A stretch of 64,000 bases of DNA from Desulfovibrionales bacterium (GTDB lineage Bacteria; Desulfobacterota; Desulfovibrionia; Desulfovibrionales; Desulfovibrionaceae). This document shows, piece by piece, positions 1 to 64,000 of the stretch. The stretch lies in NCBI GenBank assembly GCA_030156255.1, contig JASGMV010000002.1:1-64000 (forward strand), given 5' to 3'. Both the position numbers and the translations under genes were made by a program. A model generated the notes under the pieces. It was not told the origin of the DNA and made no database searches. It worked only from the letters and a program-made list of their open reading frames with translations. Position 1 is the stretch's first letter, and each line of letters begins with the position of its first letter.

Positions 1-52
1 CTCCCCCAAAAACAGACCGGCGTCCCGAACGAGATGCAGCGGGCGCGCTTCG

Positions 53-436
53 TTATTTCTTCGACGCGATGCAGCGAATCTCCACCAACCCGCCCTTGGG
101 CAGGCCGGCCACGGCCACGCAGGCTCGCGCCGGCTTGTGGTCGAGGAAATATTCTCCATAAATTGCGTTCACGGCTGCGAAGTCGGCCATGTCCGTCAGG
201 AAGATGTCCACGCTGGCCACGGCATCGAGCGCCGAGCCCGTGGCTTCGAGGATCGCTTTGACATTCTCCAGGGCTTGGCGCGTCTGGCCCTCCAGCCCCT
301 CGCGCAGCTCCATGGTCGAAGGGTCCAGCCCCAACTGCCCGCTGACGAACACGAATTCGCCCACGGTCATGGCCTGGGAGTAAGGGCCGATGGCGGCCGG
401 AGCTTTTTCGGTGTGCGTGGGAACGACGTGCGGCAT
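53..436 (-). CDS. ridA: RidA family reactive enamine/imine deaminase
   Basis: This 127-residue protein belongs to the RidA/YjgF/UK114 family. Family members hydrolyse 2-aminoacrylate and related enamine/imine intermediates released by PLP enzymes such as serine dehydratases, giving a 2-keto acid and ammonia in the cytoplasm. The sequence begins MPHVVPTHTEKAPAAIGPYSQ, carries the family IGPYSQA motif near residue 17, FVSGQLGLDP near residue 34, and ends with the typical VEIRCIA strand containing the substrate-binding Arg. The frame is open further upstream, but the ATG at 436 has an AAGGAG Shine-Dalgarno and matches family length. A second enzyme able to make its substrate (serine dehydratase) lies at 40.8-42.2 kb. 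Family assignment is secure; the physiological substrate is inferred. Confidence 0.95.
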   Translation of the reverse strand: MPHVVPTHTEKAPAAIGPYSQAMTVGEFVFVSGQLGLDPSTMELREGLEGQTRQALENVKAILEATGSALDAVASVDIFLTDMADFAAVNAIYGEYFLDHKPARACVAVAGLPKGGLVEIRCIASKK

Positions 437-462
437 GGCGGCGGCTCCTTGGTAGATTGATA

Positions 463-536
463 AAAGCTGGGGAAAGGGGAAAATCCTTTTTCGTGCGGAA
501 AAGAGGGGGTTCCACTTTCCCCCCAATTTTTATTGG
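463..536 (-). repeat. G/C-rich hairpin repeat, copy 1
   Basis: Lies between the start of ridA and the end of the transglycosylase gene. Arms 469-481 and 510-522 pair over 13 bp with one mismatch, and an inner CCTTTTTC/GGAAAAGAGG helix continues toward the loop. Read on the minus strand, its ...CCCCTTTCCCCAGCTT end resembles the end of copy 2 at 2968-3062, so it is placed in the same family but inverted. It is the most diverged copy. It has no clear U-run of a simple terminator. Confidence 0.6.
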
Positions 537-594
537 CCTCGGGAGGTTCACGCGGGGCCAGAGCGCTCCGTCTTGCGGCGGTGCAATTGCCGTC

Positions 595-1818
595 TCAGCC
601 CTGAAAGTTCTTGTACGTCTCCATGGCGCGGGTCACTTTGTCCACATAGCGCCGTGTTTCGGCGTAGGGCAGATCCTTTTTCAATTTATTCAATATTTGC
701 TGCGGGGTGTAGCGGGCGGTTTTGGCCGCCAGTCCGCCGAGGTTCGTCCCGAAGGCCTTGGCCACGTTGCCCGCGCCCGTGTTGTAGCCGGCGATGGCGC
801 AGTACAGGCGGCTTTCGGGATTGCCCACGTTTTTCAGGTACCGGTAATAGAGCAGGTGGAGATAGGCCGCGCCCAGCTCCACGTTTCGGTCGGGTTCGAA
901 CAGGTAGTCGGTGTCCAGGATTTTCTTTTCGCCGTAAACGAAGAGGTAGGCGTCGAGGGCGCCGGAGGCGGGCACGAGCTGCATGAGCCCGTAGGCCGGG
1001 ATGGGCGAGACGGCGCGCGGGTTGAAGGACGACTCCACGAAGGTCACGGCCAGAACCAGATTCACGGGCATCTTGAAGCGGGCGCCGAAGTCTTTGGCGA
1101 AGGGGTACACCGCTTGGGCCGAAAGTTTTTCGTGGTCCTTCTTCATTGGGATCGTGATGCTGGCGATGGTTTTTTGCCCCTGGCTGGTGGAGCTTTGCCG
1201 GATGGTGACGTCTTCGCCCTGCTCGATTTGCCGCTCCAGGCGAACCGGGGTCAGGGTCTTCGTGTCCAACAGGTGTTGCAGGGACTTGGCCTGCCGCACC
1301 TCTTTGGACTCCGCTTTCGGGGCCGCAGGGGCGTAGGACGAGGCGATGATATCCTGGCGCACGGGGTCGAGCTTGTCCAACTGCGCGGACGGCAGGGTCA
1401 GGGCCTTGGCGCTGAATGCGGCCAGCCGGTTCCGTAATTCCTGGGGGGAGACGTCCGGCGGCGCCTCCACCTCGACTTTCACCGTACCGGTCTGATAGTT
1501 GGCGGCGATGCGCCCTCCCTGGCTTTCGTCGTAACCCACCCATTGCTTGGGCGCCGGAAGCAGCACTTCCTTGTCGCCCCAGGAGGAGGCCACCTGAGCC
1601 CCGGCCCGAGCGAAGGCCTGTTGCGTTCGGCGGTTCAGGTCGTCAAAGGCCTGTTTGGCTTGGGCGTCGAAGCTGGCGAAGGCCTCCTGCTCCATCCGGT
1701 CGAATTCCGCAAACGGGTCGCGGGCCAGGGCCAGAGAGGGGAGCAGTCCGCTCGCGGCGAGGGCTGCGGTCCCGCCCATCAGGCGAAGGACCTGTCGTCT
1801 ATTCAAATGTTCGTTCAT
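595..1818 (-). CDS. Tat-exported MltC-like lytic murein transglycosylase
   Basis: This 407-residue protein resembles membrane-bound lytic transglycosylase C: an N-terminal murein-transglycosylase region (about residues 35-190) is followed by an SLT catalytic domain (about 240-400). The SLT domain shows the catalytic Glu in FVESSFNPRAV, then AYGLMQLVP and the IAGYNTGAGNV motif. The N-terminus NRRQVLRLMGG followed by a hydrophobic stretch and ALA looks like a twin-arginine signal peptide, so a folded enzyme is probably exported to the periplasm to cleave peptidoglycan glycan strands. No lipobox Cys follows the signal, unlike E. coli MltC. It sits 10 bp downstream of the LPP20-like gene and is probably co-transcribed with it. 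A paralogue is cut by the right window edge. Confidence 0.9.
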   Translation of the reverse strand: MNEHLNRRQVLRLMGGTAALAASGLLPSLALARDPFAEFDRMEQEAFASFDAQAKQAFDDLNRRTQQAFARAGAQVASSWGDKEVLLPAPKQWVGYDESQGGRIAANYQTGTVKVEVEAPPDVSPQELRNRLAAFSAKALTLPSAQLDKLDPVRQDIIASSYAPAAPKAESKEVRQAKSLQHLLDTKTLTPVRLERQIEQGEDVTIRQSSTSQGQKTIASITIPMKKDHEKLSAQAVYPFAKDFGARFKMPVNLVLAVTFVESSFNPRAVSPIPAYGLMQLVPASGALDAYLFVYGEKKILDTDYLFEPDRNVELGAAYLHLLYYRYLKNVGNPESRLYCAIAGYNTGAGNVAKAFGTNLGGLAAKTARYTPQQILNKLKKDLPYAETRRYVDKVTRAMETYKNFQG

Positions 1819-1828
1819 ATATCCTCGC

Positions 1829-2728
1829 CTATCGATAGGAAATAGCGACCCGGGCTTGGCGCAGGTACTTTCCGCCCTGTCGGTTGGTTTCGTAGATTTT
1901 TGCGGCGTCCTCTTGGGAGACGAGCAGGACGTTGTCCTCGGCGACGTCTAGCACCGGGACCACCAGCGGGTTGTCTCCGGCCTTCTTGTCCTGCACGGCC
2001 GCCTGGACGGTCTCGGCGTAGCGAACCATGCCGTAGCGGCGCAGGGTGGCCGTCTCGACGCTTTCGAACGAATAGACCGCGACAAGCCCGCGATCCGTCT
2101 TGACGGCTACGACCGGCCGGACTTCTTTCTTGTAGGACCGGTCCATGAGGTTCAAGACCAGCCCCGTTACGGGCTTGGAGGCGTCGTAGCCGAGTTTTTC
2201 GCCCTTGACGGCGTCATCCTGTGAAGAGGGTGCGAAGGCTTTCCGGGGAATGCGCTCGTCCGCCACGGAGGACAGGTCCAGGGCGTCCACCAAGGCGCCC
2301 TGGCAACCGGGGCCGGGGGCGATGCAGACGGACATGGTCACCGTGGTCAGGGGCGATCCGTCGCTCAGGATGTCGGTTTTTTTATCCACCACGTTGGCGC
2401 CCTTGAGCAACCCGCTGACTTTGGCGCTGATCAAGTCTTTCTGGATGATAAAGTCTTGTACGAGGGTTCTGGAGTCGATCCGGACGCCCTTGATGGTTTC
2501 CAGCAGATTCCGCTGAGCGTCCACCGTGGCTGCGCGGATGGAGCCGATTCGGGCCTGGGCTTGGGTCAGGCCCGGTTTGGCCGTTCCGTAGCCGTAGCCC
2601 AAAACGACCCCGTTCACCCAGTCCACGTTGCCTTTTTCTCCGGTCGCCTCCTGGGCCTGGGCGGGAGCGAGGAAGCAGAACGCCACGGAGAACAGGAGGA
2701 GAGCGGCGGTCAATCGTCGAGCGAACAT
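1829..2728 (-). CDS. secreted LPP20-like protein
   Basis: This 299-residue protein starts with a signal peptide (MFARRLTAALLLFSVAFCFLAPAQAQ). Residues about 60-130 read AATVDAQRNLLETIKGVRID, resembling the LPP20 domain found in envelope lipoproteins of several bacteria. There is no Cys at the cleavage site, so it is probably soluble in the periplasm rather than a lipoprotein. The open frame extends about 100 codons upstream, but the ATG at 2728 has an AAGGAG site and is the only start giving a signal peptide. It is the first gene of a pair with the MltC-like transglycosylase, suggesting a cell-wall or envelope role. The function is not established; the LPP20 assignment is by eye. Confidence 0.75.
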   Translation of the reverse strand: MFARRLTAALLLFSVAFCFLAPAQAQEATGEKGNVDWVNGVVLGYGYGTAKPGLTQAQARIGSIRAATVDAQRNLLETIKGVRIDSRTLVQDFIIQKDLISAKVSGLLKGANVVDKKTDILSDGSPLTTVTMSVCIAPGPGCQGALVDALDLSSVADERIPRKAFAPSSQDDAVKGEKLGYDASKPVTGLVLNLMDRSYKKEVRPVVAVKTDRGLVAVYSFESVETATLRRYGMVRYAETVQAAVQDKKAGDNPLVVPVLDVAEDNVLLVSQEDAAKIYETNRQGGKYLRQARVAISYR

Positions 2729-2967
2729 GTGATACTCCTTCAGTAGGCGTCTTCGGTCTTCAAAGCGAGGACCGGCGTCGGATTCGAAATCAAACGCCGG
2801 GATGGTTCGCCGGAACTGCACATCTCCCGGCAACCATGCGGCAACTATCGCAATCGTTGATTTCGTACAATGCGATGCAGTCGAATGCAACCCGGTTAGA
2901 GCATGTGTTGGGATGGATCGCAGAAGGAAATAAAGAAAGTATCCGCTGTTTCGACTCGCGGCCCGTT
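2729..2967. other. upstream region of the LPP20-like gene
   Basis: Non-coding. It must hold the promoter of the minus-strand LPP20-like/transglycosylase pair, but I see no convincing -35/-10 or -24/-12 element. The remainder up to serA is the hairpin repeat at 2968-3062. Confidence 0.4.
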
Positions 2968-3062
2968 CCCCCCCTATAACAGTTTTCGGGAAAGGGGATG
3001 GGGGCCGAGGGAAGGGGAAAACCCCTTTCAAAAGGGGTTTCCCCCTTCCCCAGCTTCCCCCG
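2968..3062. repeat. G/C-rich hairpin repeat, copy 2
   Basis: Directly follows the serA stop codon (3068-3070). Arms 3009-3028 and 3031-3050 form a 20-bp stem with a single mismatch and almost no loop. A conserved left flank, GTTTTCGGGAAAGGGGATG at about 2981-3000, is shared with copy 3 at 61.6 kb. The stem is not followed by a T-run on either strand, so it is not a simple intrinsic terminator, although it could stabilise the 3' end of serA mRNA. Confidence 0.75.
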
Positions 3063-3067
3063 ATATC

Positions 3068-4252
3068 TTAAACGCACACGCGGCGGACGCCTTCCACGGC
3101 GCGGATGCGTTCGCAGGCTTCCTCGGAGGGTTTTTGGTGCAGGACGTAAACGGTCTGCACGGCGTCGGATATCCAGCGGGAGTTGTTTTCCCGGATGTTG
3201 ACGCCGAATTCGCCCAGGATGGTGCCGAACTTGCCGAACATGCCCGGCTTGTCCTCGTGAGTGATGAACAGCGTGTAGATGTCCTTGCCTTCTTCTTCAA
3301 CGGTTTGCCCGACGTTGATGGAGTTCACGAAATCGCCGCGGCGCAGGTAGCGCGTCACCACCTCGGCGATTTCCAGGCCCGTGCGGCGAGAGGCGTTGAG
3401 GGTGGAGGCGCCCAGGTGGGCGGACAGCACGACGTTGTCCAGCTCCAGAAGTTTGCTGCGGAACGGTTCGCCCTCGCGCTTGGGCTCATTCTCATAGGTG
3501 TCCAGGGCGGCGCCGGCGATGACGCCGGTGCGCAACGCTTCATACAGGGCGTCCTCGGATACGTTCTTTCCGCGCGAGGCGTTGATCAGATACGCCGTGG
3601 GTTTCATGAGCGCCAGTTCCTCCCGGCCGATGATCACGCCGTTGCCGCCGGTGTGCAGGGACACGAAGTCCGCGGCTTTGAGCACGTCCTCCTTGGCGTC
3701 CAGGTACTCCACCTTGGATTCGAGGTCGCGGTAAACGTCGTAGCCCACGACTTTCATACCCAGGCCTCGGGCCTTGCCGGCCAGTGACTGGCCGATGCGG
3801 CCGCAGCCGATGATTCCCAGCACCTTGCCGAACAGCTCGTTGCCCACGAACTGTTTCTTGCGCCAGATGCCGTTTTTCAGGGCGAAGTGGGCGAAGGGCA
3901 GTTTGCGGGCGACGGCGAACATCAGGCCGAGGGCGAGTTCGGCCGCGGCGTTGGTGTTGCCGTGGGGAGCGAACTTGACGATGACGCCCCACTTCTTGGC
4001 CGCCTCCAGGTCGATGTTGTCCGAGCCCACGCCTCCGCGGCCGATGATTTTGAGCTTGCCCGATCCTTTGGCCCCGGCCTCGAGGACGTCTCTGGTGACT
4101 TTGGTGGCGCTGCGCACCAGCAAAGCGTCGAAATCCGCAATTTCGCCAAGCAGATCCTCGTGGTCCCGCTTGACCGTATCGACTATGAAGCCGTGCTTTT
4201 TGAGATATTGAACGCCTTCATCCACCAATCCGTCGTTGGCCAGGATCTTCAT
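3068..4252 (-). CDS. serA: D-3-phosphoglycerate dehydrogenase
   Basis: This 394-residue NAD-dependent 2-hydroxyacid dehydrogenase should oxidise 3-phosphoglycerate to 3-phosphohydroxypyruvate, the first step of the phosphorylated serine pathway. The Rossmann motif GIIGCGRIGQSLAG lies near residue 140, the substrate/NAD motif NASRGK near 225, and the catalytic His is in SAHLGAST near 282. The C-terminal 70 residues (YTLFITHEDKPGMFGKFG) form an ACT domain, normally the site of serine feedback control, so it is the short ACT-bearing type of PGDH. The start has an AGGAG site 9 bp after the aminotransferase stop, so the two genes form an operon catalysing consecutive steps. Confidence 0.95.
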   Translation of the reverse strand: MKILANDGLVDEGVQYLKKHGFIVDTVKRDHEDLLGEIADFDALLVRSATKVTRDVLEAGAKGSGKLKIIGRGGVGSDNIDLEAAKKWGVIVKFAPHGNTNAAAELALGLMFAVARKLPFAHFALKNGIWRKKQFVGNELFGKVLGIIGCGRIGQSLAGKARGLGMKVVGYDVYRDLESKVEYLDAKEDVLKAADFVSLHTGGNGVIIGREELALMKPTAYLINASRGKNVSEDALYEALRTGVIAGAALDTYENEPKREGEPFRSKLLELDNVVLSAHLGASTLNASRRTGLEIAEVVTRYLRRGDFVNSINVGQTVEEEGKDIYTLFITHEDKPGMFGKFGTILGEFGVNIRENNSRWISDAVQTVYVLHQKPSEEACERIRAVEGVRRVCV

Positions 4253-4261
4253 GGTCCGCTC

Positions 4262-5401
4262 CTAGAGTTTTTTCAATTCCTCGCTCAGCGTTTCCAGGTA
4301 AGCCTCCATCATATCCATCGTCACGTCGCCCATGTGCCCGATGCGGAAAACTGCGGGCCGTCCCGTTTCCTTGAATGCGTCGTTGGCCTTGGCGTATCCG
4401 GGATCGTACAGGTACCCCCGTCCGCGCAGGCTCTCCTTGAGCCGTTTTTTCAGGTCGTCGGCCGTGATTCCCTTCGGCGCCTTGACCGCGGTCAGCGTGG
4501 GAGAGCGATAGCCTTCCGGGGCGAAAAGTTCGAAACCGTCCTGGTCCGCCACCCAGGCGTGCACGCGGTCGCGCAGCGCCTCGTGGCGCTTGAAGCGGTT
4601 CTCGACGCCTTCTTCGTTCACGATGTACGCCATTTGGACCGCGAACTGGTTGGCCAGCGTGGTGTTGGGGGTGGTCACGGTCTGAAATTTACGCGCCCGG
4701 CCCTGCTGGGTCAGGATGTCCGTGGAGTGGCCGCGGTTGGCGACCTTGGCCGCCTTTTCAAAGGCCTCCGGCCGGACGAAGGCGAGGCCGAAACCGGCGG
4801 GCAGTCCCAGGGATTTTTGCGTGGAGGTGGAGTAGTAGGCGCAGCCGCTTTCGGGAATGCGCACATCGGCGCCTCCGAAGATGCTGACGCCGTCCACCAG
4901 GGGCATGGCGCCGTATTCGCGGATCAGGGCGCAGACCGCTTCGATGTCGTTGGTCACGCCGGTGGAGGTCTCGTTCTGGGTGAAGGTCGCAACGGCGGGC
5001 CGGTGTTGCTCCAGGGCTTCGCGCAGACGGTCCAGGTCGATGGCCTCTCCCCAATCGAAACGCAGCTGCACGGCTTTTTTGCCGTTGGCGACGGCCATTT
5101 TGTGGTAGAGGTCGCCGAAGGCTCCCACCGAGACGTTGAGCACGGTTTCGTCGTCCGCGACCAGGGAGCGGATGGACGCCTCCATGGCCGTGGAGCCCGA
5201 GCCGTTGAAAATGAGCACGTCGTAGGAGTCGTCGATGCGGGCCAGAGCCCGCAGCCCCTCATGGATGGGCTGAAAGCGCTTGACGTTTTCGGCGTCCCGA
5301 TGTCCGAATTCGGGCAGAGCGCCGGCGCGGCGGACTTCCGGCCGAATATAGGTGGGGCCTGTAATAAACAATTTCAGTTCGGTGAATTCTTGAAGATCCA
5401 C
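4262..5401 (-). CDS. class V aminotransferase (serine/alanine-glyoxylate type)
   Basis: This 379-residue PLP enzyme belongs to the small class V aminotransferases (serine-pyruvate, alanine-glyoxylate and archaeal-type phosphoserine aminotransferases). The Schiff-base Lys is in TSTQKSLGLPAGFG near residue 200, the cofactor-binding Asp in LVDGVSIFGG near 175, and the substrate-facing N-terminus contains ITGPTYIRPEV. It starts with GTG at 5401; no nearby in-frame ATG exists and the Shine-Dalgarno is weak (AAGG...AGG). It lies directly upstream of serA. The context suggests that it transaminates 3-phosphohydroxypyruvate in place of a classical SerC, but serine-glyoxylate or serine-pyruvate transamination cannot be excluded from sequence. 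Confidence 0.9.
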   Translation of the reverse strand: MDLQEFTELKLFITGPTYIRPEVRRAGALPEFGHRDAENVKRFQPIHEGLRALARIDDSYDVLIFNGSGSTAMEASIRSLVADDETVLNVSVGAFGDLYHKMAVANGKKAVQLRFDWGEAIDLDRLREALEQHRPAVATFTQNETSTGVTNDIEAVCALIREYGAMPLVDGVSIFGGADVRIPESGCAYYSTSTQKSLGLPAGFGLAFVRPEAFEKAAKVANRGHSTDILTQQGRARKFQTVTTPNTTLANQFAVQMAYIVNEEGVENRFKRHEALRDRVHAWVADQDGFELFAPEGYRSPTLTAVKAPKGITADDLKKRLKESLRGRGYLYDPGYAKANDAFKETGRPAVFRIGHMGDVTMDMMEAYLETLSEELKKL

Positions 5402-5741
5402 GGTAACGCCTGCCTTGGTTCATGGTTGCGATATGACGGACTTTGGTCCGATCGAAAGTTTTTTTCAATAGCCCCTGCATCCCCGGTGTGTCCAGCATCG
5501 TGAGGCGTCTGCGCCGCGCCCGCCGATCGAGGTTCGCGCTTCAGGCGCCGGTTGCCCTGACCCCTCGCATGGACTTCGGCGTCGACTGGGTGTTCTTCGC
5601 CTTGGCTGACTGCCTGGGCCCGCGGAGCAAGAAGCGGAATGCATGTTTTTTGGGAGGAAAATCTTTCTTGGTGTTGTAAAAAGCTAAGGCCGGCGCGGGG
5701 TTGATCCCGCGCCGGCCTTGCTTCTATTGTTTGCGAGTGGA
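5402..5741. other. intergenic region with terminator
   Basis: Non-coding stretch between two minus-strand genes. The left part is the leader of the aminotransferase-serA operon and contains only a small hairpin (5437-5450). The right part carries the terminator at 5686-5719. Short open frames here have no codon bias or ribosome site and are not called. Confidence 0.5.
5675..5719 (-). terminator. intrinsic terminator of the EF-G-like gene
   Basis: Arms 5686-5699 and 5706-5719 (AAGGCCGGCGCGGG and its complement) form a perfect 14-bp stem with a 6-nt loop. On the minus strand the stem is followed by AGCTTTTTAC, the U-run of a Rho-independent terminator, 22 bp after the stop of the EF-G-like gene. 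Confidence 0.9.
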
Positions 5742-7802
5742 TTATTCGGCTTCTTGTTTGCTCGCCGCGACGACCTTGTCGGTCACAAAGGGCGGCGCTT
5801 CTTCATAGTGGGCGAACTCCATGGTGAAGGTCCCCTGGCCGCCGGTCATGGACCGCAGGTCCGGGGCGTACTGCAGGACCTCGGACATGGGCGTGTGCGC
5901 CTTGATCTCCGTGACGCCGCCCTGGGAGTCGGAGCCCAGGACCTTGCCGCGGCGGCTGGAAAGGTCGCCGATGACATCGCCCATGTATTCGTCGGGCACG
6001 GACACGGACACGGTCATGATGGGCTCCAGCAACACCACGCTGGCCTGCTCGCAGGCTTTTTTGAAGGCCATGGAGCCGGCGACCTTGAAGGCCATTTCCG
6101 AGGAGTCCACGGTGTGGTAGGAGCCGTCGTACAGGGTGACTTTGAAGTCGACGAGGGGATAGCCGGCGAGCACGCCCCGGGCCGCGGCCTCCTGGACGCC
6201 CTTGTCCACCGCCGGGATGAACTGGCGCGGAATGGCGCCGCCGACGATGGCGTCCACAAATTCGTAGCCCGCCCCTTTGGGCTGGGGCTCCAGTTTGATG
6301 AAACAGTCGCCGAATTGTCCGCGGCCGCCGGTCTGCTTTTTGTACCGGCCTTGGACGTCGGCCTTGCCCTTGATGGTCTCGCGGTAGGGCACTTTGGGCG
6401 TCTTGAGCAGAATGGAGGCCTTGGAGCGGCGTTTGGCCCGCTCCACGGAGATTTCGATGTGGTTCTGGCCCATGCCGGAGAGCAGGATGTCGGCGCTCTC
6501 CTCGTCGCGGGTCAGGCTGAGGGAAATGTCTTCGTCCAGCAGTTTTTGCACTGCTGTGTAGACCTTGTCCTCCTCGCCTTTTTCGGCCGGCGCCAGGGCG
6601 TAGGTGATCAGTTTGGGCGGCAGCGTCGGATTCTTCAACGTGAAGCGCTGCTTTTCGCCGCACAAGGTGTCGCCCGTAGCGGTTTCCTTGAGTTTGGCCA
6701 CGGTGACGATGGCGCCGGGGCCGGCCGGGGCCTTGGATTGAGTCTGCTCTTTGCCCACGGTGAGCAGCAGGCTCCCGATCCGCTCCTTGGCGTCCTTTTT
6801 GGGGTTGGCCAGGGTGGAGTCGGGGGACAGTGTCCCGGAGAGCACGCGCATGACGGTGAGCTGCCCGGCGAAGGGATCGACCAGAGTCTTGAATGCGAAG
6901 CAGGCGAGGGGGCCGTTCTCCGCGACTTCGAGCTGCGCGCCGTCCTCGCCTTGCCAGGCGGCGTGCTCCAGTGCGGAGGGGAACAGCGCCTGGACGGCGT
7001 CCAGGATCAAGGCGCCGCCCATGTCGGCCGTCGCCGCGGCCACGACCACCGGCGTCAGTTCGCCGGATTTGACGCCCATGGCCAAACCCTGTTTGATCTC
7101 CTCAAGCGTGAGTTCGCCTTCTTCGAGGTACTTCTCCATGAGTTCTTCATCGCTCTCGGCGATGTTTTCGACCATGGTCTCGCGCAGCGCGGCGGCCTCG
7201 TCGGCCATGTCCGCAGGAATCTCCGCCTCGGAAATTTCGCCGTCCGTCCCGAACAGGATGGCTTTTTCGCCCAAGAGGTCCACCACGCCCTTGAAATCTT
7301 CTTTTTGCCCGATGGGCATGTAGAGCAGGGCGGGCTTGGCGCCCAACACGTCCGACAGGCTGCTGAAGGCCATGTCGAAGTCGGCCCGGTCGCGGTCCAT
7401 TTTGTTGATCACGCACAGGCTCGGCAGGCCGGCTCCCTTGACCGCCTTCCAAATGTTCTTGGTCAGGGGCTTGGCGCCGTCCACGGCGTCGATGACCAAC
7501 ACGGCGGCGTCGGCTGCGGCCAGCGTGTAAGGCAGATCGCCGCAAAAATTGTTGTCTCCGGGGGTGTCGATGAGGAAATGCGTGTTCTTACTCCACTGAA
7601 AATTCGCAAATCCCGGCTGGATGGAGCCGCGCCGCTTGATCTCTTCGGGCTCGTAATCCAGTGCGGTGGTCCCTTCTTCGACTTTGCCCAGACGGCTGAT
7701 GGCGCCGGCGCTTTTGAGGATCATCTCCGCCAGGGAGGTTTTGCCGGATCCGCCGTGCCCCACGAGGGCGTAAGTTCTCTGCTGGTTCAACGCTTCGGAC
7801 AT
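5742..7802 (-). CDS. elongation factor G-like GTPase (EF-G paralogue)
   Basis: This 686-residue translational GTPase has all five EF-G domains. The G1 loop is GHGGSGKT (residues 15-22) instead of the canonical GHxDAGKT, G3 is DTPGD and G4 is NKMD. The C-terminal domains IV and V are complete (YPLVDFKVTLYDGSYHTVDSS, then GDVIGDLSSRRGKVLG). This G1 variant marks the EF-G-like/EF-G2 paralogue group rather than the main translocase, which usually lies in the str operon next to tuf and S7. The precise role of this group (ribosome recycling, stress or slow-growth translation) is unsettled. The start has a GGAG site; a terminator follows the stop. It is probably monocistronic. Confidence 0.93.
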   Translation of the reverse strand: MSEALNQQRTYALVGHGGSGKTSLAEMILKSAGAISRLGKVEEGTTALDYEPEEIKRRGSIQPGFANFQWSKNTHFLIDTPGDNNFCGDLPYTLAAADAAVLVIDAVDGAKPLTKNIWKAVKGAGLPSLCVINKMDRDRADFDMAFSSLSDVLGAKPALLYMPIGQKEDFKGVVDLLGEKAILFGTDGEISEAEIPADMADEAAALRETMVENIAESDEELMEKYLEEGELTLEEIKQGLAMGVKSGELTPVVVAAATADMGGALILDAVQALFPSALEHAAWQGEDGAQLEVAENGPLACFAFKTLVDPFAGQLTVMRVLSGTLSPDSTLANPKKDAKERIGSLLLTVGKEQTQSKAPAGPGAIVTVAKLKETATGDTLCGEKQRFTLKNPTLPPKLITYALAPAEKGEEDKVYTAVQKLLDEDISLSLTRDEESADILLSGMGQNHIEISVERAKRRSKASILLKTPKVPYRETIKGKADVQGRYKKQTGGRGQFGDCFIKLEPQPKGAGYEFVDAIVGGAIPRQFIPAVDKGVQEAAARGVLAGYPLVDFKVTLYDGSYHTVDSSEMAFKVAGSMAFKKACEQASVVLLEPIMTVSVSVPDEYMGDVIGDLSSRRGKVLGSDSQGGVTEIKAHTPMSEVLQYAPDLRSMTGGQGTFTMEFAHYEEAPPFVTDKVVAASKQEAE

Positions 7803-7876
7803 GGGCTGCTCCGTTGGAATAAGGGTCCGCGTCTGCGCCGAATCGACGCAGATGCAATTTTATTGAGGAGTGTAGA

Positions 7877-7906
7877 GCTATAGATAGATGGACTGGAACT
7901 TGTCAA
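7877..7906 (-). promoter_or_regulatory. possible sigma-70 promoter of the EF-G-like gene
   Basis: Minus strand TTGACA (7906-7901) is followed after 18 bp by TATAGC (7882-7877). The -35 box is perfect and the -10 is 4/6. It lies about 70 bp upstream of the start codon. Confidence 0.4.
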
Positions 7907-7944
7907 GAGTATGTGAAAAAATGTGACGAAGCAAGGAGGCGGGA

Positions 7945-8526
7945 ATGATTCTCGGAGTGTCCGGTTCGCCCAGAAAAGGCGGAAATTGCGATGTGATGCT
8001 GCGTACGGCGCTGGAGGCGGCCGAGTCGGGCGGCGCCGAAGTTCGCGCGGTCTATTTGCGCGACTACGCGTTCTCCTCGTGCATCGGCTGCGAGCGTTGC
8101 CGAAGGGACAAGGCGTGCAGCGGCCTGTTGGACGGCATGCAGCTTCTTTATCCTCTGGTGGAGCGCGCCAAGGGGCTGATTTTGGCCTCTCCCGCCCATC
8201 ATTACAACGTCTCCGCGTTGATGAAGGCCTTCATCGACCGGTTGTACTGCTATTACGACTTCGATCAACGCAAGCGGCCGGGGCCGTGGTCCAGCCGCTT
8301 GGCCGACCAAGACCGGCGGGCCGTATTGTTGGGCGTATGCGAGCAGCGGACCAAAGAGGACGGAATGGGCTTCACCATGGAGGCCATGCAGCTGCCTTTG
8401 GAGGCGCTCGGGTATGCGATTGCGGCCCGCGAAGCCTTATTGGGCGTCTTCGCCAAAGGCGCCGTGAAAGCTGATGCGGACGCCCTGGCGCGATGCGCAC
8501 GGGCCGGCGCCCTGTTGGCGCCATAG
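7945..8526 (+). CDS. flavodoxin-fold iron-sulfur flavoprotein
   Basis: This 193-residue protein has the flavodoxin-fold FMN-binding start MILGVSGSPRKGGNCDVML, typical of NADPH-dependent FMN reductases and iron-sulfur flavoproteins (Isf). Residues about 50-62 read CIGCERCRRDKAC, a CX2CX2CX5C spacing that fits the compact cysteine motif binding the [4Fe-4S] cluster in Isf proteins. Such proteins are found in strict anaerobes and transfer electrons from ferredoxin to acceptors such as O2 or peroxide. SPAHHYNVSALMKAFIDR resembles the FMN-phosphate/dimer region. The start has an AAGGAGG site 5 bp upstream. It is transcribed divergently from the EF-G-like gene. Cluster ligation is inferred from spacing only. 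Confidence 0.85.
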   Translation: MILGVSGSPRKGGNCDVMLRTALEAAESGGAEVRAVYLRDYAFSSCIGCERCRRDKACSGLLDGMQLLYPLVERAKGLILASPAHHYNVSALMKAFIDRLYCYYDFDQRKRPGPWSSRLADQDRRAVLLGVCEQRTKEDGMGFTMEAMQLPLEALGYAIAAREALLGVFAKGAVKADADALARCARAGALLAP

Positions 8527-8641
8527 CGCCGCAGCTGCAATGCGTCCGGCATTTTATAATGCTCAGGGAGAAGCGGCGCCGTATCTCCTCAAGGTGGTTG
8601 AAGTTCGCAACGACTTCAAAGCGAAAGGTCCAATTTCCAGC

Positions 8642-9128
8642 TTAAGGAGCGATCATCTTGCCGTGTTCGGGGACGCGGAGCGCGAGGCCATCCAGGACGC
8701 GGAACAAGGTTTCCGGTTGGACCGGTTGGTGACGAAGTCGTTGGCGCCGGCTTCCAGGCGCTCGCGCCGGAAGCCATCCAACGCGTGGGCGGTCAGGACC
8801 AGGATGGAGATATCCGTGTTGCGGGGCCCGCTTCGCCGCGGCGGATGCGTCTGATGGCTTCAAGCCCGGACATGACCGGCGTCTCCATGTCGAGCACGGA
8901 CGCGTCGTAGTCTTCTTCCTTCAAACGCTCCAACAGCCGTTCGGATATTTCCCGGGACGAAACGCACTGTCCACGGCTTGGAAGCGGGTGCTCAGGGGCG
9001 CTGAGACATATCGATGGAGCAGCCCTGGTCCGGGTGCGACTGAACCGCGCCTCCTGTTTCTGGACGCCCGACCCCGTTGGCGATTGGAATCATCTCCGGC
9101 TTTAAAGACGCCTTTGCGAAGTCCCTGG
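8642..9128 (-). pseudogene. decayed hybrid histidine kinase (ATPase end plus receiver)
   Basis: Conceptual translation of the minus strand gives the end of a HATPase domain (near 9020-9060: GRPETGGAVQSHPDQGCSI, then a stop near 8991), followed by a receiver domain. The receiver reads ...ASVLDMETPVMSGLEAIRRI to about 8821, shifts frame near 8820, continues DISILVLTAHALDGFRRERL to about 8728, shifts again near 8727 where one A seems lost, and finishes KPVQPETLFRVLDGLALRV before TAA at 8642-8644. The N-terminal sensor and HisKA parts are missing: the remnant begins right at the end of the chemotaxis-receptor gene. The domain identity is clear; the absence of function is inferred from two frameshifts and a stop. 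Confidence 0.8.
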
Positions 9129-10901
9129 TCAGCTTTGCCGCAGTTCCTCGATGATGCTCTTGAGGTCTTCGCTGAGCCGGGCCAGATTTTCCGTGGCCTC
9201 GGCCGACTCGCTCATGGCTTGGCGATTGGTTTCCGCGATGCGGTTGACCTCCTCCGTCCCCGAGGTGATCTCTTCGGAGGCCGACGTTTGCTGTTGGCTC
9301 GCCGCCGCGATCGCCTGCACCTGGCTGGTCGTCGATCCGACGATGGCGCAGATGGACTCCAGGGCGGTCCCTGCGTCGTTGGCCAGGGCGGTGCTGCTCT
9401 CCATGGTGGAGACCGTGGCCTCCATGCTCTTGATATTGGAGCTCGCAACGTTTTGTATGGCCTGGATGGCGCCTCCGACCTCTTTGGTGGCGCCCATGGT
9501 TTTTTCAGCCAGCTTGCGGACTTCGTCGGCGACCACGGCGAATCCGCGTCCGGCTTCGCCGGCCCGGGCTGCTTCGATGGCGGCGTTCAGGGCGAGCAGG
9601 TTGGTTTGGTCCGCGATGTCGTTGATGACGTTCATGATGGCGCCGATGGACTCGACTTGTTTGCCGAGGTCGTTGAGCCCGGACGCTAGCGAGCGGGATT
9701 CGGTGTTGAGCCGGGATATGGCTGCAACGACCTGCCCGACGACGTCGCCTCCCCGCAGGGCGGTGGTTCTGGCTTCCTCGGCGTTGGAGGAGGCGAGGTC
9801 TGCGTTGTTGGCCACTTCCACCATGGATGCGTTCATCTCCTCCATGGCCGTGGCGATTTCACCGGTGCGCTGCTGTTGTTCTCCGGCGCCCTTGCTGGAT
9901 TCCTCAATCTGGGCGCTCAATTCGACGGCTGCGGCGGTGATTTGCTCCACAACGCCTTGCAGCCGTTGGGCCGCTTGGCGAAGGCCTTCCCGCTTGGCCT
10001 GTTCGGCGCGCTGTTTGGCCTCGTTGGCTTCGCCCAGAGCGTGCTGCGCCTCTTGGGCCTTCTCTTCGGCCAATCGACTTTTCTCGTTCACTTCTTGCAA
10101 GTTGCGCTTCAGATTGACGGCCATTTCGGAAAAGGCCGAAGCCAGTTGGCCCACTTCGTCCTTTTGATGGACATCGAGTGTTGAGGATAAATCTCCACTG
10201 GCGACTTTTTTGGTGTAACCCAGCATTTTAGCTAACGGTTTGGTCAGGGTGCGCGAGATCAGCAAGGTGAATGCGCCGCCGAGCAAGGCGCTGGCCGCGG
10301 TCAACAGGATGATGAACCATCTGAGTTCGTTGAAGCTTGTGGTCGCAGCGGCCTGAGATATCTGGGCCTGGTCCACGATTTTTTCTGTCAATTTGTCGAT
10401 ATGGTCGCGCATGATTTCGAATAATTGCTTGCCGCCCTCCAAGGACAGCGTCTCGGCTTCGGCGAGGGCTTTGGGCGATTGTTGCCGGGTCAGCTCGATC
10501 ACCTTCTCGGAGGCGGCGCCCCAGGCAGCCTGATCCTTGAAGAACGCCTGCGCCAAATTGTGCTGGTCGGCGTCCGTGCTCAATTTGTCGAATTTCCCCA
10601 TGCGATCTTTGGCCTGCCCGACGTTCTCCCGGAGGTCTTTGAGTTGTTTGGCGGAAGCGTCTCCGGAGGCGGGAAGGAGCAGCAGCGTGCGCTCGGCGAC
10701 CAATGCCTGGTGCAGGTCGCGGTCGGCTTGAAGCAGCAGTTCGACGCCCTTGAAATCTCTGTTGAAGAGCTGGTCCAGATGGCTTTGAATGCGTTCGGCG
10801 CTGTTGAGCCCCAGCCAGCCCATGAGCGCCAACAAGACGATGTTCAGCAGCAATACCAAAAGCAGTTTGTTGGCGGTCTTAACGTCGCTTAAGAAACTCA
10901 T
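9129..10901 (-). CDS. methyl-accepting chemotaxis protein
   Basis: This 590-residue transmembrane receptor has TM1 at about residues 11-29, a periplasmic four-helix-bundle-like sensor (30-190), TM2 at about 195-215 ([21 protein letters not shown]), a HAMP linker, and a long cytoplasmic coiled coil. The hairpin tip [40 protein letters not shown], which binds CheA and CheW, is intact. The open frame extends 47 codons upstream, but the ATG at 10901 has an AAGGAGG site and gives a normal N-terminus. The C-terminus lacks an NWETF-type CheR tether. The ligand is unknown. It probably signals to the flagellar motor encoded in part by the 19-25 kb operon. Confidence 0.95.
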
Positions 10902-11436
10902 ACTCCCCTCCTTGGCCACCGTTGATTCCGGTGCGCCATATAAAAGTTGCGGAGAATTGATGTTGCTCGTACGCGTTCTCTGGAGGTTGTGGATGTCTTG
11001 TGCGGTGCGTTGCAGTGCTGTTCGCCGGCAGCACGTTGCCAAAATCTCCCTAGTTTAATGAAAACGATCTACAGGATGTTCCTTAAAGAATCTATGATTT
11101 TTTATCGGAGGAATTTTTCTCTCGACGAAACTCGGCGGATGCGCCGTCTGGGAGTTGAAACCGAGCTGTTATGAAGTTGAATTTTTCGCGTGATGCAGCA
11201 TTCTATATCGCGATGTGTGTTTTTCCCATTTATGGAATGTTTTCCGAGGGGGAGTTGCTGAGCCGTTTTGATGTGAAAACAGAGTTTTTCGCCGCCAGGG
11301 ACGGCGGACAGGACCATATGCGGGACGTCGCGTCGAACACCCCGCTGGGCGGCGTTGAGATTTCGGCGACCGCTTGAAACACTTGGAGAGAACAGGGTGG
11401 GAGCGCGGCCGCCCGGTGAAGTCGGAGCCGTGGCGT

Positions 11437-11572
11437 TTTAGAGCATATTACGCTTGGAATGCTTGCTTCACGGCGAGCGTAGCTCGCCTACAAGCATTCC
11501 GCGGCAAGGATTTGCGGACAAATTCTTGCCGAGCAGCTAAACTTTTTCAAAGTTAATCTGCTCTAATCTTGA
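11437..11572 (+). repeat. multi-hairpin repeat, copy A (fullest)
   Basis: Three consecutive stem-loops. Stem 1: 11456-11465 with 11491-11500 (10 bp), enclosing a second GGCGAGC/GCTCGCC helix. Stem 2: 11503-11514 with 11519-11530 (12 positions, one mismatch, 4-nt loop). Stem 3: 11531-11545 with 11549-11563 (15 positions, two mismatches, TTC loop). The left end reads TTTTAGAGCATATTACGC. Related copies lie at 34.8 kb and 53.0 kb. No open frame and no transposase is associated. Confidence 0.8.
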
Positions 11573-11596
11573 AATGCGTCTTGCAGTTCAGGCGCG

Positions 11597-11635
11597 CTCA
11601 TGGAGAAAACCACAGCTTTCTCCATGAGCTTTTTC
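11597..11635 (+). terminator. possible rightward terminator without an obvious gene
   Basis: Arms 11597-11608 and 11617-11628 (CTCATGGAGAAA and its complement) form a perfect 12-bp stem with an 8-nt loop, followed on the plus strand by CTTTTTCGCTTT. The T-run points rightward, yet no called plus-strand gene ends here. It lies 26 bp beyond the stop of pckA on the opposite strand and could stabilise that mRNA instead. Confidence 0.45.
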
Positions 11636-11661
11636 GCTTTGCCCAGCGCGCGTCTGGCGCC

Positions 11662-13404
11662 CTAAAGGTCGCAACTCTGCACGGACAGCGCCGTGACGAG
11701 CTTGGCCAAAAGCCGCGGTCTGTTGTGCAGATCGGAGTTCTGCAGGAACATGATCCGCTGGTTGAAGCGTTCCTGCAGCGTTGTGAGATAATTGTCTTTG
11801 TTCTCGACGTGGTCGGGGTGGTAGGTGTCGTAGTAGCCGGGCAGGAGGCGCTCCACGGAGTCTTTGGTCGGGATGTGCGCTCCATGCAGCATGGTCCAGG
11901 GCTCCCATTCCAGCTGGTCCATAAGGATAGCCGATTGGAGGGTCAGGGAGGTTTGCAGCGGAATCTTGTTCAGGTCCGCGTCCGAGGAGCGCCAGAATCC
12001 TACGGAGTTGAAGCTGTAGCCCGCGGCGCCGTTCTCGAAGACCTTGATGAACGCCTCCACGTCTTTCCAGAGTTCATAGACGCGAAACGGGTTGGCGTAG
12101 GGGATGAACACCAGTTTACTGAGCTCTTCCTCGGAGACGTTTTCGGCCAGGTTGCGCTTGGTCATGAGGGAGGCGCCCATGGCCACGGCCAGATGGATGT
12201 CCGAGAAGCGGATGATCGGCGGCAGGCAGGTGTCCTTCATGAGCCAGCACAGTTTTTCCGGGAAGGCGCAGCGGTTGACGTAATCTCCGAGAATGTCGCG
12301 GTCGATGAGGGCGCGGCCGTTGGGGTTGCGGAGGTCTTGCCCCACGGGAATGATCTTGCCGTCCACTTCGATTTGCGCGTGGTTCATGACCGAGATCATG
12401 TAGTTCCAGTCCCGGTCGCCGATGGGGCGGGAGTCGGTCTTGTCGAAAAGCGTGGGCTCCCACACGCGGCAGACCTTCTGGTCGCAATCGATCTGGAAGG
12501 CGTCGTCGTGGAGCACCACTTTCTTGAATCCTTCGGGCAGGGTTCCGCCGTTGTCGCGGGCGTTGGTGTGGGAGGACTTGCCCGTGCCGGAAAGGCCGAA
12601 GAAGGCGATGGAGCGCTTGCCGAGGGACCGGGCGCCGACGTCGTCGCACTGGGAAAAATCGATTTCCTTGACGCCGCCGTGGCAGGCGGCCATGCCCACG
12701 CGGATGCCGGAGGTCCAGGCAAGGGTCAGCGTCCCTTTTTTACGTTCGCCGAAGTAGCGCATGCCGAAATTGAAGATGACGTTGGCCATCTCGTCCACCA
12801 GGGCGAGTTGGGGGAATCCCTCGTTGTGGTAGTAAGGGTCCTCGTTGCGCCATTCGTTGTCGCCGATGATGAGAATGTCCTGGATGGGGAGTTTGGAGCT
12901 TTTTTCGTAGACCTCGGCCAGCTCGTCGTGCGGAGTGAAGTTGGCCAGCCAATTGAAAATGTTCATGGCGTCGTCTTCGGTCCCGATGATGGTGGCCTTG
13001 ATCATGAGTTCGGGATCGAGGCCGATGACGCCGTGGGCCTTGATCAAGGGCCGCTTCTGAAGATCGGAGACGGCTTCGCGCAGGTCTCCGAGGACCTTGC
13101 GTTTGTCGGACTCGGAAAGCCTGTTGTAAAAGCGCCTGGCCATGGCCGTACGGCCGACGATCTTGCCCTGGCAGTTGTTCAGAACCACGGCGCCTTCGGG
13201 AAGCCCGAGGCGTCTGGCGGCCGGAGGGTAGATGGGCAGGTCCGTCTCCTGCACGTCCCATTGCCGACGGGCCAGTTCATAGGCCTCGGCCGCGTTGACC
13301 GTGCGTATGCGCCGGTCCAGGAGCAGGGTTTCGGCGATGGCCCGCAACGGGGGCATGGAGGGCGTATCGTGGCGATAGTACTCGTAGCTTGATTGACTGG
13401 CCAT
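11662..13404 (-). CDS. pckA: phosphoenolpyruvate carboxykinase, ATP type
   Basis: This 580-residue enzyme interconverts oxaloacetate plus ATP with phosphoenolpyruvate plus CO2, linking C4 acids to gluconeogenesis. The P-loop FFGLSGTGKSSHTN near residue 268-280 is the ATP-PEPCK kinase-1a motif, unlike the GTP-type FPSACGKTN. The metal-binding region HDDAFQID follows, and upstream the family motif YYHNEGFPQLA is seen. It is somewhat longer than E. coli PckA (540 residues), with extra N-terminal sequence. The start ATG at 13404 has an AAGGAG site 8 bp upstream. It appears to be a single-gene unit. Confidence 0.9.
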   Translation of the reverse strand: MASQSSYEYYRHDTPSMPPLRAIAETLLLDRRIRTVNAAEAYELARRQWDVQETDLPIYPPAARRLGLPEGAVVLNNCQGKIVGRTAMARRFYNRLSESDKRKVLGDLREAVSDLQKRPLIKAHGVIGLDPELMIKATIIGTEDDAMNIFNWLANFTPHDELAEVYEKSSKLPIQDILIIGDNEWRNEDPYYHNEGFPQLALVDEMANVIFNFGMRYFGERKKGTLTLAWTSGIRVGMAACHGGVKEIDFSQCDDVGARSLGKRSIAFFGLSGTGKSSHTNARDNGGTLPEGFKKVVLHDDAFQIDCDQKVCRVWEPTLFDKTDSRPIGDRDWNYMISVMNHAQIEVDGKIIPVGQDLRNPNGRALIDRDILGDYVNRCAFPEKLCWLMKDTCLPPIIRFSDIHLAVAMGASLMTKRNLAENVSEEELSKLVFIPYANPFRVYELWKDVEAFIKVFENGAAGYSFNSVGFWRSSDADLNKIPLQTSLTLQSAILMDQLEWEPWTMLHGAHIPTKDSVERLLPGYYDTYHPDHVENKDNYLTTLQERFNQRIMFLQNSDLHNRPRLLAKLVTALSVQSCDL

Positions 13405-13922
13405 GCATCAGGCTCCTTGGCGGCAACGACCGCCGGCTGTCGGGGCGTTCGGAGGCGGCGGGCGGGGAGGGCCGCGGGCCGCGGGCTTTACAGCGGTATC
13501 GTCTTATTGCTTTCCATGGCGGCGCCGGCCGTGGCGGCAAGGGCCTTTTGGCGGCGACGCAGGGTTCGCCAAAGCGGGAACGGGGCCGCCGCAGCTGTTC
13601 TCATGCAGCCTTGGCTGGAAGCATATACCCAGCATCGCCCAAAAGCTAAGGGCGCCAGGGTGTCTCCGTGAGGCTCTCTCCCATATATCAGCGCAGGGGA
13701 GCATTGCAAGTAAAGATGCAAGGTCCCCGTATGGACGGACGCGCGGAACCGACCTGGAGCGGCGTCGGGCGCAAAGGATCGTCGTGTGATCGTATTGACA
13801 ATCAACATGTTTGAATTATTATTAAAATAAAATATTCGGTTGCGGTCTGATTTGTCAAAGGCCGAGTCCGATGTTATTTTCTACACCTGGGAACGAATCG
13901 ATTTACATTGCCGGAGGAGCGC
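13405..13922. other. intergenic region between pckA and the TetR gene
   Basis: About 500 bp upstream of both divergent genes. The left 350 bp are GC-rich with no supportable gene; the open frames here lack ribosome sites and family resemblance. The right 130 bp turn AT-rich and hold the TetR promoter at 13795-13822. No convincing pckA promoter was found. Confidence 0.5.
13795..13822 (+). promoter_or_regulatory. sigma-70-type promoter of the TetR gene
   Basis: A perfect TTGACA (13795-13800) is followed after 16 bp by TATTAT (13817-13822, 5/6 to consensus) inside an AT-rich tract, about 100 bp upstream of the regulator start codon. It is one of the clearest sigma-70 promoters in the window. 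Confidence 0.75.
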
Positions 13923-14555
13923 ATGGCCGCGACCGTTACGCCGATTGGCCAACGTTGGAACACGAGAAAAAAATTGGTTGAGGGGTTGTTGAAGCTGCTG
14001 GCCCGGCAGGGTTTCATCGGTCTTTCTCCCCAGGCCGTGGCGCAGGAGGCCGGCGTGGGAGTGCGGCACATCTATCGGCTGTTCGGCGGGATGGACGACT
14101 TGCTGATGGAGCTTGGCGCAAGCCCCCAGTTTTGGCCCGCAAGCGAGGAACTTCTGCAAGGTTACGGTGGGGACCCCAAGGACATGACCCCGGCCGAACA
14201 GTTCGCCGCTTTTTTCAAGAGTCTCGCCGCCTGCTTGCGGCGGCGTCCTGATACGTTGGCGGTGCTGGCCTGGGAGAATTTGCATCGCAGTCCCTACGTG
14301 GGATTGCTGGAGAACGCTCGCGTGCGCGCCGCTCTGGAGTGTTTCGAACAGATGCGGGACGATCCGCCCGAAGGCCTCGACTTGACGGCCGTGGTGGCGT
14401 TTCTGGGCGCCGGAGCTTATCAACTGGCGGTCTGGTCCAAGAGCGGCCGGCTGTTCGGCGGGCTCGACCTGTGCGACGACGCCGACTGGGGGCGCCTGGA
14501 GGGCGCCGTGGAAGCCATGGTCCGGGGAGCCTTCGCCGCGGGCTGCGGTTCGTAA
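13923..14555 (+). CDS. TetR family transcriptional regulator
   Basis: This 210-residue protein has an N-terminal helix-turn-helix (residues about 15-60: LLARQGFIGLSPQAVAQEAGV, then VRHIYRLFGGMDDLL), where the usual YYHF of TetR becomes IYRLF. The C-terminal ligand-binding and dimerisation region is family-specific and gives no clue to the effector. The ATG at 13923 has GGAGGAG just upstream; a TTG 15 bp earlier in frame would swallow that site. No target gene is adjacent in the same orientation: downstream it converges on the LOG gene, and pckA is divergent about 500 bp away. Autoregulation or control of pckA is possible but unproven. Confidence 0.88.
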   Translation: MAATVTPIGQRWNTRKKLVEGLLKLLARQGFIGLSPQAVAQEAGVGVRHIYRLFGGMDDLLMELGASPQFWPASEELLQGYGGDPKDMTPAEQFAAFFKSLAACLRRRPDTLAVLAWENLHRSPYVGLLENARVRAALECFEQMRDDPPEGLDLTAVVAFLGAGAYQLAVWSKSGRLFGGLDLCDDADWGRLEGAVEAMVRGAFAAGCGS

Positions 14556-14591
14556 GCCGGTTTCGGAATCCGGCTGAGCGGGCGCAAGCCG

Positions 14592-15176
14592 TTATGAATG
14601 CGTCGGGGCCTCGACCCACTTGCTGCAGTGCACAGGCGTCCAGCAGAGCAGCTTGTCCAGCAGTTCGCCGGCCGACTCCGCGATGACGATCATGTCGCGG
14701 TGGGCGCGGGCGATGAAGGCTTGATCCGCGGCGTGGTCGAAAAATTTCAACAGGTGGTTGTAGAATCCATCCACGTTGAGCAGCCCGCAGGGCTTTTCGT
14801 GAATGGCGAGTTGGGACCAGGTCAGCATCTCGGCCGTCTCGTCCAGGGTGCCGAGCCCGCCGGGCAGGCTGGCGAAGCCGTCGGACATCTCGGCCATGAG
14901 CGCCTTGCGCTCGTGCATGGTCTCCACCAGGATCAGCTCGGTGAGATTGGGATGGGCGATTTCCTTGCGCTTCAGGTGCACGGGCATCACGCCCGTGACT
15001 TCGGCGCCCGCCTCCAAAGCGGCGTCGGCCAACCGGCCCATGAGGCCGACGCCGGCGCCGCCGTAGACCAATCCCATGCCGCGGCGGCCGATCTCCCGCC
15101 CCAACTCCACGGCGGCTTGCGTATAAACGGGGGAGGCCCCGGGATTGGAGCCCAGAAAAGCGCAGACGCGTTGCAT
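14592..15176 (-). CDS. LOG family protein (TIGR00730 type)
   Basis: This 194-residue Rossmann-fold protein belongs to the LOG/YgdH family, in which plant and some bacterial members hydrolyse cytokinin riboside 5'-monophosphates to free base and ribose 5-phosphate. The diagnostic motif PGGLGTLDE lies near residue 110-118, and the N-terminal VCAFLGSNPG and MGLVYGGAGVGLMG loops bind the nucleotide. Family length is normal. The open frame extends far upstream, but the ATG at 15176 with GAGGAG matches the family N-terminus. In bacteria the role is probably nucleotide salvage or hydrolysis of damaged nucleoside monophosphates. It converges with the TetR gene. Confidence 0.92.
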   Translation of the reverse strand: MQRVCAFLGSNPGASPVYTQAAVELGREIGRRGMGLVYGGAGVGLMGRLADAALEAGAEVTGVMPVHLKRKEIAHPNLTELILVETMHERKALMAEMSDGFASLPGGLGTLDETAEMLTWSQLAIHEKPCGLLNVDGFYNHLLKFFDHAADQAFIARAHRDMIVIAESAGELLDKLLCWTPVHCSKWVEAPTHS

Positions 15177-15268
15177 AATGTCTCCTCGAAGGGTGAATTG
15201 CCTGTGGAGGCGGAAGCGGAGCCGCCGCCTCGCGCCGGGCGCGACGATACCCCAAGCGTTGCGGATCA

Positions 15269-16285
15269 TCAAGAAGCGTCGGCCGCCACGGCCCAGACCG
15301 CGAAGCGTTCGTCCTTGCGGCCAACGCCCACGGCGCCCTTGCCCAGGTACAGGCACATGGCCCAATCCTGCTCCAGTCCGCTGGATGTGGACGACCACAA
15401 AGCCTCTTGCGGGTCGTCGAAGGGATGCTTGTCCGGCAGGGCCGGGTAGGCGCGGGAGGCGTCCACCAGGGACTCCAGCTCCATGATGGTCGGCAGGCGG
15501 AATGCGCGGCCGCCCGCGTCCAGCCCGGCGACCAGGTTCAGCGCTTCGGTCCAATCGGCGTCCCGGCCGGCCAGGTTCGCGTTTTTCGTCCACACCAGCC
15601 CGGTGAGGCGGTCGCGGACCACCCCCTCTCCGGCCTGCTCGAAGCGCGGAACGGGCCAGGGCGCGCCGGTTCGCAAGGCGCCGTCCTGCATGGTTCCGCG
15701 GCAATCGATCTCGGCGCCTTCGGCGTCGTAGCAACGGGTTTGCCCGGTGCGAGGCAACCAGTCCGACGCGCCGCGAACCGGCCAGGCCACGGCGTACTGG
15801 TCTTTACGGCTGTAGAACGTGCGCGCCCCGAGCAGGTGCGTGCACCATGCGTAGGCCGGATTTACGGCCGAGGACGTGGAGGTCCAACACCAGCCGGCGA
15901 AGACGTTCTCGAACGGATGTCCGTCCGGCAGGCACGGATTGCTGGCGGCGAAGCTGACCAGACTCAGCAGTTCGCGTCGGTTGGGCAGCCGCCAGGCGGA
16001 CTTGGCGTCCGCGGCGTCGGCGTTCAGGCCGGCCGCGGCCTGCAGCGCCTCGGTCCAGGTCATGGGGAATCCCGCTTCGTTGGCGTTCTTTCGCCAGCGA
16101 AGGCCGGTGTAGCGGTCCAGGACTTCCTTTTCGAACGCCTCGAATCGCGGCGACGGCCACGGCCGCCCCGGGGAGAACGCGGCGTCCTGCCCGGATGACC
16201 GGCAGGGAACGGCGCGGCCCTGGGTGTCGAAACAGGCCTGCTGCCCTGTGGACGGGTAGACGGCCTGTGAAGTATCGTCAGCCAT
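15269..16285 (-). CDS. protein with tandem DUF1566 (Lcl C-terminal-like) domains
   Basis: This roughly 338-residue protein contains two copies of a DUF1566/Lcl-type module. Each has the order TGQ..C(F/Y)D..G..(V/I)(P/D)C, then (R/D)RYTGLRWRKNAN or DRLTGLVWTKNAN, then WTEAL, a WRLPNRRELLSL or FRLPTIMELESL motif, and (W/L)WTSTS or LWSSTS. Similar domains occur on exported or surface proteins, fold like C-type lectins and are mostly uncharacterised. No signal peptide is evident. The start is uncertain: ATG 16285 lacks a strong Shine-Dalgarno, but longer versions would overlap the preceding lipoprotein gene. It may be co-transcribed with that gene, 62 bp upstream. Confidence 0.72.
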   Translation of the reverse strand: MADDTSQAVYPSTGQQACFDTQGRAVPCRSSGQDAAFSPGRPWPSPRFEAFEKEVLDRYTGLRWRKNANEAGFPMTWTEALQAAAGLNADAADAKSAWRLPNRRELLSLVSFAASNPCLPDGHPFENVFAGWCWTSTSSAVNPAYAWCTHLLGARTFYSRKDQYAVAWPVRGASDWLPRTGQTRCYDAEGAEIDCRGTMQDGALRTGAPWPVPRFEQAGEGVVRDRLTGLVWTKNANLAGRDADWTEALNLVAGLDAGGRAFRLPTIMELESLVDASRAYPALPDKHPFDDPQEALWSSTSSGLEQDWAMCLYLGKGAVGVGRKDERFAVWAVAADAS

Positions 16286-16347
16286 GCTGGACCCATAGCC
16301 ATTGGCTGCGGCCGGCGCAAGCGTGGCCGTTGGACGGGAGTCGGCGA

Positions 16348-16791
16348 TCAGGAGTTTTGCCCGATGATGGACTGCTTGAGCTCCTGGTACTCCTGTTGCA
16401 AGTTTTCCCACGCCTGCTGAATGTCCGCTTTGGCCTCGGTCCATGCCTCGCCGCTCTTGTCCCCGAGCTCTTGCATTTTGCTGTTGAGCGATTTTTGTTC
16501 ATCCTTGAGCTTGTCCAAATGCTCCTGCACGTTTTGTTTGGCCTGGCCCGGCATGGCTTCCATCTGTTTTTGCAACTGGGTGAGCCCGTCGTTTAATGCA
16601 TCCATCTGGCTGTTGAACGCTTCGACGAATTTTTCTTTTTGCTCCTGCGTATACTCTTTGGCCGAGTCATAGCTCTGTTGCACCTTTTCTTTCGTGTTCT
16701 GTATAGCGCTATCGTTGCTGTCGCTGCAAGCTGAAACGCAGAAAGCAACCGCTAATGACGCAACCAGAAATACAAGTTGCAATTTTCTCAT
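16348..16791 (-). CDS. coiled-coil lipoprotein, unknown function
   Basis: This 147-residue protein has a lipoprotein signal peptide ending in the lipobox VSAC (Cys near residue 22). The mature part is almost entirely charged amphipathic helix rich in Gln, Lys and Glu (KEKVQQSYDSAKEYTQEQKEKF), predicted to be a coiled coil. It is probably anchored in the envelope with the helical part in the periplasm. The chosen ATG at 16791 has GGAGG just upstream; an ATG 12 bp earlier would include that site within the coding sequence. It precedes the DUF1566 gene. I do not recognise a specific family. Confidence 0.8.
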   Translation of the reverse strand: MRKLQLVFLVASLAVAFCVSACSDSNDSAIQNTKEKVQQSYDSAKEYTQEQKEKFVEAFNSQMDALNDGLTQLQKQMEAMPGQAKQNVQEHLDKLKDEQKSLNSKMQELGDKSGEAWTEAKADIQQAWENLQQEYQELKQSIIGQNS

Positions 16792-17069
16792 ATCGTCCTC
16801 CATGATTGTTTTGGCGCACGCCGTTCAAATGAGCGAGCGTAAGAAAATTGGACCATAGAAAAACATAAATTCGGCGTCGCCGCAATCACGGGAGGCCTGA
16901 AAACATCCCCGGTCTTTGACGAACAGCGGGGATTGGCGATCCGCGGCTTCATCGCGCATCACGCCTTCCGAAAACAGCCGAGTTGGGTGGACATTTGTTC
17001 CGGAAATTTCTAATCCTGAGGTTGAGGCCCCTGTCCGACGACCGCAACACCCGCCGCATGGGAGGCGCC

Positions 17070-19073
17070 ATGAGCATCCGCCGATTCGCCTTCTGGACGC
17101 TGGCCGGAGCGGGCGGCCTGTTCGCCGTCGCGATCCTCGCCGCCGTTGCGGCGATGGCTTTGCGCATCTCTTTTGATATGGAGCCGGCCAAGCCGTTTTT
17201 GCAGGCCGTGTTGGCCCGCCAACTGGGCCGCAACGTCACCTTGAGCGGCCCCGTCACCGTGGAGCCGTCCTTTTCGCCCGTAGTGGAGGTTCAGGATGCG
17301 GCCGTGGCCTCGCCTCCGGATTTCCATGGCGCGCCTTTTGTCCGCGTCGGCCTGGTCCGGCTGGGATTCGAGGTCCTGCCGCTGCTGCACTTCAAGCTCC
17401 ACATCAACGAAATCACGGCCAGGGACATCCGGTTGAACCTGCTCGCCAAACCCGACGGACGCGTCAACTGGGCCTTTTCCCCGAGAGGGAAGGCGTCGGC
17501 GCCTGCGTCCGGGCAGGTTCATCCGCTCAAGCTATCCGGCGACTCCTTGGTGGTGCAGTCTCTTGACCTCCGGAACATTCAAGTTGCTGTCGGAGAAGGC
17601 CCCGAGGCCAAGGTCTACCGGCTGGACTCGTGCACAGGCTCCGGCCGGGCGAATAATCCATTTCGTTTGTCCATGAACGGTTCGCTGGTCGCGCAACCCT
17701 TCACCGCGGACGTCGCCATAGGCTCCCTGGCCGAGCTTTTGAAGACCCAGCGGGCGTGGATGCAGCTCGATTTCATGGTGAACGGCAACAGTCTGAAGCT
17801 TCAGGGAAACATCCAGCTTCCGGTCCGGCGGGCGGTGACCGAGGTAAACGCCACCTTTGCCAGCGAGCGACTGGACAGCCTCGACGAACTGGCCGGGGTG
17901 GACCTGCCGCCCTTGAAAAACGTTTCGGCCAGCGCGTCGGTGCGGTTTTCCAATCGCCGCGCGGAATTGAAGTCCCTGGACGCGCAGGTGGGATCAAGCC
18001 GTCTCAAAGGATCGGCCTGGGCGGAGCCCGGCGACCCGTTGCGTTTCGATGTGAACCTGGACGCCGAGATCTTGCAGCTCGATGACTTCAGAGCAGGGAA
18101 CTGGTCCGCGCTCGGAGGATCGGCCAACGCAACGCAGGCGTCCAATGCAACGGCGTCGGCCGATCAGGTCCGAGCGGAGACAGGGGCGGCGCCCGAAAAA
18201 CGGTCCAACTTGTTGAGCGAGGCGGTGCTGCATCGGCTGGCGGGGAACCTGACCGTGGAAGTGGGGCAGGTGCTGTCTGGCAAGGACAAGCTGGGCCGGG
18301 GGAGGATGAGGGTTTCGGTGGGCGGGGGGGAGTTCGCCCTCGCGCCGCTGGAGGTCGAACTGCCTGGCGGTGGGTTTGCGATGACCGCGGGACTCGGCGT
18401 GCATCACGGCGCGGCCAACGCCACGCTACGCGTGTTGGTGGACGACTTCGACATCGGCGTGTGGGCTCGCCGGGCCAAAGCGGATACGAATATGGGCGGC
18501 AAACTTAGTCTGGACGTCGTCCTGCGCACCACAGGCGCGTCGCCGCGAGACCTGATGGCCAACGCGGGCGGCCATTTCTACGTTGCGGCCAAACCCGAGA
18601 ACTTCCGGGCCGGGATCATCGATTTGTGGGCCGTGAACCTGTTCAGCGCCATCATGGACGAGGTGGACGAGGACAAGTCGCTGATCAACTGCGTCATGGC
18701 TTTTTTGCAGATGAAGGACGGGCTCATGGCCACGCGTCTCGTGGCCGTGGACACCACCAAAATGCGCGTGCTGGTGGATGGAGAGATGGATTTTTGCAAG
18801 CGTCGGTTCAGGGTCCGGGCGACCCCCCGAGCCAAGCGCCCGGAGTTCTTCAGCCTGGGAACGCCCGTGGGCGCAAGCGGAGAGTTCACGAATTTCGGCC
18901 TGGACGTGGCCGCGTGGGACGTGGTCTGGACCGTGGTCAAATTCACGGCCAGCCCGGTGGCCGTGCCCATGGAGCGGATTTTCAGCAAAAACATGCCGGC
19001 CGACGGCCAAGACCTGTGCCGTTTGAGTATGGAGCAGGCCGTGAAGGCGCTGGCCGGGGAGATAGAAAAGTAA
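17070..19073 (+). CDS. AsmA family envelope protein
   Basis: This 667-residue protein has an N-terminal membrane anchor (residues about 5-32) followed by the conserved AsmA start: PFLQAVLARQLGRNVTLSGPVTV, then the long beta-rich AsmA body. AsmA-like proteins bridge the inner and outer membrane and are implicated in lipid transport and outer-membrane assembly. The C-terminal part (residues about 470-640: GGKLSLDVVLRTTGASPRDLMANAGGHF) is the AsmA C-terminal domain. ATG 17070 has GGAGG at 17061-17065; the frame is open 29 codons further but without a ribosome site. It converges with fliI, with only 12 bp between the stops, and is probably monocistronic. Confidence 0.88.
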   Translation: MSIRRFAFWTLAGAGGLFAVAILAAVAAMALRISFDMEPAKPFLQAVLARQLGRNVTLSGPVTVEPSFSPVVEVQDAAVASPPDFHGAPFVRVGLVRLGFEVLPLLHFKLHINEITARDIRLNLLAKPDGRVNWAFSPRGKASAPASGQVHPLKLSGDSLVVQSLDLRNIQVAVGEGPEAKVYRLDSCTGSGRANNPFRLSMNGSLVAQPFTADVAIGSLAELLKTQRAWMQLDFMVNGNSLKLQGNIQLPVRRAVTEVNATFASERLDSLDELAGVDLPPLKNVSASASVRFSNRRAELKSLDAQVGSSRLKGSAWAEPGDPLRFDVNLDAEILQLDDFRAGNWSALGGSANATQASNATASADQVRAETGAAPEKRSNLLSEAVLHRLAGNLTVEVGQVLSGKDKLGRGRMRVSVGGGEFALAPLEVELPGGGFAMTAGLGVHHGAANATLRVLVDDFDIGVWARRAKADTNMGGKLSLDVVLRTTGASPRDLMANAGGHFYVAAKPENFRAGIIDLWAVNLFSAIMDEVDEDKSLINCVMAFLQMKDGLMATRLVAVDTTKMRVLVDGEMDFCKRRFRVRATPRAKRPEFFSLGTPVGASGEFTNFGLDVAAWDVVWTVVKFTASPVAVPMERIFSKNMPADGQDLCRLSMEQAVKALAGEIEK

Positions 19074-19085
19074 GCCGAAACGGCC

Positions 19086-20411
19086 CTACTGCCCCTGCGC
19101 CGCCAGTTCGTTCAACTGTTGGAAGGAGTTTTCCAGCGGCTGCTTGTCTTCGATGGCCTGCTGCAAAAAGGCGTTGATGGGGTCGATGAGGGCCAGGGCG
19201 CGGTCGATTTGCGGGTTGGAGCCCTTGGCGTAGGCGCCGATGTTGATCATGTCTTCGGAGCGTTTGTAGGTCGAGAGCAGGCGGGTCAGCACGCGGCCGG
19301 ACTGCACCGCGTCCTTGGGCGCCACGTCGCTTCGCAGACGGCTGACGCTCTTGAGCACGTCGATGCACGGATAGTGCCCCTGGTCGGCCAGCTCGCGGGT
19401 GAGCACGATGTGTCCGTCCAGGATGGAGCGCGTGGCGTCCGCGATGGGCTCGGTGAAGTCGTCCCCGTCCACCAGCACGGTGTAGACGCCGGTGATGGAG
19501 CCTTTTTTGTTCTTGCCGGCGCGCTCCAACAGTTTGGGCAGGTGCGCGAACACGCTCGGGGTGTAGCCGCCGCGGGTGGGCGGTTCGCCCGCGGCCAGGC
19601 CCACCTCGCGGCCGGCCATGGCGAAACGGGTCACGGAGTCCATCATCAACAGCACGTCCTTGCCCTTGTCGCGGAAATATTCGGCCACGGCCGTGGCCGC
19701 GTAGGCTGCGCGCATGCGGATGAGCGGGCTCTTGTCCGAGGTGGCGATGACCAGCACGCTGCGGGCCATGCCTTCTTCGCCCAACTCCCGCTGCATGAAC
19801 TCCACCACTTCGCGGCCGCGCTCGCCCACCAGGGCGATGACGTTGACGTCGGCCTTGGTGTAACGGGCCATCATGCCCATCAGGGTGGACTTGCCCACGC
19901 CGGAGCCGGCCATGATGCCCACGCGCTGGCCCTTGCCCAGGGTCAAAAGCGAGTTGATGGCGCGCACGCCAACGTCCAGCGGCTCGTTGATGCGCGGGCG
20001 CTCCAGGGGATTGGGCGGCTCGTTGAAAATCGGGGCGTAGGCCTCGGGAGCGAAGGGGCCTTTCTCGTCCAGGGGCGCCCCGAAGGCGTCCACGGCCCGG
20101 CCCAGCATGTCGGCGCTCACCGGAATCACCGGCGGGGCGGACACGTTCTTGATGAGCGACCCCGGACGGACGCCGCGCATGTCGCTGTAGGGCATGAACA
20201 GGCAGCCGCTGTCGTTGAATCCCACCACTTCGGCCGGAATGACCTCGGTTTGCCCGCGTTCGTTTTCCGCCAGCAACTCGCAGACCGAGCCCAACGGCGC
20301 GCTGACTCCGCGGCCTTCGGCGATGAGGCCCACCACCTTGGAGACCTTGCCGTAGCTCAAACAGCAGTCCATGTCCCGCAGCATGGCCGCCGGGGTTTTC
20401 AGATCAAGCAT
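19086..20411 (-). CDS. fliI: flagellum-specific ATPase of the export apparatus
   Basis: This 441-residue protein resembles F1-ATPase beta. It hydrolyses ATP at the cytoplasmic base of the flagellar type III export gate and helps unload substrates from chaperones. Walker A is GSGVGKST near residue 170, Walker B is VLLMMDSVTRFA near 255, and the family motif GEPPTRGGYTPSVFAHLPKLLERAG follows. Length is normal for FliI. The ATG at 20411 overlaps the fliH stop by 8 bp, indicating translational coupling. It is the last gene of the operon here; an AsmA gene converges directly downstream. Confidence 0.97.
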   Translation of the reverse strand: MLDLKTPAAMLRDMDCCLSYGKVSKVVGLIAEGRGVSAPLGSVCELLAENERGQTEVIPAEVVGFNDSGCLFMPYSDMRGVRPGSLIKNVSAPPVIPVSADMLGRAVDAFGAPLDEKGPFAPEAYAPIFNEPPNPLERPRINEPLDVGVRAINSLLTLGKGQRVGIMAGSGVGKSTLMGMMARYTKADVNVIALVGERGREVVEFMQRELGEEGMARSVLVIATSDKSPLIRMRAAYAATAVAEYFRDKGKDVLLMMDSVTRFAMAGREVGLAAGEPPTRGGYTPSVFAHLPKLLERAGKNKKGSITGVYTVLVDGDDFTEPIADATRSILDGHIVLTRELADQGHYPCIDVLKSVSRLRSDVAPKDAVQSGRVLTRLLSTYKRSEDMINIGAYAKGSNPQIDRALALIDPINAFLQQAIEDKQPLENSFQQLNELAAQGQ

Positions 20412-21342
20412 GGCCTTGGCCTTTGGGCTTTTGGGCTGGTTTCGCCTTTTGCTGCGGCGGGGTCTGCTTCGGCTGCTTGGCTTGCGCCGGCGGCGGTTGC
20501 GGGGCCTGCTTCGGTTGAGGCTGCGGCGGTTGCTGCGGCGTCGGGGAAGGCTGCTGTTGCTGCGGTTTGGCCTGGGCCTGTTCCTGGGGTTTGGGCTGTT
20601 GGCGCTCCACGCTTCGGGCCGAGGCCATGAGCTGGTCGAAGACCGCGGCCACGGACTGGAGGCGGGCGTCGAGGGTGTTGTTCACCATGCCCACGCCGCT
20701 ATCCAGGATCACGCCGCCTTGCTGCACGGCCTTGTCCGCGCGGATTCTCCAGTTTTCGAGGTCCGGATGGTCTTGCCGGGCCTGGCGCAGCAGTTCGTCC
20801 AAAAGCTCCTGGTCGTCCGGGGAGCAGCGCACGGTCAATTCGCGCCGGGAGTCGATGCGCTCCAGCGCCTCCTCCAGCAGACGGCCGGTGACGTCCGCGC
20901 GTTCCTGCTCCATGGCTTGGCCGATGAGTTTGTTCACGGCCAGATTGATGAGACCGACGATTTCTTGACGCTGCTGGGAGAACAAGGTGCGTCCCTGGGA
21001 CTGCAGGGAGGCCAGGGCGTCGCCAAATTGCTGGGAGACGCTGGCCAAGGCCTGGTCCAGCTCGGCCTGGGCCTGCTGCAAGCCTTCCTGGTAGCCCCGG
21101 TCATGGGCGTCAGCCTTGATCTGCTCGGCCTCGGCCTGGGCCTGGACCAGCAGGTCCTTGGCCATGGACTGGGCCCGGGCGCGCACCCGGCGCATCAACT
21201 CCTCGCCGGCCGAGTCGTCCCAGGAGAGCCGTTTCTTGCCCTCCATTTCCTGGAGGGTCATCTGGTCCGGGCCCGGCGTGTCCACGCCCATAATCACTTT
21301 GCCTGTGAAGTATTTCTGTTCGGCCGCATCAGATGAAGACAT
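20404..21342 (-). CDS. fliH: FliH, regulator of the export ATPase, with long Pro/Gln tail
   Basis: This 312-residue protein is the FliH stator-like partner that binds FliI and docks it to the export gate and FliN. Residues about 50-140 form a long Gln/Ala-rich helix (QAQAEAEQIKADAHDRGYQEGLQQAQ), with the canonical FliH C-terminal domain at about 145-245. The protein then carries an unusual tail of about 65 residues made almost only of Pro, Gln, Lys and Ala (QEQAQAKPQQQQPSPTPQQ). FliH normally ends at the FliI-binding domain. The start at 21342 lies inside the end of fliG (14-bp overlap). Confidence 0.9.
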   Translation of the reverse strand: MSSSDAAEQKYFTGKVIMGVDTPGPDQMTLQEMEGKKRLSWDDSAGEELMRRVRARAQSMAKDLLVQAQAEAEQIKADAHDRGYQEGLQQAQAELDQALASVSQQFGDALASLQSQGRTLFSQQRQEIVGLINLAVNKLIGQAMEQERADVTGRLLEEALERIDSRRELTVRCSPDDQELLDELLRQARQDHPDLENWRIRADKAVQQGGVILDSGVGMVNNTLDARLQSVAAVFDQLMASARSVERQQPKPQEQAQAKPQQQQPSPTPQQPPQPQPKQAPQPPPAQAKQPKQTPPQQKAKPAQKPKGQGHA

Positions 21343-22330
21343 CGCCGGCTCCTCTGCTGATCATGATCCGTCCTTCGCCTTCGAGCCTGCGGACCACGCG
21401 CACGATGGACTGCTGGGCGCCCTCCACCTCGGAGAGCTTCACCGGCCCCATGATCTCCAGGTCTTCCCGGATCATGTTGGCGGCGCGTTCGGACAGGTTG
21501 CGGAAGAACTTGTCCTTGAGTTCGTCCGAGGCGCCCTTGAGGGCCGTCGTGAGCTCCTCGTTGGAGACTTCCTTGAGCAGTTCGCGGATGGCGCGGTCGT
21601 CCAGGGCCTTGATGTCCTCGAACACGAACATGAGGTTGCGGATTTCTTCCGCCATCTGGCTGGATTCCTCTTCGATTTCCGAGAGGACTTCCTCTTCGGT
21701 GGCCCGATCCACGGCGTTGAGGATTTCGGCCACGGACCCCACGCCGCCGACCTTTTTGCCTTCCTTGCCGCCCATGGCGATGAGCTGGTTTTGCAGAACC
21801 TTGTCCACTTCCATGAGCATGTCTTCGGCCACGGCTTCGAGCTTGGCCAGGCGCATGAGCACTTCGGCCCGGACGCCGGCCGGAAGGTTCTGGATGAGTT
21901 CCGCGGCTTGGTCGGGGTGCAGGTGCCCCAGGATGAGGGCCAGGGTTTGCGGGTGCTCGTTGCGCAGGATCTGGGCCAGGATGCGCGGCGAGACGTTTTC
22001 CAGCTCCTGGAACGGCTGGGGGCCGGAGTCCAGGTCCAGCATGTCCATGATGTACTTGGCCGTGTCGCCGTCCAGACTGCGGGTCAGAATGCGTTTGACC
22101 TGCTCCGGGCCGCCCATGAGCATTTCGTGCCCGTAGGCTAGGGTTTCGTTGTACTCCTTGAGAACTTCCTCCACCGTCTCCTTGGGCACGGACTCCATGT
22201 CGAGCATGGCCTTGGAGACTTCCGCGATCTCGTTGCGCTCCATGCGCTTGAAGACCTCGGTGGTGAACTTCTCGCCGAGGGCGAGGAGCACGATGGCCGT
22301 CTTGTGCGGCCCCGTGAGCTGGTTGGACAC
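21329..22330 (-). CDS. fliG: flagellar motor switch protein FliG
   Basis: This 333-residue C-ring protein couples stator torque to rotation and controls switching with FliM and FliN. The N-terminal domain binds FliF (LTGPHKTAIVLLALGEKFTTEVFKRM), the middle domain carries the EHPQTLALILGHL motif, and the C-terminal domain holds charged residues that meet MotA (DDRAIRELLKEVSNEELTTALKG, then NLSERAANMIREDLE). It starts at GTG 22330, directly abutting the fliF stop codon, with GGAGG inside the fliF end. Family length is normal. Confidence 0.97.
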   Translation of the reverse strand: MSNQLTGPHKTAIVLLALGEKFTTEVFKRMERNEIAEVSKAMLDMESVPKETVEEVLKEYNETLAYGHEMLMGGPEQVKRILTRSLDGDTAKYIMDMLDLDSGPQPFQELENVSPRILAQILRNEHPQTLALILGHLHPDQAAELIQNLPAGVRAEVLMRLAKLEAVAEDMLMEVDKVLQNQLIAMGGKEGKKVGGVGSVAEILNAVDRATEEEVLSEIEEESSQMAEEIRNLMFVFEDIKALDDRAIRELLKEVSNEELTTALKGASDELKDKFFRNLSERAANMIREDLEIMGPVKLSEVEGAQQSIVRVVRRLEGEGRIMISRGAGDVFI

Positions 22331-23935
22331 CTATGCGGCCTCCTGCTTGAGCCAGTTTTTGAGAATCTGGACAGCCTGGTCCATGTTTTTCTCCGAGAGC
22401 TGCATGGCTTGCGCCTTGGCGTTCTCCAACCGGCGGGCCGCGTCCAGGGTCTCTTCGTCGATCTCGGATTCGGCCAGCGCCAGGCGCTCTTCGGCCTCGG
22501 GCAAACTGGTCATCTCTTCGATTTCGTGTTCTGCGACCCGCGGCCGGATCAGGGCCATGACCACCGGTCGGACCACCAGGATCAGGAAGAGGAAGATCAG
22601 GATGCCGTTCAGGAAGGGCTTGCCCAGGCGCTGCATGTACTCCATGATGGTCTGGAGCAGGCCCTGCTCGCCGTAGAAGTCCGGCGGGCCGAAGGAAATG
22701 GTGCTCACCTCGATGCTGTCGCCGCGGGATTCGTCAAAGCCCACCGCGTTCTTCACCAACTCCTTGATCTTGTTCAGCTCTTCCGCAGACCTCGGCGTGA
22801 ACGTGGACTCGCCGGTCTTCTCGTCGACATTGTATGTCCCGTCCACAATAACCGCGACGCTCATGCGTTGCAACTCTCCAACCGGAACCAGGACCTCCTG
22901 CGTCTCTTTGTTGATCTCGTAGTTGGTGGTCCGGGTCGCCCTGTTGGACTTTTGGTCCGTGTTGGTGCCGCCGTTGAATCCGTCGCCGCGGAAGTTGGCC
23001 TCGGGCACGGCGCCGTTGGCGTTGGCCTGGCTGTCCGTGTTCTCTTCGGAGCGCATTTCGCTGCGCACCACCTGGCTGTCAGGGTCGTACAGCTCCCGCT
23101 TGATGGTCTTCTGGCTGAAGTCCAGGTCGGTGTTCACCCGGGCGATGATGTTGTCCGCGCCCACCACCGGCATCAACAGCTCGGTGATGCGCCGCTCCAT
23201 CTTGCGTTGCAGTTCGGTCTTGTACTCCAACTGGTCGGAACTCATGCCCAGGACGGAGCCTTCCTCCTCCGGCTGGTAGAGGATCTGCCCCTTGGTGTCG
23301 GCGATGGTGATCCGCGAGGGCTCCAGGCCCTCCACGGCGAGCGCCACCAGATTGACGATGCCCTTGAGCTGCTTGGGCTCCAGCTTTTGGCCGTCCTTGA
23401 GCATCAGCACCACGGAGGCCGAGGGCTTCATCTGCTCCTCGATGAACAGGCTTTTGGCCGGAATGACCAGATGCACGCGGCAGCGGTCGACCTGGGGAAA
23501 TTCACTGATGGTCCGCGATAGTTCGCCTTGCAGGGCGCGCTGATAATTGATGCGCTGCACGAAGTCCGTTTCTCCGATTTTGATCTGGTCGAAGAGCTCG
23601 AACCCGACGCCCTGGCCGTGAAGCTCTCCTTCGCCGGCCACGCTCAGGCGCAGTTTGTAGACCTGGTCCGCAGGCACCATCACGGTCTTGCCGTTGTCCT
23701 CCAGCTTGTAAGGAACCTTCTGCGAATCCAGGAGTTGGACCACGCGGCTGGCGTCTTCGGGATAAAGATTGGAATAGAGGACCCTGTAGTCCGGGCGGTT
23801 GAGCCAATAGACCATCAGGATGAAGGCGAGGGTCACGGCTACGGAGAGGCCCGCGATGAGAATGCGCTGTGAGGCGGTGCGCTTGGCCCAGTAGGAAGTC
23901 GTCTTTTCCCAGAAATTTTTGAAGAACGACGGCAT
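22331..23935 (-). CDS. fliF: flagellar MS-ring protein FliF
   Basis: This 534-residue inner-membrane protein assembles the MS ring on which the export gate and C ring form. TM1 lies at residues about 25-47 (LIAGLSVAVTLAFILMVYWLN), followed by the periplasmic ring-building domains (VLYSNLYPEDASRVVQLLDSQ, then ISEFPQVDRCRVHLVIP). TM2 lies at about 428-450 (GILIFLFLILVVRPVVMAL). The cytoplasmic C-terminus that binds FliG is present. The ATG has an AGGAGA site. Length and layout are normal. It is 43 bp downstream of fliE. Confidence 0.97.
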   Translation of the reverse strand: MPSFFKNFWEKTTSYWAKRTASQRILIAGLSVAVTLAFILMVYWLNRPDYRVLYSNLYPEDASRVVQLLDSQKVPYKLEDNGKTVMVPADQVYKLRLSVAGEGELHGQGVGFELFDQIKIGETDFVQRINYQRALQGELSRTISEFPQVDRCRVHLVIPAKSLFIEEQMKPSASVVLMLKDGQKLEPKQLKGIVNLVALAVEGLEPSRITIADTKGQILYQPEEEGSVLGMSSDQLEYKTELQRKMERRITELLMPVVGADNIIARVNTDLDFSQKTIKRELYDPDSQVVRSEMRSEENTDSQANANGAVPEANFRGDGFNGGTNTDQKSNRATRTTNYEINKETQEVLVPVGELQRMSVAVIVDGTYNVDEKTGESTFTPRSAEELNKIKELVKNAVGFDESRGDSIEVSTISFGPPDFYGEQGLLQTIMEYMQRLGKPFLNGILIFLFLILVVRPVVMALIRPRVAEHEIEEMTSLPEAEERLALAESEIDEETLDAARRLENAKAQAMQLSEKNMDQAVQILKNWLKQEAA

Positions 23936-23978
23936 GGCTCAGTCTCCTGGTGATGGAGGTGGTTGCTGGTTGCTGCGG

Positions 23979-24305
23979 CTAAATGGACATGTTCATGACT
24001 TCTTTGTACGCGGACATCACTTTGGTGCGTACGGCGGAAGTCATGGACATGGCGACGCTCGCCTTTTGCATGGAGATCATCAATTCGTGGACGTTCTGCG
24101 TCTTGCCGGCGGCGAAGGACTTGATCATGTCCTCGGACTCGTGCTTCTGGTCGTTGACCGCCTTCAGCGAAGACTTGATGGTGGTGGCGAAGGAGTTCTC
24201 CTGAGGCTGGTCGGCCTTGGTTCGCTCCGCAAGGGTTTGGTTGAATTCTTGCTTGAACTGGGCGGCCCTCTGGTAGGCCTGCATGGCGATGCTGTTGACG
24301 GGCAT
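23979..24305 (-). CDS. fliE: flagellar hook-basal body protein FliE
   Basis: This 108-residue protein is the small adaptor joining the MS ring to the proximal rod. The conserved C-terminal pattern is seen (VNDQKHESEDMIKSFAAGKTQNVHELMISMQKA, then VRTKVMSAYKEVMNMSI). It has no cleavable signal, as expected for a substrate of flagellar type III export. The start has an AGGAG site and lies 25 bp after flgC. Confidence 0.95.
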   Translation of the reverse strand: MPVNSIAMQAYQRAAQFKQEFNQTLAERTKADQPQENSFATTIKSSLKAVNDQKHESEDMIKSFAAGKTQNVHELMISMQKASVAMSMTSAVRTKVMSAYKEVMNMSI

Positions 24306-24330
24306 GGCTGCTGCTCCTGTTGTTTACCGG

Positions 24331-24768
24331 CTATCTTCCGATGGCCAGGGCCTTGTCGAACATCGTTTTGACGGATTGGATGGACTGGGCGTTGGCTTCG
24401 TAGGAGCGTTGCGCCACGATCATGTTGGTCATCTCCTCCACCACGTTGATGTCGGGGTAGAGGACGTAGCCGTTTTCATTGGCGTCCGGATTGCCGGGCT
24501 CGTAAACTTCCTTGAACGGGCGGTCGTCCGAAACGATCCGCTTGACGGACACGCCGGTGAGATCCCTGTTCTTTTGGTCCCACATGGCCTTGTCGAAGGG
24601 CGAGTAGACCTGCTCGGCCTTCATGGCCACGGATTTGCGGACGTAGGGTCCGCCTTCCATGGTCTCGGTGGTTTTGGCGTTGGCCAGGTTCATGGAGACG
24701 ACGTTCATGTACGTCCGGTACGACGAGAGGCCCGAGGCCCCGATGTCCAATGCGCTCATGAAGTCCAT
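24331..24768 (-). CDS. flgC: flagellar proximal rod protein FlgC
   Basis: This 145-residue rod protein starts with the flagellar rod motif ALDIGASGLSSYRTYMNVVSMNLANAKTTE (ANxxT type) and ends with the conserved VVEEMTNMIVAQRSYEANAQSIQSVKTMFDKAL helix. Both ends form the coiled coil typical of rod and hook proteins. The start ATG overlaps the flgB stop (TAATG), so translation is coupled. Length is normal. Confidence 0.97.
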   Translation of the reverse strand: MDFMSALDIGASGLSSYRTYMNVVSMNLANAKTTETMEGGPYVRKSVAMKAEQVYSPFDKAMWDQKNRDLTGVSVKRIVSDDRPFKEVYEPGNPDANENGYVLYPDINVVEEMTNMIVAQRSYEANAQSIQSVKTMFDKALAIGR

Positions 24769-25178
24769 TATTGCTTGCCCTCCGAGATGACTTTCTCAAG
24801 ACCCGTGAAACTCTTGCCGATGACCTGGGTCAGGGCGTTGTACATCATGGCGTTCTTGGCCATCCGCGTGACTTCCTTGTCCATGTCCACGGTGTCCTGG
24901 CCATAGACGTAACGGGGTTCGAAGGGGTGTTCCTCTTCTCCCTCGAAGGTCGCCGCGTCGAACTTCGACGGCATGTGCCCCTGCTCGGTGCGGGCCATCT
25001 TGCCGTTCATGTCCATGTTGAGGGCGCCTTGCAGTTCTTTTTCGAACTCGAGCCGAACCGGCTTGTAGTCCGGAGTGTTGACGTTGGCGATGTTGGACAT
25101 GACAACATTCTGACGCTCCAGGCGCAGATCCAACACCTTGGCGGTGATTTCGATGTGGCTGTCGAAGAGTCCGCTCAT
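24768..25178 (-). CDS. flgB: flagellar proximal rod protein FlgB
   Basis: This 136-residue rod protein contains LDLRLERQNVVMSNIANVNTPDYKP (residues about 16-41), the rod/hook N-terminal motif, and the C-terminal EVTRMAKNAMMYNALTQVIGK helix. The frame is open 31 codons further upstream, but ATG 25178 has a strong AAGGAGG site and the standard FlgB N-terminus. It is the first gene of the operon, about 75 bp downstream of a sigma-54-type promoter. Confidence 0.96.
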   Translation of the reverse strand: MSGLFDSHIEITAKVLDLRLERQNVVMSNIANVNTPDYKPVRLEFEKELQGALNMDMNGKMARTEQGHMPSKFDAATFEGEEEHPFEPRYVYGQDTVDMDKEVTRMAKNAMMYNALTQVIGKSFTGLEKVISEGKQ

Positions 25179-25254
25179 GCCCTTGCCTCCTTGACTTTGC
25201 GTGTCTTGCTGTTCGTTTCCCGCCGGATCGGCCCGACGAGCTCGATGCAAGCTA

Positions 25255-25270
25255 AGCAACTCGCGTTCCA
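25255..25270 (-). promoter_or_regulatory. sigma-54 promoter of the flgB operon
   Basis: The minus strand reads TGGAACGCGAGTTGCT, one base off the consensus TGGCACG-N4-TTGCW, with the invariant GG and GC exactly 10 bp apart. The -12 GC lies about 77 bp upstream of the flgB ATG. Dependence on sigma-54 is well known for flagellar operons in many bacteria. Confidence 0.75.
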
Positions 25271-25547
25271 ATTAAATAACTTATTGATTTTTAATGCTAT
25301 ATTTTTGAGCAAAGAATGTTGCGCGGACTTCCCGACGCTACGGGGAGGGGAAGACTTATTTTTCGAGGCGGCGAGCCTCGTCGGGCCGGGGGTGAAAAAT
25401 TTCCGGGAGCGGGGTGGATGGTCGGCGCGGGCCAGGCGCAAAGAGGAACGGATTTCCCCGCCTTTCGCGGTCGCTGGCAAAAGCTTGTAGAAATATTCCT
25501 ATTTATTTTAGCATGTTATTTTAAATATAATGCCGTTTTGACGGTCT

Positions 25548-25563
25548 TGGCAAGTATCCTGCA
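25548..25563 (+). promoter_or_regulatory. sigma-54-like promoter of the TPR operon
   Basis: The plus strand reads TGGCAAGTATCCTGCA, with GG and GC 10 bp apart and two mismatches to TGGCACG-N4-TTGCW. It lies about 133 bp upstream of the TPR gene start. The invariant dinucleotides are present, but a single site by eye needs testing. Confidence 0.5.
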
Positions 25564-25695
25564 TGGGCGAAGTCGTAGACATAGCTGCGGACCTGGCTCT
25601 GACGTATTTGCGGAGCGCCGCGGCTCAAGCGGCCGGAATTCGCCGGCGTAAGATTTCACCGGAGCGAGTCCGGGAAAAGGAGATCGGAGGGGATC

Positions 25696-26256
25696 ATGAG
25701 CAACCACCTGGATTACGAAATCAACAAGGAACTCGGTGAGTGCTACTTGTTCATGGGCGACTTGGAGAAGGCCGAAGAGTATTACAGCAAGGCGGCCGTC
25801 TCCAACGGCGTGCATCCCGACCCGTACATGGGCCTGGCGACCATCGCCGTGCACAAAGGAGAGCTGGAGAAAGCCATGGGGCTCTACGAGAAGGCGTTCT
25901 CCATCGAGCCGACCGACCGCTCTCTGGCCGGCATGGGGCTCATCGAGTCGGAGCGGGGCGAGCAGATCAAGGCTTTCGAACACTACCAGGCCGCTCTCGA
26001 CAAAAATCCCGAGAACATGGTCGCGCTTTTCGGCATGGTTCAAATCGGGCACCAGACCTCGAATCTCGACGCGGTGGTTCCCCGGCTCGAAGCGTGCCTG
26101 CAGGCCGATCCGCTGAAGCAGGACGTCCGCTACTCGCTGGCTGGCTGTCTCTTCTGTCTGGATCGCAAGGACGAAGCGCGCGAGCACCTGGGGCTCATCC
26201 TGGAGCAGGCGCCCGACAACGAGCGCGCCCAGGAGCTTCTGGACCAGATCGGATAG
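25696..26256 (+). CDS. tetratricopeptide repeat protein
   Basis: This 186-residue protein consists of about five TPR units with no signal peptide or membrane segment, so it is probably a cytoplasmic scaffold. Repeats begin NKELGECYLFMGDLEKAEEYYSKAA, then PDPYMGLATIAVHKGELEKAMGLYEKAF, and continue to the C-terminus (SLAGCLFCLDRKDEAREHLGLIL). The partner is unknown. The start ATG has GGAGG 5 bp upstream. It is divergent from the flagellar operon and first in a long plus-strand gene train; the next gene starts 164 bp later. Confidence 0.88.
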   Translation: MSNHLDYEINKELGECYLFMGDLEKAEEYYSKAAVSNGVHPDPYMGLATIAVHKGELEKAMGLYEKAFSIEPTDRSLAGMGLIESERGEQIKAFEHYQAALDKNPENMVALFGMVQIGHQTSNLDAVVPRLEACLQADPLKQDVRYSLAGCLFCLDRKDEAREHLGLILEQAPDNERAQELLDQIG

Positions 26257-26420
26257 ATTTCCAATTCTCCCCTCCCATCGGTCTTTCGCCCCGTTCGCGG
26301 CGGTCGCGGGCGGGGCGGAAGTCCTCTCTTTGGCCGCCGGGAGGGACGCGCGGAAGAGTCCGGGCTTCTTCTTGCCAACCGATGGCAAATTGGGCATTCT
26401 TCGCCCAAAAAGGAGCCTTT

Positions 26421-27017
26421 ATGGATTTCTTGCCCATCAAGCGAGCCATCGTCAGCGTCACGGACAAATCCGGCGTTGTCGAATTGGCGTCGTTTCTTGT
26501 TGATCAAGGCGCGCAGATCGTCTCCACCGGCGGCACCATGCGCGCTCTGTCCGACGCCGGAGTGCCGGTGACGCCTGTGAGCGACGTCACCAAATTCCCC
26601 GAGATTCTGGGCGGCCGGGTCAAGACCCTGCACCCCGCCATTCACGCCGGCGTGCTCGCCGACAAGGACAATCCCGACCATCTTGCGACGCTGGCCGAGC
26701 ACGGCCTCGAACCTTTCGACCTCGTGCTGGTCAATCTCTACGACTTCGCCTCGGCCAAGGCCAAGGGCCTGGACCTGCGCGGACTGATCGAACAGATCGA
26801 CATCGGCGGGCCCACCTTGCTGCGCGCTTCGGCCAAGAATCTGCACAGCGTCGCCGTGGTTCCCGATCCGGCCGAGTATGACAGGCTTCGCCAGGAGATG
26901 CAGGCCAACGGCGGCAAGGTCGGGTTGGAGTTTCGGCTGGAAATGGCGGCCAAGACGTTCGACCTGGTCAGCCGCTACGACCGCATGATTTCCGACACAC
27001 TGGCTTCGGCCCTGTAA
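26421..27017 (+). CDS. purH: stand-alone IMP cyclohydrolase (PurH N-terminal domain)
   Basis: This 198-residue protein corresponds only to the IMP cyclohydrolase (MGS-like) half of PurH, which closes FAICAR to IMP in the last step of purine synthesis. The start AIVSVTDKSGVVELASFL, the phosphate-binding STGGTMRAL loop, GGRVKTLHPAIHAG and DIGGPTLLRASAKN are typical. The C-terminal AICAR formyltransferase domain of the usual bifunctional PurH (about 520 residues) is absent: a stop follows at once and the next gene is hflX. Formylation must be done by a separate enzyme elsewhere. The start has an AAAGGAG site. Confidence 0.9.
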   Translation: MDFLPIKRAIVSVTDKSGVVELASFLVDQGAQIVSTGGTMRALSDAGVPVTPVSDVTKFPEILGGRVKTLHPAIHAGVLADKDNPDHLATLAEHGLEPFDLVLVNLYDFASAKAKGLDLRGLIEQIDIGGPTLLRASAKNLHSVAVVPDPAEYDRLRQEMQANGGKVGLEFRLEMAAKTFDLVSRYDRMISDTLASAL

Positions 27018-27030
27018 CGGGAGCGTCGAC

Positions 27031-28713
27031 ATAGCCCAAAAAGCCCGCGGCAACACCCAGGGGCTCAAGCCCAGCCAGCTCAAGCGCCTTTCGAAACTGG
27101 CCCTGCGCAGTTATCCGTCCATCGGCGGCCTCAGCCTGGACCAGGCGAGAGAACTCGCCTCCATCAGCCGGGAAATCGGCCGGCAGGTGGGGTTGCTCAT
27201 CGACCGTTCCGGCAAGGCGGCCATGATTCTGGTGGGAGATCCGTCATCCATCTTCATTCCGGAGCTGCCTCGCTCCCGCCTGGGCTCCGCCCGGCTGCGG
27301 GGCTTGAGGCTTTTGCACACGCACCTCCAGGGCGAGAAACTCACCCCGGAGGACCTCATGGACATGGTTTTCCTGCGGCTGGACTGCATCCAGGCGCTGG
27401 ATGCGCAGTCCGACGGCAAGCCGGGCGGCGTCCAGTTGGCCCACGTCCTGCCGCCCAACCCCGAAGGGCGGACCACCGAGGTTTTTCCCCCGGCCAGAGT
27501 CGAGACTTTCAGGGTGGACCTGACGGCCCTGGTGGAAGGCCTCGAAGAGGAGATGGCCCGGGAGGGCGGAAAGCTCCCTGCGGACGGCGACCGCGAACGG
27601 GCCGTTCTGGTGAGCGTGGGCGCAAAGCCCCATTCCCTGCAGGAGCGCTCCCTGGACGAACTGTCCGCGCTGGCCGAAACGGCGGGGCTCGCTCCGTCCG
27701 GCCGCGTCACCCAGCGTGTGCAATCGGTGAATCCCAAGACCATCCTGGGCCGGGGCAAGCTGGCCGAACTCGAGGTGCTGGCGCTCCAGGCGGGCGCCCA
27801 GGTGATCCTTTTCGACCAGGAGCTGTCTCCGGCCCAGATGCGCAATCTGGCCGACATCACGGAGCGCAAGATTTTGGACCGCACCCAGCTCATTCTGGAC
27901 ATTTTCGCCCAGCGGGCCACCAGCCGGACCGGCAAGCTGCAGGTGGAAATGGCCCAACTGGAGTACGCTCTGCCCCGGCTGGTGGGGAAGAGCCGGGCGC
28001 TGTCCCGGCTGGCCGGCGGCATCGGAGGCCGCGGTCCCGGCGAAACCAAGCTCGAAGTGGACCGCCGCCGCGTCCAGGAGCGCATCACCCGGCTGAAAAA
28101 GGATCTGTCCAAGGTCAGGGAGCGGCGGGACCGGTCGCGGCAAAGCCGCGCCAAGGCCAACGTGCCCATCGTCTCCCTGGTGGGCTACACCAACGCCGGC
28201 AAGTCCACGCTGCTCAACGCGCTCACCAAATCCGAGGTCGCGGCCGAGGACAAGTTGTTCGCCACGTTGGACCCGGTCTCGCGGCGCATCCGCTTTCCGC
28301 AGGAGCGGGAGGTGGTCTTCACCGACACGGTGGGGTTCATCCGCCAGTTGCCGGCCGAACTCAAGGAGGCCTTCCAGGCGACGTTGGAGGAGCTGGACGC
28401 GGCCGACGTGCTGATCCACGTGGCCGACGCATCGCATCCTGAAGTGGAGGAGCAGATTCGGGCGGTGCAGGCCATTCTCGAAGACATGTCCTTGACCGAC
28501 CGCCCCATTCTGCTGGCCTTGAACAAGTGGGACCGGCTGGACGACGAGGGCCGCTCCCGGATGCGTAACGCCTACCCCTACGCCTTACCGATTTCGGCGG
28601 CCGGCAAGGAAGGGCTGGCGTTGCTGGTGGATCGCGTTCTGGCCAGGCTCGGCGGGGAGGCCGCCGCGCCTAGGAGTCGGCGGGGCCTTGATTCCGGTCG
28701 ACTGACTGTGTAA
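27031..28713 (+). CDS. hflX: ribosome-associated GTPase HflX, apparent ATA start
   Basis: This about 560-residue GTPase of the HflX family binds and splits stalled ribosomes. The HflX-specific N-terminal domain is followed by a glycine-rich segment (GGIGGRGPGETKLEVDRRR) and a G domain: G1 GYTNAGKST near residue 385, G3 DTVGF, G4 NKWD. The first ATG/GTG/TTG in frame is GTG 27187, yet homologous sequence (ARGNTQGLKPSQLKRL through ISREIGRQVG) begins about 50 codons earlier and the frame opens only after TGA 26986. No ATG, GTG or TTG exists in between. An ATA at 27031, 7 bp after GGGAG and 13 bp after the purH stop, is the likely start unless the base is a sequencing error. Confidence 0.85.
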   Translation: MAQKARGNTQGLKPSQLKRLSKLALRSYPSIGGLSLDQARELASISREIGRQVGLLIDRSGKAAMILVGDPSSIFIPELPRSRLGSARLRGLRLLHTHLQGEKLTPEDLMDMVFLRLDCIQALDAQSDGKPGGVQLAHVLPPNPEGRTTEVFPPARVETFRVDLTALVEGLEEEMAREGGKLPADGDRERAVLVSVGAKPHSLQERSLDELSALAETAGLAPSGRVTQRVQSVNPKTILGRGKLAELEVLALQAGAQVILFDQELSPAQMRNLADITERKILDRTQLILDIFAQRATSRTGKLQVEMAQLEYALPRLVGKSRALSRLAGGIGGRGPGETKLEVDRRRVQERITRLKKDLSKVRERRDRSRQSRAKANVPIVSLVGYTNAGKSTLLNALTKSEVAAEDKLFATLDPVSRRIRFPQEREVVFTDTVGFIRQLPAELKEAFQATLEELDAADVLIHVADASHPEVEEQIRAVQAILEDMSLTDRPILLALNKWDRLDDEGRSRMRNAYPYALPISAAGKEGLALLVDRVLARLGGEAAAPRSRRGLDSGRLTV

Positions 28714-28774
28714 ATAATTTCATCAAAAATTGTTGCCGAGGCCCCTCCGCCGGATATTAAGCCCTGCGAGCGTC

Positions 28775-30166
28775 ATGTCCCACATTCTCACCGTTGCGCA
28801 GCTCACTCGCGCAGTCAAAGAGGTCCTGGAGGCCGGCTTCCCCTTTGTGTGGGTCCGGGGACAGATCGCCAATCTGTCCAAGCCGTCGTCGGGCCATATT
28901 TATTTCAGTCTGGTGGATGAGAAGGCTTCTTTGCCCGTGGTCTGGTTCAAGAGCAGCCAGCCGCTCGAAAAAGACGGCGAGAGGGTCAACCCGGCCACCG
29001 GCGAGGTGGAGCCGGGCGGCGCGCCGCAGCTCGAAGAAGGGCTCGACGTGTTGGCTGGCGGACGGATCAACGTTTACGAACCTCGCGGCGTCTATCAATT
29101 GGTCGCCGAAGTGGTCGAGCCCGAGGGCGTGGGCGGCGCGCATCTGGCTTTCGAAGCGCTCAAGCGCAAGCTCGCGGCGGAGGGTCTGTTTTCCGAAGAC
29201 CGCAAGATGGTTTTGCCGTCCAATCCCCGCCGGGTGGCCGTGGTCACGGCGCCGGCCGGGGCCGCGATTCAGGACTTCCTGAGGGTCGGGGAGCGCCGCG
29301 GCCTCGGGGGCGAAGTCCGGATTTACCCGGCCGTGGTTCAGGGGAAATCGGCGCCGGGGGCCATCTCCAGGGCGCTTGCGCGCGTCGGAAACGACGGTTG
29401 GGCCGAGGTCGCGGCGTTGATTCGCGGCGGCGGCTCCGCCGAGGACCTCGGCGCCTTCAATACCGAGGAGGTCGCTCGGGCCGTGGCGAACTGCCCGGTC
29501 CCGGTGGTTTCGGGCGTGGGCCACGAAATCGACACGAGCCTGGCCGACCTTGCCGCGGATCAGCGCGCGGCCACGCCGACCCACGCCGCGCAGATCATTT
29601 GGGAGGACCAAACCAAGCTGCGCCAGGACGTGGACGGCCGGGAGATGGATTTGCGCAGGGCGTACCTCAACCTGCTGGAGTCCCGCAGCGGGCGGGTGGA
29701 GCATCTGCGCCGCGGTTTGCGATGGCTGTCGCCTGGCGCCCGCCTGTCCCGGCTGGCGTCGGATTTCTCCGGCCTGGGCCGCAGGCTCGACGCCTCCTGG
29801 GAGCGATTTTTGCGCACCAGAGGCGAGGCGTCGGCCGCTCTTGGAGCGCGGTTGTCCCAGGCCTACGGCCTGCGGCGGATCGATTTTCTTGCGAGAAGGC
29901 TGGATGTCTTGTCGCATCGTCTGGACCGGGCGAAGGGCGTGGCGCTGGATCGCCGCGCCGAACGGTTGGCCGGCCTGGCTCGGACGTTGGACGGCTTTGA
30001 TCCCGAACGACCTCTGCGCAAGGGCTTCTGCCTGGTGGAGGTGGAGGGCCGGGAGGGCTACCTGCGCGAGGCGCGGGACGTCGCTCCCGGCGAGTTGCTG
30101 CGCATCCGGCCGGCGAGGGGCGAAATTCTCGCCCGGGCCGAGCAGGTGCGCGAGGAGGCGGACTAA
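28775..30166 (+). CDS. xseA: exodeoxyribonuclease VII large subunit
   Basis: This 463-residue catalytic subunit degrades single-stranded DNA from both ends when bound by several XseB subunits. The N-terminal OB fold contains FPFVWVRGQIANLSKPSSGHIYFSL; the catalytic domain has VAVVTAPAGAAIQDFL, LIRGGGSAEDL, and GVGHEIDTSLADLAADQRAATPTHAA; a long coiled-coil arm follows. The ATG at 28775 fits the family N-terminus, although its Shine-Dalgarno (GCGAG) is weak. xseB follows after one intervening gene. Confidence 0.95.
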   Translation: MSHILTVAQLTRAVKEVLEAGFPFVWVRGQIANLSKPSSGHIYFSLVDEKASLPVVWFKSSQPLEKDGERVNPATGEVEPGGAPQLEEGLDVLAGGRINVYEPRGVYQLVAEVVEPEGVGGAHLAFEALKRKLAAEGLFSEDRKMVLPSNPRRVAVVTAPAGAAIQDFLRVGERRGLGGEVRIYPAVVQGKSAPGAISRALARVGNDGWAEVAALIRGGGSAEDLGAFNTEEVARAVANCPVPVVSGVGHEIDTSLADLAADQRAATPTHAAQIIWEDQTKLRQDVDGREMDLRRAYLNLLESRSGRVEHLRRGLRWLSPGARLSRLASDFSGLGRRLDASWERFLRTRGEASAALGARLSQAYGLRRIDFLARRLDVLSHRLDRAKGVALDRRAERLAGLARTLDGFDPERPLRKGFCLVEVEGREGYLREARDVAPGELLRIRPARGEILARAEQVREEAD

Positions 30167-30168
30167 AA

Positions 30169-31101
30169 GTGAATGTGCGTTGGAGCGCGCGGCTGGTTGC
30201 AGCGGCCGTGCTCGCCTGCCTGCTGTTGGCGGCGCCTGCGTCTTCCCGGGCCGCCAAGGCCGTTGTCGCCAGGGGCGCCGGGACCATCCGGTTGGCGTGC
30301 CCCTCCCAGGCGATCGCCGGGGAGCCTTTCATGGTGCGGTTGACGTCGTCCTGGCCCCTTGAACGGGTTCATGTGCTGTGGTTGGGGCGGGATATCGACC
30401 TGTCGGTGAGCCAATGGAACGACTACGACGTCGCCTTGGCCTTGCTCGGTTCGGACGTCAAGACGGTCAAACCGGGGACCTATGATTTGGTCGTCAAGGC
30501 GGACGTGAACCGGCAACCCCGCACGTTTCGCCGCAAGATGGAGATACGGGCGCGGAAAAGTCCGGTGCAAAGCCTTTCCGTGGACCCTCGCATGGTCACT
30601 CCTCCTTCGGAGGAATTGGAGCGCATCCGCCGGGAAAGCCAGGAAATAGGGGAAGCCTTGTCCATTTACACGCCCCAAAGGCGTTGGTCGGCTCCACTGT
30701 TCCAACCGGTGGACGGAAGGGTGTCCAGCGTCTATGGTGTGCAGCGGGTGTTCAACGGAGAACCTCGCAACCGCCATCGGGGTCTGGACTTGGCGGCGCC
30801 CGAGGGGACGGATGTCCACGCCGCGGCCGATGGAGAAGTCGTGCTGGTGGGACATCACTATTTCGCGGGCGGCAGCATCTACGTGGACCACGGCCAAGGC
30901 GTGTTCACGTTGTATTTTCATTTGAGCAAGATTCTCGTGAAAAAGGGCGATCAGGTGAAACGCGGGGAAGTGATCGGGAAAGTCGGGGCGACCGGCCGGG
31001 TCACGGGGCCGCATCTGCACTTGAGCGTGTACGTCCCCGGCGGGCTGGCGGACCCGGCGCCGCTACTGGAGAAAACCACGGATGATCTGCTAAGGAACTG
31101 A
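30169..31101 (+). CDS. secreted M23 family peptidase (LytM/DD-endopeptidase type)
   Basis: This 310-residue protein has a signal peptide (residues about 1-28, ending AAPASSRA) and a C-terminal M23 zinc peptidase domain. The zinc ligands are visible in NRHRGLDLAAPEGTDV (His, Asp) and in the HLHLSVY motif near residue 283. The preceding region (40-170) is a beta-rich family-specific part. It probably cleaves peptide crosslinks of peptidoglycan in the periplasm. It starts with GTG, 2 bp after the xseA stop and 8 bp after GAGGAGG, so it is embedded in the exonuclease operon between xseA and xseB. Confidence 0.93.
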   Translation: MNVRWSARLVAAAVLACLLLAAPASSRAAKAVVARGAGTIRLACPSQAIAGEPFMVRLTSSWPLERVHVLWLGRDIDLSVSQWNDYDVALALLGSDVKTVKPGTYDLVVKADVNRQPRTFRRKMEIRARKSPVQSLSVDPRMVTPPSEELERIRRESQEIGEALSIYTPQRRWSAPLFQPVDGRVSSVYGVQRVFNGEPRNRHRGLDLAAPEGTDVHAAADGEVVLVGHHYFAGGSIYVDHGQGVFTLYFHLSKILVKKGDQVKRGEVIGKVGATGRVTGPHLHLSVYVPGGLADPAPLLEKTTDDLLRN

Positions 31102-31103
31102 GC

Positions 31104-31340
31104 ATGGATCACGGGGACAAAAGTTTCGAAGAGCGTTTGGCTCGGCTGGCCGACATCGTACAGCGTCTGGAAACGGACGACGCGACGCTGGAGGAAGGCG
31201 TCGCGCTGTACCGGGAAGGCTCGGCGCTGGTCAAGTCATGCCTCGAGGAGTTGGAGGCCGCCCGGCGCGAGGTGCGCATGGTGGAGGACGATCTCCCCGG
31301 GGCTGAACCCTCCGTTGACAATAAGGAACAATCGAAATGA
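31104..31340 (+). CDS. xseB: exodeoxyribonuclease VII small subunit
   Basis: This 78-residue helical protein binds XseA and is needed for activity. The conserved core FEERLARLADIVQRLETDDATLEEGVALYREGSALVKSC is complete; the C-terminal tail is short and acidic. It begins 2 bp after the M23 gene and its stop overlaps the ispA start (ATGA). Confidence 0.95.
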   Translation: MDHGDKSFEERLARLADIVQRLETDDATLEEGVALYREGSALVKSCLEELEAARREVRMVEDDLPGAEPSVDNKEQSK

Positions 31341-32218
31341 CCATCAAGGAAGAGGTTGTAGTAAGGGCCCAGGCCGTTCACGCCTATCTTGAGCAATGTC
31401 TGCGCGGCCGCAATATACCTGGGCGGCTTTTGGAGTCCATGGAGTACAGCTTGCTGGCCGGAGGCAAACGGCTGCGTCCTGTTCTCTTGTTGAACTGGGC
31501 GGAACTGTTCGGCCTGCAGGCGGAGCTGGCCACGCCCTTCGCGGCCGGCCTGGAGTGCATCCATACCTATTCGCTGATCCATGACGATCTGCCGGCCATG
31601 GACGACGACGACCTGCGGCGGGGGCGTCCGTCCAACCACAAGGCCTTTGACGAGGCCACGGCCATTTTGGCCGGGGACGGCCTGCTCACGGAAGCCTTTA
31701 CCCTCATGTTTTCTTCACCCTTGCCCGCCGAGCGGGTTCTCAAGGCGGCCGCCTGCGCGGCCGAAGCCGCCGGCGGCTCGGGGATGGTCGGCGGCCAGAT
31801 GCTGGACATGCTCTACACCGGCAAAGGCGGAGCGAGCCTGGAGGAGTTGCGGCGGATGCACTCCATGAAAACCGGAGCGCTCATCAAGGGGGCCTGCACC
31901 GCGGGCGCCATCCTGGCCGGCGCCTCGGAGGAGGACGTGTCCCGGGCCGAGCATTACGGTCGGTCCGTCGGCGTGGCGTTCCAGATCGTGGACGACATCC
32001 TGGACGTGATCGGCGACGAGGCGGAACTCGGCAAGCCCGTGGGCAGCGACGAGGAAATGGGCAAGTCCACCTATCCGAGCCTCGTCGGCCTGGACGAGAG
32101 CAAACGCCTGGCCGAAGAGTACGCTGCGGAGGCGCGGCACTGCCTGGAGTGTTATAATGGCCCGCAGGCGGAATTCCTGAAAAAACTGGCGGACTATATC
32201 GTCCACCGGATCAACTGA
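31337..32218 (+). CDS. ispA: short-chain polyprenyl diphosphate synthase
   Basis: This 293-residue enzyme condenses IPP with allylic diphosphates to give farnesyl or geranylgeranyl diphosphate. The first Asp-rich motif is HDDLPAMDDDD (DDxxxxD form, typical of bacterial FPP synthases), and the second is VDDILDVIGD. KRLRPVLLL near residue 45 is the IPP-binding region, and MKTGALI lies near residue 175. Its start overlaps xseB by 4 bp and dxs follows, placing precursor supply and chain assembly together, the common xseB-ispA-dxs arrangement of proteobacteria. Confidence 0.95.
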   Translation: MTIKEEVVVRAQAVHAYLEQCLRGRNIPGRLLESMEYSLLAGGKRLRPVLLLNWAELFGLQAELATPFAAGLECIHTYSLIHDDLPAMDDDDLRRGRPSNHKAFDEATAILAGDGLLTEAFTLMFSSPLPAERVLKAAACAAEAAGGSGMVGGQMLDMLYTGKGGASLEELRRMHSMKTGALIKGACTAGAILAGASEEDVSRAEHYGRSVGVAFQIVDDILDVIGDEAELGKPVGSDEEMGKSTYPSLVGLDESKRLAEEYAAEARHCLECYNGPQAEFLKKLADYIVHRIN

Positions 32219-32259
32219 TAGACGGGCAGGCGCCAGTCCGTCTCCACTGGGACAATAAG

Positions 32260-34191
32260 ATGAGCGACAAGGAAAAAAGTCAGTTCTCGCACATTGACGG
32301 TGAACTGCTCGATAAGATTTGCAATCCTTACGACGTCTCCAGGTTTTCCTTGGAGGAAATGACGCAATTGGCCGGGGAGCTGCGCTGCCGGATCATCGAG
32401 ACGGTCTCGAAGAACGGCGGGCATTTGGCCCCCAACCTGGGAACCGTCGAGCTGACGTTGGCTCTTCTGCACTGCTTCGACCCCGCACATGATCGCATCG
32501 TATGGGACGTCGGGCACCAGGCCTACTCTTACAAAATCCTCACCGGTCGGAGGGAGCGGTTTCATACGTTGCGCAAATTCGACGGCGTGAGCGGTTTTCC
32601 GCGCCGTTCGGAGAGCAGTTACGACCATTTTGGTGTGGGGCACTCCTCCACTTCCATCTCCGCCGCACTGGGCATGGCCGTGGCCAGGGATTTGGCCGGA
32701 GGAGACAACAACGTGGTGGCCGTCATCGGGGACGGCTCCATGACCGCGGGGCAGGCCTACGAGGGCCTCAACCAGGCGGGAGGCATGGGCCGCAAGATGG
32801 TGGTGGTGCTCAACGACAACGAGATGTCCATCTCCAAGAACGTGGGCGCGCTTTCGAGCTTTCTTTCCCGCAAGCTGTCCAATCCGTCTCTGACCCGCTT
32901 CAAAAAGGAAACCGAGTCGCTGCTCAAGCAGATACCGCTTATCGGCGGGGACCTGGCTCGCTACGCAAGGCGCAGCGAGGAGAGCTTCAAAAGTTTCTTT
33001 ACGCCGGGCATGCTGTTCGAGGCCTTCCGGTTTACCTATTTGGGACCCATCGACGGCCACAATCTGGAAGATCTCACCGACGTCTTCGAACAGGTCAAGC
33101 AGCTGGACACGCCGGTGCTCGTCCACGTGCTGACCAAAAAGGGCAAGGGGTACGAACCGGCCGAGACCAATCCGACCTATTTTCACGGGGTTGGCTCCTT
33201 CATCCCGGAGACCGGCCGCGCCCAGAAGATCAAGGATCGCAATCTGCCGTCCTACACCGAGGTCTTCGGGGAGGCGCTATGCCGGTTCGCGCAAAAGGAC
33301 AAATCCATCGTCGCCATCACCGCGGCCATGCCGGAGGGCACGGGCACGGACTGTTTCCGGGAGACGTATCCCGAGCGTTTCGTGGACGTGGGCATCTGCG
33401 AGCAGCACGCCGTGACCTTCGCCGCCGGGGTGGCCAGCCAGGGCTTCAAGCCTGCGGTTGCTATCTATTCAACGTTTTTGCAGCGCTCCTACGATCAGGT
33501 TGTGCACGACGTCTGCCTGCAGAATTTGAACGTCAAGTTCTTCCTGGACCGCGGCGGGTTGGTGGGCGAAGACGGCGCTACGCACCACGGCGTCTTCGAC
33601 CTGGCGTTTTTGCGGCATATTCCCCACATGGCGCTCATGGCCCCCAAGGACGAAGCCGAACTGGTTCGGATGATGCGCACCGCCTTTGAGCACGAAGGTC
33701 CGGCGGCTGTCCGCTACCCCCGCGGGGTGGGCGTTGGGGCGGAGGTCGATTACGATGCGGAGCCGATCGAGCTCGGCAAGGCCGAACTGCTTCGCGATGG
33801 GTCGGACGTTTGCATTCTCGCTTTGGGCAGCCGCGTGTATCCCGCCTTGGAGGGCGCCGAGGAGTTGGAGACTGAAGGCGTGTCCGCAGCCGTGCTGAAC
33901 ACCCGGTTCGTCAAGCCACTGCCCAAGCAGGATATTCTGGACTTGGTGTCCCGCCACCGCTTCGTGCTGACGGTGGAGGAGGGGTGCCTGCCCGGAGGTT
34001 TCGGCTCGGCCGTGGTGGAGTTCTTGTCCGACGAAGGGATGCTCGACGGCCGGAAGGTCCATCGGCTGGGAATCAAGGACGAGTTCGTGGAGCATGGCGC
34101 CCAGGGCGAATTGCGCGCCCGTGTCGGGATCGACAAGGCCGGCGTGAAACGCGCCGTACTGGAGTTGTTGGGGCGGCCCCAATCCAAATAG
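32260..34191 (+). CDS. dxs: 1-deoxy-D-xylulose-5-phosphate synthase
   Basis: This 643-residue thiamine-diphosphate enzyme condenses pyruvate and glyceraldehyde 3-phosphate, the first step of the MEP isoprenoid pathway. The ThDP motif GDGSMTAGQAYEGLNQAG, ending at Asn in VVVLNDNEMS, lies near residue 155-190. The transketolase-like pyrimidine domain has VDVGICEQHAVTFAAG near 375, and the C-terminal domain is complete. The start ATG is 42 bp after ispA with a weak ribosome site. A full active protein is expected. Confidence 0.96.
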   Translation: MSDKEKSQFSHIDGELLDKICNPYDVSRFSLEEMTQLAGELRCRIIETVSKNGGHLAPNLGTVELTLALLHCFDPAHDRIVWDVGHQAYSYKILTGRRERFHTLRKFDGVSGFPRRSESSYDHFGVGHSSTSISAALGMAVARDLAGGDNNVVAVIGDGSMTAGQAYEGLNQAGGMGRKMVVVLNDNEMSISKNVGALSSFLSRKLSNPSLTRFKKETESLLKQIPLIGGDLARYARRSEESFKSFFTPGMLFEAFRFTYLGPIDGHNLEDLTDVFEQVKQLDTPVLVHVLTKKGKGYEPAETNPTYFHGVGSFIPETGRAQKIKDRNLPSYTEVFGEALCRFAQKDKSIVAITAAMPEGTGTDCFRETYPERFVDVGICEQHAVTFAAGVASQGFKPAVAIYSTFLQRSYDQVVHDVCLQNLNVKFFLDRGGLVGEDGATHHGVFDLAFLRHIPHMALMAPKDEAELVRMMRTAFEHEGPAAVRYPRGVGVGAEVDYDAEPIELGKAELLRDGSDVCILALGSRVYPALEGAEELETEGVSAAVLNTRFVKPLPKQDILDLVSRHRFVLTVEEGCLPGGFGSAVVEFLSDEGMLDGRKVHRLGIKDEFVEHGAQGELRARVGIDKAGVKRAVLELLGRPQSK

Positions 34192-34206
34192 GTCCCTGGA
34201 GAATCC

Positions 34207-34716
34207 ATGATCGAATCTTCGTACCTGGCGGCCAAAGATTCCGTCGTCGCCAAGTTCCTTGAACTGCCGATCTTCAAGGGGGTCGAGGCGACCCGCATCC
34301 AACGCATTATCGGCCTGTGCAAGATTCGGCAGTATGATTCCGGCGAGGATATTATTGTCCAGGGCGCCAAGGACCATTGGATGTATATATTGATCTCCGG
34401 AGAGATCGTGGTCGAGAAGGACGGCGTGGAGCTTGGCGCGCTGCGGCGCTTCGGGGATGTATTCGGCGAGATGGGCGTCATTGACGGCTCGCCTCGCAGC
34501 GCCACGGTCCGGGCCAGGAGAAAGGCCATGTGCCTGGCCTTGGACTCTTCGAATCTCGATCGTCTGGACCAGGAGGATCGGATTTTTTTTCATGCGGTGA
34601 TCTTTCGCTCCCTGTCGGAAGACCTGGCCGAGCGCCTGCGCCGCATGAATGAAGAGAACGTCGATCTCATCAGGCGCCTTGAAAAGTATGCCGAGAAGTT
34701 CGGCCCGTTGAATTGA
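34207..34716 (+). CDS. cyclic nucleotide-binding domain protein
   Basis: This 169-residue protein consists mainly of a cNMP-binding beta barrel. The phosphate-binding cassette reads FGEMGVIDGSPRSATV, keeping the Glu and Arg that contact the cyclic phosphate and ribose. No DNA-binding helix-turn-helix follows: the C-terminal 50 residues are helical (ERLRRMNEENVDLIRRLEKY), so it is a signalling or scaffolding protein rather than a Crp-type regulator. It is the last gene of the train, 15 bp after dxs, and is followed by a terminator. cAMP is a plausible ligand because a cyclase gene lies at 57.5-61.5 kb; ligand identity is inferred. Confidence 0.87.
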   Translation: MIESSYLAAKDSVVAKFLELPIFKGVEATRIQRIIGLCKIRQYDSGEDIIVQGAKDHWMYILISGEIVVEKDGVELGALRRFGDVFGEMGVIDGSPRSATVRARRKAMCLALDSSNLDRLDQEDRIFFHAVIFRSLSEDLAERLRRMNEENVDLIRRLEKYAEKFGPLN

Positions 34717-34738
34717 CGGGATTGCGGCCAATGGAATA

Positions 34739-34760
34739 GCCGGCCGAGCCGGCCTTTTTT
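34739..34760 (+). terminator. intrinsic terminator of the TPR-dxs gene train
   Basis: GCCGGC (34739-34744), loop CGA, GCCGGC (34748-34753), followed by CTTTTTTG. The stem is short (6 bp) but all G/C and has a good T-run, 22 bp after the last gene. Confidence 0.7.
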
Positions 34761-34807
34761 GAGGCCGCTGCGGGCTCGGCGCTTTCCGATGTTTTATTTT
34801 TCGGCGA

Positions 34808-34916
34808 GGGCGGGTTAGCTTTTCAAAGTTAAACCACGCTGCAGGAATTTGCGAGCAAATTTTTGCAGCGACCTGCTTGTAACACAAGCAGGTCAGGCGT
34901 AAATGTTCTAGGTAGA
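34808..34916 (-). repeat. multi-hairpin repeat, copy B
   Basis: Inverted relative to copy A (11.5 kb). Stem 1: 34870-34879 with 34885-34894 (10 bp, perfect). Stem 2: 34838-34851 with 34856-34869 (14 positions, two G-T wobbles). A weaker third stem lies at 34814-34834. Read on the minus strand it starts TAGAACATTTACGCC, as copy A starts TAGAGCATATTACGC. Stem sequences differ from copy A while pairing is kept. It lies between a terminator and the hybrid kinase gene. Confidence 0.75.
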
Positions 34917-34950
34917 TGAATACCGTACGTTAGATGTATCGGCGGCGCCC

Positions 34951-37900
34951 ATGCAGCGAAAATCGCACTTCGTTCAGCCCGGGATTTTTGTTTTTCCGCT
35001 CCTTCTGCTTGCCGCATGGCTGATGGTTTTTACGACGGCGCCCTTGGTCTGGGCTGTCGCCGACACTCCTGTGTACGGATCCGGCTCCCTGAATTTCACC
35101 GATTCGGAAAAGGCCTGGCTGAAAGCCCATCCTACCATCCGCATCGGGGTGGACCGGAGCTACGAGCCCTATGAGTCGATCAGTTCGAATGGGGAGTATC
35201 GGGGCGTCGTCTCGGACTACGTCCGGCTGCTGGCCGAGCGCACCGGACTGAAACTGAAGCTGGTCACCGCCGGCAGCCTCACCGAGCGGCTGAACCTGCT
35301 TGAGCAGGGGGAGATTGAGGCCATTGCCACTCTGGTCCCCACCCCGGAGCGAAAAAAGCGGATGCTTTTTTCTCGGCCGTATCTGGCCTTTCCCTCGGTC
35401 ATCGTGGTCCAGGAGGACAACCTCTTCATCTCCCAGTTGGAGGATTTGTATGGAGAAAAGGTTGCGTCCATCCGCAGCTCCTACCCGGTGGAAAGCTTGC
35501 AGGCCAAGCATCCCCAGATCGAGCTGAAGCTGTTCGATACGCCGCGGGAAGCGCTCCTCGCCGTGTCGGAAGGCGACGCCAGCGCGTTCGTGGGCAACCT
35601 GGCCATGGTCAGCTACACCATCAGAAAATACGCCATCAGCGGGTTGAGCGTCTCCGCCCAGGTCGGCTCCATCGTCGAGAACATGTGTTGGGGCGTCAAC
35701 AACGAAAACCCGGAGCTGGTCTCCATCCTGGACAAGATTCTCGGCTCGGTGACCCCCCCCATGCGCCGCGCCATCTACGACAAGTGGATCGTTTTTCCTT
35801 TTGAGGACGCACTGGAGTTTCAGCGTTCGTTGGTCTGGGTTTGGCGGGGCGCGGCCCTGGCCGGGGGCCTGATTTTGCTGGTGCTGCTGAGGAACTTTCG
35901 GCTGCGCCGGGTCATTCGGGAACGGATGCGCGTCGAAGAGGCGCTGCGGGAGTCCGAAACCCGGTATCGCAGCTTGTTCGAGGATTCTCCCATACCGTTG
36001 TGGGCCGAGGATTGGTCGCAGGCGAAGTTGTTTTTCGACGAGCTTCGCGCCGGGGGCGTGGAGGATTTTCAGGAATATTTTCTCCAGCATCCCGAGGAGG
36101 TGCGGGAATGCCAACGCCGCATCAGGATTCTGGAGGGTAATCGCTCCGCCGCCTTGCTGTACGAGGTGGGGGATGGAGAACAACTTGGGACGATGGATTT
36201 GACGTTCATCGTGCCGGATGACGGCCTCGCTCAGGCCGCCATGGAGCTGGCCGCCCTGGCCGAAGGAAAGGACTTCTACCGCCATCAGCAGGTCAATCGC
36301 ACGTTCCGGGGCGGGCTCATCCAGGTGGACCTCGCCTTGGTGGTTTCGCCGGCTCGGATCAAGGACTTGAGCCGCGTGCACGTGTACACCGTGGACGTCA
36401 CCGAACAGATGCGAACCGAGGAGGAGCTGCGAACCGCCAAGGAGGCCGCGGATGAAGCCAACCGGGCCAAGAGTCGTTTCCTGGCCTCCATGAGCCATGA
36501 GATACGCACGCCGCTCAACGCCATCTCCGGCATGAGCGACCTTTTGCTCGGCACGCCCCTGAATAACGTCCAGAAGGATTGCCTGCAGACGATTGACGAC
36601 GCCGTGGACCACCTGTTGTCCGTCATCAACGACATCCTGGACTTCTCCAAGATTGAAGCCCGGCGGTTGGAGCTGGAGCGTTTGGACTTCGACCTGGACC
36701 ATGTGCTGAACAAGGTGCTGCACATTACCGAAGGACCGGCCAAAGAGAAAAAATTGCATTTGAGCGTCGAGCGAGCCGAGGACGTCCCTTGTGTCCTCAC
36801 GGGCGATCCAGCCCGGCTGGCTCAGGTGCTCATCAACCTGGCGGCCAACGCCGTGAAGTTCACCGACAAGGGGCGGGTGGATGTGTCCGTTCGGAGCGCC
36901 GGCGTTTCCGGAAACGACGGGGTGAAGCTGTGGTTCGGCGTGCGCGATTCCGGCATCGGCATTCCCGTGGACCAGGTCGAAAACATTTTCGAAAGTTTTC
37001 GGCAGGCGGATGGCTCCATGTCGCGGCGCTTTGGCGGAACGGGCCTCGGTTTGGCCATCGCCAAGCAGTTGGTGGAGCTTATGGGCGGCCGCCTGGAGGT
37101 CAAGAGCCTGGAGGGGCAAGGCAGCGAGTTTTTCTTCACCGTAGATTTCGGGCTGGGGTCTCCGGAGAATGTGGAGCCTGCGCCGGCGAAGGATGAAGAC
37201 GGCGCTCCCCCCCTGGACGTGCTGCTGGTCGAGGACAATCCGGCCAACGTCAAGGTCGCAAGCCTGCAGCTCGCCCACATGGGCCATCGCGTGGAGGCCG
37301 CCTCCAATGGAGTGGAGGCGTTGGACCTTTTGAGGCGGCGTCGCTTCGACGTCGTTCTTATGGACTTGGAGATGCCGGAGATGGACGGCCTGACCGCCAC
37401 GCGGGCCATCCGGGCCGGGGAGGCGGGGCTGGAGAACGTCGACGCGCCCATTGTTGCGCTCACGGCGCACGCGATGGCCGAGGTCCGGGAGCAGGCCGAA
37501 GAGGCCGGAGTTCAGGCCTGCATCACCAAGCCGGTGAATTTTCGTCTTTTGTCCTCGGTCCTGACCGGCTTGTTCGAAAAATCCGGGCCTTCCGGCGTCG
37601 CCTCCGGCGAAGCTTCCGCGGAGACGGGCAACGGCCTCGCCGTCCTTGACATGGAGGCGGCTCGCCGGGTCCAGGGCGTGGACCCGGCCATGTTCCGGAC
37701 CATTATGGACGTGTCGCTGCAGGAGTTGGGTGAACGGCTCAGGCTGTTGCGGCAGGCGTCTCAAAACGGTCGGGATTCGTCGAATCTACGCATCCAGGCT
37801 CATACCCTCAAGGGAACGGCGGCGGCCATAGGGGCCTATCGCCTGGAGCAGGCGGCTCGGGAGCTGGATCAGGCGGCCAAAAACGGGGACAGGCAACGGA

Positions 37901-37992
37901 TCGCGCCGTTGATGGCGGCTCTGGAGTCCGAGGCGCAACAGTTGCGCCAAGCCTTGGAGCGCCTTGGGGAAACCGTTTGGGAGGAGGCATGA
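34951..37992 (+). CDS. hybrid sensor histidine kinase (SBP-PAS-HisKA-HATPase-REC-Hpt)
   Basis: This 1013-residue protein carries a whole phosphorelay. A signal/TM segment (about 10-36) precedes a periplasmic SBP_bac_3-type binding domain (45-280; AHPTIRIGVDRSYEPYESI), TM2 (about 296-315), a PAS-like region (330-490), HisKA with His516 in SMSHEIRTPLN, HATPase (RFGGTGLGLAIAKQLV), a receiver with phospho-acceptor Asp805 in VLMDLEMPEMDG, and a C-terminal Hpt domain with His951 in HTLKGTAAAIG. The ligand is unknown; an amino acid or similar small molecule fits the sensor fold. Its stop overlaps the start of the double-receiver gene, a likely target of Hpt phosphotransfer. The start lacks a clear Shine-Dalgarno. 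Confidence 0.93.
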   Translation: MQRKSHFVQPGIFVFPLLLLAAWLMVFTTAPLVWAVADTPVYGSGSLNFTDSEKAWLKAHPTIRIGVDRSYEPYESISSNGEYRGVVSDYVRLLAERTGLKLKLVTAGSLTERLNLLEQGEIEAIATLVPTPERKKRMLFSRPYLAFPSVIVVQEDNLFISQLEDLYGEKVASIRSSYPVESLQAKHPQIELKLFDTPREALLAVSEGDASAFVGNLAMVSYTIRKYAISGLSVSAQVGSIVENMCWGVNNENPELVSILDKILGSVTPPMRRAIYDKWIVFPFEDALEFQRSLVWVWRGAALAGGLILLVLLRNFRLRRVIRERMRVEEALRESETRYRSLFEDSPIPLWAEDWSQAKLFFDELRAGGVEDFQEYFLQHPEEVRECQRRIRILEGNRSAALLYEVGDGEQLGTMDLTFIVPDDGLAQAAMELAALAEGKDFYRHQQVNRTFRGGLIQVDLALVVSPARIKDLSRVHVYTVDVTEQMRTEEELRTAKEAADEANRAKSRFLASMSHEIRTPLNAISGMSDLLLGTPLNNVQKDCLQTIDDAVDHLLSVINDILDFSKIEARRLELERLDFDLDHVLNKVLHITEGPAKEKKLHLSVERAEDVPCVLTGDPARLAQVLINLAANAVKFTDKGRVDVSVRSAGVSGNDGVKLWFGVRDSGIGIPVDQVENIFESFRQADGSMSRRFGGTGLGLAIAKQLVELMGGRLEVKSLEGQGSEFFFTVDFGLGSPENVEPAPAKDEDGAPPLDVLLVEDNPANVKVASLQLAHMGHRVEAASNGVEALDLLRRRRFDVVLMDLEMPEMDGLTATRAIRAGEAGLENVDAPIVALTAHAMAEVREQAEEAGVQACITKPVNFRLLSSVLTGLFEKSGPSGVASGEASAETGNGLAVLDMEAARRVQGVDPAMFRTIMDVSLQELGERLRLLRQASQNGRDSSNLRIQAHTLKGTAAAIGAYRLEQAARELDQAAKNGDRQRIAPLMAALESEAQQLRQALERLGETVWEEA

Positions 37993-39359
37993 GCAAAGCC
38001 GGAGGGGCGAACGCTCCGACGCCGTCCTTGGAGGACATGCGCGTGCTCGTCGCCGACGACGCTTCCTCCGTGCGGCGCATTATCGCCTCGATGCTCTCCC
38101 GCTACGGCGTGCAACACGTTTTGGAGGCTTCGAACGGCGCCGAGGCCTTGGAGATTTTGGAGCGCCGCCCCGTGGACATCATCATCGCCGATCGCAGCAT
38201 GCCGAACATGGATGGGCAGGAGCTTCTGGAGCAGGTGCGCGCCCACCCTTTGTTTGGCGAAACACCCTTTCTCATGGTGACGCAGGAGGCGGACAAGTCG
38301 TATGTGCTGGACGCCATCCGGGCCGGCGTAACGGACTATCTGCTCAAGCCGATCTCCGCGCCGGGGTTGTTTGCAAAGATCAATGAAATTCGCCAGAGTC
38401 TGCGCGGCCCTGCTAAGTTGTTGCTGGTGGACGACTCCCAGGCGTCCCTGTCCATGATCAAGGCCATGCTTCTGTCGTCGGGCAATTACAAGATGAGCGT
38501 CGCGTCTTCCGCCGTGGACGCCCTGCGGATGCTGGAGCGTCTGGCCTCCAGAAATTCCGGGGAACTGCCGGACTTGGTCCTCATGGACGTGGTCATGCCC
38601 GAGATGGACGGCGTGGAGGGGGTGTGGGCCATGAACCTCGACCAGCGGTTGCGGTCCATTCCAGTGATCATGGTCTCGGCTCGGGACGAGGAGGAAACCC
38701 TGCAGAGGGCTTTCGAGGCCGGAGCCGTGGATTATATCGCCCGGCCCGTGAGCCGGGTGGAGCTTCAGACCCGGGTGCAGGCGGCCTTGCGCCTCAAAAG
38801 CGAGCGCGACCAGAGAATGCAGCGGGAGCAGGAGCTCTTGCTGCGTTTGGAGCAAATCCAGGAGGCCAATTGCTTCGACTACGCGACCAATGCGTTGAAT
38901 CGCCGGGCCTTTGAAGAATGTTTACGCCGGGAATGGGGTCGCGCCGCGCGCGAGAAGCGCAGCTTGGGGGTGATCTTGCTGGAGTTCGTCGGCTGGAGCC
39001 AATGCTGCGAAGACGACCCGGAGTTCGGCGATGATATTCTTCGCCTTGCGGCCGAAGCCTGCTCCCGCTGCCTCAAGCGCCACGGCGACGTTCTGGCCCG
39101 AGTGGGCGAGGCCCGCCTGGGGATGATTCTGGCTGAAACCGGCGCCGAAGGCGTATCGGTCGTCGCGGAGCAGGCGCTGGCCAAAGTGTCCGCGGTGGAG
39201 GAACTCAACCGTTACGGACTTGCTCCGGCCTTGGGAGCGGCCGTGGCCCAGCCTACGCCGGGTTTGCAAAGGTCCTCCATCGTGCGCGCCGCGGATATGG
39301 CTCTGTTCGAGGCTTTGGGGCAGGGCGGCGGCCTGATTCTCGCCGGCGAGAAGACCTGA
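37989..39359 (+). CDS. double-receiver response regulator with degenerate GGDEF
   Basis: This 456-residue protein has two receiver domains: REC1 (about 18-135; phospho-acceptor Asp in IIADRSMPNMDG) and REC2 (about 143-265; LVLMDVVMPEMDG). A C-terminal diguanylate-cyclase-like domain follows (about 300-450), recognisable from FDYATNALNRRAFEECL at its start. The catalytic GGDEF loop is replaced by RVGEARLGM, so cyclic di-GMP synthesis is unlikely; it may instead bind nucleotide or a partner. ATG 37989 overlaps the kinase stop (ATGA) and is preceded by GGAGGAGG. The pair forms a two-gene phosphorelay. Confidence 0.88.
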   Translation: MSKAGGANAPTPSLEDMRVLVADDASSVRRIIASMLSRYGVQHVLEASNGAEALEILERRPVDIIIADRSMPNMDGQELLEQVRAHPLFGETPFLMVTQEADKSYVLDAIRAGVTDYLLKPISAPGLFAKINEIRQSLRGPAKLLLVDDSQASLSMIKAMLLSSGNYKMSVASSAVDALRMLERLASRNSGELPDLVLMDVVMPEMDGVEGVWAMNLDQRLRSIPVIMVSARDEEETLQRAFEAGAVDYIARPVSRVELQTRVQAALRLKSERDQRMQREQELLLRLEQIQEANCFDYATNALNRRAFEECLRREWGRAAREKRSLGVILLEFVGWSQCCEDDPEFGDDILRLAAEACSRCLKRHGDVLARVGEARLGMILAETGAEGVSVVAEQALAKVSAVEELNRYGLAPALGAAVAQPTPGLQRSSIVRAADMALFEALGQGGGLILAGEKT

Positions 39360-39464
39360 CGGCAACCTTTCCCGAGGCTGGCGTTCCCACGCCATTCGGC
39401 CAATTTATTTTATAGCGCCTGTCGTGCGCGCTGAGCGAAGCTCCCGCGCTTTCGGAATCGCGTC

Positions 39465-39520
39465 CGCCGCCAGCGCCATGAGACCCGCTTCAAAACGGCG
39501 ATCCCATGGCGCTGGCGGCG
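39465..39520. repeat. 16-bp perfect inverted repeat between convergent genes
   Basis: Arms 39465-39480 and 39505-39520 (CGCCGCCAGCGCCATG and complement) flank a 24-nt spacer. Neither side has a T-run, so an intrinsic terminator is doubtful; it could block transcription from either side or protect both 3' ends. Confidence 0.6.
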
Positions 39521-39531
39521 CGAAATGCGCC

Positions 39532-40752
39532 TTAGCGCTTAAGTTGCGACGTCCAGTACTCGACATCCGGCTTCAGCTGGAGGAAACCGAGTTCCTGGCC
39601 CAATTCCACGAACAGAACGACGAGGAAGAGCGCGCCGAGCACGATGCCCGTCCATTTCCATCTGCGAGGAGCGTATTTCAGCACCAGCACGGCCGGGAGA
39701 ACGCCGAAAATGACGTCGATCCCGACGCCGCCCACCACGTTGACGGCCTTGAGAAAGATGGCTGGTTCGATAAAGGCGACGCACAACGGCGGCAGGAAGG
39801 CCAGAGCAGCGGCCAGCACCCTGTTGGAGGTGTTAAACGTCGTGGCGCACAAATCCCGCATGAAGCTCATCAGCGCCATGCCGTTGGCCATGTACGAGGT
39901 GGTGGTGGCCAAAAGGGCGAACAGGGCGGCCATCACGGTGAAGAGCGGGGAGTGCAGATGCTTGGCGAGCGGGACGGTGGCCGGCAGATTCTTGATGAAT
40001 GCGCCCAGAACGTTGTTGCCGTCGGTGCTGACCAGAGGCAGGGCGCCGGCGACCACGAATATCCACAGCAGGTTCATGGTCAGTCCGATGAGCGTGCCGA
40101 TGATCATGGCTTTTCGCACGGCCCACTGGTCGTTGCCCAGGCTGCGGCAGATGGTCGGGATGATGTTGTGGAAGTGGAACGCGGTGACCATGACGGGAAG
40201 AGTGGCCGGCAAGAAGCCCCAGTCCTTGTAGTCCAGGCGGCCGAAGTCCATGTTGGCGCCGCATTTGAGCACCAGAATCAGGAAGGCGGCCCACATGCCG
40301 ATCATCAGCACGGTGTTGCCCCGGCTCATGACCTTCATGCCGAAAACGGTGAGCAGGGTGGCCGTTATGAAGAAAATGACGGACGCCAAACCCGGGCTGA
40401 AATTTGTGGACAGGCTCCCGATGATGGATCCCGACGCGGCCAGGTAGGCTGTCAGAAGGCCGTAAAGGATGATGAGGTTGGCGACGATGGTGATCCATTT
40501 GCCGACCATTCCCAACTCCTGTTGGAAAAAGCTTGGCAGGTCGGCGGTTTCGCTTTCGGTGAGGGCCGGCTGCGCCGCCAGGATCATGGCCGTGGTCAGC
40601 ATCATGGCCCACATGACCACGGAGCCCAAAACGGAGGGCCAGAAACCGGCCAGTCCGGTCTGGACGGGTAAGGCGAGGATTCCGGCTCCGATAAGGTTGC
40701 CGGTGATGACGAAGGACATGGTGATGACGGAGGCCTTGTGTGTATCGCTCAT
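39532..40752 (-). CDS. HAAAP family amino acid permease (probable serine importer)
   Basis: This 406-residue integral membrane protein has about 11 hydrophobic segments and the opening SVITMSFVITGNLIGAGILALPVQTG typical of the hydroxy/aromatic amino acid permease family (Mtr, TyrP, SdaC). These are proton- or sodium-coupled importers in the inner membrane. It starts 36 bp after the L-serine dehydratase stop with an AGGAG site, so the pair is an operon. That context favours serine as substrate, as for SdaC; tryptophan or tyrosine cannot be excluded from sequence. Confidence 0.88.
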   Translation of the reverse strand: MSDTHKASVITMSFVITGNLIGAGILALPVQTGLAGFWPSVLGSVVMWAMMLTTAMILAAQPALTESETADLPSFFQQELGMVGKWITIVANLIILYGLLTAYLAASGSIIGSLSTNFSPGLASVIFFITATLLTVFGMKVMSRGNTVLMIGMWAAFLILVLKCGANMDFGRLDYKDWGFLPATLPVMVTAFHFHNIIPTICRSLGNDQWAVRKAMIIGTLIGLTMNLLWIFVVAGALPLVSTDGNNVLGAFIKNLPATVPLAKHLHSPLFTVMAALFALLATTTSYMANGMALMSFMRDLCATTFNTSNRVLAAALAFLPPLCVAFIEPAIFLKAVNVVGGVGIDVIFGVLPAVLVLKYAPRRWKWTGIVLGALFLVVLFVELGQELGFLQLKPDVEYWTSQLKR

Positions 40753-40788
40753 TGTCTCCTGCCTGTAGCGTAAGTAGGGTGTCGTTGG

Positions 40789-42162
40789 CTAGCAGCTGGG
40801 TTTGGCCAGCGTCAGGGCGAGTCCGCCTTCAGAGGTCTCCTTGTATTTCCGGGACATGTCTTTGCCTGTTTCGGCCATGGCCCAGATCACCTGGTCCAGG
40901 CTCATGATGTGGGCGCCCGGCGACTCCATGGTGGCGATCAGGCAGGCGTTGTAGGCTTTGACTGCGCCTACCGCATTGCGCTCGATGCATGGCACCTGGA
41001 CCTGGCCGTTGATGGGATCGCAGGTCAGGCCAAGCTGGTGCTCCAAGGCGGTCTCCGCCGCATTTTCAACCACATCCGGGGGGAAGCCGTTGGCCTCGGT
41101 GATGAAAGCGGCGGCCATGGCCGTGGCCACGCCGATTTCTCCCTGGCAACCGACTTCGGCGCCCGCGATGGACGCATTGTGCTTGCAGAGGAAGCCCACC
41201 AGGGCTGCGGCGAGCATGCCCCGCCGCAATTTTTCCTTGACGATGTGCATGTGCCGCTTCAGAACGGTGACGACGGACGGGAGCACGCCGGCCGCCCCCA
41301 AAGTCGGAGCCGTGACCAGGATGTGGCCGGCGGCGTTCTCCTCCGCCGCCGCGAAGGCGTAGGCGTCCAGGGCCAGCATGAGGCGGCCCATGCCGGATTC
41401 TCGGTGGCGCAGGCGCTCGAAGAGGCTTGACGCCTTCCTGCGTAGCCCCAAGGGGCCGGGCAGGACGCCTTCGGTGTTCAGGCCGTGGTCCACCGCCGCC
41501 TCCATGGCGGCCAGAATGTGGTCCAGGCCCGTGTTGATTTCCTGGCGGGTCGCGCCGGTGACGGCCTGCTCGTTGTCCAGCATGACCTGCTCCAGCGTGA
41601 GGCCCTTGCCGCGGATGATTTGTTGGAAATCGTCCATGGTCTCGTACGGGTGCGCGGGCTTGCCGCGCTTGGGAGGCCGCCAACCCTTCCATTGGATGAA
41701 CCCCCCGCCCGGGGAGTAGTACTCGCGCTCGAGGAGTACGGTCCCTCCTGCGTCCAACAGTTGGATCACCATCGTATTGGTAAAGGGAAACTGGGCCAGA
41801 ATGTCGTCGAAGACGATGTCTTTTTCCGTGATGGCGATGCACTTGCCGGGGAGATTGATTTGGTAGGCCGCACCGGGCGTTTTGAACAAGTCGTCCAGGA
41901 ACGCACAGGGGCATGTTGCGGGGTTTTGGCCCAGCAGGCCGGCCAGAGCGGCCTTGTGCGTGCCATGGCCTCTGCCCGTGGCTGAGAGGGACCCGTAGAG
42001 GTGCACCTCGATTTTCTCCGCCTTGTCCAGCATCTCCGGAGACTGGGAGCAAACCAGTTCATAAAAGTTGCGGCCGGCCCTCATCGGCCCTATGGTGTGG
42101 GAACTCGAAGGACCGGGGCCGATTTTCAACAATTCGAATATGGAAGTCGTGATGGGGTACAT
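40789..42162 (-). CDS. sdaA: L-serine dehydratase, iron-sulfur, single chain
   Basis: This 457-residue enzyme deaminates L-serine to pyruvate and ammonia using an oxygen-sensitive [4Fe-4S] cluster as Lewis acid. The N-terminal beta domain has the substrate motif IGPGPSSSHTIGPMRAG; the alpha domain has Cys in VGCQGEIG, GLTCDPINGQ and VPCIERN, at the cluster-ligand positions. Length matches single-chain SdaA (about 455). The frame is open 31 codons further upstream, but ATG 42162 has a GGAGG site and the family N-terminus. It is first in an operon with the HAAAP permease. RidA at the left end would detoxify its aminoacrylate intermediate. Confidence 0.95.
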   Translation of the reverse strand: MYPITTSIFELLKIGPGPSSSHTIGPMRAGRNFYELVCSQSPEMLDKAEKIEVHLYGSLSATGRGHGTHKAALAGLLGQNPATCPCAFLDDLFKTPGAAYQINLPGKCIAITEKDIVFDDILAQFPFTNTMVIQLLDAGGTVLLEREYYSPGGGFIQWKGWRPPKRGKPAHPYETMDDFQQIIRGKGLTLEQVMLDNEQAVTGATRQEINTGLDHILAAMEAAVDHGLNTEGVLPGPLGLRRKASSLFERLRHRESGMGRLMLALDAYAFAAAEENAAGHILVTAPTLGAAGVLPSVVTVLKRHMHIVKEKLRRGMLAAALVGFLCKHNASIAGAEVGCQGEIGVATAMAAAFITEANGFPPDVVENAAETALEHQLGLTCDPINGQVQVPCIERNAVGAVKAYNACLIATMESPGAHIMSLDQVIWAMAETGKDMSRKYKETSEGGLALTLAKPSC

Positions 42163-42531
42163 GCGATGTCCTCCGAATAGGGCCAAGAGATGCACTGCAG
42201 AGCGTCCGGTTTGGATAAGATCATTCTTGGTAGCCGAGGGCGAAGGAAAGAACAACCATCTTCAGGCAAAAAAAAGTAGCCCGTTGGAAACGGAGCCGGC
42301 TGCACGGCTAGGGTCGATTGCTTTTTTCGTCAAATGGTCGGATCGGATGAAGTTTGTGCTGGAATAAAATTTCGAAAATTGCGCTAAACAAGCGGGGTGG
42401 AGCCGGTATGCCCAGGTATCAACCTTGACATGCTGGAGAAATCGGATAATGAGGGAGGATGGCGCTCGCAAGGCGCTTTCAAATTTTTCGTCCCTAGCCC
42501 TAGGCCGACGACTGTTCCCCAAGGAGCGTAG
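42163..42531. other. divergent control region between sdaA and the ABC transporter
   Basis: About 370 bp, partly AT-rich (about 42255-42400). It must hold promoters for both directions. The only candidate seen is TTGACA at 42425-42430 with GATAAT at 42445-42450 on the plus strand, but the 14-bp spacing is too short for confidence. No gene or clear operator palindrome is visible. Confidence 0.4.
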
Positions 42532-43260
42532 ATGGCTGTTATTGAAGTTAGGAATCTCAATAAATGGTACGGGGATTTCCACGTCTTGCAGAACATCGAC
42601 GAGACGGTGGAAAAAGGGGAAGTGCTTGTCATTTGCGGCCCCTCCGGCTCGGGAAAATCCACGTTCATTCGCTGCATCAACCGCCTGGAGGAATTCCAGA
42701 AGGGCTCCGTCCACTTTTGCGGCAAGGATATTCACGCCCGCGATGTCGACGTTAACTCCCTGCGCGCCGAAATCGGCATCGTGTTCCAGCAGTTCAACCT
42801 CTATCCGCACCTCACAGTCCTCAAGAACGTGATTCTGGCGCCCACCAAGGTGCGCAAAACGCCGAAAGGGGAGGCCGAAGATCTGGCTTTGATGCTTTTG
42901 GAGCGCGTCGGCATTCAAAATCAGGCCCATAAGTATCCCGCAGAGCTTTCCGGCGGCCAGCAACAGCGGGTGGCCATCGCCAGGGCGCTGGCCATGCGAC
43001 CGCAGGTGATGCTTTTCGACGAGCCCACCAGCGCTCTGGACCCGGAGATGATCAACGAAGTGCTCAACGTCATGAAGGACTTGGCCCGCGAAGGCATGAC
43101 CATGCTGTGCGTCACGCACGAGATGGGGTTCGCCCGCGAGGTCGCCGACCGCGTGATCTTTATGGACGGCGGGCAGAAGATCGAAGAAGCTCCTCCCCAC
43201 GAATTCTTCTCGAATCCGAAAAGCGAACGAACACAACTTTTCCTGAAGGAAATTCTTTAA
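42532..43260 (+). CDS. glnQ: polar amino acid ABC transporter, ATP-binding protein
   Basis: This 242-residue ATPase drives an uptake system of the glutamine/glutamate/arginine type. Walker A is GPSGSGKST (residues about 37-45), the Q-loop lies in [17 protein letters not shown], the signature motif is [16 protein letters not shown], Walker B is [14 protein letters not shown], and the switch His is in CVTHEMGFA. The start has an AAGGAG site. Three partner genes follow in the order binding protein, permease, permease. It is divergent from the serine dehydratase operon; the substrate is not determinable from this subunit. Confidence 0.95.
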
Positions 43261-43335
43261 AAGCGACCCGCAGGGTCCAACTGTCGACAATGGCTGTCAG
43301 ACCTGTTCAACCATAATGCAACTGAGGAGGCGAGT

Positions 43336-44229
43336 ATGAACTTCATCCACCGTAGCGTACTATTGGCTTTGTCTCTTTGCCTTGTGCTGGGCGTGGCCGC
43401 TTGCAGCTCCCAAGGGCAGCAGGAGGCCAAGAAGGAGGCCGCAACGTCCGAGGCCCCGGCGGCTCCCGAGAAGGCGCTCGGAAAGATCGACCAGATCAAA
43501 CAGCGCGGCAAGCTGGTTTGCGGCGTCAAGGACGCCGTGGTGCCCTTCGGCTACGTGGACGAGGCCACCAACCAGATCGTCGGCTTCGACGTGGATATGT
43601 GCGACTACGTCGCCAAGAAGCTGGGGGTCGAGCTTGAGTTGAAACCCGTGACTTCGGCCACGCGCATTCCCATGTTGGCCCAGGGCTCCACGGACATCGC
43701 CGCGGCCACCATGACCCACAAGCTTTCCCGCGATGACGTGATCGATTTCTCCATCACCTATTTCATGGACGGGCAGAAGATCCTGGTGGGCAAGGACTCG
43801 GGCGTCAAGTCCGTGGCCGATCTGGCCGGCAAGAAGGTCGGCACGGCCAAGGGCTCCACCTCCGAGAAGAACATCAAGGAGGCCCAACCCGACTGCACCG
43901 TGCTTTCCTTTGAAGGTTATCCGCAGGCCTTCCTCGCTCTGAAGCAGGGCAAGGTCGCGGCCGTGACCACGGACTCCACCATCCTGCTCGGGCTGAAGAA
44001 CAGCGACGACCATCCTGAAAACTGGGCCATCATGGGCGACTACATCTCCGCGGAGCCCTACGGCCTGGGCCTGCCCGAAAACGACTCCGACTTCCGCGAC
44101 TTCGTGAACACCGCGTTGATGGAGATGTGGAACTCCGGAGAATACCAGAAAATCTACAACAAGTGGTTCGGCAAAGACAGCAAGTACTATCTCCCCCTGA
44201 CCTGGGAGATGGAAATCTGGCCGAAATAA
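43336..44229 (+). CDS. amino acid ABC transporter binding lipoprotein
   Basis: This 297-residue SBP_bac_3 protein has a lipoprotein signal peptide with lipobox VAAC (Cys near residue 23), a linker rich in Ala, Glu and Lys, and a ligand-binding domain (about 50-290) with VCGVKDAVVPFGYVDEATNQIVGFDVDMCDYVAKKLG and MLAQGSTDIAAATMTHKLSR. It delivers a polar amino acid, probably glutamate, glutamine or aspartate by family, to the two permeases downstream. GAGGAGG precedes the ATG. A hairpin right after its stop probably favours higher expression than the permeases. Confidence 0.93.
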   Translation: MNFIHRSVLLALSLCLVLGVAACSSQGQQEAKKEAATSEAPAAPEKALGKIDQIKQRGKLVCGVKDAVVPFGYVDEATNQIVGFDVDMCDYVAKKLGVELELKPVTSATRIPMLAQGSTDIAAATMTHKLSRDDVIDFSITYFMDGQKILVGKDSGVKSVADLAGKKVGTAKGSTSEKNIKEAQPDCTVLSFEGYPQAFLALKQGKVAAVTTDSTILLGLKNSDDHPENWAIMGDYISAEPYGLGLPENDSDFRDFVNTALMEMWNSGEYQKIYNKWFGKDSKYYLPLTWEMEIWPK

Positions 44230-44241
44230 GGCTTCCAACTG

Positions 44242-44275
44242 CAGGGCGCGGGTCTGACCCGCGCCCTGTTTGTCC
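44242..44275 (+). terminator. intra-operon hairpin after the binding-protein gene
   Basis: Arms 44242-44253 and 44257-44268 (CAGGGCGCGGGT and complement) form a perfect 12-bp stem with a 3-nt loop, followed by TTTGTCCTTTT. It sits 13 bp after the binding-protein stop and just before the permease ribosome site, as expected for a partial terminator that raises the ratio of binding protein to permease. Confidence 0.75.
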
Positions 44276-44296
44276 TTTTCCAGGCTGGAGCGCGTC

Positions 44297-44998
44297 TTGA
44301 ATTATCAATTCGACTGGGATTTGGTCCTCCACGGCGAATACGCTGAGTGGATCGTCGACGGCCTGATCGTCACATTGAAGATTTCGGCCATATCGATCGT
44401 GCTGTCCATGTTGCTGGGCACCATCATCGCGGTCTTCCGGATGACCAAAGTCAAACCGTTGGTTTGGTTCAGCGCCGCTTTTACCGAATTTTTTCGAAAC
44501 ACGCCGCTGCTTGTTCAAATCTTTTTTTGGTATTTCGGGTCTTCGACCATCCTGCCCAAGTTCGTCAATCAGTGGCTCGCGCATCACGATTTCGAGTTCG
44601 CGGCCGGAACCATCGCCTTGACCGTCTACACCGCGGCCTTCATTGCGGAGGAAATTCGCTCCGGCATTTTTTCCATTCCCAAAACGCAGCTTGAGGCTTC
44701 CCGCGCCGTAGGGCTTTCCTTCACCCAAGCCTACGTTTACGTCATCCTGCCCCAGGCCTTCCGGATCATCATTCCGCCGCTCATTTCCCAGTCCCTCAAT
44801 CTGATCAAGAATTCGTCGCTGGTCATGACCATCGGCGTGGCGGATTTGACCTATATGGCCCGGCAGATAGAGTCCTACACCTTCCACGGGTTCGAGGCCT
44901 TCACCGTGGCGACGGTCATTTACTTGTGCATCTCGCTCCTCGTCTCTTTGATCATCACCCAATACAACAAGCACTTCCTCCGGAAGATCGTCTACTAG
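44297..44998 (+). CDS. amino acid ABC transporter permease 1
   Basis: This 233-residue membrane subunit belongs to the HisM/GlnP-type permeases, with about five membrane segments. The cytoplasmic EAA loop that contacts the ATPase is LEASRAVGLSFTQAYVYVILPQAFRIIIPPL. The best start is TTG 44297, 6 bp after GGAG, giving the usual MNYQFDWDLVL N-terminus; an in-frame TTG at 44270 lies in the hairpin tail. The second permease begins 9 bp after its stop. Confidence 0.9.
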   Translation: MNYQFDWDLVLHGEYAEWIVDGLIVTLKISAISIVLSMLLGTIIAVFRMTKVKPLVWFSAAFTEFFRNTPLLVQIFFWYFGSSTILPKFVNQWLAHHDFEFAAGTIALTVYTAAFIAEEIRSGIFSIPKTQLEASRAVGLSFTQAYVYVILPQAFRIIIPPLISQSLNLIKNSSLVMTIGVADLTYMARQIESYTFHGFEAFTVATVIYLCISLLVSLIITQYNKHFLRKIVY

Positions 44999-45007
44999 GA
45001 GATTGGG

Positions 45008-45703
45008 ATGCATTGGGAGGTCGTTTGGAGGAATCTCGATTACTTCCTTTGGGGGGCGTATCCGGATGGTCCGCTCGGAGGCTTGGCCGTCAGCATCTTG
45101 CTGGCCGTGCTGGGCATCTTCGGCGCCTTCTGGCTCGGTCTGGCCGCCGGCCTCATGCGGCTGTCCCGCCGGCTGTGGATCAAGGCCCCGGCCGTGGTCT
45201 ACATCGAGGTCATTCGCGGAATTCCGATTCTCATGCTTATTTTCTGGTTTTACTTTCTGGCGCCGATTCTTTTCAATGAGACCCTGCCGGAGTTCACCAG
45301 CGCGCTCACCGCTTTCATCATTTTCACCGGCGCCTACGTCGGCGAGATCGTCCGCGCCGGCGTCCAGGCCTTGCCGCGCGGCCAGATGGAGGCGGCCAGG
45401 GGGCAGGGATTGTCGCACGTCCAGGCCATGAGCTACGTCATCTTGCCTCAGGCCTTGCGCAACATGATCCCGTCTTTCGTCAACCAATTCGTCAGCTTGA
45501 CCAAGGACACGTCGCTTGCCTACATCATCGGCGTGAACGAACTCACCCGGACCGCCACGCAGGTCAACAACCGTACGCTGAACGCGCCCACGGAAATTTT
45601 CATCACCATCGCGGTGATGTACTTCATTGTCTGCTACGTGCTGACGTCCACCAGCCGGCGGCTGGAAAAACACCTCTCCCGTTACCAGGCGCGGGACCGA
45701 TAA
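45008..45703 (+). CDS. amino acid ABC transporter permease 2
   Basis: This 231-residue membrane subunit pairs with permease 1 to form the heterodimeric channel. About five membrane segments are visible, and the EAA loop reads MEAARGQGLSHVQAMSYVILPQALRNMIPSFVNQ. AGGAG precedes ATG 45008. It is the last transporter gene; deoC starts 47 bp later and may or may not be in the same transcript. Confidence 0.93.
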   Translation: MHWEVVWRNLDYFLWGAYPDGPLGGLAVSILLAVLGIFGAFWLGLAAGLMRLSRRLWIKAPAVVYIEVIRGIPILMLIFWFYFLAPILFNETLPEFTSALTAFIIFTGAYVGEIVRAGVQALPRGQMEAARGQGLSHVQAMSYVILPQALRNMIPSFVNQFVSLTKDTSLAYIIGVNELTRTATQVNNRTLNAPTEIFITIAVMYFIVCYVLTSTSRRLEKHLSRYQARDR

Positions 45704-45750
45704 TTCAGAAGATGCGGGGCGCCGGGTCCCCATTGCTGAAGGAGCGGGTC

Positions 45751-46434
45751 ATGCAGTCCAAAAAACCGTTCGCCCAAGGGGTGTTGCGCCGGTCGGGCCT
45801 TGCGCAGTTCATCGACCATACGCTGTTGCGTCCCGACGCCCGGCCCATGGAGGTCGCCAACCACTGCCGGGAGGCGGTGCGGCACGGCTTCAAGGCCGTG
45901 TGCGTCAATCCGTTTCATTTGGGCCTCGCCGCCGGTTTCGTGGCCGGACAGGGCGTTTTGCCGATTACGGTCGTAGGCTTTCCGCTGGGAGCGACCCTGA
46001 CTTCGGTCAAGGCCTTCGAGGCTCGGGAGGCGGTGAACCTGGGCGCCCGCGAGATCGACATGGTCATAAACGTGGGCCAGCTCAAGACCGGCAAGACCCG
46101 CCCGGTGCTCGAAGACATCGCCGCAGTGGTCCAGGCCGCCGCTCCGTGCCCCGTGAAGGTCATTTTGGAGACCGGTCTGCTCACCGACGATGAAAAGCGC
46201 ATCGCCTGCCATTTGGCCGTGGAGGCCAAGGCCGCCTTCGTCAAGACCTGCACCGGGTTTGGAACGGGATCGGCGACGGTGGAGGATGTAAAGCTCTTGC
46301 GCCGCGAGGTGGGACCGGACTTCGGCGTCAAGGCCAGCGGAGGCGTCGACAGCGCGGAGAAGGCCTGGGCTTTGATCAACGCCGGCGCCAACCGAATCGG
46401 GACCTCACGGTCGACCATGATTCTTGGAGGCTAG
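45751..46434 (+). CDS. deoC: deoxyribose-phosphate aldolase
   Basis: This 227-residue class I aldolase reversibly cleaves 2-deoxyribose 5-phosphate to acetaldehyde and glyceraldehyde 3-phosphate in deoxynucleoside catabolism. The Schiff-base Lys is in AAFVKTCTGFG, with the proton-relay Asp/Lys pair in REIDMVINVG and GVKASGGV. IDHTLLRPDA near the N-terminus is typical. The frame is open 13 codons upstream, but ATG 45751 has AAGGAG. cbiC follows 5 bp after its stop. Confidence 0.94.
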   Translation: MQSKKPFAQGVLRRSGLAQFIDHTLLRPDARPMEVANHCREAVRHGFKAVCVNPFHLGLAAGFVAGQGVLPITVVGFPLGATLTSVKAFEAREAVNLGAREIDMVINVGQLKTGKTRPVLEDIAAVVQAAAPCPVKVILETGLLTDDEKRIACHLAVEAKAAFVKTCTGFGTGSATVEDVKLLRREVGPDFGVKASGGVDSAEKAWALINAGANRIGTSRSTMILGG

Positions 46435-46439
46435 CGGCA

Positions 46440-47072
46440 GTGTCCGTCAAACATGTGGCGCCGGATCAAATCGAGACCAACTCTTTGGCGATCATCGAGG
46501 CCGAAGTCGGCGACCGAAGGCCGGTGGACGGGTCGGAATGGCTGGTGCTGCGCCGATTGATCCACGCCAGTGCAGACTTCGAGCTGCTGGATTTGTTTCG
46601 TTTCCATCCCCGGGCGGTCGAGCGCGGCGTTCAGGCTTTGCGCTCCGGATGCACGGTGGTCACGGACACCCGCATGGCCCAATGCGGCATTCCCTTGCGG
46701 CGGATGGAGCCGCTGGGCTGCACGGTGGCCTGCTTCATGGGCGACGCCGCCACGAAAGCGCTGGCCGCCGAACAAGGCGTCACCCAGGCGGCCGCGGCGG
46801 TGGATTTGGCCTGCGAGCTGAATCCTCAAATCATGGTGGTGGGCAACGCTCCCACGGCGCTGATGCGGATTCTGGAGCGCATCGAGGAAGGGCGGCTTGC
46901 GCCGGCTCTGGTGGTGGGCATGCCCGTCGGGTTCGTCAACGCCGCCGAGTCCAAGGAGCTTTTGCTGGCGCAGGACCATACGCCCTACCTCTCCATTCAG
47001 GGCCGAAAAGGCGGCTCCCCCCTGGCCGCAGCCGCGGTGAACGCCCTGGCCGAAATCGCTTTGCATGGATAA
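46440..47072 (+). CDS. cbiC: cobalt-precorrin-8 methylmutase
   Basis: This 210-residue enzyme moves the C11 methyl group of (cobalt-)precorrin-8 to C12 to give cobyrinic acid in B12 synthesis. The catalytic His is in LIHASADF near residue 40, and VGMPVGFVNAAESKELLL and GRKGGSPLAAAAVNAL are family signatures. It starts with GTG 46440, with GGAGG 9 bp upstream in the deoC end. No other cobalamin gene is near, so its pairing with deoC is odd. It converges with the cNMP-binding regulator gene. Confidence 0.93.
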   Translation: MSVKHVAPDQIETNSLAIIEAEVGDRRPVDGSEWLVLRRLIHASADFELLDLFRFHPRAVERGVQALRSGCTVVTDTRMAQCGIPLRRMEPLGCTVACFMGDAATKALAAEQGVTQAAAAVDLACELNPQIMVVGNAPTALMRILERIEEGRLAPALVVGMPVGFVNAAESKELLLAQDHTPYLSIQGRKGGSPLAAAAVNALAEIALHG

Positions 47073-47194
47073 GAGCTGGGGGAATGATCCGTAAGCGGAA
47101 TCGATGGGGTTTTTCTTTGGAGAGGCGGCGCTGCACGGATCCGCGAGCAACTGTTTGCCGCGAAATGCTTTAATCTCCAATGGCCGTTGCCCGT

Positions 47195-47809
47195 TCACCG
47201 CTGGAGCGAAGAGCGCTCCAGGAAATTTTCCTCCAGGAGGACAATGGAGCGTTTGCCTCCGGAGCCTTCGATGGAAATGAGCCCGTCCGCGGCCAATTGC
47301 TTCAGAAAATCCTGTAGCTGCGAGGCGTTGACCAGAAAGACGTCCGAGATGATGCGTACGGCGTGGTCGTAGGGGATTTCCATCTGGCCGGTTTTGGCGA
47401 ACAAGTCGAAAATGCGGCAGACGGATATGTGCAGATTGGGGACCTGCAGCGCCCTTTTGGTGGCGACTTTGAGTCGGCTGACCAGAACGTTGAGGATGGT
47501 GGCGACGATCTGCGGCGACTGCTCGATGTATTTTTCCAGGTCGTAGCTGTTGATGATGACGACCTTGCAGTCGTCCATGGCTACGGCCGTGGCCGTACGG
47601 GCCTGGTCCCCCAGAAACAGGGCCATCTCGCCGAAGATGGAAACCGGTTTGAGAACGGCGAAAACCTTCTTGCGTCCATTGATCGATCCGGAGATTTCGA
47701 CGCGGCCTTCGAGCAGAACGTAGGCCTCTTCGCCTTTGGAGCCTTCGGTGAAAATAACGTGGTGCTTCAGGAATGATTTGACGAGATAGCCGGAGCCGCT
47801 TTTGAGCAT
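47195..47809 (-). CDS. Crp/Fnr-type cNMP-binding regulator
   Basis: This 204-residue protein has an N-terminal cNMP-binding barrel with the cassette FGEMALFLGDQARTATAV and a C-terminal region that could be a winged helix (DHAVRIISDVFLVNASQLQDFLKQLAADGLI). It is probably a transcription factor controlled by cAMP. The helix-turn-helix is not canonical, so a non-DNA-binding role is possible. Start choice is uncertain: ATG 47809 gives the family-like N-terminus, while an in-frame GTG at 47845 would add 12 residues; neither has a strong Shine-Dalgarno. It overlaps the lipoprotein gene by at least 43 bp in another frame. Confidence 0.78.
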   Translation of the reverse strand: MLKSGSGYLVKSFLKHHVIFTEGSKGEEAYVLLEGRVEISGSINGRKKVFAVLKPVSIFGEMALFLGDQARTATAVAMDDCKVVIINSYDLEKYIEQSPQIVATILNVLVSRLKVATKRALQVPNLHISVCRIFDLFAKTGQMEIPYDHAVRIISDVFLVNASQLQDFLKQLAADGLISIEGSGGKRSIVLLEENFLERSSLQR

Positions 47810-48336
47810 GAAAAACGTCCGGCCTTGCCTAGTGGGAAAGCGCACCTTCGGGCGAAGAAGGGCATTTCCTCCGGGTCGGGGGCGGAGGTCATGACCATGC
47901 GGTAGCCGAAAGAGATGAACAGCGGCCCCGCCTCGATGTGCTCGGGCCGCAGGATAAAATCAAAGGAGAGGCGTTCGCCCTCCTGGGCGGATCGGGGGGC
48001 GAACACGTGAATATCCTTGGCGAGCACGCGGCCGTCCTCATCCGAGAGGTAGCAGGCCAGCCACATGTCTTCGATGTAGACCATCTTGCGGGGAATGGCG
48101 TCCTTGATGATGGAGGCCTGCCCCTTGACTCCGAACTGGTCGCGCATGGGAACGATGCGGTAATGGAACGTCCAGAACTGCATGGACAGCTCTTGGTCGA
48201 CGTTGATCGCCCAAGGGGCGCGCTCCAGGTGCCCGACGTTGAGTTGGGAGCAGGCGCAGATGCCCGCGACCATTCCCAACAGACAGGCTAGCGCAAAAAA
48301 TCCGGAGGCGAAGCTGCGAGACTTTCGTAGTCGCAT
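47767..48336 (-). CDS. putative lipoprotein, unknown function
   Basis: This 189-residue protein has a positively charged N-terminus and hydrophobic segment ending GICAC, a lipobox-like site with Cys near residue 29. The mature part has no recognised domain; it reads like a beta-rich envelope protein (FHYRIVPMRDQFGVKGQASIIKDAIP). The last 43 bp or more overlap the cNMP-regulator start in a different frame, suggesting translational coupling. The ATG at 48336 lacks a clear ribosome site. I do not recognise the family. Confidence 0.68.
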   Translation of the reverse strand: MRLRKSRSFASGFFALACLLGMVAGICACSQLNVGHLERAPWAINVDQELSMQFWTFHYRIVPMRDQFGVKGQASIIKDAIPRKMVYIEDMWLACYLSDEDGRVLAKDIHVFAPRSAQEGERLSFDFILRPEHIEAGPLFISFGYRMVMTSAPDPEEMPFFARRCAFPLGKAGRFSCSKAAPAISSNHS

Positions 48337-48378
48337 AAACGAATTCTATAGAACCCTTGCATTGAATGCAAGGCCGCC

Positions 48379-48690
48379 CTATTGCTCCATGGCTTTGCGC
48401 ACGGACTCCACTTTGGAAGTCAGCCGGCCTTCGCGCCCTCTGCGGAAGTCGGCCTTGAAGTTGACCATGATGCGGTCCTCGATGGGCTCCAAAGCCTTGA
48501 AGCACTTGTCTATGACCTGCATGACCTCGTCCCAGGTCCCTTCGATGTCGGTTCCCATGGGGCCCAACTGGCTGGCGAGGCCGCTGTCCTCGATGATCTT
48601 TTCGGCTTTGGCTACAAAGGGCGCCATGCTTCCCGCGGGTTTGAGGGGGAAAATGGAAAAATTCGCAATAACTTCTTTGGGCTTAGACAT
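48379..48690 (-). CDS. thiamine-binding protein family (MTH1187/YkoF-like)
   Basis: This 103-residue protein is of the small MTH1187-type family, ferredoxin-like folds reported to bind thiamine or related ligands. The N-terminus VIANFSIFPLKPAGSMAPFVAKA and the core GLASQLGPMGTDIEGTWDEVMQVID are characteristic. It is cytoplasmic, with AAGGA 9 bp before ATG. No TPP riboswitch-like element is visible upstream. It could be co-transcribed with the lipoprotein gene 42 bp downstream. Confidence 0.85.
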   Translation of the reverse strand: MSKPKEVIANFSIFPLKPAGSMAPFVAKAEKIIEDSGLASQLGPMGTDIEGTWDEVMQVIDKCFKALEPIEDRIMVNFKADFRRGREGRLTSKVESVRKAMEQ

Positions 48691-48919
48691 ATCGGTTCGT
48701 CCTTGGCTGCAGATTTTCTATGGCCTGAATAATACGCCCCGGGAACAGTGATGGCAAGGGGCGAGGAGCCGCGCCCCGTCGCATCTGCGGGAAGGCCTGC
48801 CGGTTCGGCGTCGGCGTGGACACGGCGGACGCCGCCCGCTTGACAGAACGCGGGACTCGCCGCGACCAACGTCCCCTACTGGCGGACCGCTTGGCGCTCT
48901 TGCTCTCTTTCCTCCGCTG

Positions 48920-49537
48920 CTACAGCACTTCGCGCTGGTCCGGCTCTTTTTCGTCCATCCCGTTGCCCTCCCAGATTTCCGGCGCTGGCCCGAAATGGGT
49001 GCGCGCCTGGCGTTGGCCGAGATTGAAGGCCTTCAGGTTCATCGCCTGGATTTTGGGCGGCAGGTTCTCCTCCAGGGCCTTTTTCATGGCCCGGGGCTGG
49101 GCGAACGGCAGGATGTGCGTGATGGCGCCGAGCACGATGGTGTTCATGGCCTGGGGCGCCCCGAGTTTCTCCTTGGCCAGCTTCGTGAAGGGCAGGCCGA
49201 TGAAAACGTTGGAAGGCGGCTGGCGCACCATGTCCGTTTCAATCAGCAAAATCCCTCCCGGCTTGAGGTGGCGGTAAAATTTATTGCATGCTTCCTGGGA
49301 CAGGGCCGCCAAGAGGTCGAGGGATTCCGCTTTGGGATAGCTGATGGGGTCGGAGCTGATGACCAGGTCGGAGCGGCTGGCGCCGCCGCGGGCCTCGGGG
49401 CCGTAGCTTTGGGTCTGGGTGACGTTGTAGCCGCAGCCCAGGGCCAGGCCATGGCCAAGGATGCGTCCGAGGGTGATGACGCCTTGCCCCCCGAGTCCCG
49501 AGAACCGGATTTCGAACCGCTTGAGATGGGCTTTCAT
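48920..49537 (-). CDS. korC: 2-oxoacid:ferredoxin oxidoreductase, gamma subunit
   Basis: This 205-residue subunit has the gamma motif FSGLGGQGVITLGRILGHGLA at the N-terminus and YGPEARGGASRSDLVIS. With alpha, beta and the ferredoxin it forms a 2-oxoglutarate (or related 2-oxoacid) synthase that uses reduced ferredoxin and CoA. The ATG at 49537 overlaps the korB stop (ATGA) and has AAGGAGG. It is the last gene of korDABC. Confidence 0.93.
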   Translation of the reverse strand: MKAHLKRFEIRFSGLGGQGVITLGRILGHGLALGCGYNVTQTQSYGPEARGGASRSDLVISSDPISYPKAESLDLLAALSQEACNKFYRHLKPGGILLIETDMVRQPPSNVFIGLPFTKLAKEKLGAPQAMNTIVLGAITHILPFAQPRAMKKALEENLPPKIQAMNLKAFNLGQRQARTHFGPAPEIWEGNGMDEKEPDQREVL

Positions 49538-50370
49538 CGCTCGGCCTCCTCCTTGAGTCGGGCGGCCATTTCGGCGTAGCGCTGCTCCAGCCCCGGCGCG
49601 TCGTTGATCGCGAACTCTCCGACGGGGATGCGGCCCCGGCGTTTTTCCTCGGTCATTTTTTCCCAGGACTCCCGGGGAACCGCGTTTTCCTTGAGCCAAC
49701 GGTACATGTCCACCGGCGTCTTGAAGTGGTTTTTGCGTCCGAATTGCGTGTAGCAGGGCGACAGAATCTCCACCAGACCGAATCCCGGCCGCTCGATGGC
49801 CGTGCGGATGAACCGCTCCAGCATGTTGGCCTGGAACACCGAGCCGCGGGCCACGTAGTTGGCGCCGGCCGCCCGGCCCAACTCCACCATGTCGAAGGCC
49901 TTCTCCAACTGGCCGTAGGGGGTGGTCATGGCGGAGGCGCCTTCCGGCGTGGTGGGCGAGCACTGCCCGCCGGTCATGCCGTAGATGTTGTTGTTGAGCA
50001 CCAGCGCGGTGATGGAGACGTTCCTGCGGGCTGCGTGGATGAGGTGGTTGCCGCCGATGGCCGTGGCGTCGCCGTCGCCCATGATGCAGATGACGTGGAG
50101 TTTGGGATTGCTCATTTTGACGCCGGTGGCGAACGTCAGCGCTCGTCCGTGGGTGGAGTGGATGGTGTTGAAGTCCACGTAGGCGGCGATACGGCCGGAG
50201 CAGCCGATGCCGGCCACCACGGCGACGTCGTCCTTGGGCAGGCCCAGCTCATGCACGCTGCGGATGAGCGAACCGAGCACGATGCCGTGCCCGCATCCGG
50301 GGCAGAAGACGTGGGGGAACTTTTTGTTGTGCCGCAAATACTGATGGATGATCTCGGTAACGTGGGACAT
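49534..50370 (-). CDS. korB: 2-oxoacid:ferredoxin oxidoreductase, beta subunit (ThDP-binding)
   Basis: This 278-residue subunit binds thiamine diphosphate and the catalytic [4Fe-4S] cluster. The ThDP motif is GDGDATAIGGNHLIHAARRN near residue 97. Cluster Cys candidates include those in FCPGCGHG and GIGCSGRI near the N-terminus and SPCYTQFG near residue 205. It starts 1 bp after the korA stop, showing tight coupling. Family KorB is favoured over pyruvate or indolepyruvate enzymes by operon layout. Confidence 0.94.
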   Translation of the reverse strand: MSHVTEIIHQYLRHNKKFPHVFCPGCGHGIVLGSLIRSVHELGLPKDDVAVVAGIGCSGRIAAYVDFNTIHSTHGRALTFATGVKMSNPKLHVICIMGDGDATAIGGNHLIHAARRNVSITALVLNNNIYGMTGGQCSPTTPEGASAMTTPYGQLEKAFDMVELGRAAGANYVARGSVFQANMLERFIRTAIERPGFGLVEILSPCYTQFGRKNHFKTPVDMYRWLKENAVPRESWEKMTEEKRRGRIPVGEFAINDAPGLEQRYAEMAARLKEEAER

Positions 50371-50371
50371 G

Positions 50372-51529
50372 CTAGGCCTGGCTGATGGCTTTGTAGATTT
50401 GGGTGGGGGTGATGATGTCGCCGTCGATGCGGTTCAGGGCGCGCACCTGGACGCGGTTGGAGGCCACGCGCTTCACCTCGCGGGATATCTGGCCCATGTT
50501 CATTTCCGGGACGATGACGGCGCGGGCGGCGCCCAGGCGCTGGATCAGCGGATTGCGAGGGAAGGGGAACAGCGTGCGCAAGCTCACCAAACCGGCTTTG
50601 ACCCCCGACTCGCGGGCCATGTCCACGCCAAGCCGCGCCGATCGGGCTACGGACCCGTAGGCCACGACGATGATTTCGGCGTCTTCGCACTGGTGGTCGT
50701 CCACCAGTTGGATGTCCGGATAAAATTGGTCGATCTTGCGGAACAGGCGCAGCATGAGGTCTTCGATCTCGTCGGGGCGCTGGGTGGGGAATCCGTTGAC
50801 GTCGTGGGTCAGGCCGGTGGTGTGGAAGCGGTATCCGGACCCGAGGGGCGGCATGGGCGGCACGCCGCGCACGGTCTCCTCGAAGGGCTTGTACCATTCG
50901 GGAGGCATGGCCGGCACGGTGCGGTTGAAAATGGCGAATTCGTCCGGCTCGGGGACGAAGATTTTTTCTCTGGTGTGGGCCGTGATTTCGTCGAGGAGCA
51001 GGATGACGGGGGTGCGGTATTTTTCGGCCATGTTGAAGGACGTGACCGTCATTTCCAGGCATTCCTGCACGTTGGACGCGGATAGCACGATGATGGGATG
51101 GTCTCCGTGGGTTCCCCATCTGGCTTGTTGCACGTCGCCCTGAGCCGGGGAGGTGGGCAGGCCGGTGGACGGCCCCCCTCGCATGACGTCGACCACCACC
51201 AGCGGGGTTTCCGCCATGCAGGCGTAGCCGATGTGCTCCTGCATGAGGGAAAAACCCGGCCCGGACGTGGCGGTCATGGCCTTGCGCCCGGCCAGGGATG
51301 CGCCGATCACCGCGCCGAGGCTCGCGATCTCGTCCTCCATTTGGAGGAAGACGCCGCTTTCCCTGCGGGGCAGCTCCCGGGCCATGATCTCCATGATTTC
51401 CGAGGACGGGGTAATGGGATAGCCGCCGTAAAAGGTGCATCCTGCGATGAGCGCGCCTTCGGCGACGGCCTCGTTGCCGAGGGCGAACATCTCTCTGCCC
51501 TTGGGGCGCTTGGCGGAGGTTCGGGACAT
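50372..51529 (-). CDS. korA: 2-oxoacid:ferredoxin oxidoreductase, alpha subunit
   Basis: This 385-residue subunit holds the 2-oxoacid and CoA sites. GCTFYGGYPITPSSEIMEIMA near residue 30 is the alpha signature, followed by TATSGPGFSLMQEHIGYA and GGPSTGLPTSPAQGD. Substrate preference (2-oxoglutarate versus branched-chain acids) is taken from the KorDABC-type operon. AAGGAG precedes ATG 51529, 3 bp after the korD stop. In sulfate reducers this enzyme typically supplies 2-oxoglutarate for biosynthesis or runs an incomplete citrate cycle. Confidence 0.94.
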   Translation of the reverse strand: MSRTSAKRPKGREMFALGNEAVAEGALIAGCTFYGGYPITPSSEIMEIMARELPRRESGVFLQMEDEIASLGAVIGASLAGRKAMTATSGPGFSLMQEHIGYACMAETPLVVVDVMRGGPSTGLPTSPAQGDVQQARWGTHGDHPIIVLSASNVQECLEMTVTSFNMAEKYRTPVILLLDEITAHTREKIFVPEPDEFAIFNRTVPAMPPEWYKPFEETVRGVPPMPPLGSGYRFHTTGLTHDVNGFPTQRPDEIEDLMLRLFRKIDQFYPDIQLVDDHQCEDAEIIVVAYGSVARSARLGVDMARESGVKAGLVSLRTLFPFPRNPLIQRLGAARAVIVPEMNMGQISREVKRVASNRVQVRALNRIDGDIITPTQIYKAISQA

Positions 51530-51532
51530 GGT

Positions 51533-51817
51533 TCAGCTCCTTGCGCCGCGAGGGTCGCGGACCGCTGCGGCGCTCGGTCCTCCGGGCTCCCAGGTTTGCC
51601 CCTCGCCCGACTCTTTGGGCCGCACCACGATGGCGAAGTCGGGGCAGTGCAGCTCGCAAAACCCGCAATTGACGCACTCGTTTTCACGAATCACGCAGGC
51701 TTTGCCGTCCTTGATTTCAATGACCTTGGCCGGGCAGAAGGCGGCGCATATGCCGCATCCCTTGCACCAGTCGGGGTAGATCAGGACCGAAGTCTGGCCT
51801 TTCTGTTTTTTCACCAT
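51533..51817 (-). CDS. korD: 2[4Fe-4S] ferredoxin subunit of the oxidoreductase
   Basis: This 94-residue protein has two complete cluster motifs, CKGCGICAAFCP (about 18-29) and CVNCGFCELHCP (about 49-60), so it should carry electrons to and from the KorAB core. The frame is open 39 codons upstream, but ATG 51817 gives the usual short ferredoxin. Its ribosome site (AGGG) is modest. The C-terminal 25 residues (ESGEGQTWEPGGP) are a low-complexity tail. It is the first gene of korDABC. Confidence 0.92.
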   Translation of the reverse strand: MVKKQKGQTSVLIYPDWCKGCGICAAFCPAKVIEIKDGKACVIRENECVNCGFCELHCPDFAIVVRPKESGEGQTWEPGGPSAAAVRDPRGARS

Positions 51818-52168
51818 GTCTTTCGCCCTGTTATGCGGGCAACCGCCCGCAGTCGCCAAAAAAATGAGCCGCGTGGGGCGCTTCCCGCCGGCTGGAGTGA
51901 ACAAAAGAGTAAACGGACGGAAAGGGAATGACAAGAAAATATGACGAAAAAGTTAAATAAAGAGGGAGTGAGACGGCAATTTTACTGCAAAGAATTTGCG
52001 CTTTCTGGAGCGTGTCGGGGCGTCCGCAACAGGACGAAAAGCGCTGCTTCGTTGATGTCGCCAGGGCCTCCCTACAGCGTTGCAGACTGCTTGTCGCAGA
52101 GGACGCCCGGGATTATACGTTTGTTCGCAACCCAAAGAGAGGCGAGATTTTCAATACAGGAGGCCGCC
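51818..52168. other. intergenic region, korD upstream and hydrolase upstream
   Basis: About 350 bp between divergent genes. It is AT-rich around 51925-51995, which is where promoters might lie, but no consensus pair was recognised. The plus-strand frame is open through most of it in phase with the hydrolase; codon use looks random and no ribosome site precedes its ATG, so it is not called coding. Confidence 0.45.
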
Positions 52169-52963
52169 ATGCCCGAGGCGTACAATCACGGTGTGAAGCT
52201 GCATTATGAAACCATGGGCCGGGGAGAGCCGTTGCTTTTGGTCCCCGGTTTAGGCTGCGACGGCGGCAGCTGGCCGGTTGTGGACAAGATGCTGGCGGAG
52301 AAGTTTTTTGTCGTGCTCCTGGACAACCGGGGGTCGGGGCGAAGCGAATGCCCCCCGCCGCCGTACGATGTCGTCGAGATGGCCGAAGACTGCGTGTGCG
52401 TTCTGGACCACCTGCATCTGGATGCGGCCCATGTGCTGGGGCATTCCCTGGGCGGGGCCGTGGCCCTGGAGCTGGCCGCCAGCCGGCCGGAGCGCGTGCG
52501 CAGGCTCATCGCCTGCTCCACTGCTGCGAGCATGTCCCGGCGCAACATGCAGCTTTTCGACGCATGGGTCGAGCTTCTCGCCAAGGGGGGCGATCCGGCG
52601 GCGGTGACCAGGGAGATTTTCTTGTGGATGTATCCGCCGGACTCCTTTAACCATATCGAATTCTTGGACAGCATCGTGGGCGAGTGCCTGGCGAATCCGC
52701 ACCTGCAGCCTTTCGAAGGCCTGCAAGGCCAGGTGGAGGCCTTGCGCACTCTTAACGTTCAAGGGCGGCTGGGCCAAATTCAGGCGTCGACGCTCGTGCT
52801 GCATGGCGAACTGGACCAACTGGTGGCCCTGCAGGAAGGTTCGGCTCTGGCCAGGGGCATCCCCGGAGGGCGCATCGAGATCCTGGAGGGCGCCGGCCAT
52901 TTGCCGCATCGCCAGCAGCCGGATCGTTTCACTGGGTTGGCGCTCGATTTTTTGGGCGCATAG
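52169..52963 (+). CDS. alpha/beta hydrolase
   Basis: This 264-residue alpha/beta hydrolase has the oxyanion loop LVPGLGCDGGSWP near residue 25, LDNRGSGRSE (family DxRGxGxS), the nucleophile Ser in GHSLGGAVALELA near residue 98, the acid probably in LHGELDQLV, and the catalytic His in GAGHLPH near residue 250. It is cytoplasmic with no signal. The substrate cannot be predicted; the closest fold matches include 3-oxoadipate enol-lactonase and other esterases. ATG 52169 has AGGAGG. It appears monocistronic and converges with the PilZ gene. Confidence 0.88.
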   Translation: MPEAYNHGVKLHYETMGRGEPLLLVPGLGCDGGSWPVVDKMLAEKFFVVLLDNRGSGRSECPPPPYDVVEMAEDCVCVLDHLHLDAAHVLGHSLGGAVALELAASRPERVRRLIACSTAASMSRRNMQLFDAWVELLAKGGDPAAVTREIFLWMYPPDSFNHIEFLDSIVGECLANPHLQPFEGLQGQVEALRTLNVQGRLGQIQASTLVLHGELDQLVALQEGSALARGIPGGRIEILEGAGHLPHRQQPDRFTGLALDFLGA

Positions 52964-53021
52964 CGCGGCGTCCGTCCGCTTTTTCCGGGCCTCTTGATGC
53001 GACAACGACGCCGTACGGCTC

Positions 53022-53092
53022 GTCAGAGCAGTTGAACTTTGAAAAAGTTCAACTGCTCGGCAAGGATTTCAAGCGTAATATGCTTTAGAGTT
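53022..53092 (-). repeat. multi-hairpin repeat, copy C (internally shortened)
   Basis: Same orientation as copy B. Stem 3 is perfect here: 53026-53040 with 53044-53058 (15 bp, GAA loop). Read on the minus strand it starts with AGCATATTACGCTTG, as in copy A, then jumps to the right arm of stem 2 (CCTTGCC), so stem 1 and the left arm of stem 2 are missing. It overlaps the stop codon of the PilZ gene (53085-53087), which it seems to supply. Confidence 0.75.
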
Positions 53093-54110
53093 GGGCGATA
53101 GCGTGAAAGAAGCTTCGGGTGCTGGAAGGTTTGTCCAGGGGAGCCCACTCGATGGGGGCCGTGGGCGAGGCGTTGCGCACGGCGATGCAGCTGAATTGAA
53201 CGCCCACGACGAACATTCCCGATTTCGCCTGGCGCAGATGTCGGATTTTACCGCCCAAAAAGAAGGAAACGAATCGTTTGTCGTCTTTGATGAACGGCCG
53301 CACCTCCACACAAACGCCGCTGTCCGGGCGCAGCTCGTCCTTGACGAGGGAGCGGTGGACTCCCACTCGCATTCCATGGGTTGAGACGTCGAAAAAGCGT
53401 TCCTGCGCGCGGTTGCCGAGTCCTTTCTCGACATTGATCTGGAACGATGGCTGAGAGAACCGGAATTTCCCATTGGCGCCGGCGTCCGGATCGCGCAGCC
53501 AGACTCGGGCCATGATGGTGCGCTGCGCGCGAATGCGTTTGCGTTTATACCGCCGCCTTTCCTGCACTTCCATTTTAACGGGCATTTTGACGCGGAGGAT
53601 GTCGTTGCCGTAGCGGTCCTGCTCGAAGGAAATGGCGTACGTCTTGAAGCTATTGGTGCGGATTGTGAAATGTAAAATCGGCCTGTAATAGCAATAAATA
53701 AATTTATTTTTAATGTCCCTTGTGATGGATATGTTCGTGTAAATCTTAATGAGGATTGAGTTTCTGCGGACACTTTGAAGTAGACCTGCTCCCAGTTGGT
53801 CCGTATCGCCTTTTTTTACGTTCATGATCTCTATAGGAACTTTTTCTTCACAGAGTACGCGGAGCACATGTTGGCGATGTCCGCTTTCGAAAAGTTTATG
53901 CAGCCAAAGGCGAATTTCGTATTGAACGCCAGGAATCGTTTTGTACAGCAGGACAAGGACCAGGATGCACGCCAAAGCAAAGAAGGCGATGAGGGCGTAA
54001 GCCAATCCGGGATAGAGCGCGAACCATCGCTCCAGATGTTGGTAGGCGAGTTGAGGCCACTGCTGTATATCCTGCAGGATGGCGGCTGTGAAAACTGGCG
54101 TCGTGTACAT
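53085..54110 (-). CDS. membrane-anchored PilZ domain protein
   Basis: This 341-residue protein has one membrane segment (about 34-58: GLAYALIAFFALACILVLVLLY), a region without known domain (60-175), and a PilZ domain (about 180-330). The PilZ c-di-GMP motifs are present: RRRYKRKRIRA (RxxxR type) and DVSTHGMRVG (D/NxSxxG). It should sense cyclic di-GMP at the inner membrane; the output is unknown. The start lacks a good ribosome site. Its 3' end runs into repeat copy C, which provides its stop codon. Confidence 0.82.
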   Translation of the reverse strand: MYTTPVFTAAILQDIQQWPQLAYQHLERWFALYPGLAYALIAFFALACILVLVLLYKTIPGVQYEIRLWLHKLFESGHRQHVLRVLCEEKVPIEIMNVKKGDTDQLGAGLLQSVRRNSILIKIYTNISITRDIKNKFIYCYYRPILHFTIRTNSFKTYAISFEQDRYGNDILRVKMPVKMEVQERRRYKRKRIRAQRTIMARVWLRDPDAGANGKFRFSQPSFQINVEKGLGNRAQERFFDVSTHGMRVGVHRSLVKDELRPDSGVCVEVRPFIKDDKRFVSFFLGGKIRHLRQAKSGMFVVGVQFSCIAVRNASPTAPIEWAPLDKPSSTRSFFHAIAQL

Positions 54111-54276
54111 GCTGCGTTGATGGATGAATATGAATTGCTGAATATTATTCCCGGTTAATAATGTTTTTTCTCAGATGTTGCAACCGAGTTTCCATCTCTT
54201 CCTCGGCCGCTTGCTCGCCGCCGGCTTTTCATTTTCGGCGTTAAAGCATATTGTCCCGGCTTCCAAGGAGATGGAC

Positions 54277-55296
54277 ATGAATTTCAATGGGTCGGGGCCC
54301 CAGCGCTTGGCGTCCGCGATGTCCGAAATTTTTCGGGACGCCGTCGGCGCCGCCGTGGATCTCTACAAGGTCATGATTCCCATTGTGATCGCGGTGAAGC
54401 TGCTTCAGGAGCTGGATGTCATCCGCTATCTGGCCCTGCCGCTCAAGCCGGTTATGGGGCTGGTGGGATTGCCCGACGAATTGGGGCTGGTCTGGGCCAC
54501 GGCCTTGATCAACAATATCTATTCCGGTCTCATCGTACTATTCTCTCTGGCCAAGGACACGCCGATCACCACGGCCCAGGCGACCGTGTTGGGAGCCATG
54601 ATGCTTGTCGCCCACGGCTTGCCCGTAGAGCTTCGCATCGCTCGGGCCGCGGGGCCGCGCTTTGCCTTTCAATGCGTGCTGCGGGTGGCGGGGGCGCTGC
54701 TGTTCGGATGGATGCTCTACAGGATTTTCCAGTCCTTTGACTGGCTCCAGGGGCCTGCGAATTTTCCGCTCGACGTGAGCCGGGAGCCGGCGGATTCGGG
54801 ATGGATCGCCTGGGGGGTGGGCGAAGCGCGCAACCTGGCCGCGATTTTCGTGATCATCACGGCTCTGGTGGCGCTCATGCGCCTTTTGAAAGCCGCCAGG
54901 ATCACGGACGCCATGAACTGGCTGCTGCGGCCGGTGCTGCGGCTCATGGGCGTGGGCCCCAAGGCCTCGACCATCACGGTCATTGGATTGACCATGGGCT
55001 TGGCCTATGGCGGCGGGCTGATTATCCACGAGGCGAAAAACGGCGGCGTGAGCCGGCGCGACGTGTTTTATTCGGTGTCCCTCATGGGGCTGTGCCATAG
55101 TCTGGTGGAGGACACCTTGCTGGTCGCCATGGCGGGAGCGGATTTGTCATGGATTCTCTGGGGCCGTCTCGCCTTCGCCCTGGTCGGCGTGGCCCTTGTG
55201 GCGGCCGTGAGCCGTCGGCTGCCCGAACCATTGGGCGACCGATGGTTGTGGGGTCCGGCGCAAGACGCGATTCGGACGGCGGAGGAGCCTGCGTGA
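54277..55296 (+). CDS. nucleoside-recognition (GATE) domain membrane protein
   Basis: This 339-residue protein has about eight membrane segments and two related halves, in the nucleoside-recognition/GATE family known from nucleoside transporters, FeoB and sporulation proteins SpmA/SpmB. The halves are VVIAVKLLQELDVIRYLALPLKPVMGLVGLPDELG and IITALVALMRLLKAARITDAMNWLLRPVLRLMGV. Substrate is unknown. ATG 54277 is 6 bp after AAGGAG; ATG 54271 would abut that site directly. Its stop overlaps the start of the DUF1007 gene, so it is coupled to the metal-type genes downstream. Confidence 0.85.
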   Translation: MNFNGSGPQRLASAMSEIFRDAVGAAVDLYKVMIPIVIAVKLLQELDVIRYLALPLKPVMGLVGLPDELGLVWATALINNIYSGLIVLFSLAKDTPITTAQATVLGAMMLVAHGLPVELRIARAAGPRFAFQCVLRVAGALLFGWMLYRIFQSFDWLQGPANFPLDVSREPADSGWIAWGVGEARNLAAIFVIITALVALMRLLKAARITDAMNWLLRPVLRLMGVGPKASTITVIGLTMGLAYGGGLIIHEAKNGGVSRRDVFYSVSLMGLCHSLVEDTLLVAMAGADLSWILWGRLAFALVGVALVAAVSRRLPEPLGDRWLWGPAQDAIRTAEEPA

Positions 55297-55901
55297 GACT
55301 GCGCGACCTGTTTCCGGTTTTGGGGTTGGTCCTCTTCCTTTTCGTTCTTTCGCCCGTCTCGGCTTTTGCCCACCCGCACGTTTTTGTGGACTGCAACCTG
55401 GTCTTTGTCTTTGACGCAAACGGATTTGCAGGTTTGCAGGAGCGCTGGGTGCTGGATGAAATGTTCGCAGCAATGATCATGGACGAGCACGACGCCAACG
55501 GCGACGGCCGCATTCAGCCTTCGGAAGAGCAATCCATCAAGACCGGCGCGTTTGATAATTTGAAAAATTTCGACTACTTCACTCTTGTCGAGATTGACGG
55601 CGAATTCTTCAAGCCGAAAACGGCGCGGAATTTTTCCGCCATGATGCAGGCGGGCAAACTTGTCTATTCGTTTTTTCTTCCCTGCCCGGAGGCTGCAGAC
55701 GCCAAGGCCAAAACGCTGCGGGTTGCAGTGAGGGATTCGGGCTATTATGCGGACATTCTCCTCGACGACAAAACCCCGGCCCAAACGGGGGGAGAGCCCT
55801 TCGAGGTGCAGCTTGACATGAAGAAGGTCCCCGCGTGGGCCTACTACGGCGGCCAGATCGTCCCCGAGGCTGCGATTTGCACCTTCAGGAAGGCCCCGTG
55901 A
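55293..55901 (+). CDS. periplasmic DUF1007 protein with EF-hand-like loop
   Basis: This 202-residue protein has a signal peptide (residues about 1-24) followed by HPHVFVDCNLVFVFD, the start of DUF1007, a family usually encoded beside NicO-type metal transporters. Residues about 68-79 read DANGDGRIQPSE, a perfect 12-residue EF-hand calcium-binding pattern. It probably acts in the periplasm as a metal-binding partner of the next gene. It starts with GTG 55293 overlapping the previous stop (GTGA), and its stop overlaps the next start, so all three genes are translationally coupled. Confidence 0.85.
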   Translation: MRLRDLFPVLGLVLFLFVLSPVSAFAHPHVFVDCNLVFVFDANGFAGLQERWVLDEMFAAMIMDEHDANGDGRIQPSEEQSIKTGAFDNLKNFDYFTLVEIDGEFFKPKTARNFSAMMQAGKLVYSFFLPCPEAADAKAKTLRVAVRDSGYYADILLDDKTPAQTGGEPFEVQLDMKKVPAWAYYGGQIVPEAAICTFRKAP

Positions 55902-56824
55902 AGTTCTTGCTGGCGGTGTTGATTTTCGCGGTGTGCGCGGTCTCTGCAGGACCGGCTCTCGCCTCCAACCCGTTTGTGTCCGGCAAGCCCCAGCAGGACA
56001 AGCCCGCGGCGGCGTCCGAAAATCTTCAGACCGAACCGGGGGTGCGCACGCTGGTGGGCGAGGTCTACGAGTGGTCCGCTTCGATGCAGCGCCAGCTCAA
56101 AGTCCGGATGACCCGTCTGGCGCGCGACATACGCCGTGAACCGTGGGGCTCGGCCTGTCTGGCGTTTTTCGGATTGTGCTTTCTTTACGGCGCCGCCCAC
56201 GCCTTGGGACCGGGACACGGAAAGAGCGTGGTCGTGGCTTATCTGCTCGGTCGGCCGGGGGGCTTCTGGTCCGGATTGGTTTTGGGCTGGGCCATTCCGA
56301 TCATACACGTGTCTTCGGCCGTGGTCGCGGTGCTCATTGGAACGAAGGTGTTGTCCCTGGCAGGCATGGAGTCTTTGGACGTATCGGAGGACTACCTCAT
56401 GACCGCCAGCTACGCCTTTTTGCTGCTCATCGGCGTTGCGTTGGCGGCGCTCGCCGTCAGGGAGATGCTCAAAGGAGCCACGCCGGCCGGGGAAGACGGC
56501 CCCGCCGACAAGGGCCGCATGGCGGCCGTCGCGTTCGCGACGGGCGCCGTACCGTGTCCCGGCGCGGCCATCATTCTGGTGTTTTCCATGAGCCTGGGGC
56601 TTCTCGCCCAGGGGCTGGCGGCCATGGTGTTCCTGGCCGCGGGCATGGGCGTCACCACGTCGGCGTTCGCCGTGGGCGCCGTGATGTCGCGGCGGGCGGC
56701 GCTGGCCCTGTCCGGCGGCGAGGGCCGTCTGTTCGTCTTTGTCTACAGTTCGTTGTCCCTGGTTGGCGCTTTGGCCGTGGCCTTCTTCGGTGGGATCATG
56801 CTTTTGGGCCGGCTGGGCGGTTGA
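55898..56824 (+). CDS. NicO family metal transporter (nickel/cobalt/RcnA-like)
   Basis: This 308-residue protein has a signal-like N-terminus, a periplasmic linker (30-85), and about six membrane segments. Residues near 105-117 read GAAHALGPGHGKS, the HxLxxxH motif of the RcnA-like NicO branch, and a second motif ATGAVPCPGAAIIL lies near 215. Family members export or import Ni, Co or related ions; direction and ion are not visible. It starts with GTG overlapping the DUF1007 stop. It converges with the TrpF-like gene, 10 bp apart. Confidence 0.85.
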   Translation: MKFLLAVLIFAVCAVSAGPALASNPFVSGKPQQDKPAAASENLQTEPGVRTLVGEVYEWSASMQRQLKVRMTRLARDIRREPWGSACLAFFGLCFLYGAAHALGPGHGKSVVVAYLLGRPGGFWSGLVLGWAIPIIHVSSAVVAVLIGTKVLSLAGMESLDVSEDYLMTASYAFLLLIGVALAALAVREMLKGATPAGEDGPADKGRMAAVAFATGAVPCPGAAIILVFSMSLGLLAQGLAAMVFLAAGMGVTTSAFAVGAVMSRRAALALSGGEGRLFVFVYSSLSLVGALAVAFFGGIMLLGRLGG

Positions 56825-56834
56825 CGACGCTTCT

Positions 56835-57542
56835 TCACATCTTCCGCCAGGCCTGAAGCGCTCTGGCCGCGAACGCCTTCATTTTTTCGAAGTCCTTGGC
56901 GCCGCTTGCGTCCTCCAGGCCCGTGTGCGCGTCCACGCCGGCGGGTCGCACGGCGTTTACGGCCCGTCCCACGTTCTCCGGATCGAGCCCGCCGGCCAGG
57001 ATCAACGGCCGGGGCGAGGCCGCGGCCAGAGCCCTGCTCACACTCCAGTCGTGCGTTCGTCCCGTGGCGCCGCTCGCGCCGGTGGACGGGTCGAAGGTGT
57101 CGGTGATGAAGGCGTGAACCAGCGGCGCGTAAGCTCGCATCCGCTCCAGCAGCGCATCCTGGGAGGCCTGTCCCACGATGAGGCTCTTGATGACGGCCAG
57201 CTCCGGCGCCAGGCGCCGCAGTTCGGCCAGTTCCTCGATCGAAACGTCGCCGTGCAGCTGGACCACGCGCACGCCGAGTTTCGCGCACAACTCCACCACG
57301 TCCTCGGGCCGGCGTTGATAGGTGATGAGCGCCGGCATGAGGGTTTCCGGCAGCGCGGCGACGATGTCGCGGGCGGTCCGGTCGTCGACGTCCGGCGTGT
57401 GCACGTCGAGCCGCAGGGGCAGCCCCAGGTGTGTGGCGCCGGCCTTGGCCGCCAGAAGCGCCTCGTCCAACGACCTGGCCCCGGCCATCTGGATGATGGG
57501 CGGCTTCAGGAGCGGATGGGCGTGAGGATAATTTTCGGGCAT
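56835..57542 (-). CDS. TrpF-like barrel protein with altered active site
   Basis: This 235-residue TIM-barrel protein resembles phosphoribosylanthranilate isomerase (TrpF): VVQLHGDVSIEELAEL, ITDTFDP, GASGATGRTHDWSVSRAL, LILAGGLDPENVGRAV and DAHTGLE fit the family in order. But the N-terminal KICG motif holding the catalytic Cys is replaced by IIQMAGA, and the Arg of the next loop (KR in T. maritima) is not seen; only the general-acid Asp in TDT remains. No trp gene is near. Its start (57542) overlaps the cyclase end by 37 bp in another frame, with no good ribosome site, suggesting coupling. A function other than tryptophan synthesis is likely. Confidence 0.8.
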   Translation of the reverse strand: MPENYPHAHPLLKPPIIQMAGARSLDEALLAAKAGATHLGLPLRLDVHTPDVDDRTARDIVAALPETLMPALITYQRRPEDVVELCAKLGVRVVQLHGDVSIEELAELRRLAPELAVIKSLIVGQASQDALLERMRAYAPLVHAFITDTFDPSTGASGATGRTHDWSVSRALAAASPRPLILAGGLDPENVGRAVNAVRPAGVDAHTGLEDASGAKDFEKMKAFAARALQAWRKM

Positions 57543-60500
57543 TTGGATTTGGGCGGCGTAAACACGCCGACTTTGATTTCGGGAGAAAGGGGCGCGGAAA
57601 TATTGTCCTCCAGGAAGGAGCGGGTGTCTATCGTCATTTTCTCCAGGGACGCGGCGCGAGGCAGGCAGAAGAATTCCCCCCAGTTGGTGGAGTAGAGCAG
57701 GGACGCCTCCCGGATGTTCTCGTTGGTGCGCGAGCGCAGCAGGTTCACCACGAGAAAGGCGGCCGTGGCGCGCTGGGGTTGCAGGCTTTCGTCCAGGTCC
57801 GTGGAGAAGGCGTTCTTGATGGGAAAAAATTCGTACAGGCCGGCCAGCAGCATTTTTACGTCCGTGGACGAGACCGGGGCCAGCACGGGATCGATGGACA
57901 GATATTGCCCGGGATCGTAAACGCCGTTGACCACGAGCCAGCAGAGCAGGCGCATGGGTTCGATGTCCCGGTGCAAGAACTCGGATTTGCCGGGTTTGCC
58001 CTCCGGCGCGGAGGCGGCGCCTTTGACGAGCCATGCGCGGACCATGCCGCCGCTCTCCTCTCCGGAGAGCGCCAGCGAGGCGAAGGCGTCCTTTGGAGAG
58101 TTCAGAAAAGGGATGCGGGTGATCTTGTTCTCCCGCCGGCTGAAAAAGGCGGAAATGCGCCGGCCGAGTTTGGTCATGTCCTGGCCGGTGACGTTGACGG
58201 CGTTGGTCCGGCCGAGGCGTTTGCGTATCCGGTCGTAGGCCTTGGCCATGAACAGGGCGGTTTGCCGCGCCGCGCGCTCCCGGGCCTCGAAGGATTGCAG
58301 GTCCATTGTTTCCGTTTCCCGTTCGCCGAGCGAGAGCGAAACAGGCGGGAAAAAGAACTCCGCGAGGCTTGCGCCGGCGCCCCGCACACCGGTTCCGGAC
58401 CCCGGCCGGGCCGACCCCGCGCCGGTCTTGGCCGCAAACGCCAGGCGCACCAGACGCAACGCTTCGTGATGCTCGCCGGCCAGATAGGCGTCGTTGACCT
58501 CCTTGAACAGCAGGGCGTAGGGATCGATCTCCCACAATCCCCGCATGCCGGACAAAAGATTGTCCTTGAGCCGCTCGCATAGCAGAACATCGACGCTTGC
58601 GCTCTGGCCCAGGTGTTTTTCCAGCAGCCCAAGCTTGAGTACCGATTTGAAAGGATTTTTCAAAGCCTTGGCGATCTGCCACAGGGAGGCGCCGAAAAAC
58701 TCCTCCGGCGGGACGCCGACCATGGGCCCCAGGTCCAACACGCGGCCTTTCAGGAAGTCGGCGACGGACTCGGCGGCGGCCGCATAGCGCCGGTAGTTCG
58801 CCTCGCCTGCGCCGGCGGGAATGATCCACCAGACCGGGAGTTTTCCGGCCAGCAGGATCATGGTGCGGTAGAATTCCTCCTTGAGCAGCAGCGCCTGGGT
58901 GGAGCCGGCGCTTTCCTCGTCGCTGGCCCCGAAGTCGTTGTCTCTTGTCTTGTCCGGGTCCATGACGAAAAAATGGACCTCGAGCTTCAACTCTCGGGCC
59001 GCCCATTGTTCGATCCATGAAAGCTTCCGCCGCAAGGCCTCCATTTTTTCTTCGTCCTGGTTCGGGGACATGACCAGCCACGCATCAATGTCCGACGATT
59101 CGTTTTGGGCGATGGAGCCGGTGCTGCCGATGGTGTACAGGCCTTCGGCCCGGAGGGCCGAAGGGCCGGGATCGGGAAGAACGGTCCCTGGAATCAACCG
59201 GGCGAGCGCCTCTCTTTGGCCAAACCCCGGAGCGTTTCCGGCGATGGCCAGGTCCGCGCTCCCGGCGTCTCCGGCGCAGGCCGACAGGTCGGCCGCCGCC
59301 AGGCTCGGCAGCAGGGAGATGAAGGATTTGACGTTGGCCGGGCTCTTGGCCATGGCCCACTGCAAGCGCCTTTTGTTGTGCGTAAGCGCCGTCTTCGCGT
59401 TTCTGGCCGCGTCCCGGAACATGAACCAGAACTCCAGCACACGGCCGGCCAGAGACTGGGCGGGGCCGTCCCACTTCCGCCAGGAGTCGGGCGGCGCTTT
59501 GGAGTCCCAGGCCGCCTGGTCCAAAGCGCGCTCCAGGGCGCTTTCCTCCATGGCCATGAAGTCGGGCTCGAAGACGTCCGAGGCCAGAAGTTCGCAGTTC
59601 TGAAACTGGTCGCCATCGCACTCGACATTCTCCAGACGAAGGTTGGACAGCCGGCAATCCTGGAGCAGACAGTCCGTCAAGGCCGCGCCCTGGATGTTCA
59701 TGTCCCGGATTTCCAGGCCATGCATGAAGGCCAGGTCGAAAAGCAGCTCCCGTCCGGCCGCGCCGGCCAACCGTGTCTTCTGGAGCAGGCAGGCCGTGAA
59801 CCTGCAATTGTCGAACAGCAGGTCTTCGAGGACGGCGTAGTCGAACAGGCAGCCGGTGAAGGAGGAGTTTTTGAAGGAGCAGCCCCGGAGTACGGCCGCG
59901 GTGAAGTCGCAGTTGACGAAGGAGCAGTCCTGAACATCGGTTGCGGACCAGCGGGACAGGCACAGCCGGAGGCCGTTGAAGGCGCAACCCTGAAGCCTCA
60001 CTCCCTCCAGCAGCATTCCCTTGGCGTCCAGATAGGAGAAGGAGCAGGCCTCGAAGCGCGTCTTCTGAAGGTGGACGTTGCACAGCACCGCGTCTTCGAT
60101 GGAGGCGCCGGCGACCGCTTCGCTCCGGAGGGTCTGGTTCGAATAGTGCCCGCCCGGGACCTTGGCGCCGGATTGCAAGGCCTCGGACAGCGAGCCCGAC
60201 TGGGCGGCCTTGGCGAAGAGGCCGGAAGGCTCGGCCTCGGGAACGGCGGGTTCGGGCGGCGAGGCGTAGATCGGAAGCGGCTCGCTGTCCCGGAGCGGAT
60301 CGCTCTGGGGCGTTCGCTGCTCGTGGGCCAGAAGGAAGCCTACGACCTTTTCCCGGGCCTGTTTTTCGTCTTCGCCGCTGACGAGTTGCGCGGCTCGGGC
60401 TAGGTCCTTGGGTTTGAGCCGGGCGATCAGGGAGACCATGCCGGCGACGAACTCCGGACGCGAACGCTCCGGAAGCTCCTCGAGCATCTTTTTGAATCCT

Positions 60501-61453
60501 GCCAGGTCCAAGCGGCAGGCCATGAGCCGCGTTTCAGGATCGTCCGGGGAGTGGGCGGCCAACCTGGCGAGAATCTTGGGCGCGGCGGGATCGCGCAGTT
60601 CGATGAGAGCGGCCAGGACGCGCAGCCGCATGGCGTAATTATCGCGGCGCAGCAGTTGATGGACCGCCGCGAGAAGCCTGGAGTTCCGTTTTGCGCCGAC
60701 GGCCTCCAACGCGCCGAGGACTTCCGGCAGGCTGTCGGCCCCGCCGCCGGCCGCCAGACGCGCCAGCTCGAAAGCGACCGGTTCGCATTGAAGCCTGCTC
60801 AACGCGCGCGCCGCATACGCCCGTTGCTCTTCGTTGAGCTCCGTGCGCAGCAATTGTTTGATCCAGACCCACAGCGCGCTTTCCATGACCGCCTTTTGCA
60901 CCGGATAGGCCAGTGGCCGGTTCCGGCGAGCCAGCTCCTCCAACATGCCCAGGCATTCGTCCGGGTGGGCGCGCAGGAGCCTGTTCAGGCGCCCCCAGAC
61001 CATGGACGAGACTTCGGCGTCCATGTTCCGCGGGCGGAGCAGCAGCATGTTCAGCAGCCGCATCTGGTCCGGTATGGGTGTTTGGTCGAGCCCGCGATGC
61101 AGGGTCTCCGGCGGGACGGCGCCTTCGGTTAGTCCGCGCAGAACCAGTCTGCGGCCAGGATCTCCCAGACGCAGCAGCGTCTTGACGTGGGAGACGGGCC
61201 AGAACGCGTTTTCGGCGCGCAGCAGCAGGGAGTAGATGAGATTGGCCAGGACTGCGGACAGGGTCTCGCGGTCCTCGGGTTCGGCGATGCGAATTTTCTC
61301 CTCGGCCCGGGCCATGAGCTTGGGCGCCTGGGCCAAGGTTGCCCCCTCCGGAGTCGCCAGGATGTTTTTCAGCTCCAGAATCAGGCGCTCCGCCGAGGAG
61401 CTCATGGAGGGGACGTAGGCGGCTTCCTGGCCGCGGTCGGCGTTTTTGTCCAC
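57506..61453 (-). CDS. cyaA: class I adenylate cyclase with HEAT and pentapeptide repeats
   Basis: This 1315-residue protein ends in a class I (enterobacterial CyaA-type) catalytic domain beginning near residue 765: IGSTGSIAQNESSDIDAWLV carries the GSxxSI...SSDxDxW nucleotidyl-transferase motif. It should make cAMP from ATP. The N-terminal half differs from E. coli CyaA: residues about 60-400 look like HEAT-type alpha repeats, about 430-620 are pentapeptide repeats (SFVNCDFTAAVLRGCSF), which form a beta helix. These parts probably scaffold or sense. It starts with GTG 61453, 7 bp after GGGAG. The TrpF-like gene overlaps its 3' end. Confidence 0.88.
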   Translation of the reverse strand: MDKNADRGQEAAYVPSMSSSAERLILELKNILATPEGATLAQAPKLMARAEEKIRIAEPEDRETLSAVLANLIYSLLLRAENAFWPVSHVKTLLRLGDPGRRLVLRGLTEGAVPPETLHRGLDQTPIPDQMRLLNMLLLRPRNMDAEVSSMVWGRLNRLLRAHPDECLGMLEELARRNRPLAYPVQKAVMESALWVWIKQLLRTELNEEQRAYAARALSRLQCEPVAFELARLAAGGGADSLPEVLGALEAVGAKRNSRLLAAVHQLLRRDNYAMRLRVLAALIELRDPAAPKILARLAAHSPDDPETRLMACRLDLAGFKKMLEELPERSRPEFVAGMVSLIARLKPKDLARAAQLVSGEDEKQAREKVVGFLLAHEQRTPQSDPLRDSEPLPIYASPPEPAVPEAEPSGLFAKAAQSGSLSEALQSGAKVPGGHYSNQTLRSEAVAGASIEDAVLCNVHLQKTRFEACSFSYLDAKGMLLEGVRLQGCAFNGLRLCLSRWSATDVQDCSFVNCDFTAAVLRGCSFKNSSFTGCLFDYAVLEDLLFDNCRFTACLLQKTRLAGAAGRELLFDLAFMHGLEIRDMNIQGAALTDCLLQDCRLSNLRLENVECDGDQFQNCELLASDVFEPDFMAMEESALERALDQAAWDSKAPPDSWRKWDGPAQSLAGRVLEFWFMFRDAARNAKTALTHNKRRLQWAMAKSPANVKSFISLLPSLAAADLSACAGDAGSADLAIAGNAPGFGQREALARLIPGTVLPDPGPSALRAEGLYTIGSTGSIAQNESSDIDAWLVMSPNQDEEKMEALRRKLSWIEQWAARELKLEVHFFVMDPDKTRDNDFGASDEESAGSTQALLLKEEFYRTMILLAGKLPVWWIIPAGAGEANYRRYAAAAESVADFLKGRVLDLGPMVGVPPEEFFGASLWQIAKALKNPFKSVLKLGLLEKHLGQSASVDVLLCERLKDNLLSGMRGLWEIDPYALLFKEVNDAYLAGEHHEALRLVRLAFAAKTGAGSARPGSGTGVRGAGASLAEFFFPPVSLSLGERETETMDLQSFEARERAARQTALFMAKAYDRIRKRLGRTNAVNVTGQDMTKLGRRISAFFSRRENKITRIPFLNSPKDAFASLALSGEESGGMVRAWLVKGAASAPEGKPGKSEFLHRDIEPMRLLCWLVVNGVYDPGQYLSIDPVLAPVSSTDVKMLLAGLYEFFPIKNAFSTDLDESLQPQRATAAFLVVNLLRSRTNENIREASLLYSTNWGEFFCLPRAASLEKMTIDTRSFLEDNISAPLSPEIKVGVFTPPKSKCPKIILTPIRS

Positions 61454-61619
61454 GGACGGCTCCCGACGAGGGCGGTTCAGCGCGCAGCCCTTCGACTGCG
61501 GCGGCTCTTGGACGAACCGACTTTACCAACCCGCGCCGCCGCCAGCAAGCCGCGACCAGGACGATTCAACTTTGAAGCAATCTCCAAGCTGCGAGGTCCG
61601 TTTTTTCAGTCCATGGATC

Positions 61620-61718
61620 GTCCCCCCCTAAAAAAAGTTTTTGGGAAAGGGGATAGGGGGTCCGGGGGGAAGGGGAGAACCCTTTTCCCCAAAAAGGGTT
61701 CTCCCCTTCCCCCCGATT
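61620..61718. repeat. G/C-rich hairpin repeat, copy 3 (perfect stem)
   Basis: Just after the stop of the HD-GYP gene (minus strand). Arms 61664-61686 and 61692-61714 make a 23-bp perfect stem with a 5-nt loop. The left flank GTTTTTGGGAAAGGGGATAG (about 61637-61656) matches copy 2 at 3.0 kb nearly base for base. It lies in the same orientation and at the same place relative to its gene as copy 2. Confidence 0.85.
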
Positions 61719-61738
61719 CCCATCAAACAAATATTGCT

Positions 61739-63016
61739 TTAGATGGCCGCTTCGGCGGAGTAGCCCAGCATTTTCGTCGGGTTCAAATAGGCGAATATCT
61801 GGCGAGGCAGGTCGGAGGGCTTGAGGCTTTTCAGCACTTTGAGGTCGCCGTCTTCTTCTCCGAGGTCCAGGACCTCCGCTTCGTCCTTGGGTATGGAGTC
61901 GCTGTAGAGCATCACGCTCGGCAAAAGGGGCCGTCTCGAATCCACGGCGACCACCATGCCGACGCCGTCGTTCGACAGCTGCACCAGGCTGCCCAGCGGG
62001 TAGACGCCCATGAACTTGATGAAAAGTTTGATGAGCCGGGGATCGAATCCCGCGCGCATTTGGTAAATTTTGGCCATGGCTTGGTGCGGGGTCAGCCGCT
62101 CGTCGGGGGCTTTGGCGTTGCACAGGTTGTCGTAGGCGTTCACCACGGCCACGATCTTGGCCAGAGGATTGATCGCTTCGCCGGCCAGTTTGCCGGGGAA
62201 GCCCTTGCCGTCCTCCCGCTCGTGGTGCTGCAGGATGACCGCGCGGGCGTTGTCCGCGAAACGGTGGAGTTTCCCGGCCAAGTGCTCGCCGATGGAGGGA
62301 TGCTGCTTGTAGATATTGTGCTTGGACTGTTCGTTGACCAAGGCCGCTTTTTTCAGCAGCTCCTTGCCGATGTCGTGGAACATGGCGCCCATGCCCAGCG
62401 CGGACATGTTTTCTTTGGAAAGCCCCATTTTTTGCCCCAACAGCATGGCGAGGACCGCCACGTTGAGCCCGTGCAGTTTGAGGCTGTCGTCCGCGGATTT
62501 GGTGTTCATGAGGTTGATGACGACGTCCGGAGAAGCCAAAAAGACGGAGGCCATGTCGTCCACCAGACCCAGAGCCTCCGTGGCCGCGTCGGCCGAGTAG
62601 CCCGACACCCGCCGCATGACGGTGGCGACGTTGACGTAAGCTTTTTCGTATTTTTTTTGGCAGTGTTGGAACTGACGCTTGCGTTCCTGGCCCCATTTCC
62701 GCTGGCGCTGCTTGACCTCCTTGATGGCCTCGGCCAGGGGGTTGGACGCCGGTTTCTCCGCAGCGTCTTCGGCCGACGCCTTCCCGGTTTTCTTGCTCTT
62801 TTTTCGACCGCGCAGGGAGGGGGGCAGCGTCTTGCACTTGCTCAGAACAATGGTCACGTCCTTGCGGCCTTGCTTCTTGATTTTATCGATGTCCTGCTGG
62901 CTTGTGAGTAAAAAATCCCGCTTGGCGAACAAACGGGACATCCAGGCTCCCTCCAGTCGGACATAAAGGCCTGTGCACAGCTGATCCACAGGTATTTTGA
63001 TTTCATCGTAGCGCAT
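61739..63016 (-). CDS. HD-GYP cyclic di-GMP phosphodiesterase with DUF3391
   Basis: This 425-residue protein starts with a DUF3391 domain (DEIKIPVDQLCTGLYVRLEG), followed by a Lys-rich linker (about 70-140) and an HD-GYP domain. Metal and substrate motifs are GAMFHDIGKELL (HD), HPSIGEHLAG, HHEREDGKGFPGKL (GFP variant of the GYP motif) and VAVVNAYDNLC. It should hydrolyse cyclic di-GMP. The frame is open 22 codons further upstream; neither start has a strong ribosome site, and ATG 63016 fits the family N-terminus best. It is upstream of the cyclase gene on the same strand with the hairpin repeat between. Confidence 0.9.
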   Translation of the reverse strand: MRYDEIKIPVDQLCTGLYVRLEGAWMSRLFAKRDFLLTSQQDIDKIKKQGRKDVTIVLSKCKTLPPSLRGRKKSKKTGKASAEDAAEKPASNPLAEAIKEVKQRQRKWGQERKRQFQHCQKKYEKAYVNVATVMRRVSGYSADAATEALGLVDDMASVFLASPDVVINLMNTKSADDSLKLHGLNVAVLAMLLGQKMGLSKENMSALGMGAMFHDIGKELLKKAALVNEQSKHNIYKQHPSIGEHLAGKLHRFADNARAVILQHHEREDGKGFPGKLAGEAINPLAKIVAVVNAYDNLCNAKAPDERLTPHQAMAKIYQMRAGFDPRLIKLFIKFMGVYPLGSLVQLSNDGVGMVVAVDSRRPLLPSVMLYSDSIPKDEAEVLDLGEEDGDLKVLKSLKPSDLPRQIFAYLNPTKMLGYSAEAAI

Positions 63017-63150
63017 ATCGGATACGTGTTGTCTTGCTTGTGCAAGGTCATGTGAAGAGAACGGGCGCAAGGGAGGCGCCATCTCTTATATCTGTATATC
63101 CATGCGCTCAGGCGTGTCAAGCAAGCCGCATCGGCGCAAAACGGGAGGTT

Positions 63151-64000
63151 CTAAAGGTTGATGAACTGCTTTTTAGCCGACATGACCTTGAGGAGGTAGC
63201 GGCGGGTTTCCTCATATGGGAGACTGCTTCTTAGCGTTTTGTAGACGTTTAGCGGATCGAGTCCGTTCACACGTTGGAGCGCCTCGTCGCGGTTCCTGGA
63301 AAATGTTCGCAGCGTATTGCCGGCGCCGGTGTTGTAGGCGGCTATGACGCAGTATTCGCGGGATGTCGGGTTGCACACGCCCGCCAAGTAGCGGGCTTGG
63401 AGCAGGTGCAGATACGCGGTCCCGTAGAGGATGTTCGTCTGAGGGGCCAGAAGGGCGTCGCCGTTGGGTCTGCCGCTTTTGCCGTTCAGGTAGGCGTAGA
63501 CGTCTTCTCCGGCCGACGCTGGAACCACCTGCATCAGGCCGATGGCGCCGACGCTGCTCACGGCGAAGGGGTTGAAGTCGCTCTCCACTTGCATGATCGC
63601 GAAGATCAGGTTTTCGCTGACGTTGAACCTTTTGGCCTGCGCGCGGACGATAGGCGCGTACTTTTGGGCTCGCACCTGCAGATGGTCCTTGACCAGGTTG
63701 AACTGAACGTAGCGGAGAGTCCGGCTTCCCTTGGGCGTGTGGATGCTTTTGCTTTGCAGCCGGTTTTTCACGAGGTAGTCGGCGAAGGCTTCGGCCTGCT
63801 GCGGGGTGCTGATCATCCTGCCGTGCTGGTCCTGCACTTCGCCCTGCAGAAACGGCGTTCCCGAAATTTTGACCTCCTGGTCCGAGAACAGGTCCACGGC
63901 GCGGGGATCGTCCGGGGTGAGCAGGGTGGTGGTCACCGCGTTTTTCAGGTTGGTCAGGGGATTTTGGGCAGCCAGGGTCTCCACCATGACCACGCCGGAG
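63151..64000 (-). CDS. MltC-like lytic transglycosylase, 5' end beyond window
   Basis: At least 283 residues are visible; the reading frame runs off the right edge, so the N-terminus and signal are not seen. The SLT domain is complete: catalytic Glu in IMQVESDFNPFAVS, then AIGLMQVVPAS, GTAYLHLLQARYL and IAAYNTGAGNTL, and a C-terminal LPYEETRRYLLKVM helix. It is clearly a paralogue of the enzyme at 595-1818, of the same MltC layout. It cleaves peptidoglycan glycan strands. It lies 134 bp upstream of the HD-GYP gene on the same strand. Confidence 0.88.
   Translation of the reverse strand, partial: SGVVMVETLAAQNPLTNLKNAVTTTLLTPDDPRAVDLFSDQEVKISGTPFLQGEVQDQHGRMISTPQQAEAFADYLVKNRLQSKSIHTPKGSRTLRYVQFNLVKDHLQVRAQKYAPIVRAQAKRFNVSENLIFAIMQVESDFNPFAVSSVGAIGLMQVVPASAGEDVYAYLNGKSGRPNGDALLAPQTNILYGTAYLHLLQARYLAGVCNPTSREYCVIAAYNTGAGNTLRTFSRNRDEALQRVNGLDPLNVYKTLRSSLPYEETRRYLLKVMSAKKQFINL

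Follow-up and report, generated by a model that had tools for sequence, protein, structure and literature searches.

A multi-hairpin intergenic repeat of a Desulfovibrionaceae genome, very probably a non-autonomous MITE of the IS630 (Tc1/mariner) superfamily

The window analyzed here, a 64,000-nucleotide stretch of the genome of Desulfovibrionales bacterium, carries a repeat with several hairpins at 11.5, 34.8 and 53.0 kb, and the question arises as to what kind of element it is and why its stems differ between copies while remaining paired. The first-pass annotation had left three options: a non-autonomous mobile element, a REP/BIME-like element or a structured RNA. The first of these was borne out by the IS630-type ends, the empty TA sites and the presence in relatives of insertion sequences (IS) sharing these ends. 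We assign a probability of roughly 0.93 to the repeat being a non-autonomous MITE of the IS630 (Tc1/mariner) superfamily, an identity based on the shared IS630 ends, the TA target with its empty sites, the target preference, the deletion derivatives and the IS remnants of the host.

Copies in the window and in the host genome

All three copies are real and were recovered by a covariance model trained on 28 full-length copies. The span first given for copy A, 11437-11572, does contain it but is a few bases too wide. The features are as follows:

11439..11565, + strand: copy A, full-length copy of the probable MITE, 127 bp including both flanking TA (covariance model, E 1e-40)
11441-11563, + strand: predicted excised unit of copy A, GAGCA...TGCTC
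11439..11459, + strand: left terminal inverted repeat of copy A, TAGAGCATATTACGCTTGGAA
11457..11500, + strand: stem 1 of copy A, GGAATGCTTG/CAAGCATTCC, around an inner stem GGCGAGC/GCTCGCC
11503..11530, + strand: stem 2 of copy A, GGCAAGGATTTG/CAAATTCTTGCC
11531..11563, + strand: stem 3 of copy A, GAGCAGCTAAACTTT/AAAGTTAATCTGCTC
11545..11565, - strand: right terminal inverted repeat of copy A, TAGAGCAGATTAACTTTGAAA, doubling as the outer arm of stem 3
34806..34910, - strand: copy B, diverged 105-bp variant with a shortened stem 1, GACCTGCTTG/CAAGCAGGTC (E 1e-16 within the window)
53024..53087, - strand: copy C, 64 bp, a deletion derivative in which the left end is fused to stem 3 (E 4e-9 within the window)

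The family layout consists of the consensus TAGAGCATATTACGC, stems 1, 2 and 3, and TA, so that TA is present at both ends of the element; in copy C, everything but the left end and stem 3 has been lost. The predicted fold of copy A has an energy of -65 kcal/mol (z -6.5 relative to shuffles). Stem 1 does differ between copies A and B with its pairing kept, as had been pointed out, whereas the same claim for stem 2 is right only in part, since this stem has two A.C mismatches in copy B. The element has no gene of its own, in line with the earlier mention that neither a transposase nor an open frame is present: 127 bp are too short to encode a transposase, and no element-borne ORF was found. The left TA of copy C falls within the stop codon (53085-53087) of the ORF at 53085-54110 (- strand), the present stop of which may have been supplied by the insertion of this copy.

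In the 3.84-Mb assembly of the window's own genome (G000), the model identified 84 distinct places at E<1e-5, a few of these being half-copies truncated at the end of a contig, and the genome-wide count that had been proposed therefore takes the family far beyond three members. A blastn search with copy A gave 39 further copies, either near-full or cut by contig ends, and many copies of the family are 93-98% identical to copy A. Many contigs terminate inside copies, as expected from near-identical dispersed repeats. Based on a crude ORF picker, 68 of 82 copies are intergenic; those located between convergent genes (26) outnumber those between divergent genes (9), and among copies flanked by co-directional genes neither orientation is preferred (16 vs. 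15). One copy (L206:746-873) is contained in an open frame of 2694 bp (464-3157, - strand) and may be read as part of the protein. Deletion derivatives of 28-64 bp retain the ends of the element. Solo palindromes of 28 bp (TAGAGCATATTACGCTTGAAATGCTCTA), which look like REPs, occur at L245:1698, L248:2199 and L249:2041; they appear to be two element ends fused together and probably represent a minimal deletion derivative.

An 18-mer of the element matches Im510_bin30, Roe453_bin138, Nc350_bin8 and Im510_bin59, which are titled Desulfovibrio sp., as well as Gx481_bin32, titled Deltaproteobacteria bacterium; going by their isolate names, these bins appear to be of termite-gut origin. Where genes of the window and the bins could be aligned, their DNA is about 75% identical, and the elements of these bins are about 80-89% identical to the G000 consensus. 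The model gave matches in 7 of the 39 genomes searched, G000 included, all of which belong to the family of G000, and none in 16 genomes from other families of the order. In G016, G008, G012 and G019, distinct repeat families occur, in which the ends are similar and the hairpin sequences differ. In Roe453_bin138, whole or partial copies form head-to-tail tandem runs (L144:6703-7059 and L173:4417-4780). A plasmid or phage origin was rejected, as no blastn matches to the element were obtained among plasmids or phages.

Ends, target sites and IS630 partners

The ends of the element align as imperfect inverted repeats, TAGAGCAnnTTAnnYTTGAAA. With a looser end pattern, TAGAGCANNTTNNNYTTNAAA, allowing at most one mismatch, 58 occurrences were found in G000 as compared with 1 for the reversed-pattern control; candidates obtained with the end pattern at C3, C19 and C34 were dismissed as chance matches or short forms. 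A search for pairs of element ends in the loci analyzed yielded no autonomous element with those ends, and the IS partners emerged only when relatives were searched for DDE_3, the IS630 catalytic domain. IS630 elements with matching ends were then found in Roe453_bin138 (L253, 998 bp), G008 (L254/L269, 995 bp) and G015 (L270, 1000 bp), the ends of L253 and L254 being close to TAGAGCATTTTAACTTTGAAA. The right end of the family consensus agrees with an L253 end at 20 of 21 positions. The agreement of the left end is weaker (16-18 of 21): 17/21 with the IS630 termini found in L253 and in the G000 remnant, and 18/21 with one end of L270. The fact that 16-20 of 21 end positions are held in common with L253, L254, L270 and the G000 remnant argues for an IS630-derived MITE. 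The variant end TAAAGCAnnTTGCA is common to the IS and the MITE of G016. The transposase of the L253-type IS is split into two overlapping frames around an A-run, an arrangement in which programmed frameshifting is presumably involved, and its ORF2 scores above the cut-offs of NCBIfam IS630 and of Pfam DDE_3.

In the host itself, contig C73 stops inside an IS; the last 98 bp of this IS code for the C-terminal part of the same transposase and terminate in TAGAGCAATTCACGTTTGAAA; contig C21 carries a second, diverged IS end. The sole DDE_3 match in the host, L215 on contig C5, was rejected as a partner: it is a decayed ORF, the remnant of another IS630-like transposase. In the G000 assembly, this IS group is represented by a contig-end fragment and remnants, with no intact transposase, and present-day mobility there is therefore only putative, although the element shows those features of IS630-derived MITEs that were tested at the sequence level.

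The search for empty sites and target duplications that had been recommended yielded two clean filled/empty pairs at TA, both in a single relative (Im510_bin30) and none in the species of the window, where the copies have flanking TA. In both pairs, the element sits exactly at a TA and leaves TA on both sides. The filled site L141 reads GATTGGAATT-TA-[element]-TA-GAAAATATCT and the empty site L197 reads GATTGGAATT-TA-GAAAATATCT, with flanks 93% identical; the idea that this flank might be a CRISPR leader was dropped, since direct repeats are absent there. In the second pair, the L207 element occupies a TA common to two other repeats, and L124 is the uninterrupted, more diverged version (flanks 87%). 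Neighboring and tandem copies likewise have a single TA in common. Reconstruction of the target for the 65 copies whose ends are intact gave YTAR in 45 cases (background 10.7%) and CTAG in 11 (background 1.4%, p 1e-9), although the Y/R bias around the TA could partly belong to a longer terminal repeat and thus be contributed by the element and not by the choice of target. A preference for CTAG in an IS630-associated transposon is reported in the title of Tenzen and Ohtsubo (1991), a work cited in PMC2170065.

The repeats adjoining the L207 element were also considered. The palindromic, TA-ended repeat TAGTACGCTGTAA...TTACAGCGTACTA is present in the Im510 bin at L207:66-113 and on the reverse strand of L124. 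It is similar to the termini, TAGTGCAGTGTAACATTTAAA, of a different IS630 element, L258:166-1096 in the Gx481 bin, and the two probably make up a second MITE-IS630 pair, as judged from these ends. A third repeat (L207:237-385) starts with TAGAACATTTTGCTTTTGAAACGCTCCC and resembles the G016 family. These different TA-ended repeats adjoin in L207, with single TA dinucleotides in common, and thus form mosaics.

Taking the element to be an IS630-derived MITE, an IS630-family IS would supply the transposase in trans, which would bind the terminal inverted repeats of about 21 bp, excise the element beside the flanking TA and reinsert it at another TA, preferably YTAR, the TA being duplicated; the three internal hairpins contain no gene. 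We infer that the copies in G000 were moved by the transposase of this particular IS group. The chemistry may be of the cut-and-paste type, by analogy with what has been published for ISY100 and IS630. The bacterial element ISY100, which belongs to the IS630 family, inserts nearly exclusively at TA, which is duplicated, and its 24-bp terminal repeats are likely to be the minimum cis requirement (PMC2170065). The present element resembles ISY100 and IS630 (bacterial Tc1/mariner) in the duplication of a TA target; they are autonomous and encode a transposase, whereas the element does not.

Paired changes in the stems

The first-pass annotation had seen in the two-sided stem changes a hint of selection on structure, either of the DNA or of the RNA. 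Paired changes are indeed enriched: two-sided changes affect 12 pairs as compared with 5.3 in shuffles, the cells with two-sided changes number 31 vs. 9.2, none of 500 shuffles reached the observed values, and controls with a slid structure were lower too. The covariation that had been pointed out is thus statistically supported, but one-sided changes are commoner (143 vs. 26 two-sided, about 5:1), no sign of selection at the RNA level was detected, and template switching may account for at least two copies. Most paired changes of the family are located in stem 3, and the arms of stem 2 are nearly invariant in G000. The one-sided intermediate of the paired change in stem 1 of copy A is visible in L009 (A.C), which suggests that this change arose stepwise. 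In L036 and L039, 4 nt have been lost and the left arm of stem 1 now reads as the perfect complement of its right arm. Rewriting of an arm in a quasi-palindrome is the expected signature of template switching, an established mechanism, and template switching between the arms may explain part of the pairing. The best reading of the paired changes is that they reflect the upkeep of palindromes at the DNA level (by template-switch correction, perhaps together with selection for palindromes) and not a functional RNA.

That the hairpins of this same MITE were themselves selected, for instance as bidirectional transcription terminators by which insertions between convergent genes become harmless or as cruciforms aiding transposition, is a tentative alternative of some standing. 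The hairpins may be under some constraint, since variation is lower in paired than in unpaired columns (0.084 vs. 0.126 in G000; 0.099 vs. 0.235 in relatives), and the almost unchanging arms of stem 2 and the excess of convergent (26) over divergent (9) sites point the same way. However, one-sided changes are five times as frequent as paired ones, the rewritten arms of L036 and L039 are explicable by template switching without any selection, and a scarcity of divergent sites is also to be expected if insertions into promoters are harmful. A rather unlikely variant is that the hairpins are actively rewritten between copies, by template switching from arm to arm or by exchange of hairpin modules, while the architecture and the ends used by the transposase are kept across genera; the hairpins themselves would then have a function at the DNA level, for example in transposition assisted by cruciforms or in insulation of the insertion site.

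It is very improbable that the repeat is a structured RNA (an sRNA, a riboswitch-like element or a 3'-UTR element) the stems of which are kept by selection on a transcript. The strong predicted fold (z -6.5) and the paired changes exceeding the controls would suit such an RNA, but selection on RNA should favor G.U on the transcribed strand, and stem mismatches on the given strand were about equally G.U (34) and A.C (45) in G000, while in relatives A.C prevailed (178 vs. 73 G.U), mostly in stem 3. The lack of any excess of G.U over A.C is evidence against selection on a + strand RNA. Moreover, the orientation is random with respect to flanking co-directional genes, no part of the window matched Rfam at gathering scores, and the ends, TA sites and IS relatives suffice to explain the repeat; the structured-RNA option was therefore rejected.

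That the repeat is a REP/BIME-type element mobilized by a RAYT (Y1-type) transposase is hardly credible: the title of PMC3733652 names a GTAG/CGTC tag as the defining feature of REPs, and although the repeat is intergenic, palindromic, present in high copy number and sometimes arranged in clusters and tandem runs, its unit measures 127 bp, whereas a REP is a palindrome of 20-40 bp, one end of which bears GTAG or CGTC, its terminal inverted repeats have the consensus ends TAGAGC/GCTCTA with TA on both sides, two clean empty sites are at TA, and its ends agree with those of IS630 elements.

Relation to known repeats and significance

The element most closely resembles, and works like, RUP, the repeat unit of pneumococcus (Streptococcus pneumoniae), which is proposed to be mobilized by IS630-Spn1, its terminal repeats matching that IS630-family element and its insertion occurring at TA (PMC2229807). 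In both cases, the repeat is about 107-127 bp long, has no ORF and is present in about 80-110 mostly intergenic copies (PMC2229807 for RUP). Unlike RUP, the element belongs to a host of another phylum, differs in sequence, contains three hairpins internally, occurs in size variants as short as 28 bp and has relatives among the repeat families of sister genera, and its partner IS was assembled in G000 only as remnants. The Correia/NEMIS elements of Neisseria are also short MITEs with terminal repeats, TA ends and long stem-loops (PMC2229807, Table 1), but their sequence is different, and an IS partner was found for the present element, whereas none was known for Correia at the time of that review (PMC2229807). 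Among the bacterial repeat families covered by this 2007 review, RUP was the sole one for which an IS sharing its ends was known (PMC2229807), and a further clear MITE-IS630 pair is therefore useful. No description of the family in Desulfovibrio was found in the open-access literature, from which most subscription journals are absent.

Intergenic multi-hairpin palindromic repeats of about 100-130 bp are known in rhizobia (RIME) and Caulobacter (CIR). The element is like them in these respects.

The element very probably adds one more case to a well-known kind and does not represent a new RNA: what was an unexplained repeat now has a named element kind, a proposed partner enzyme, a target rule and empty sites. 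The paired changes call for caution, as such changes in the stems of genomic repeats need not imply a functional RNA. The MITE reading accounts for the mosaic multi-hairpin intergenic repeats of termite-gut Desulfovibrionaceae.
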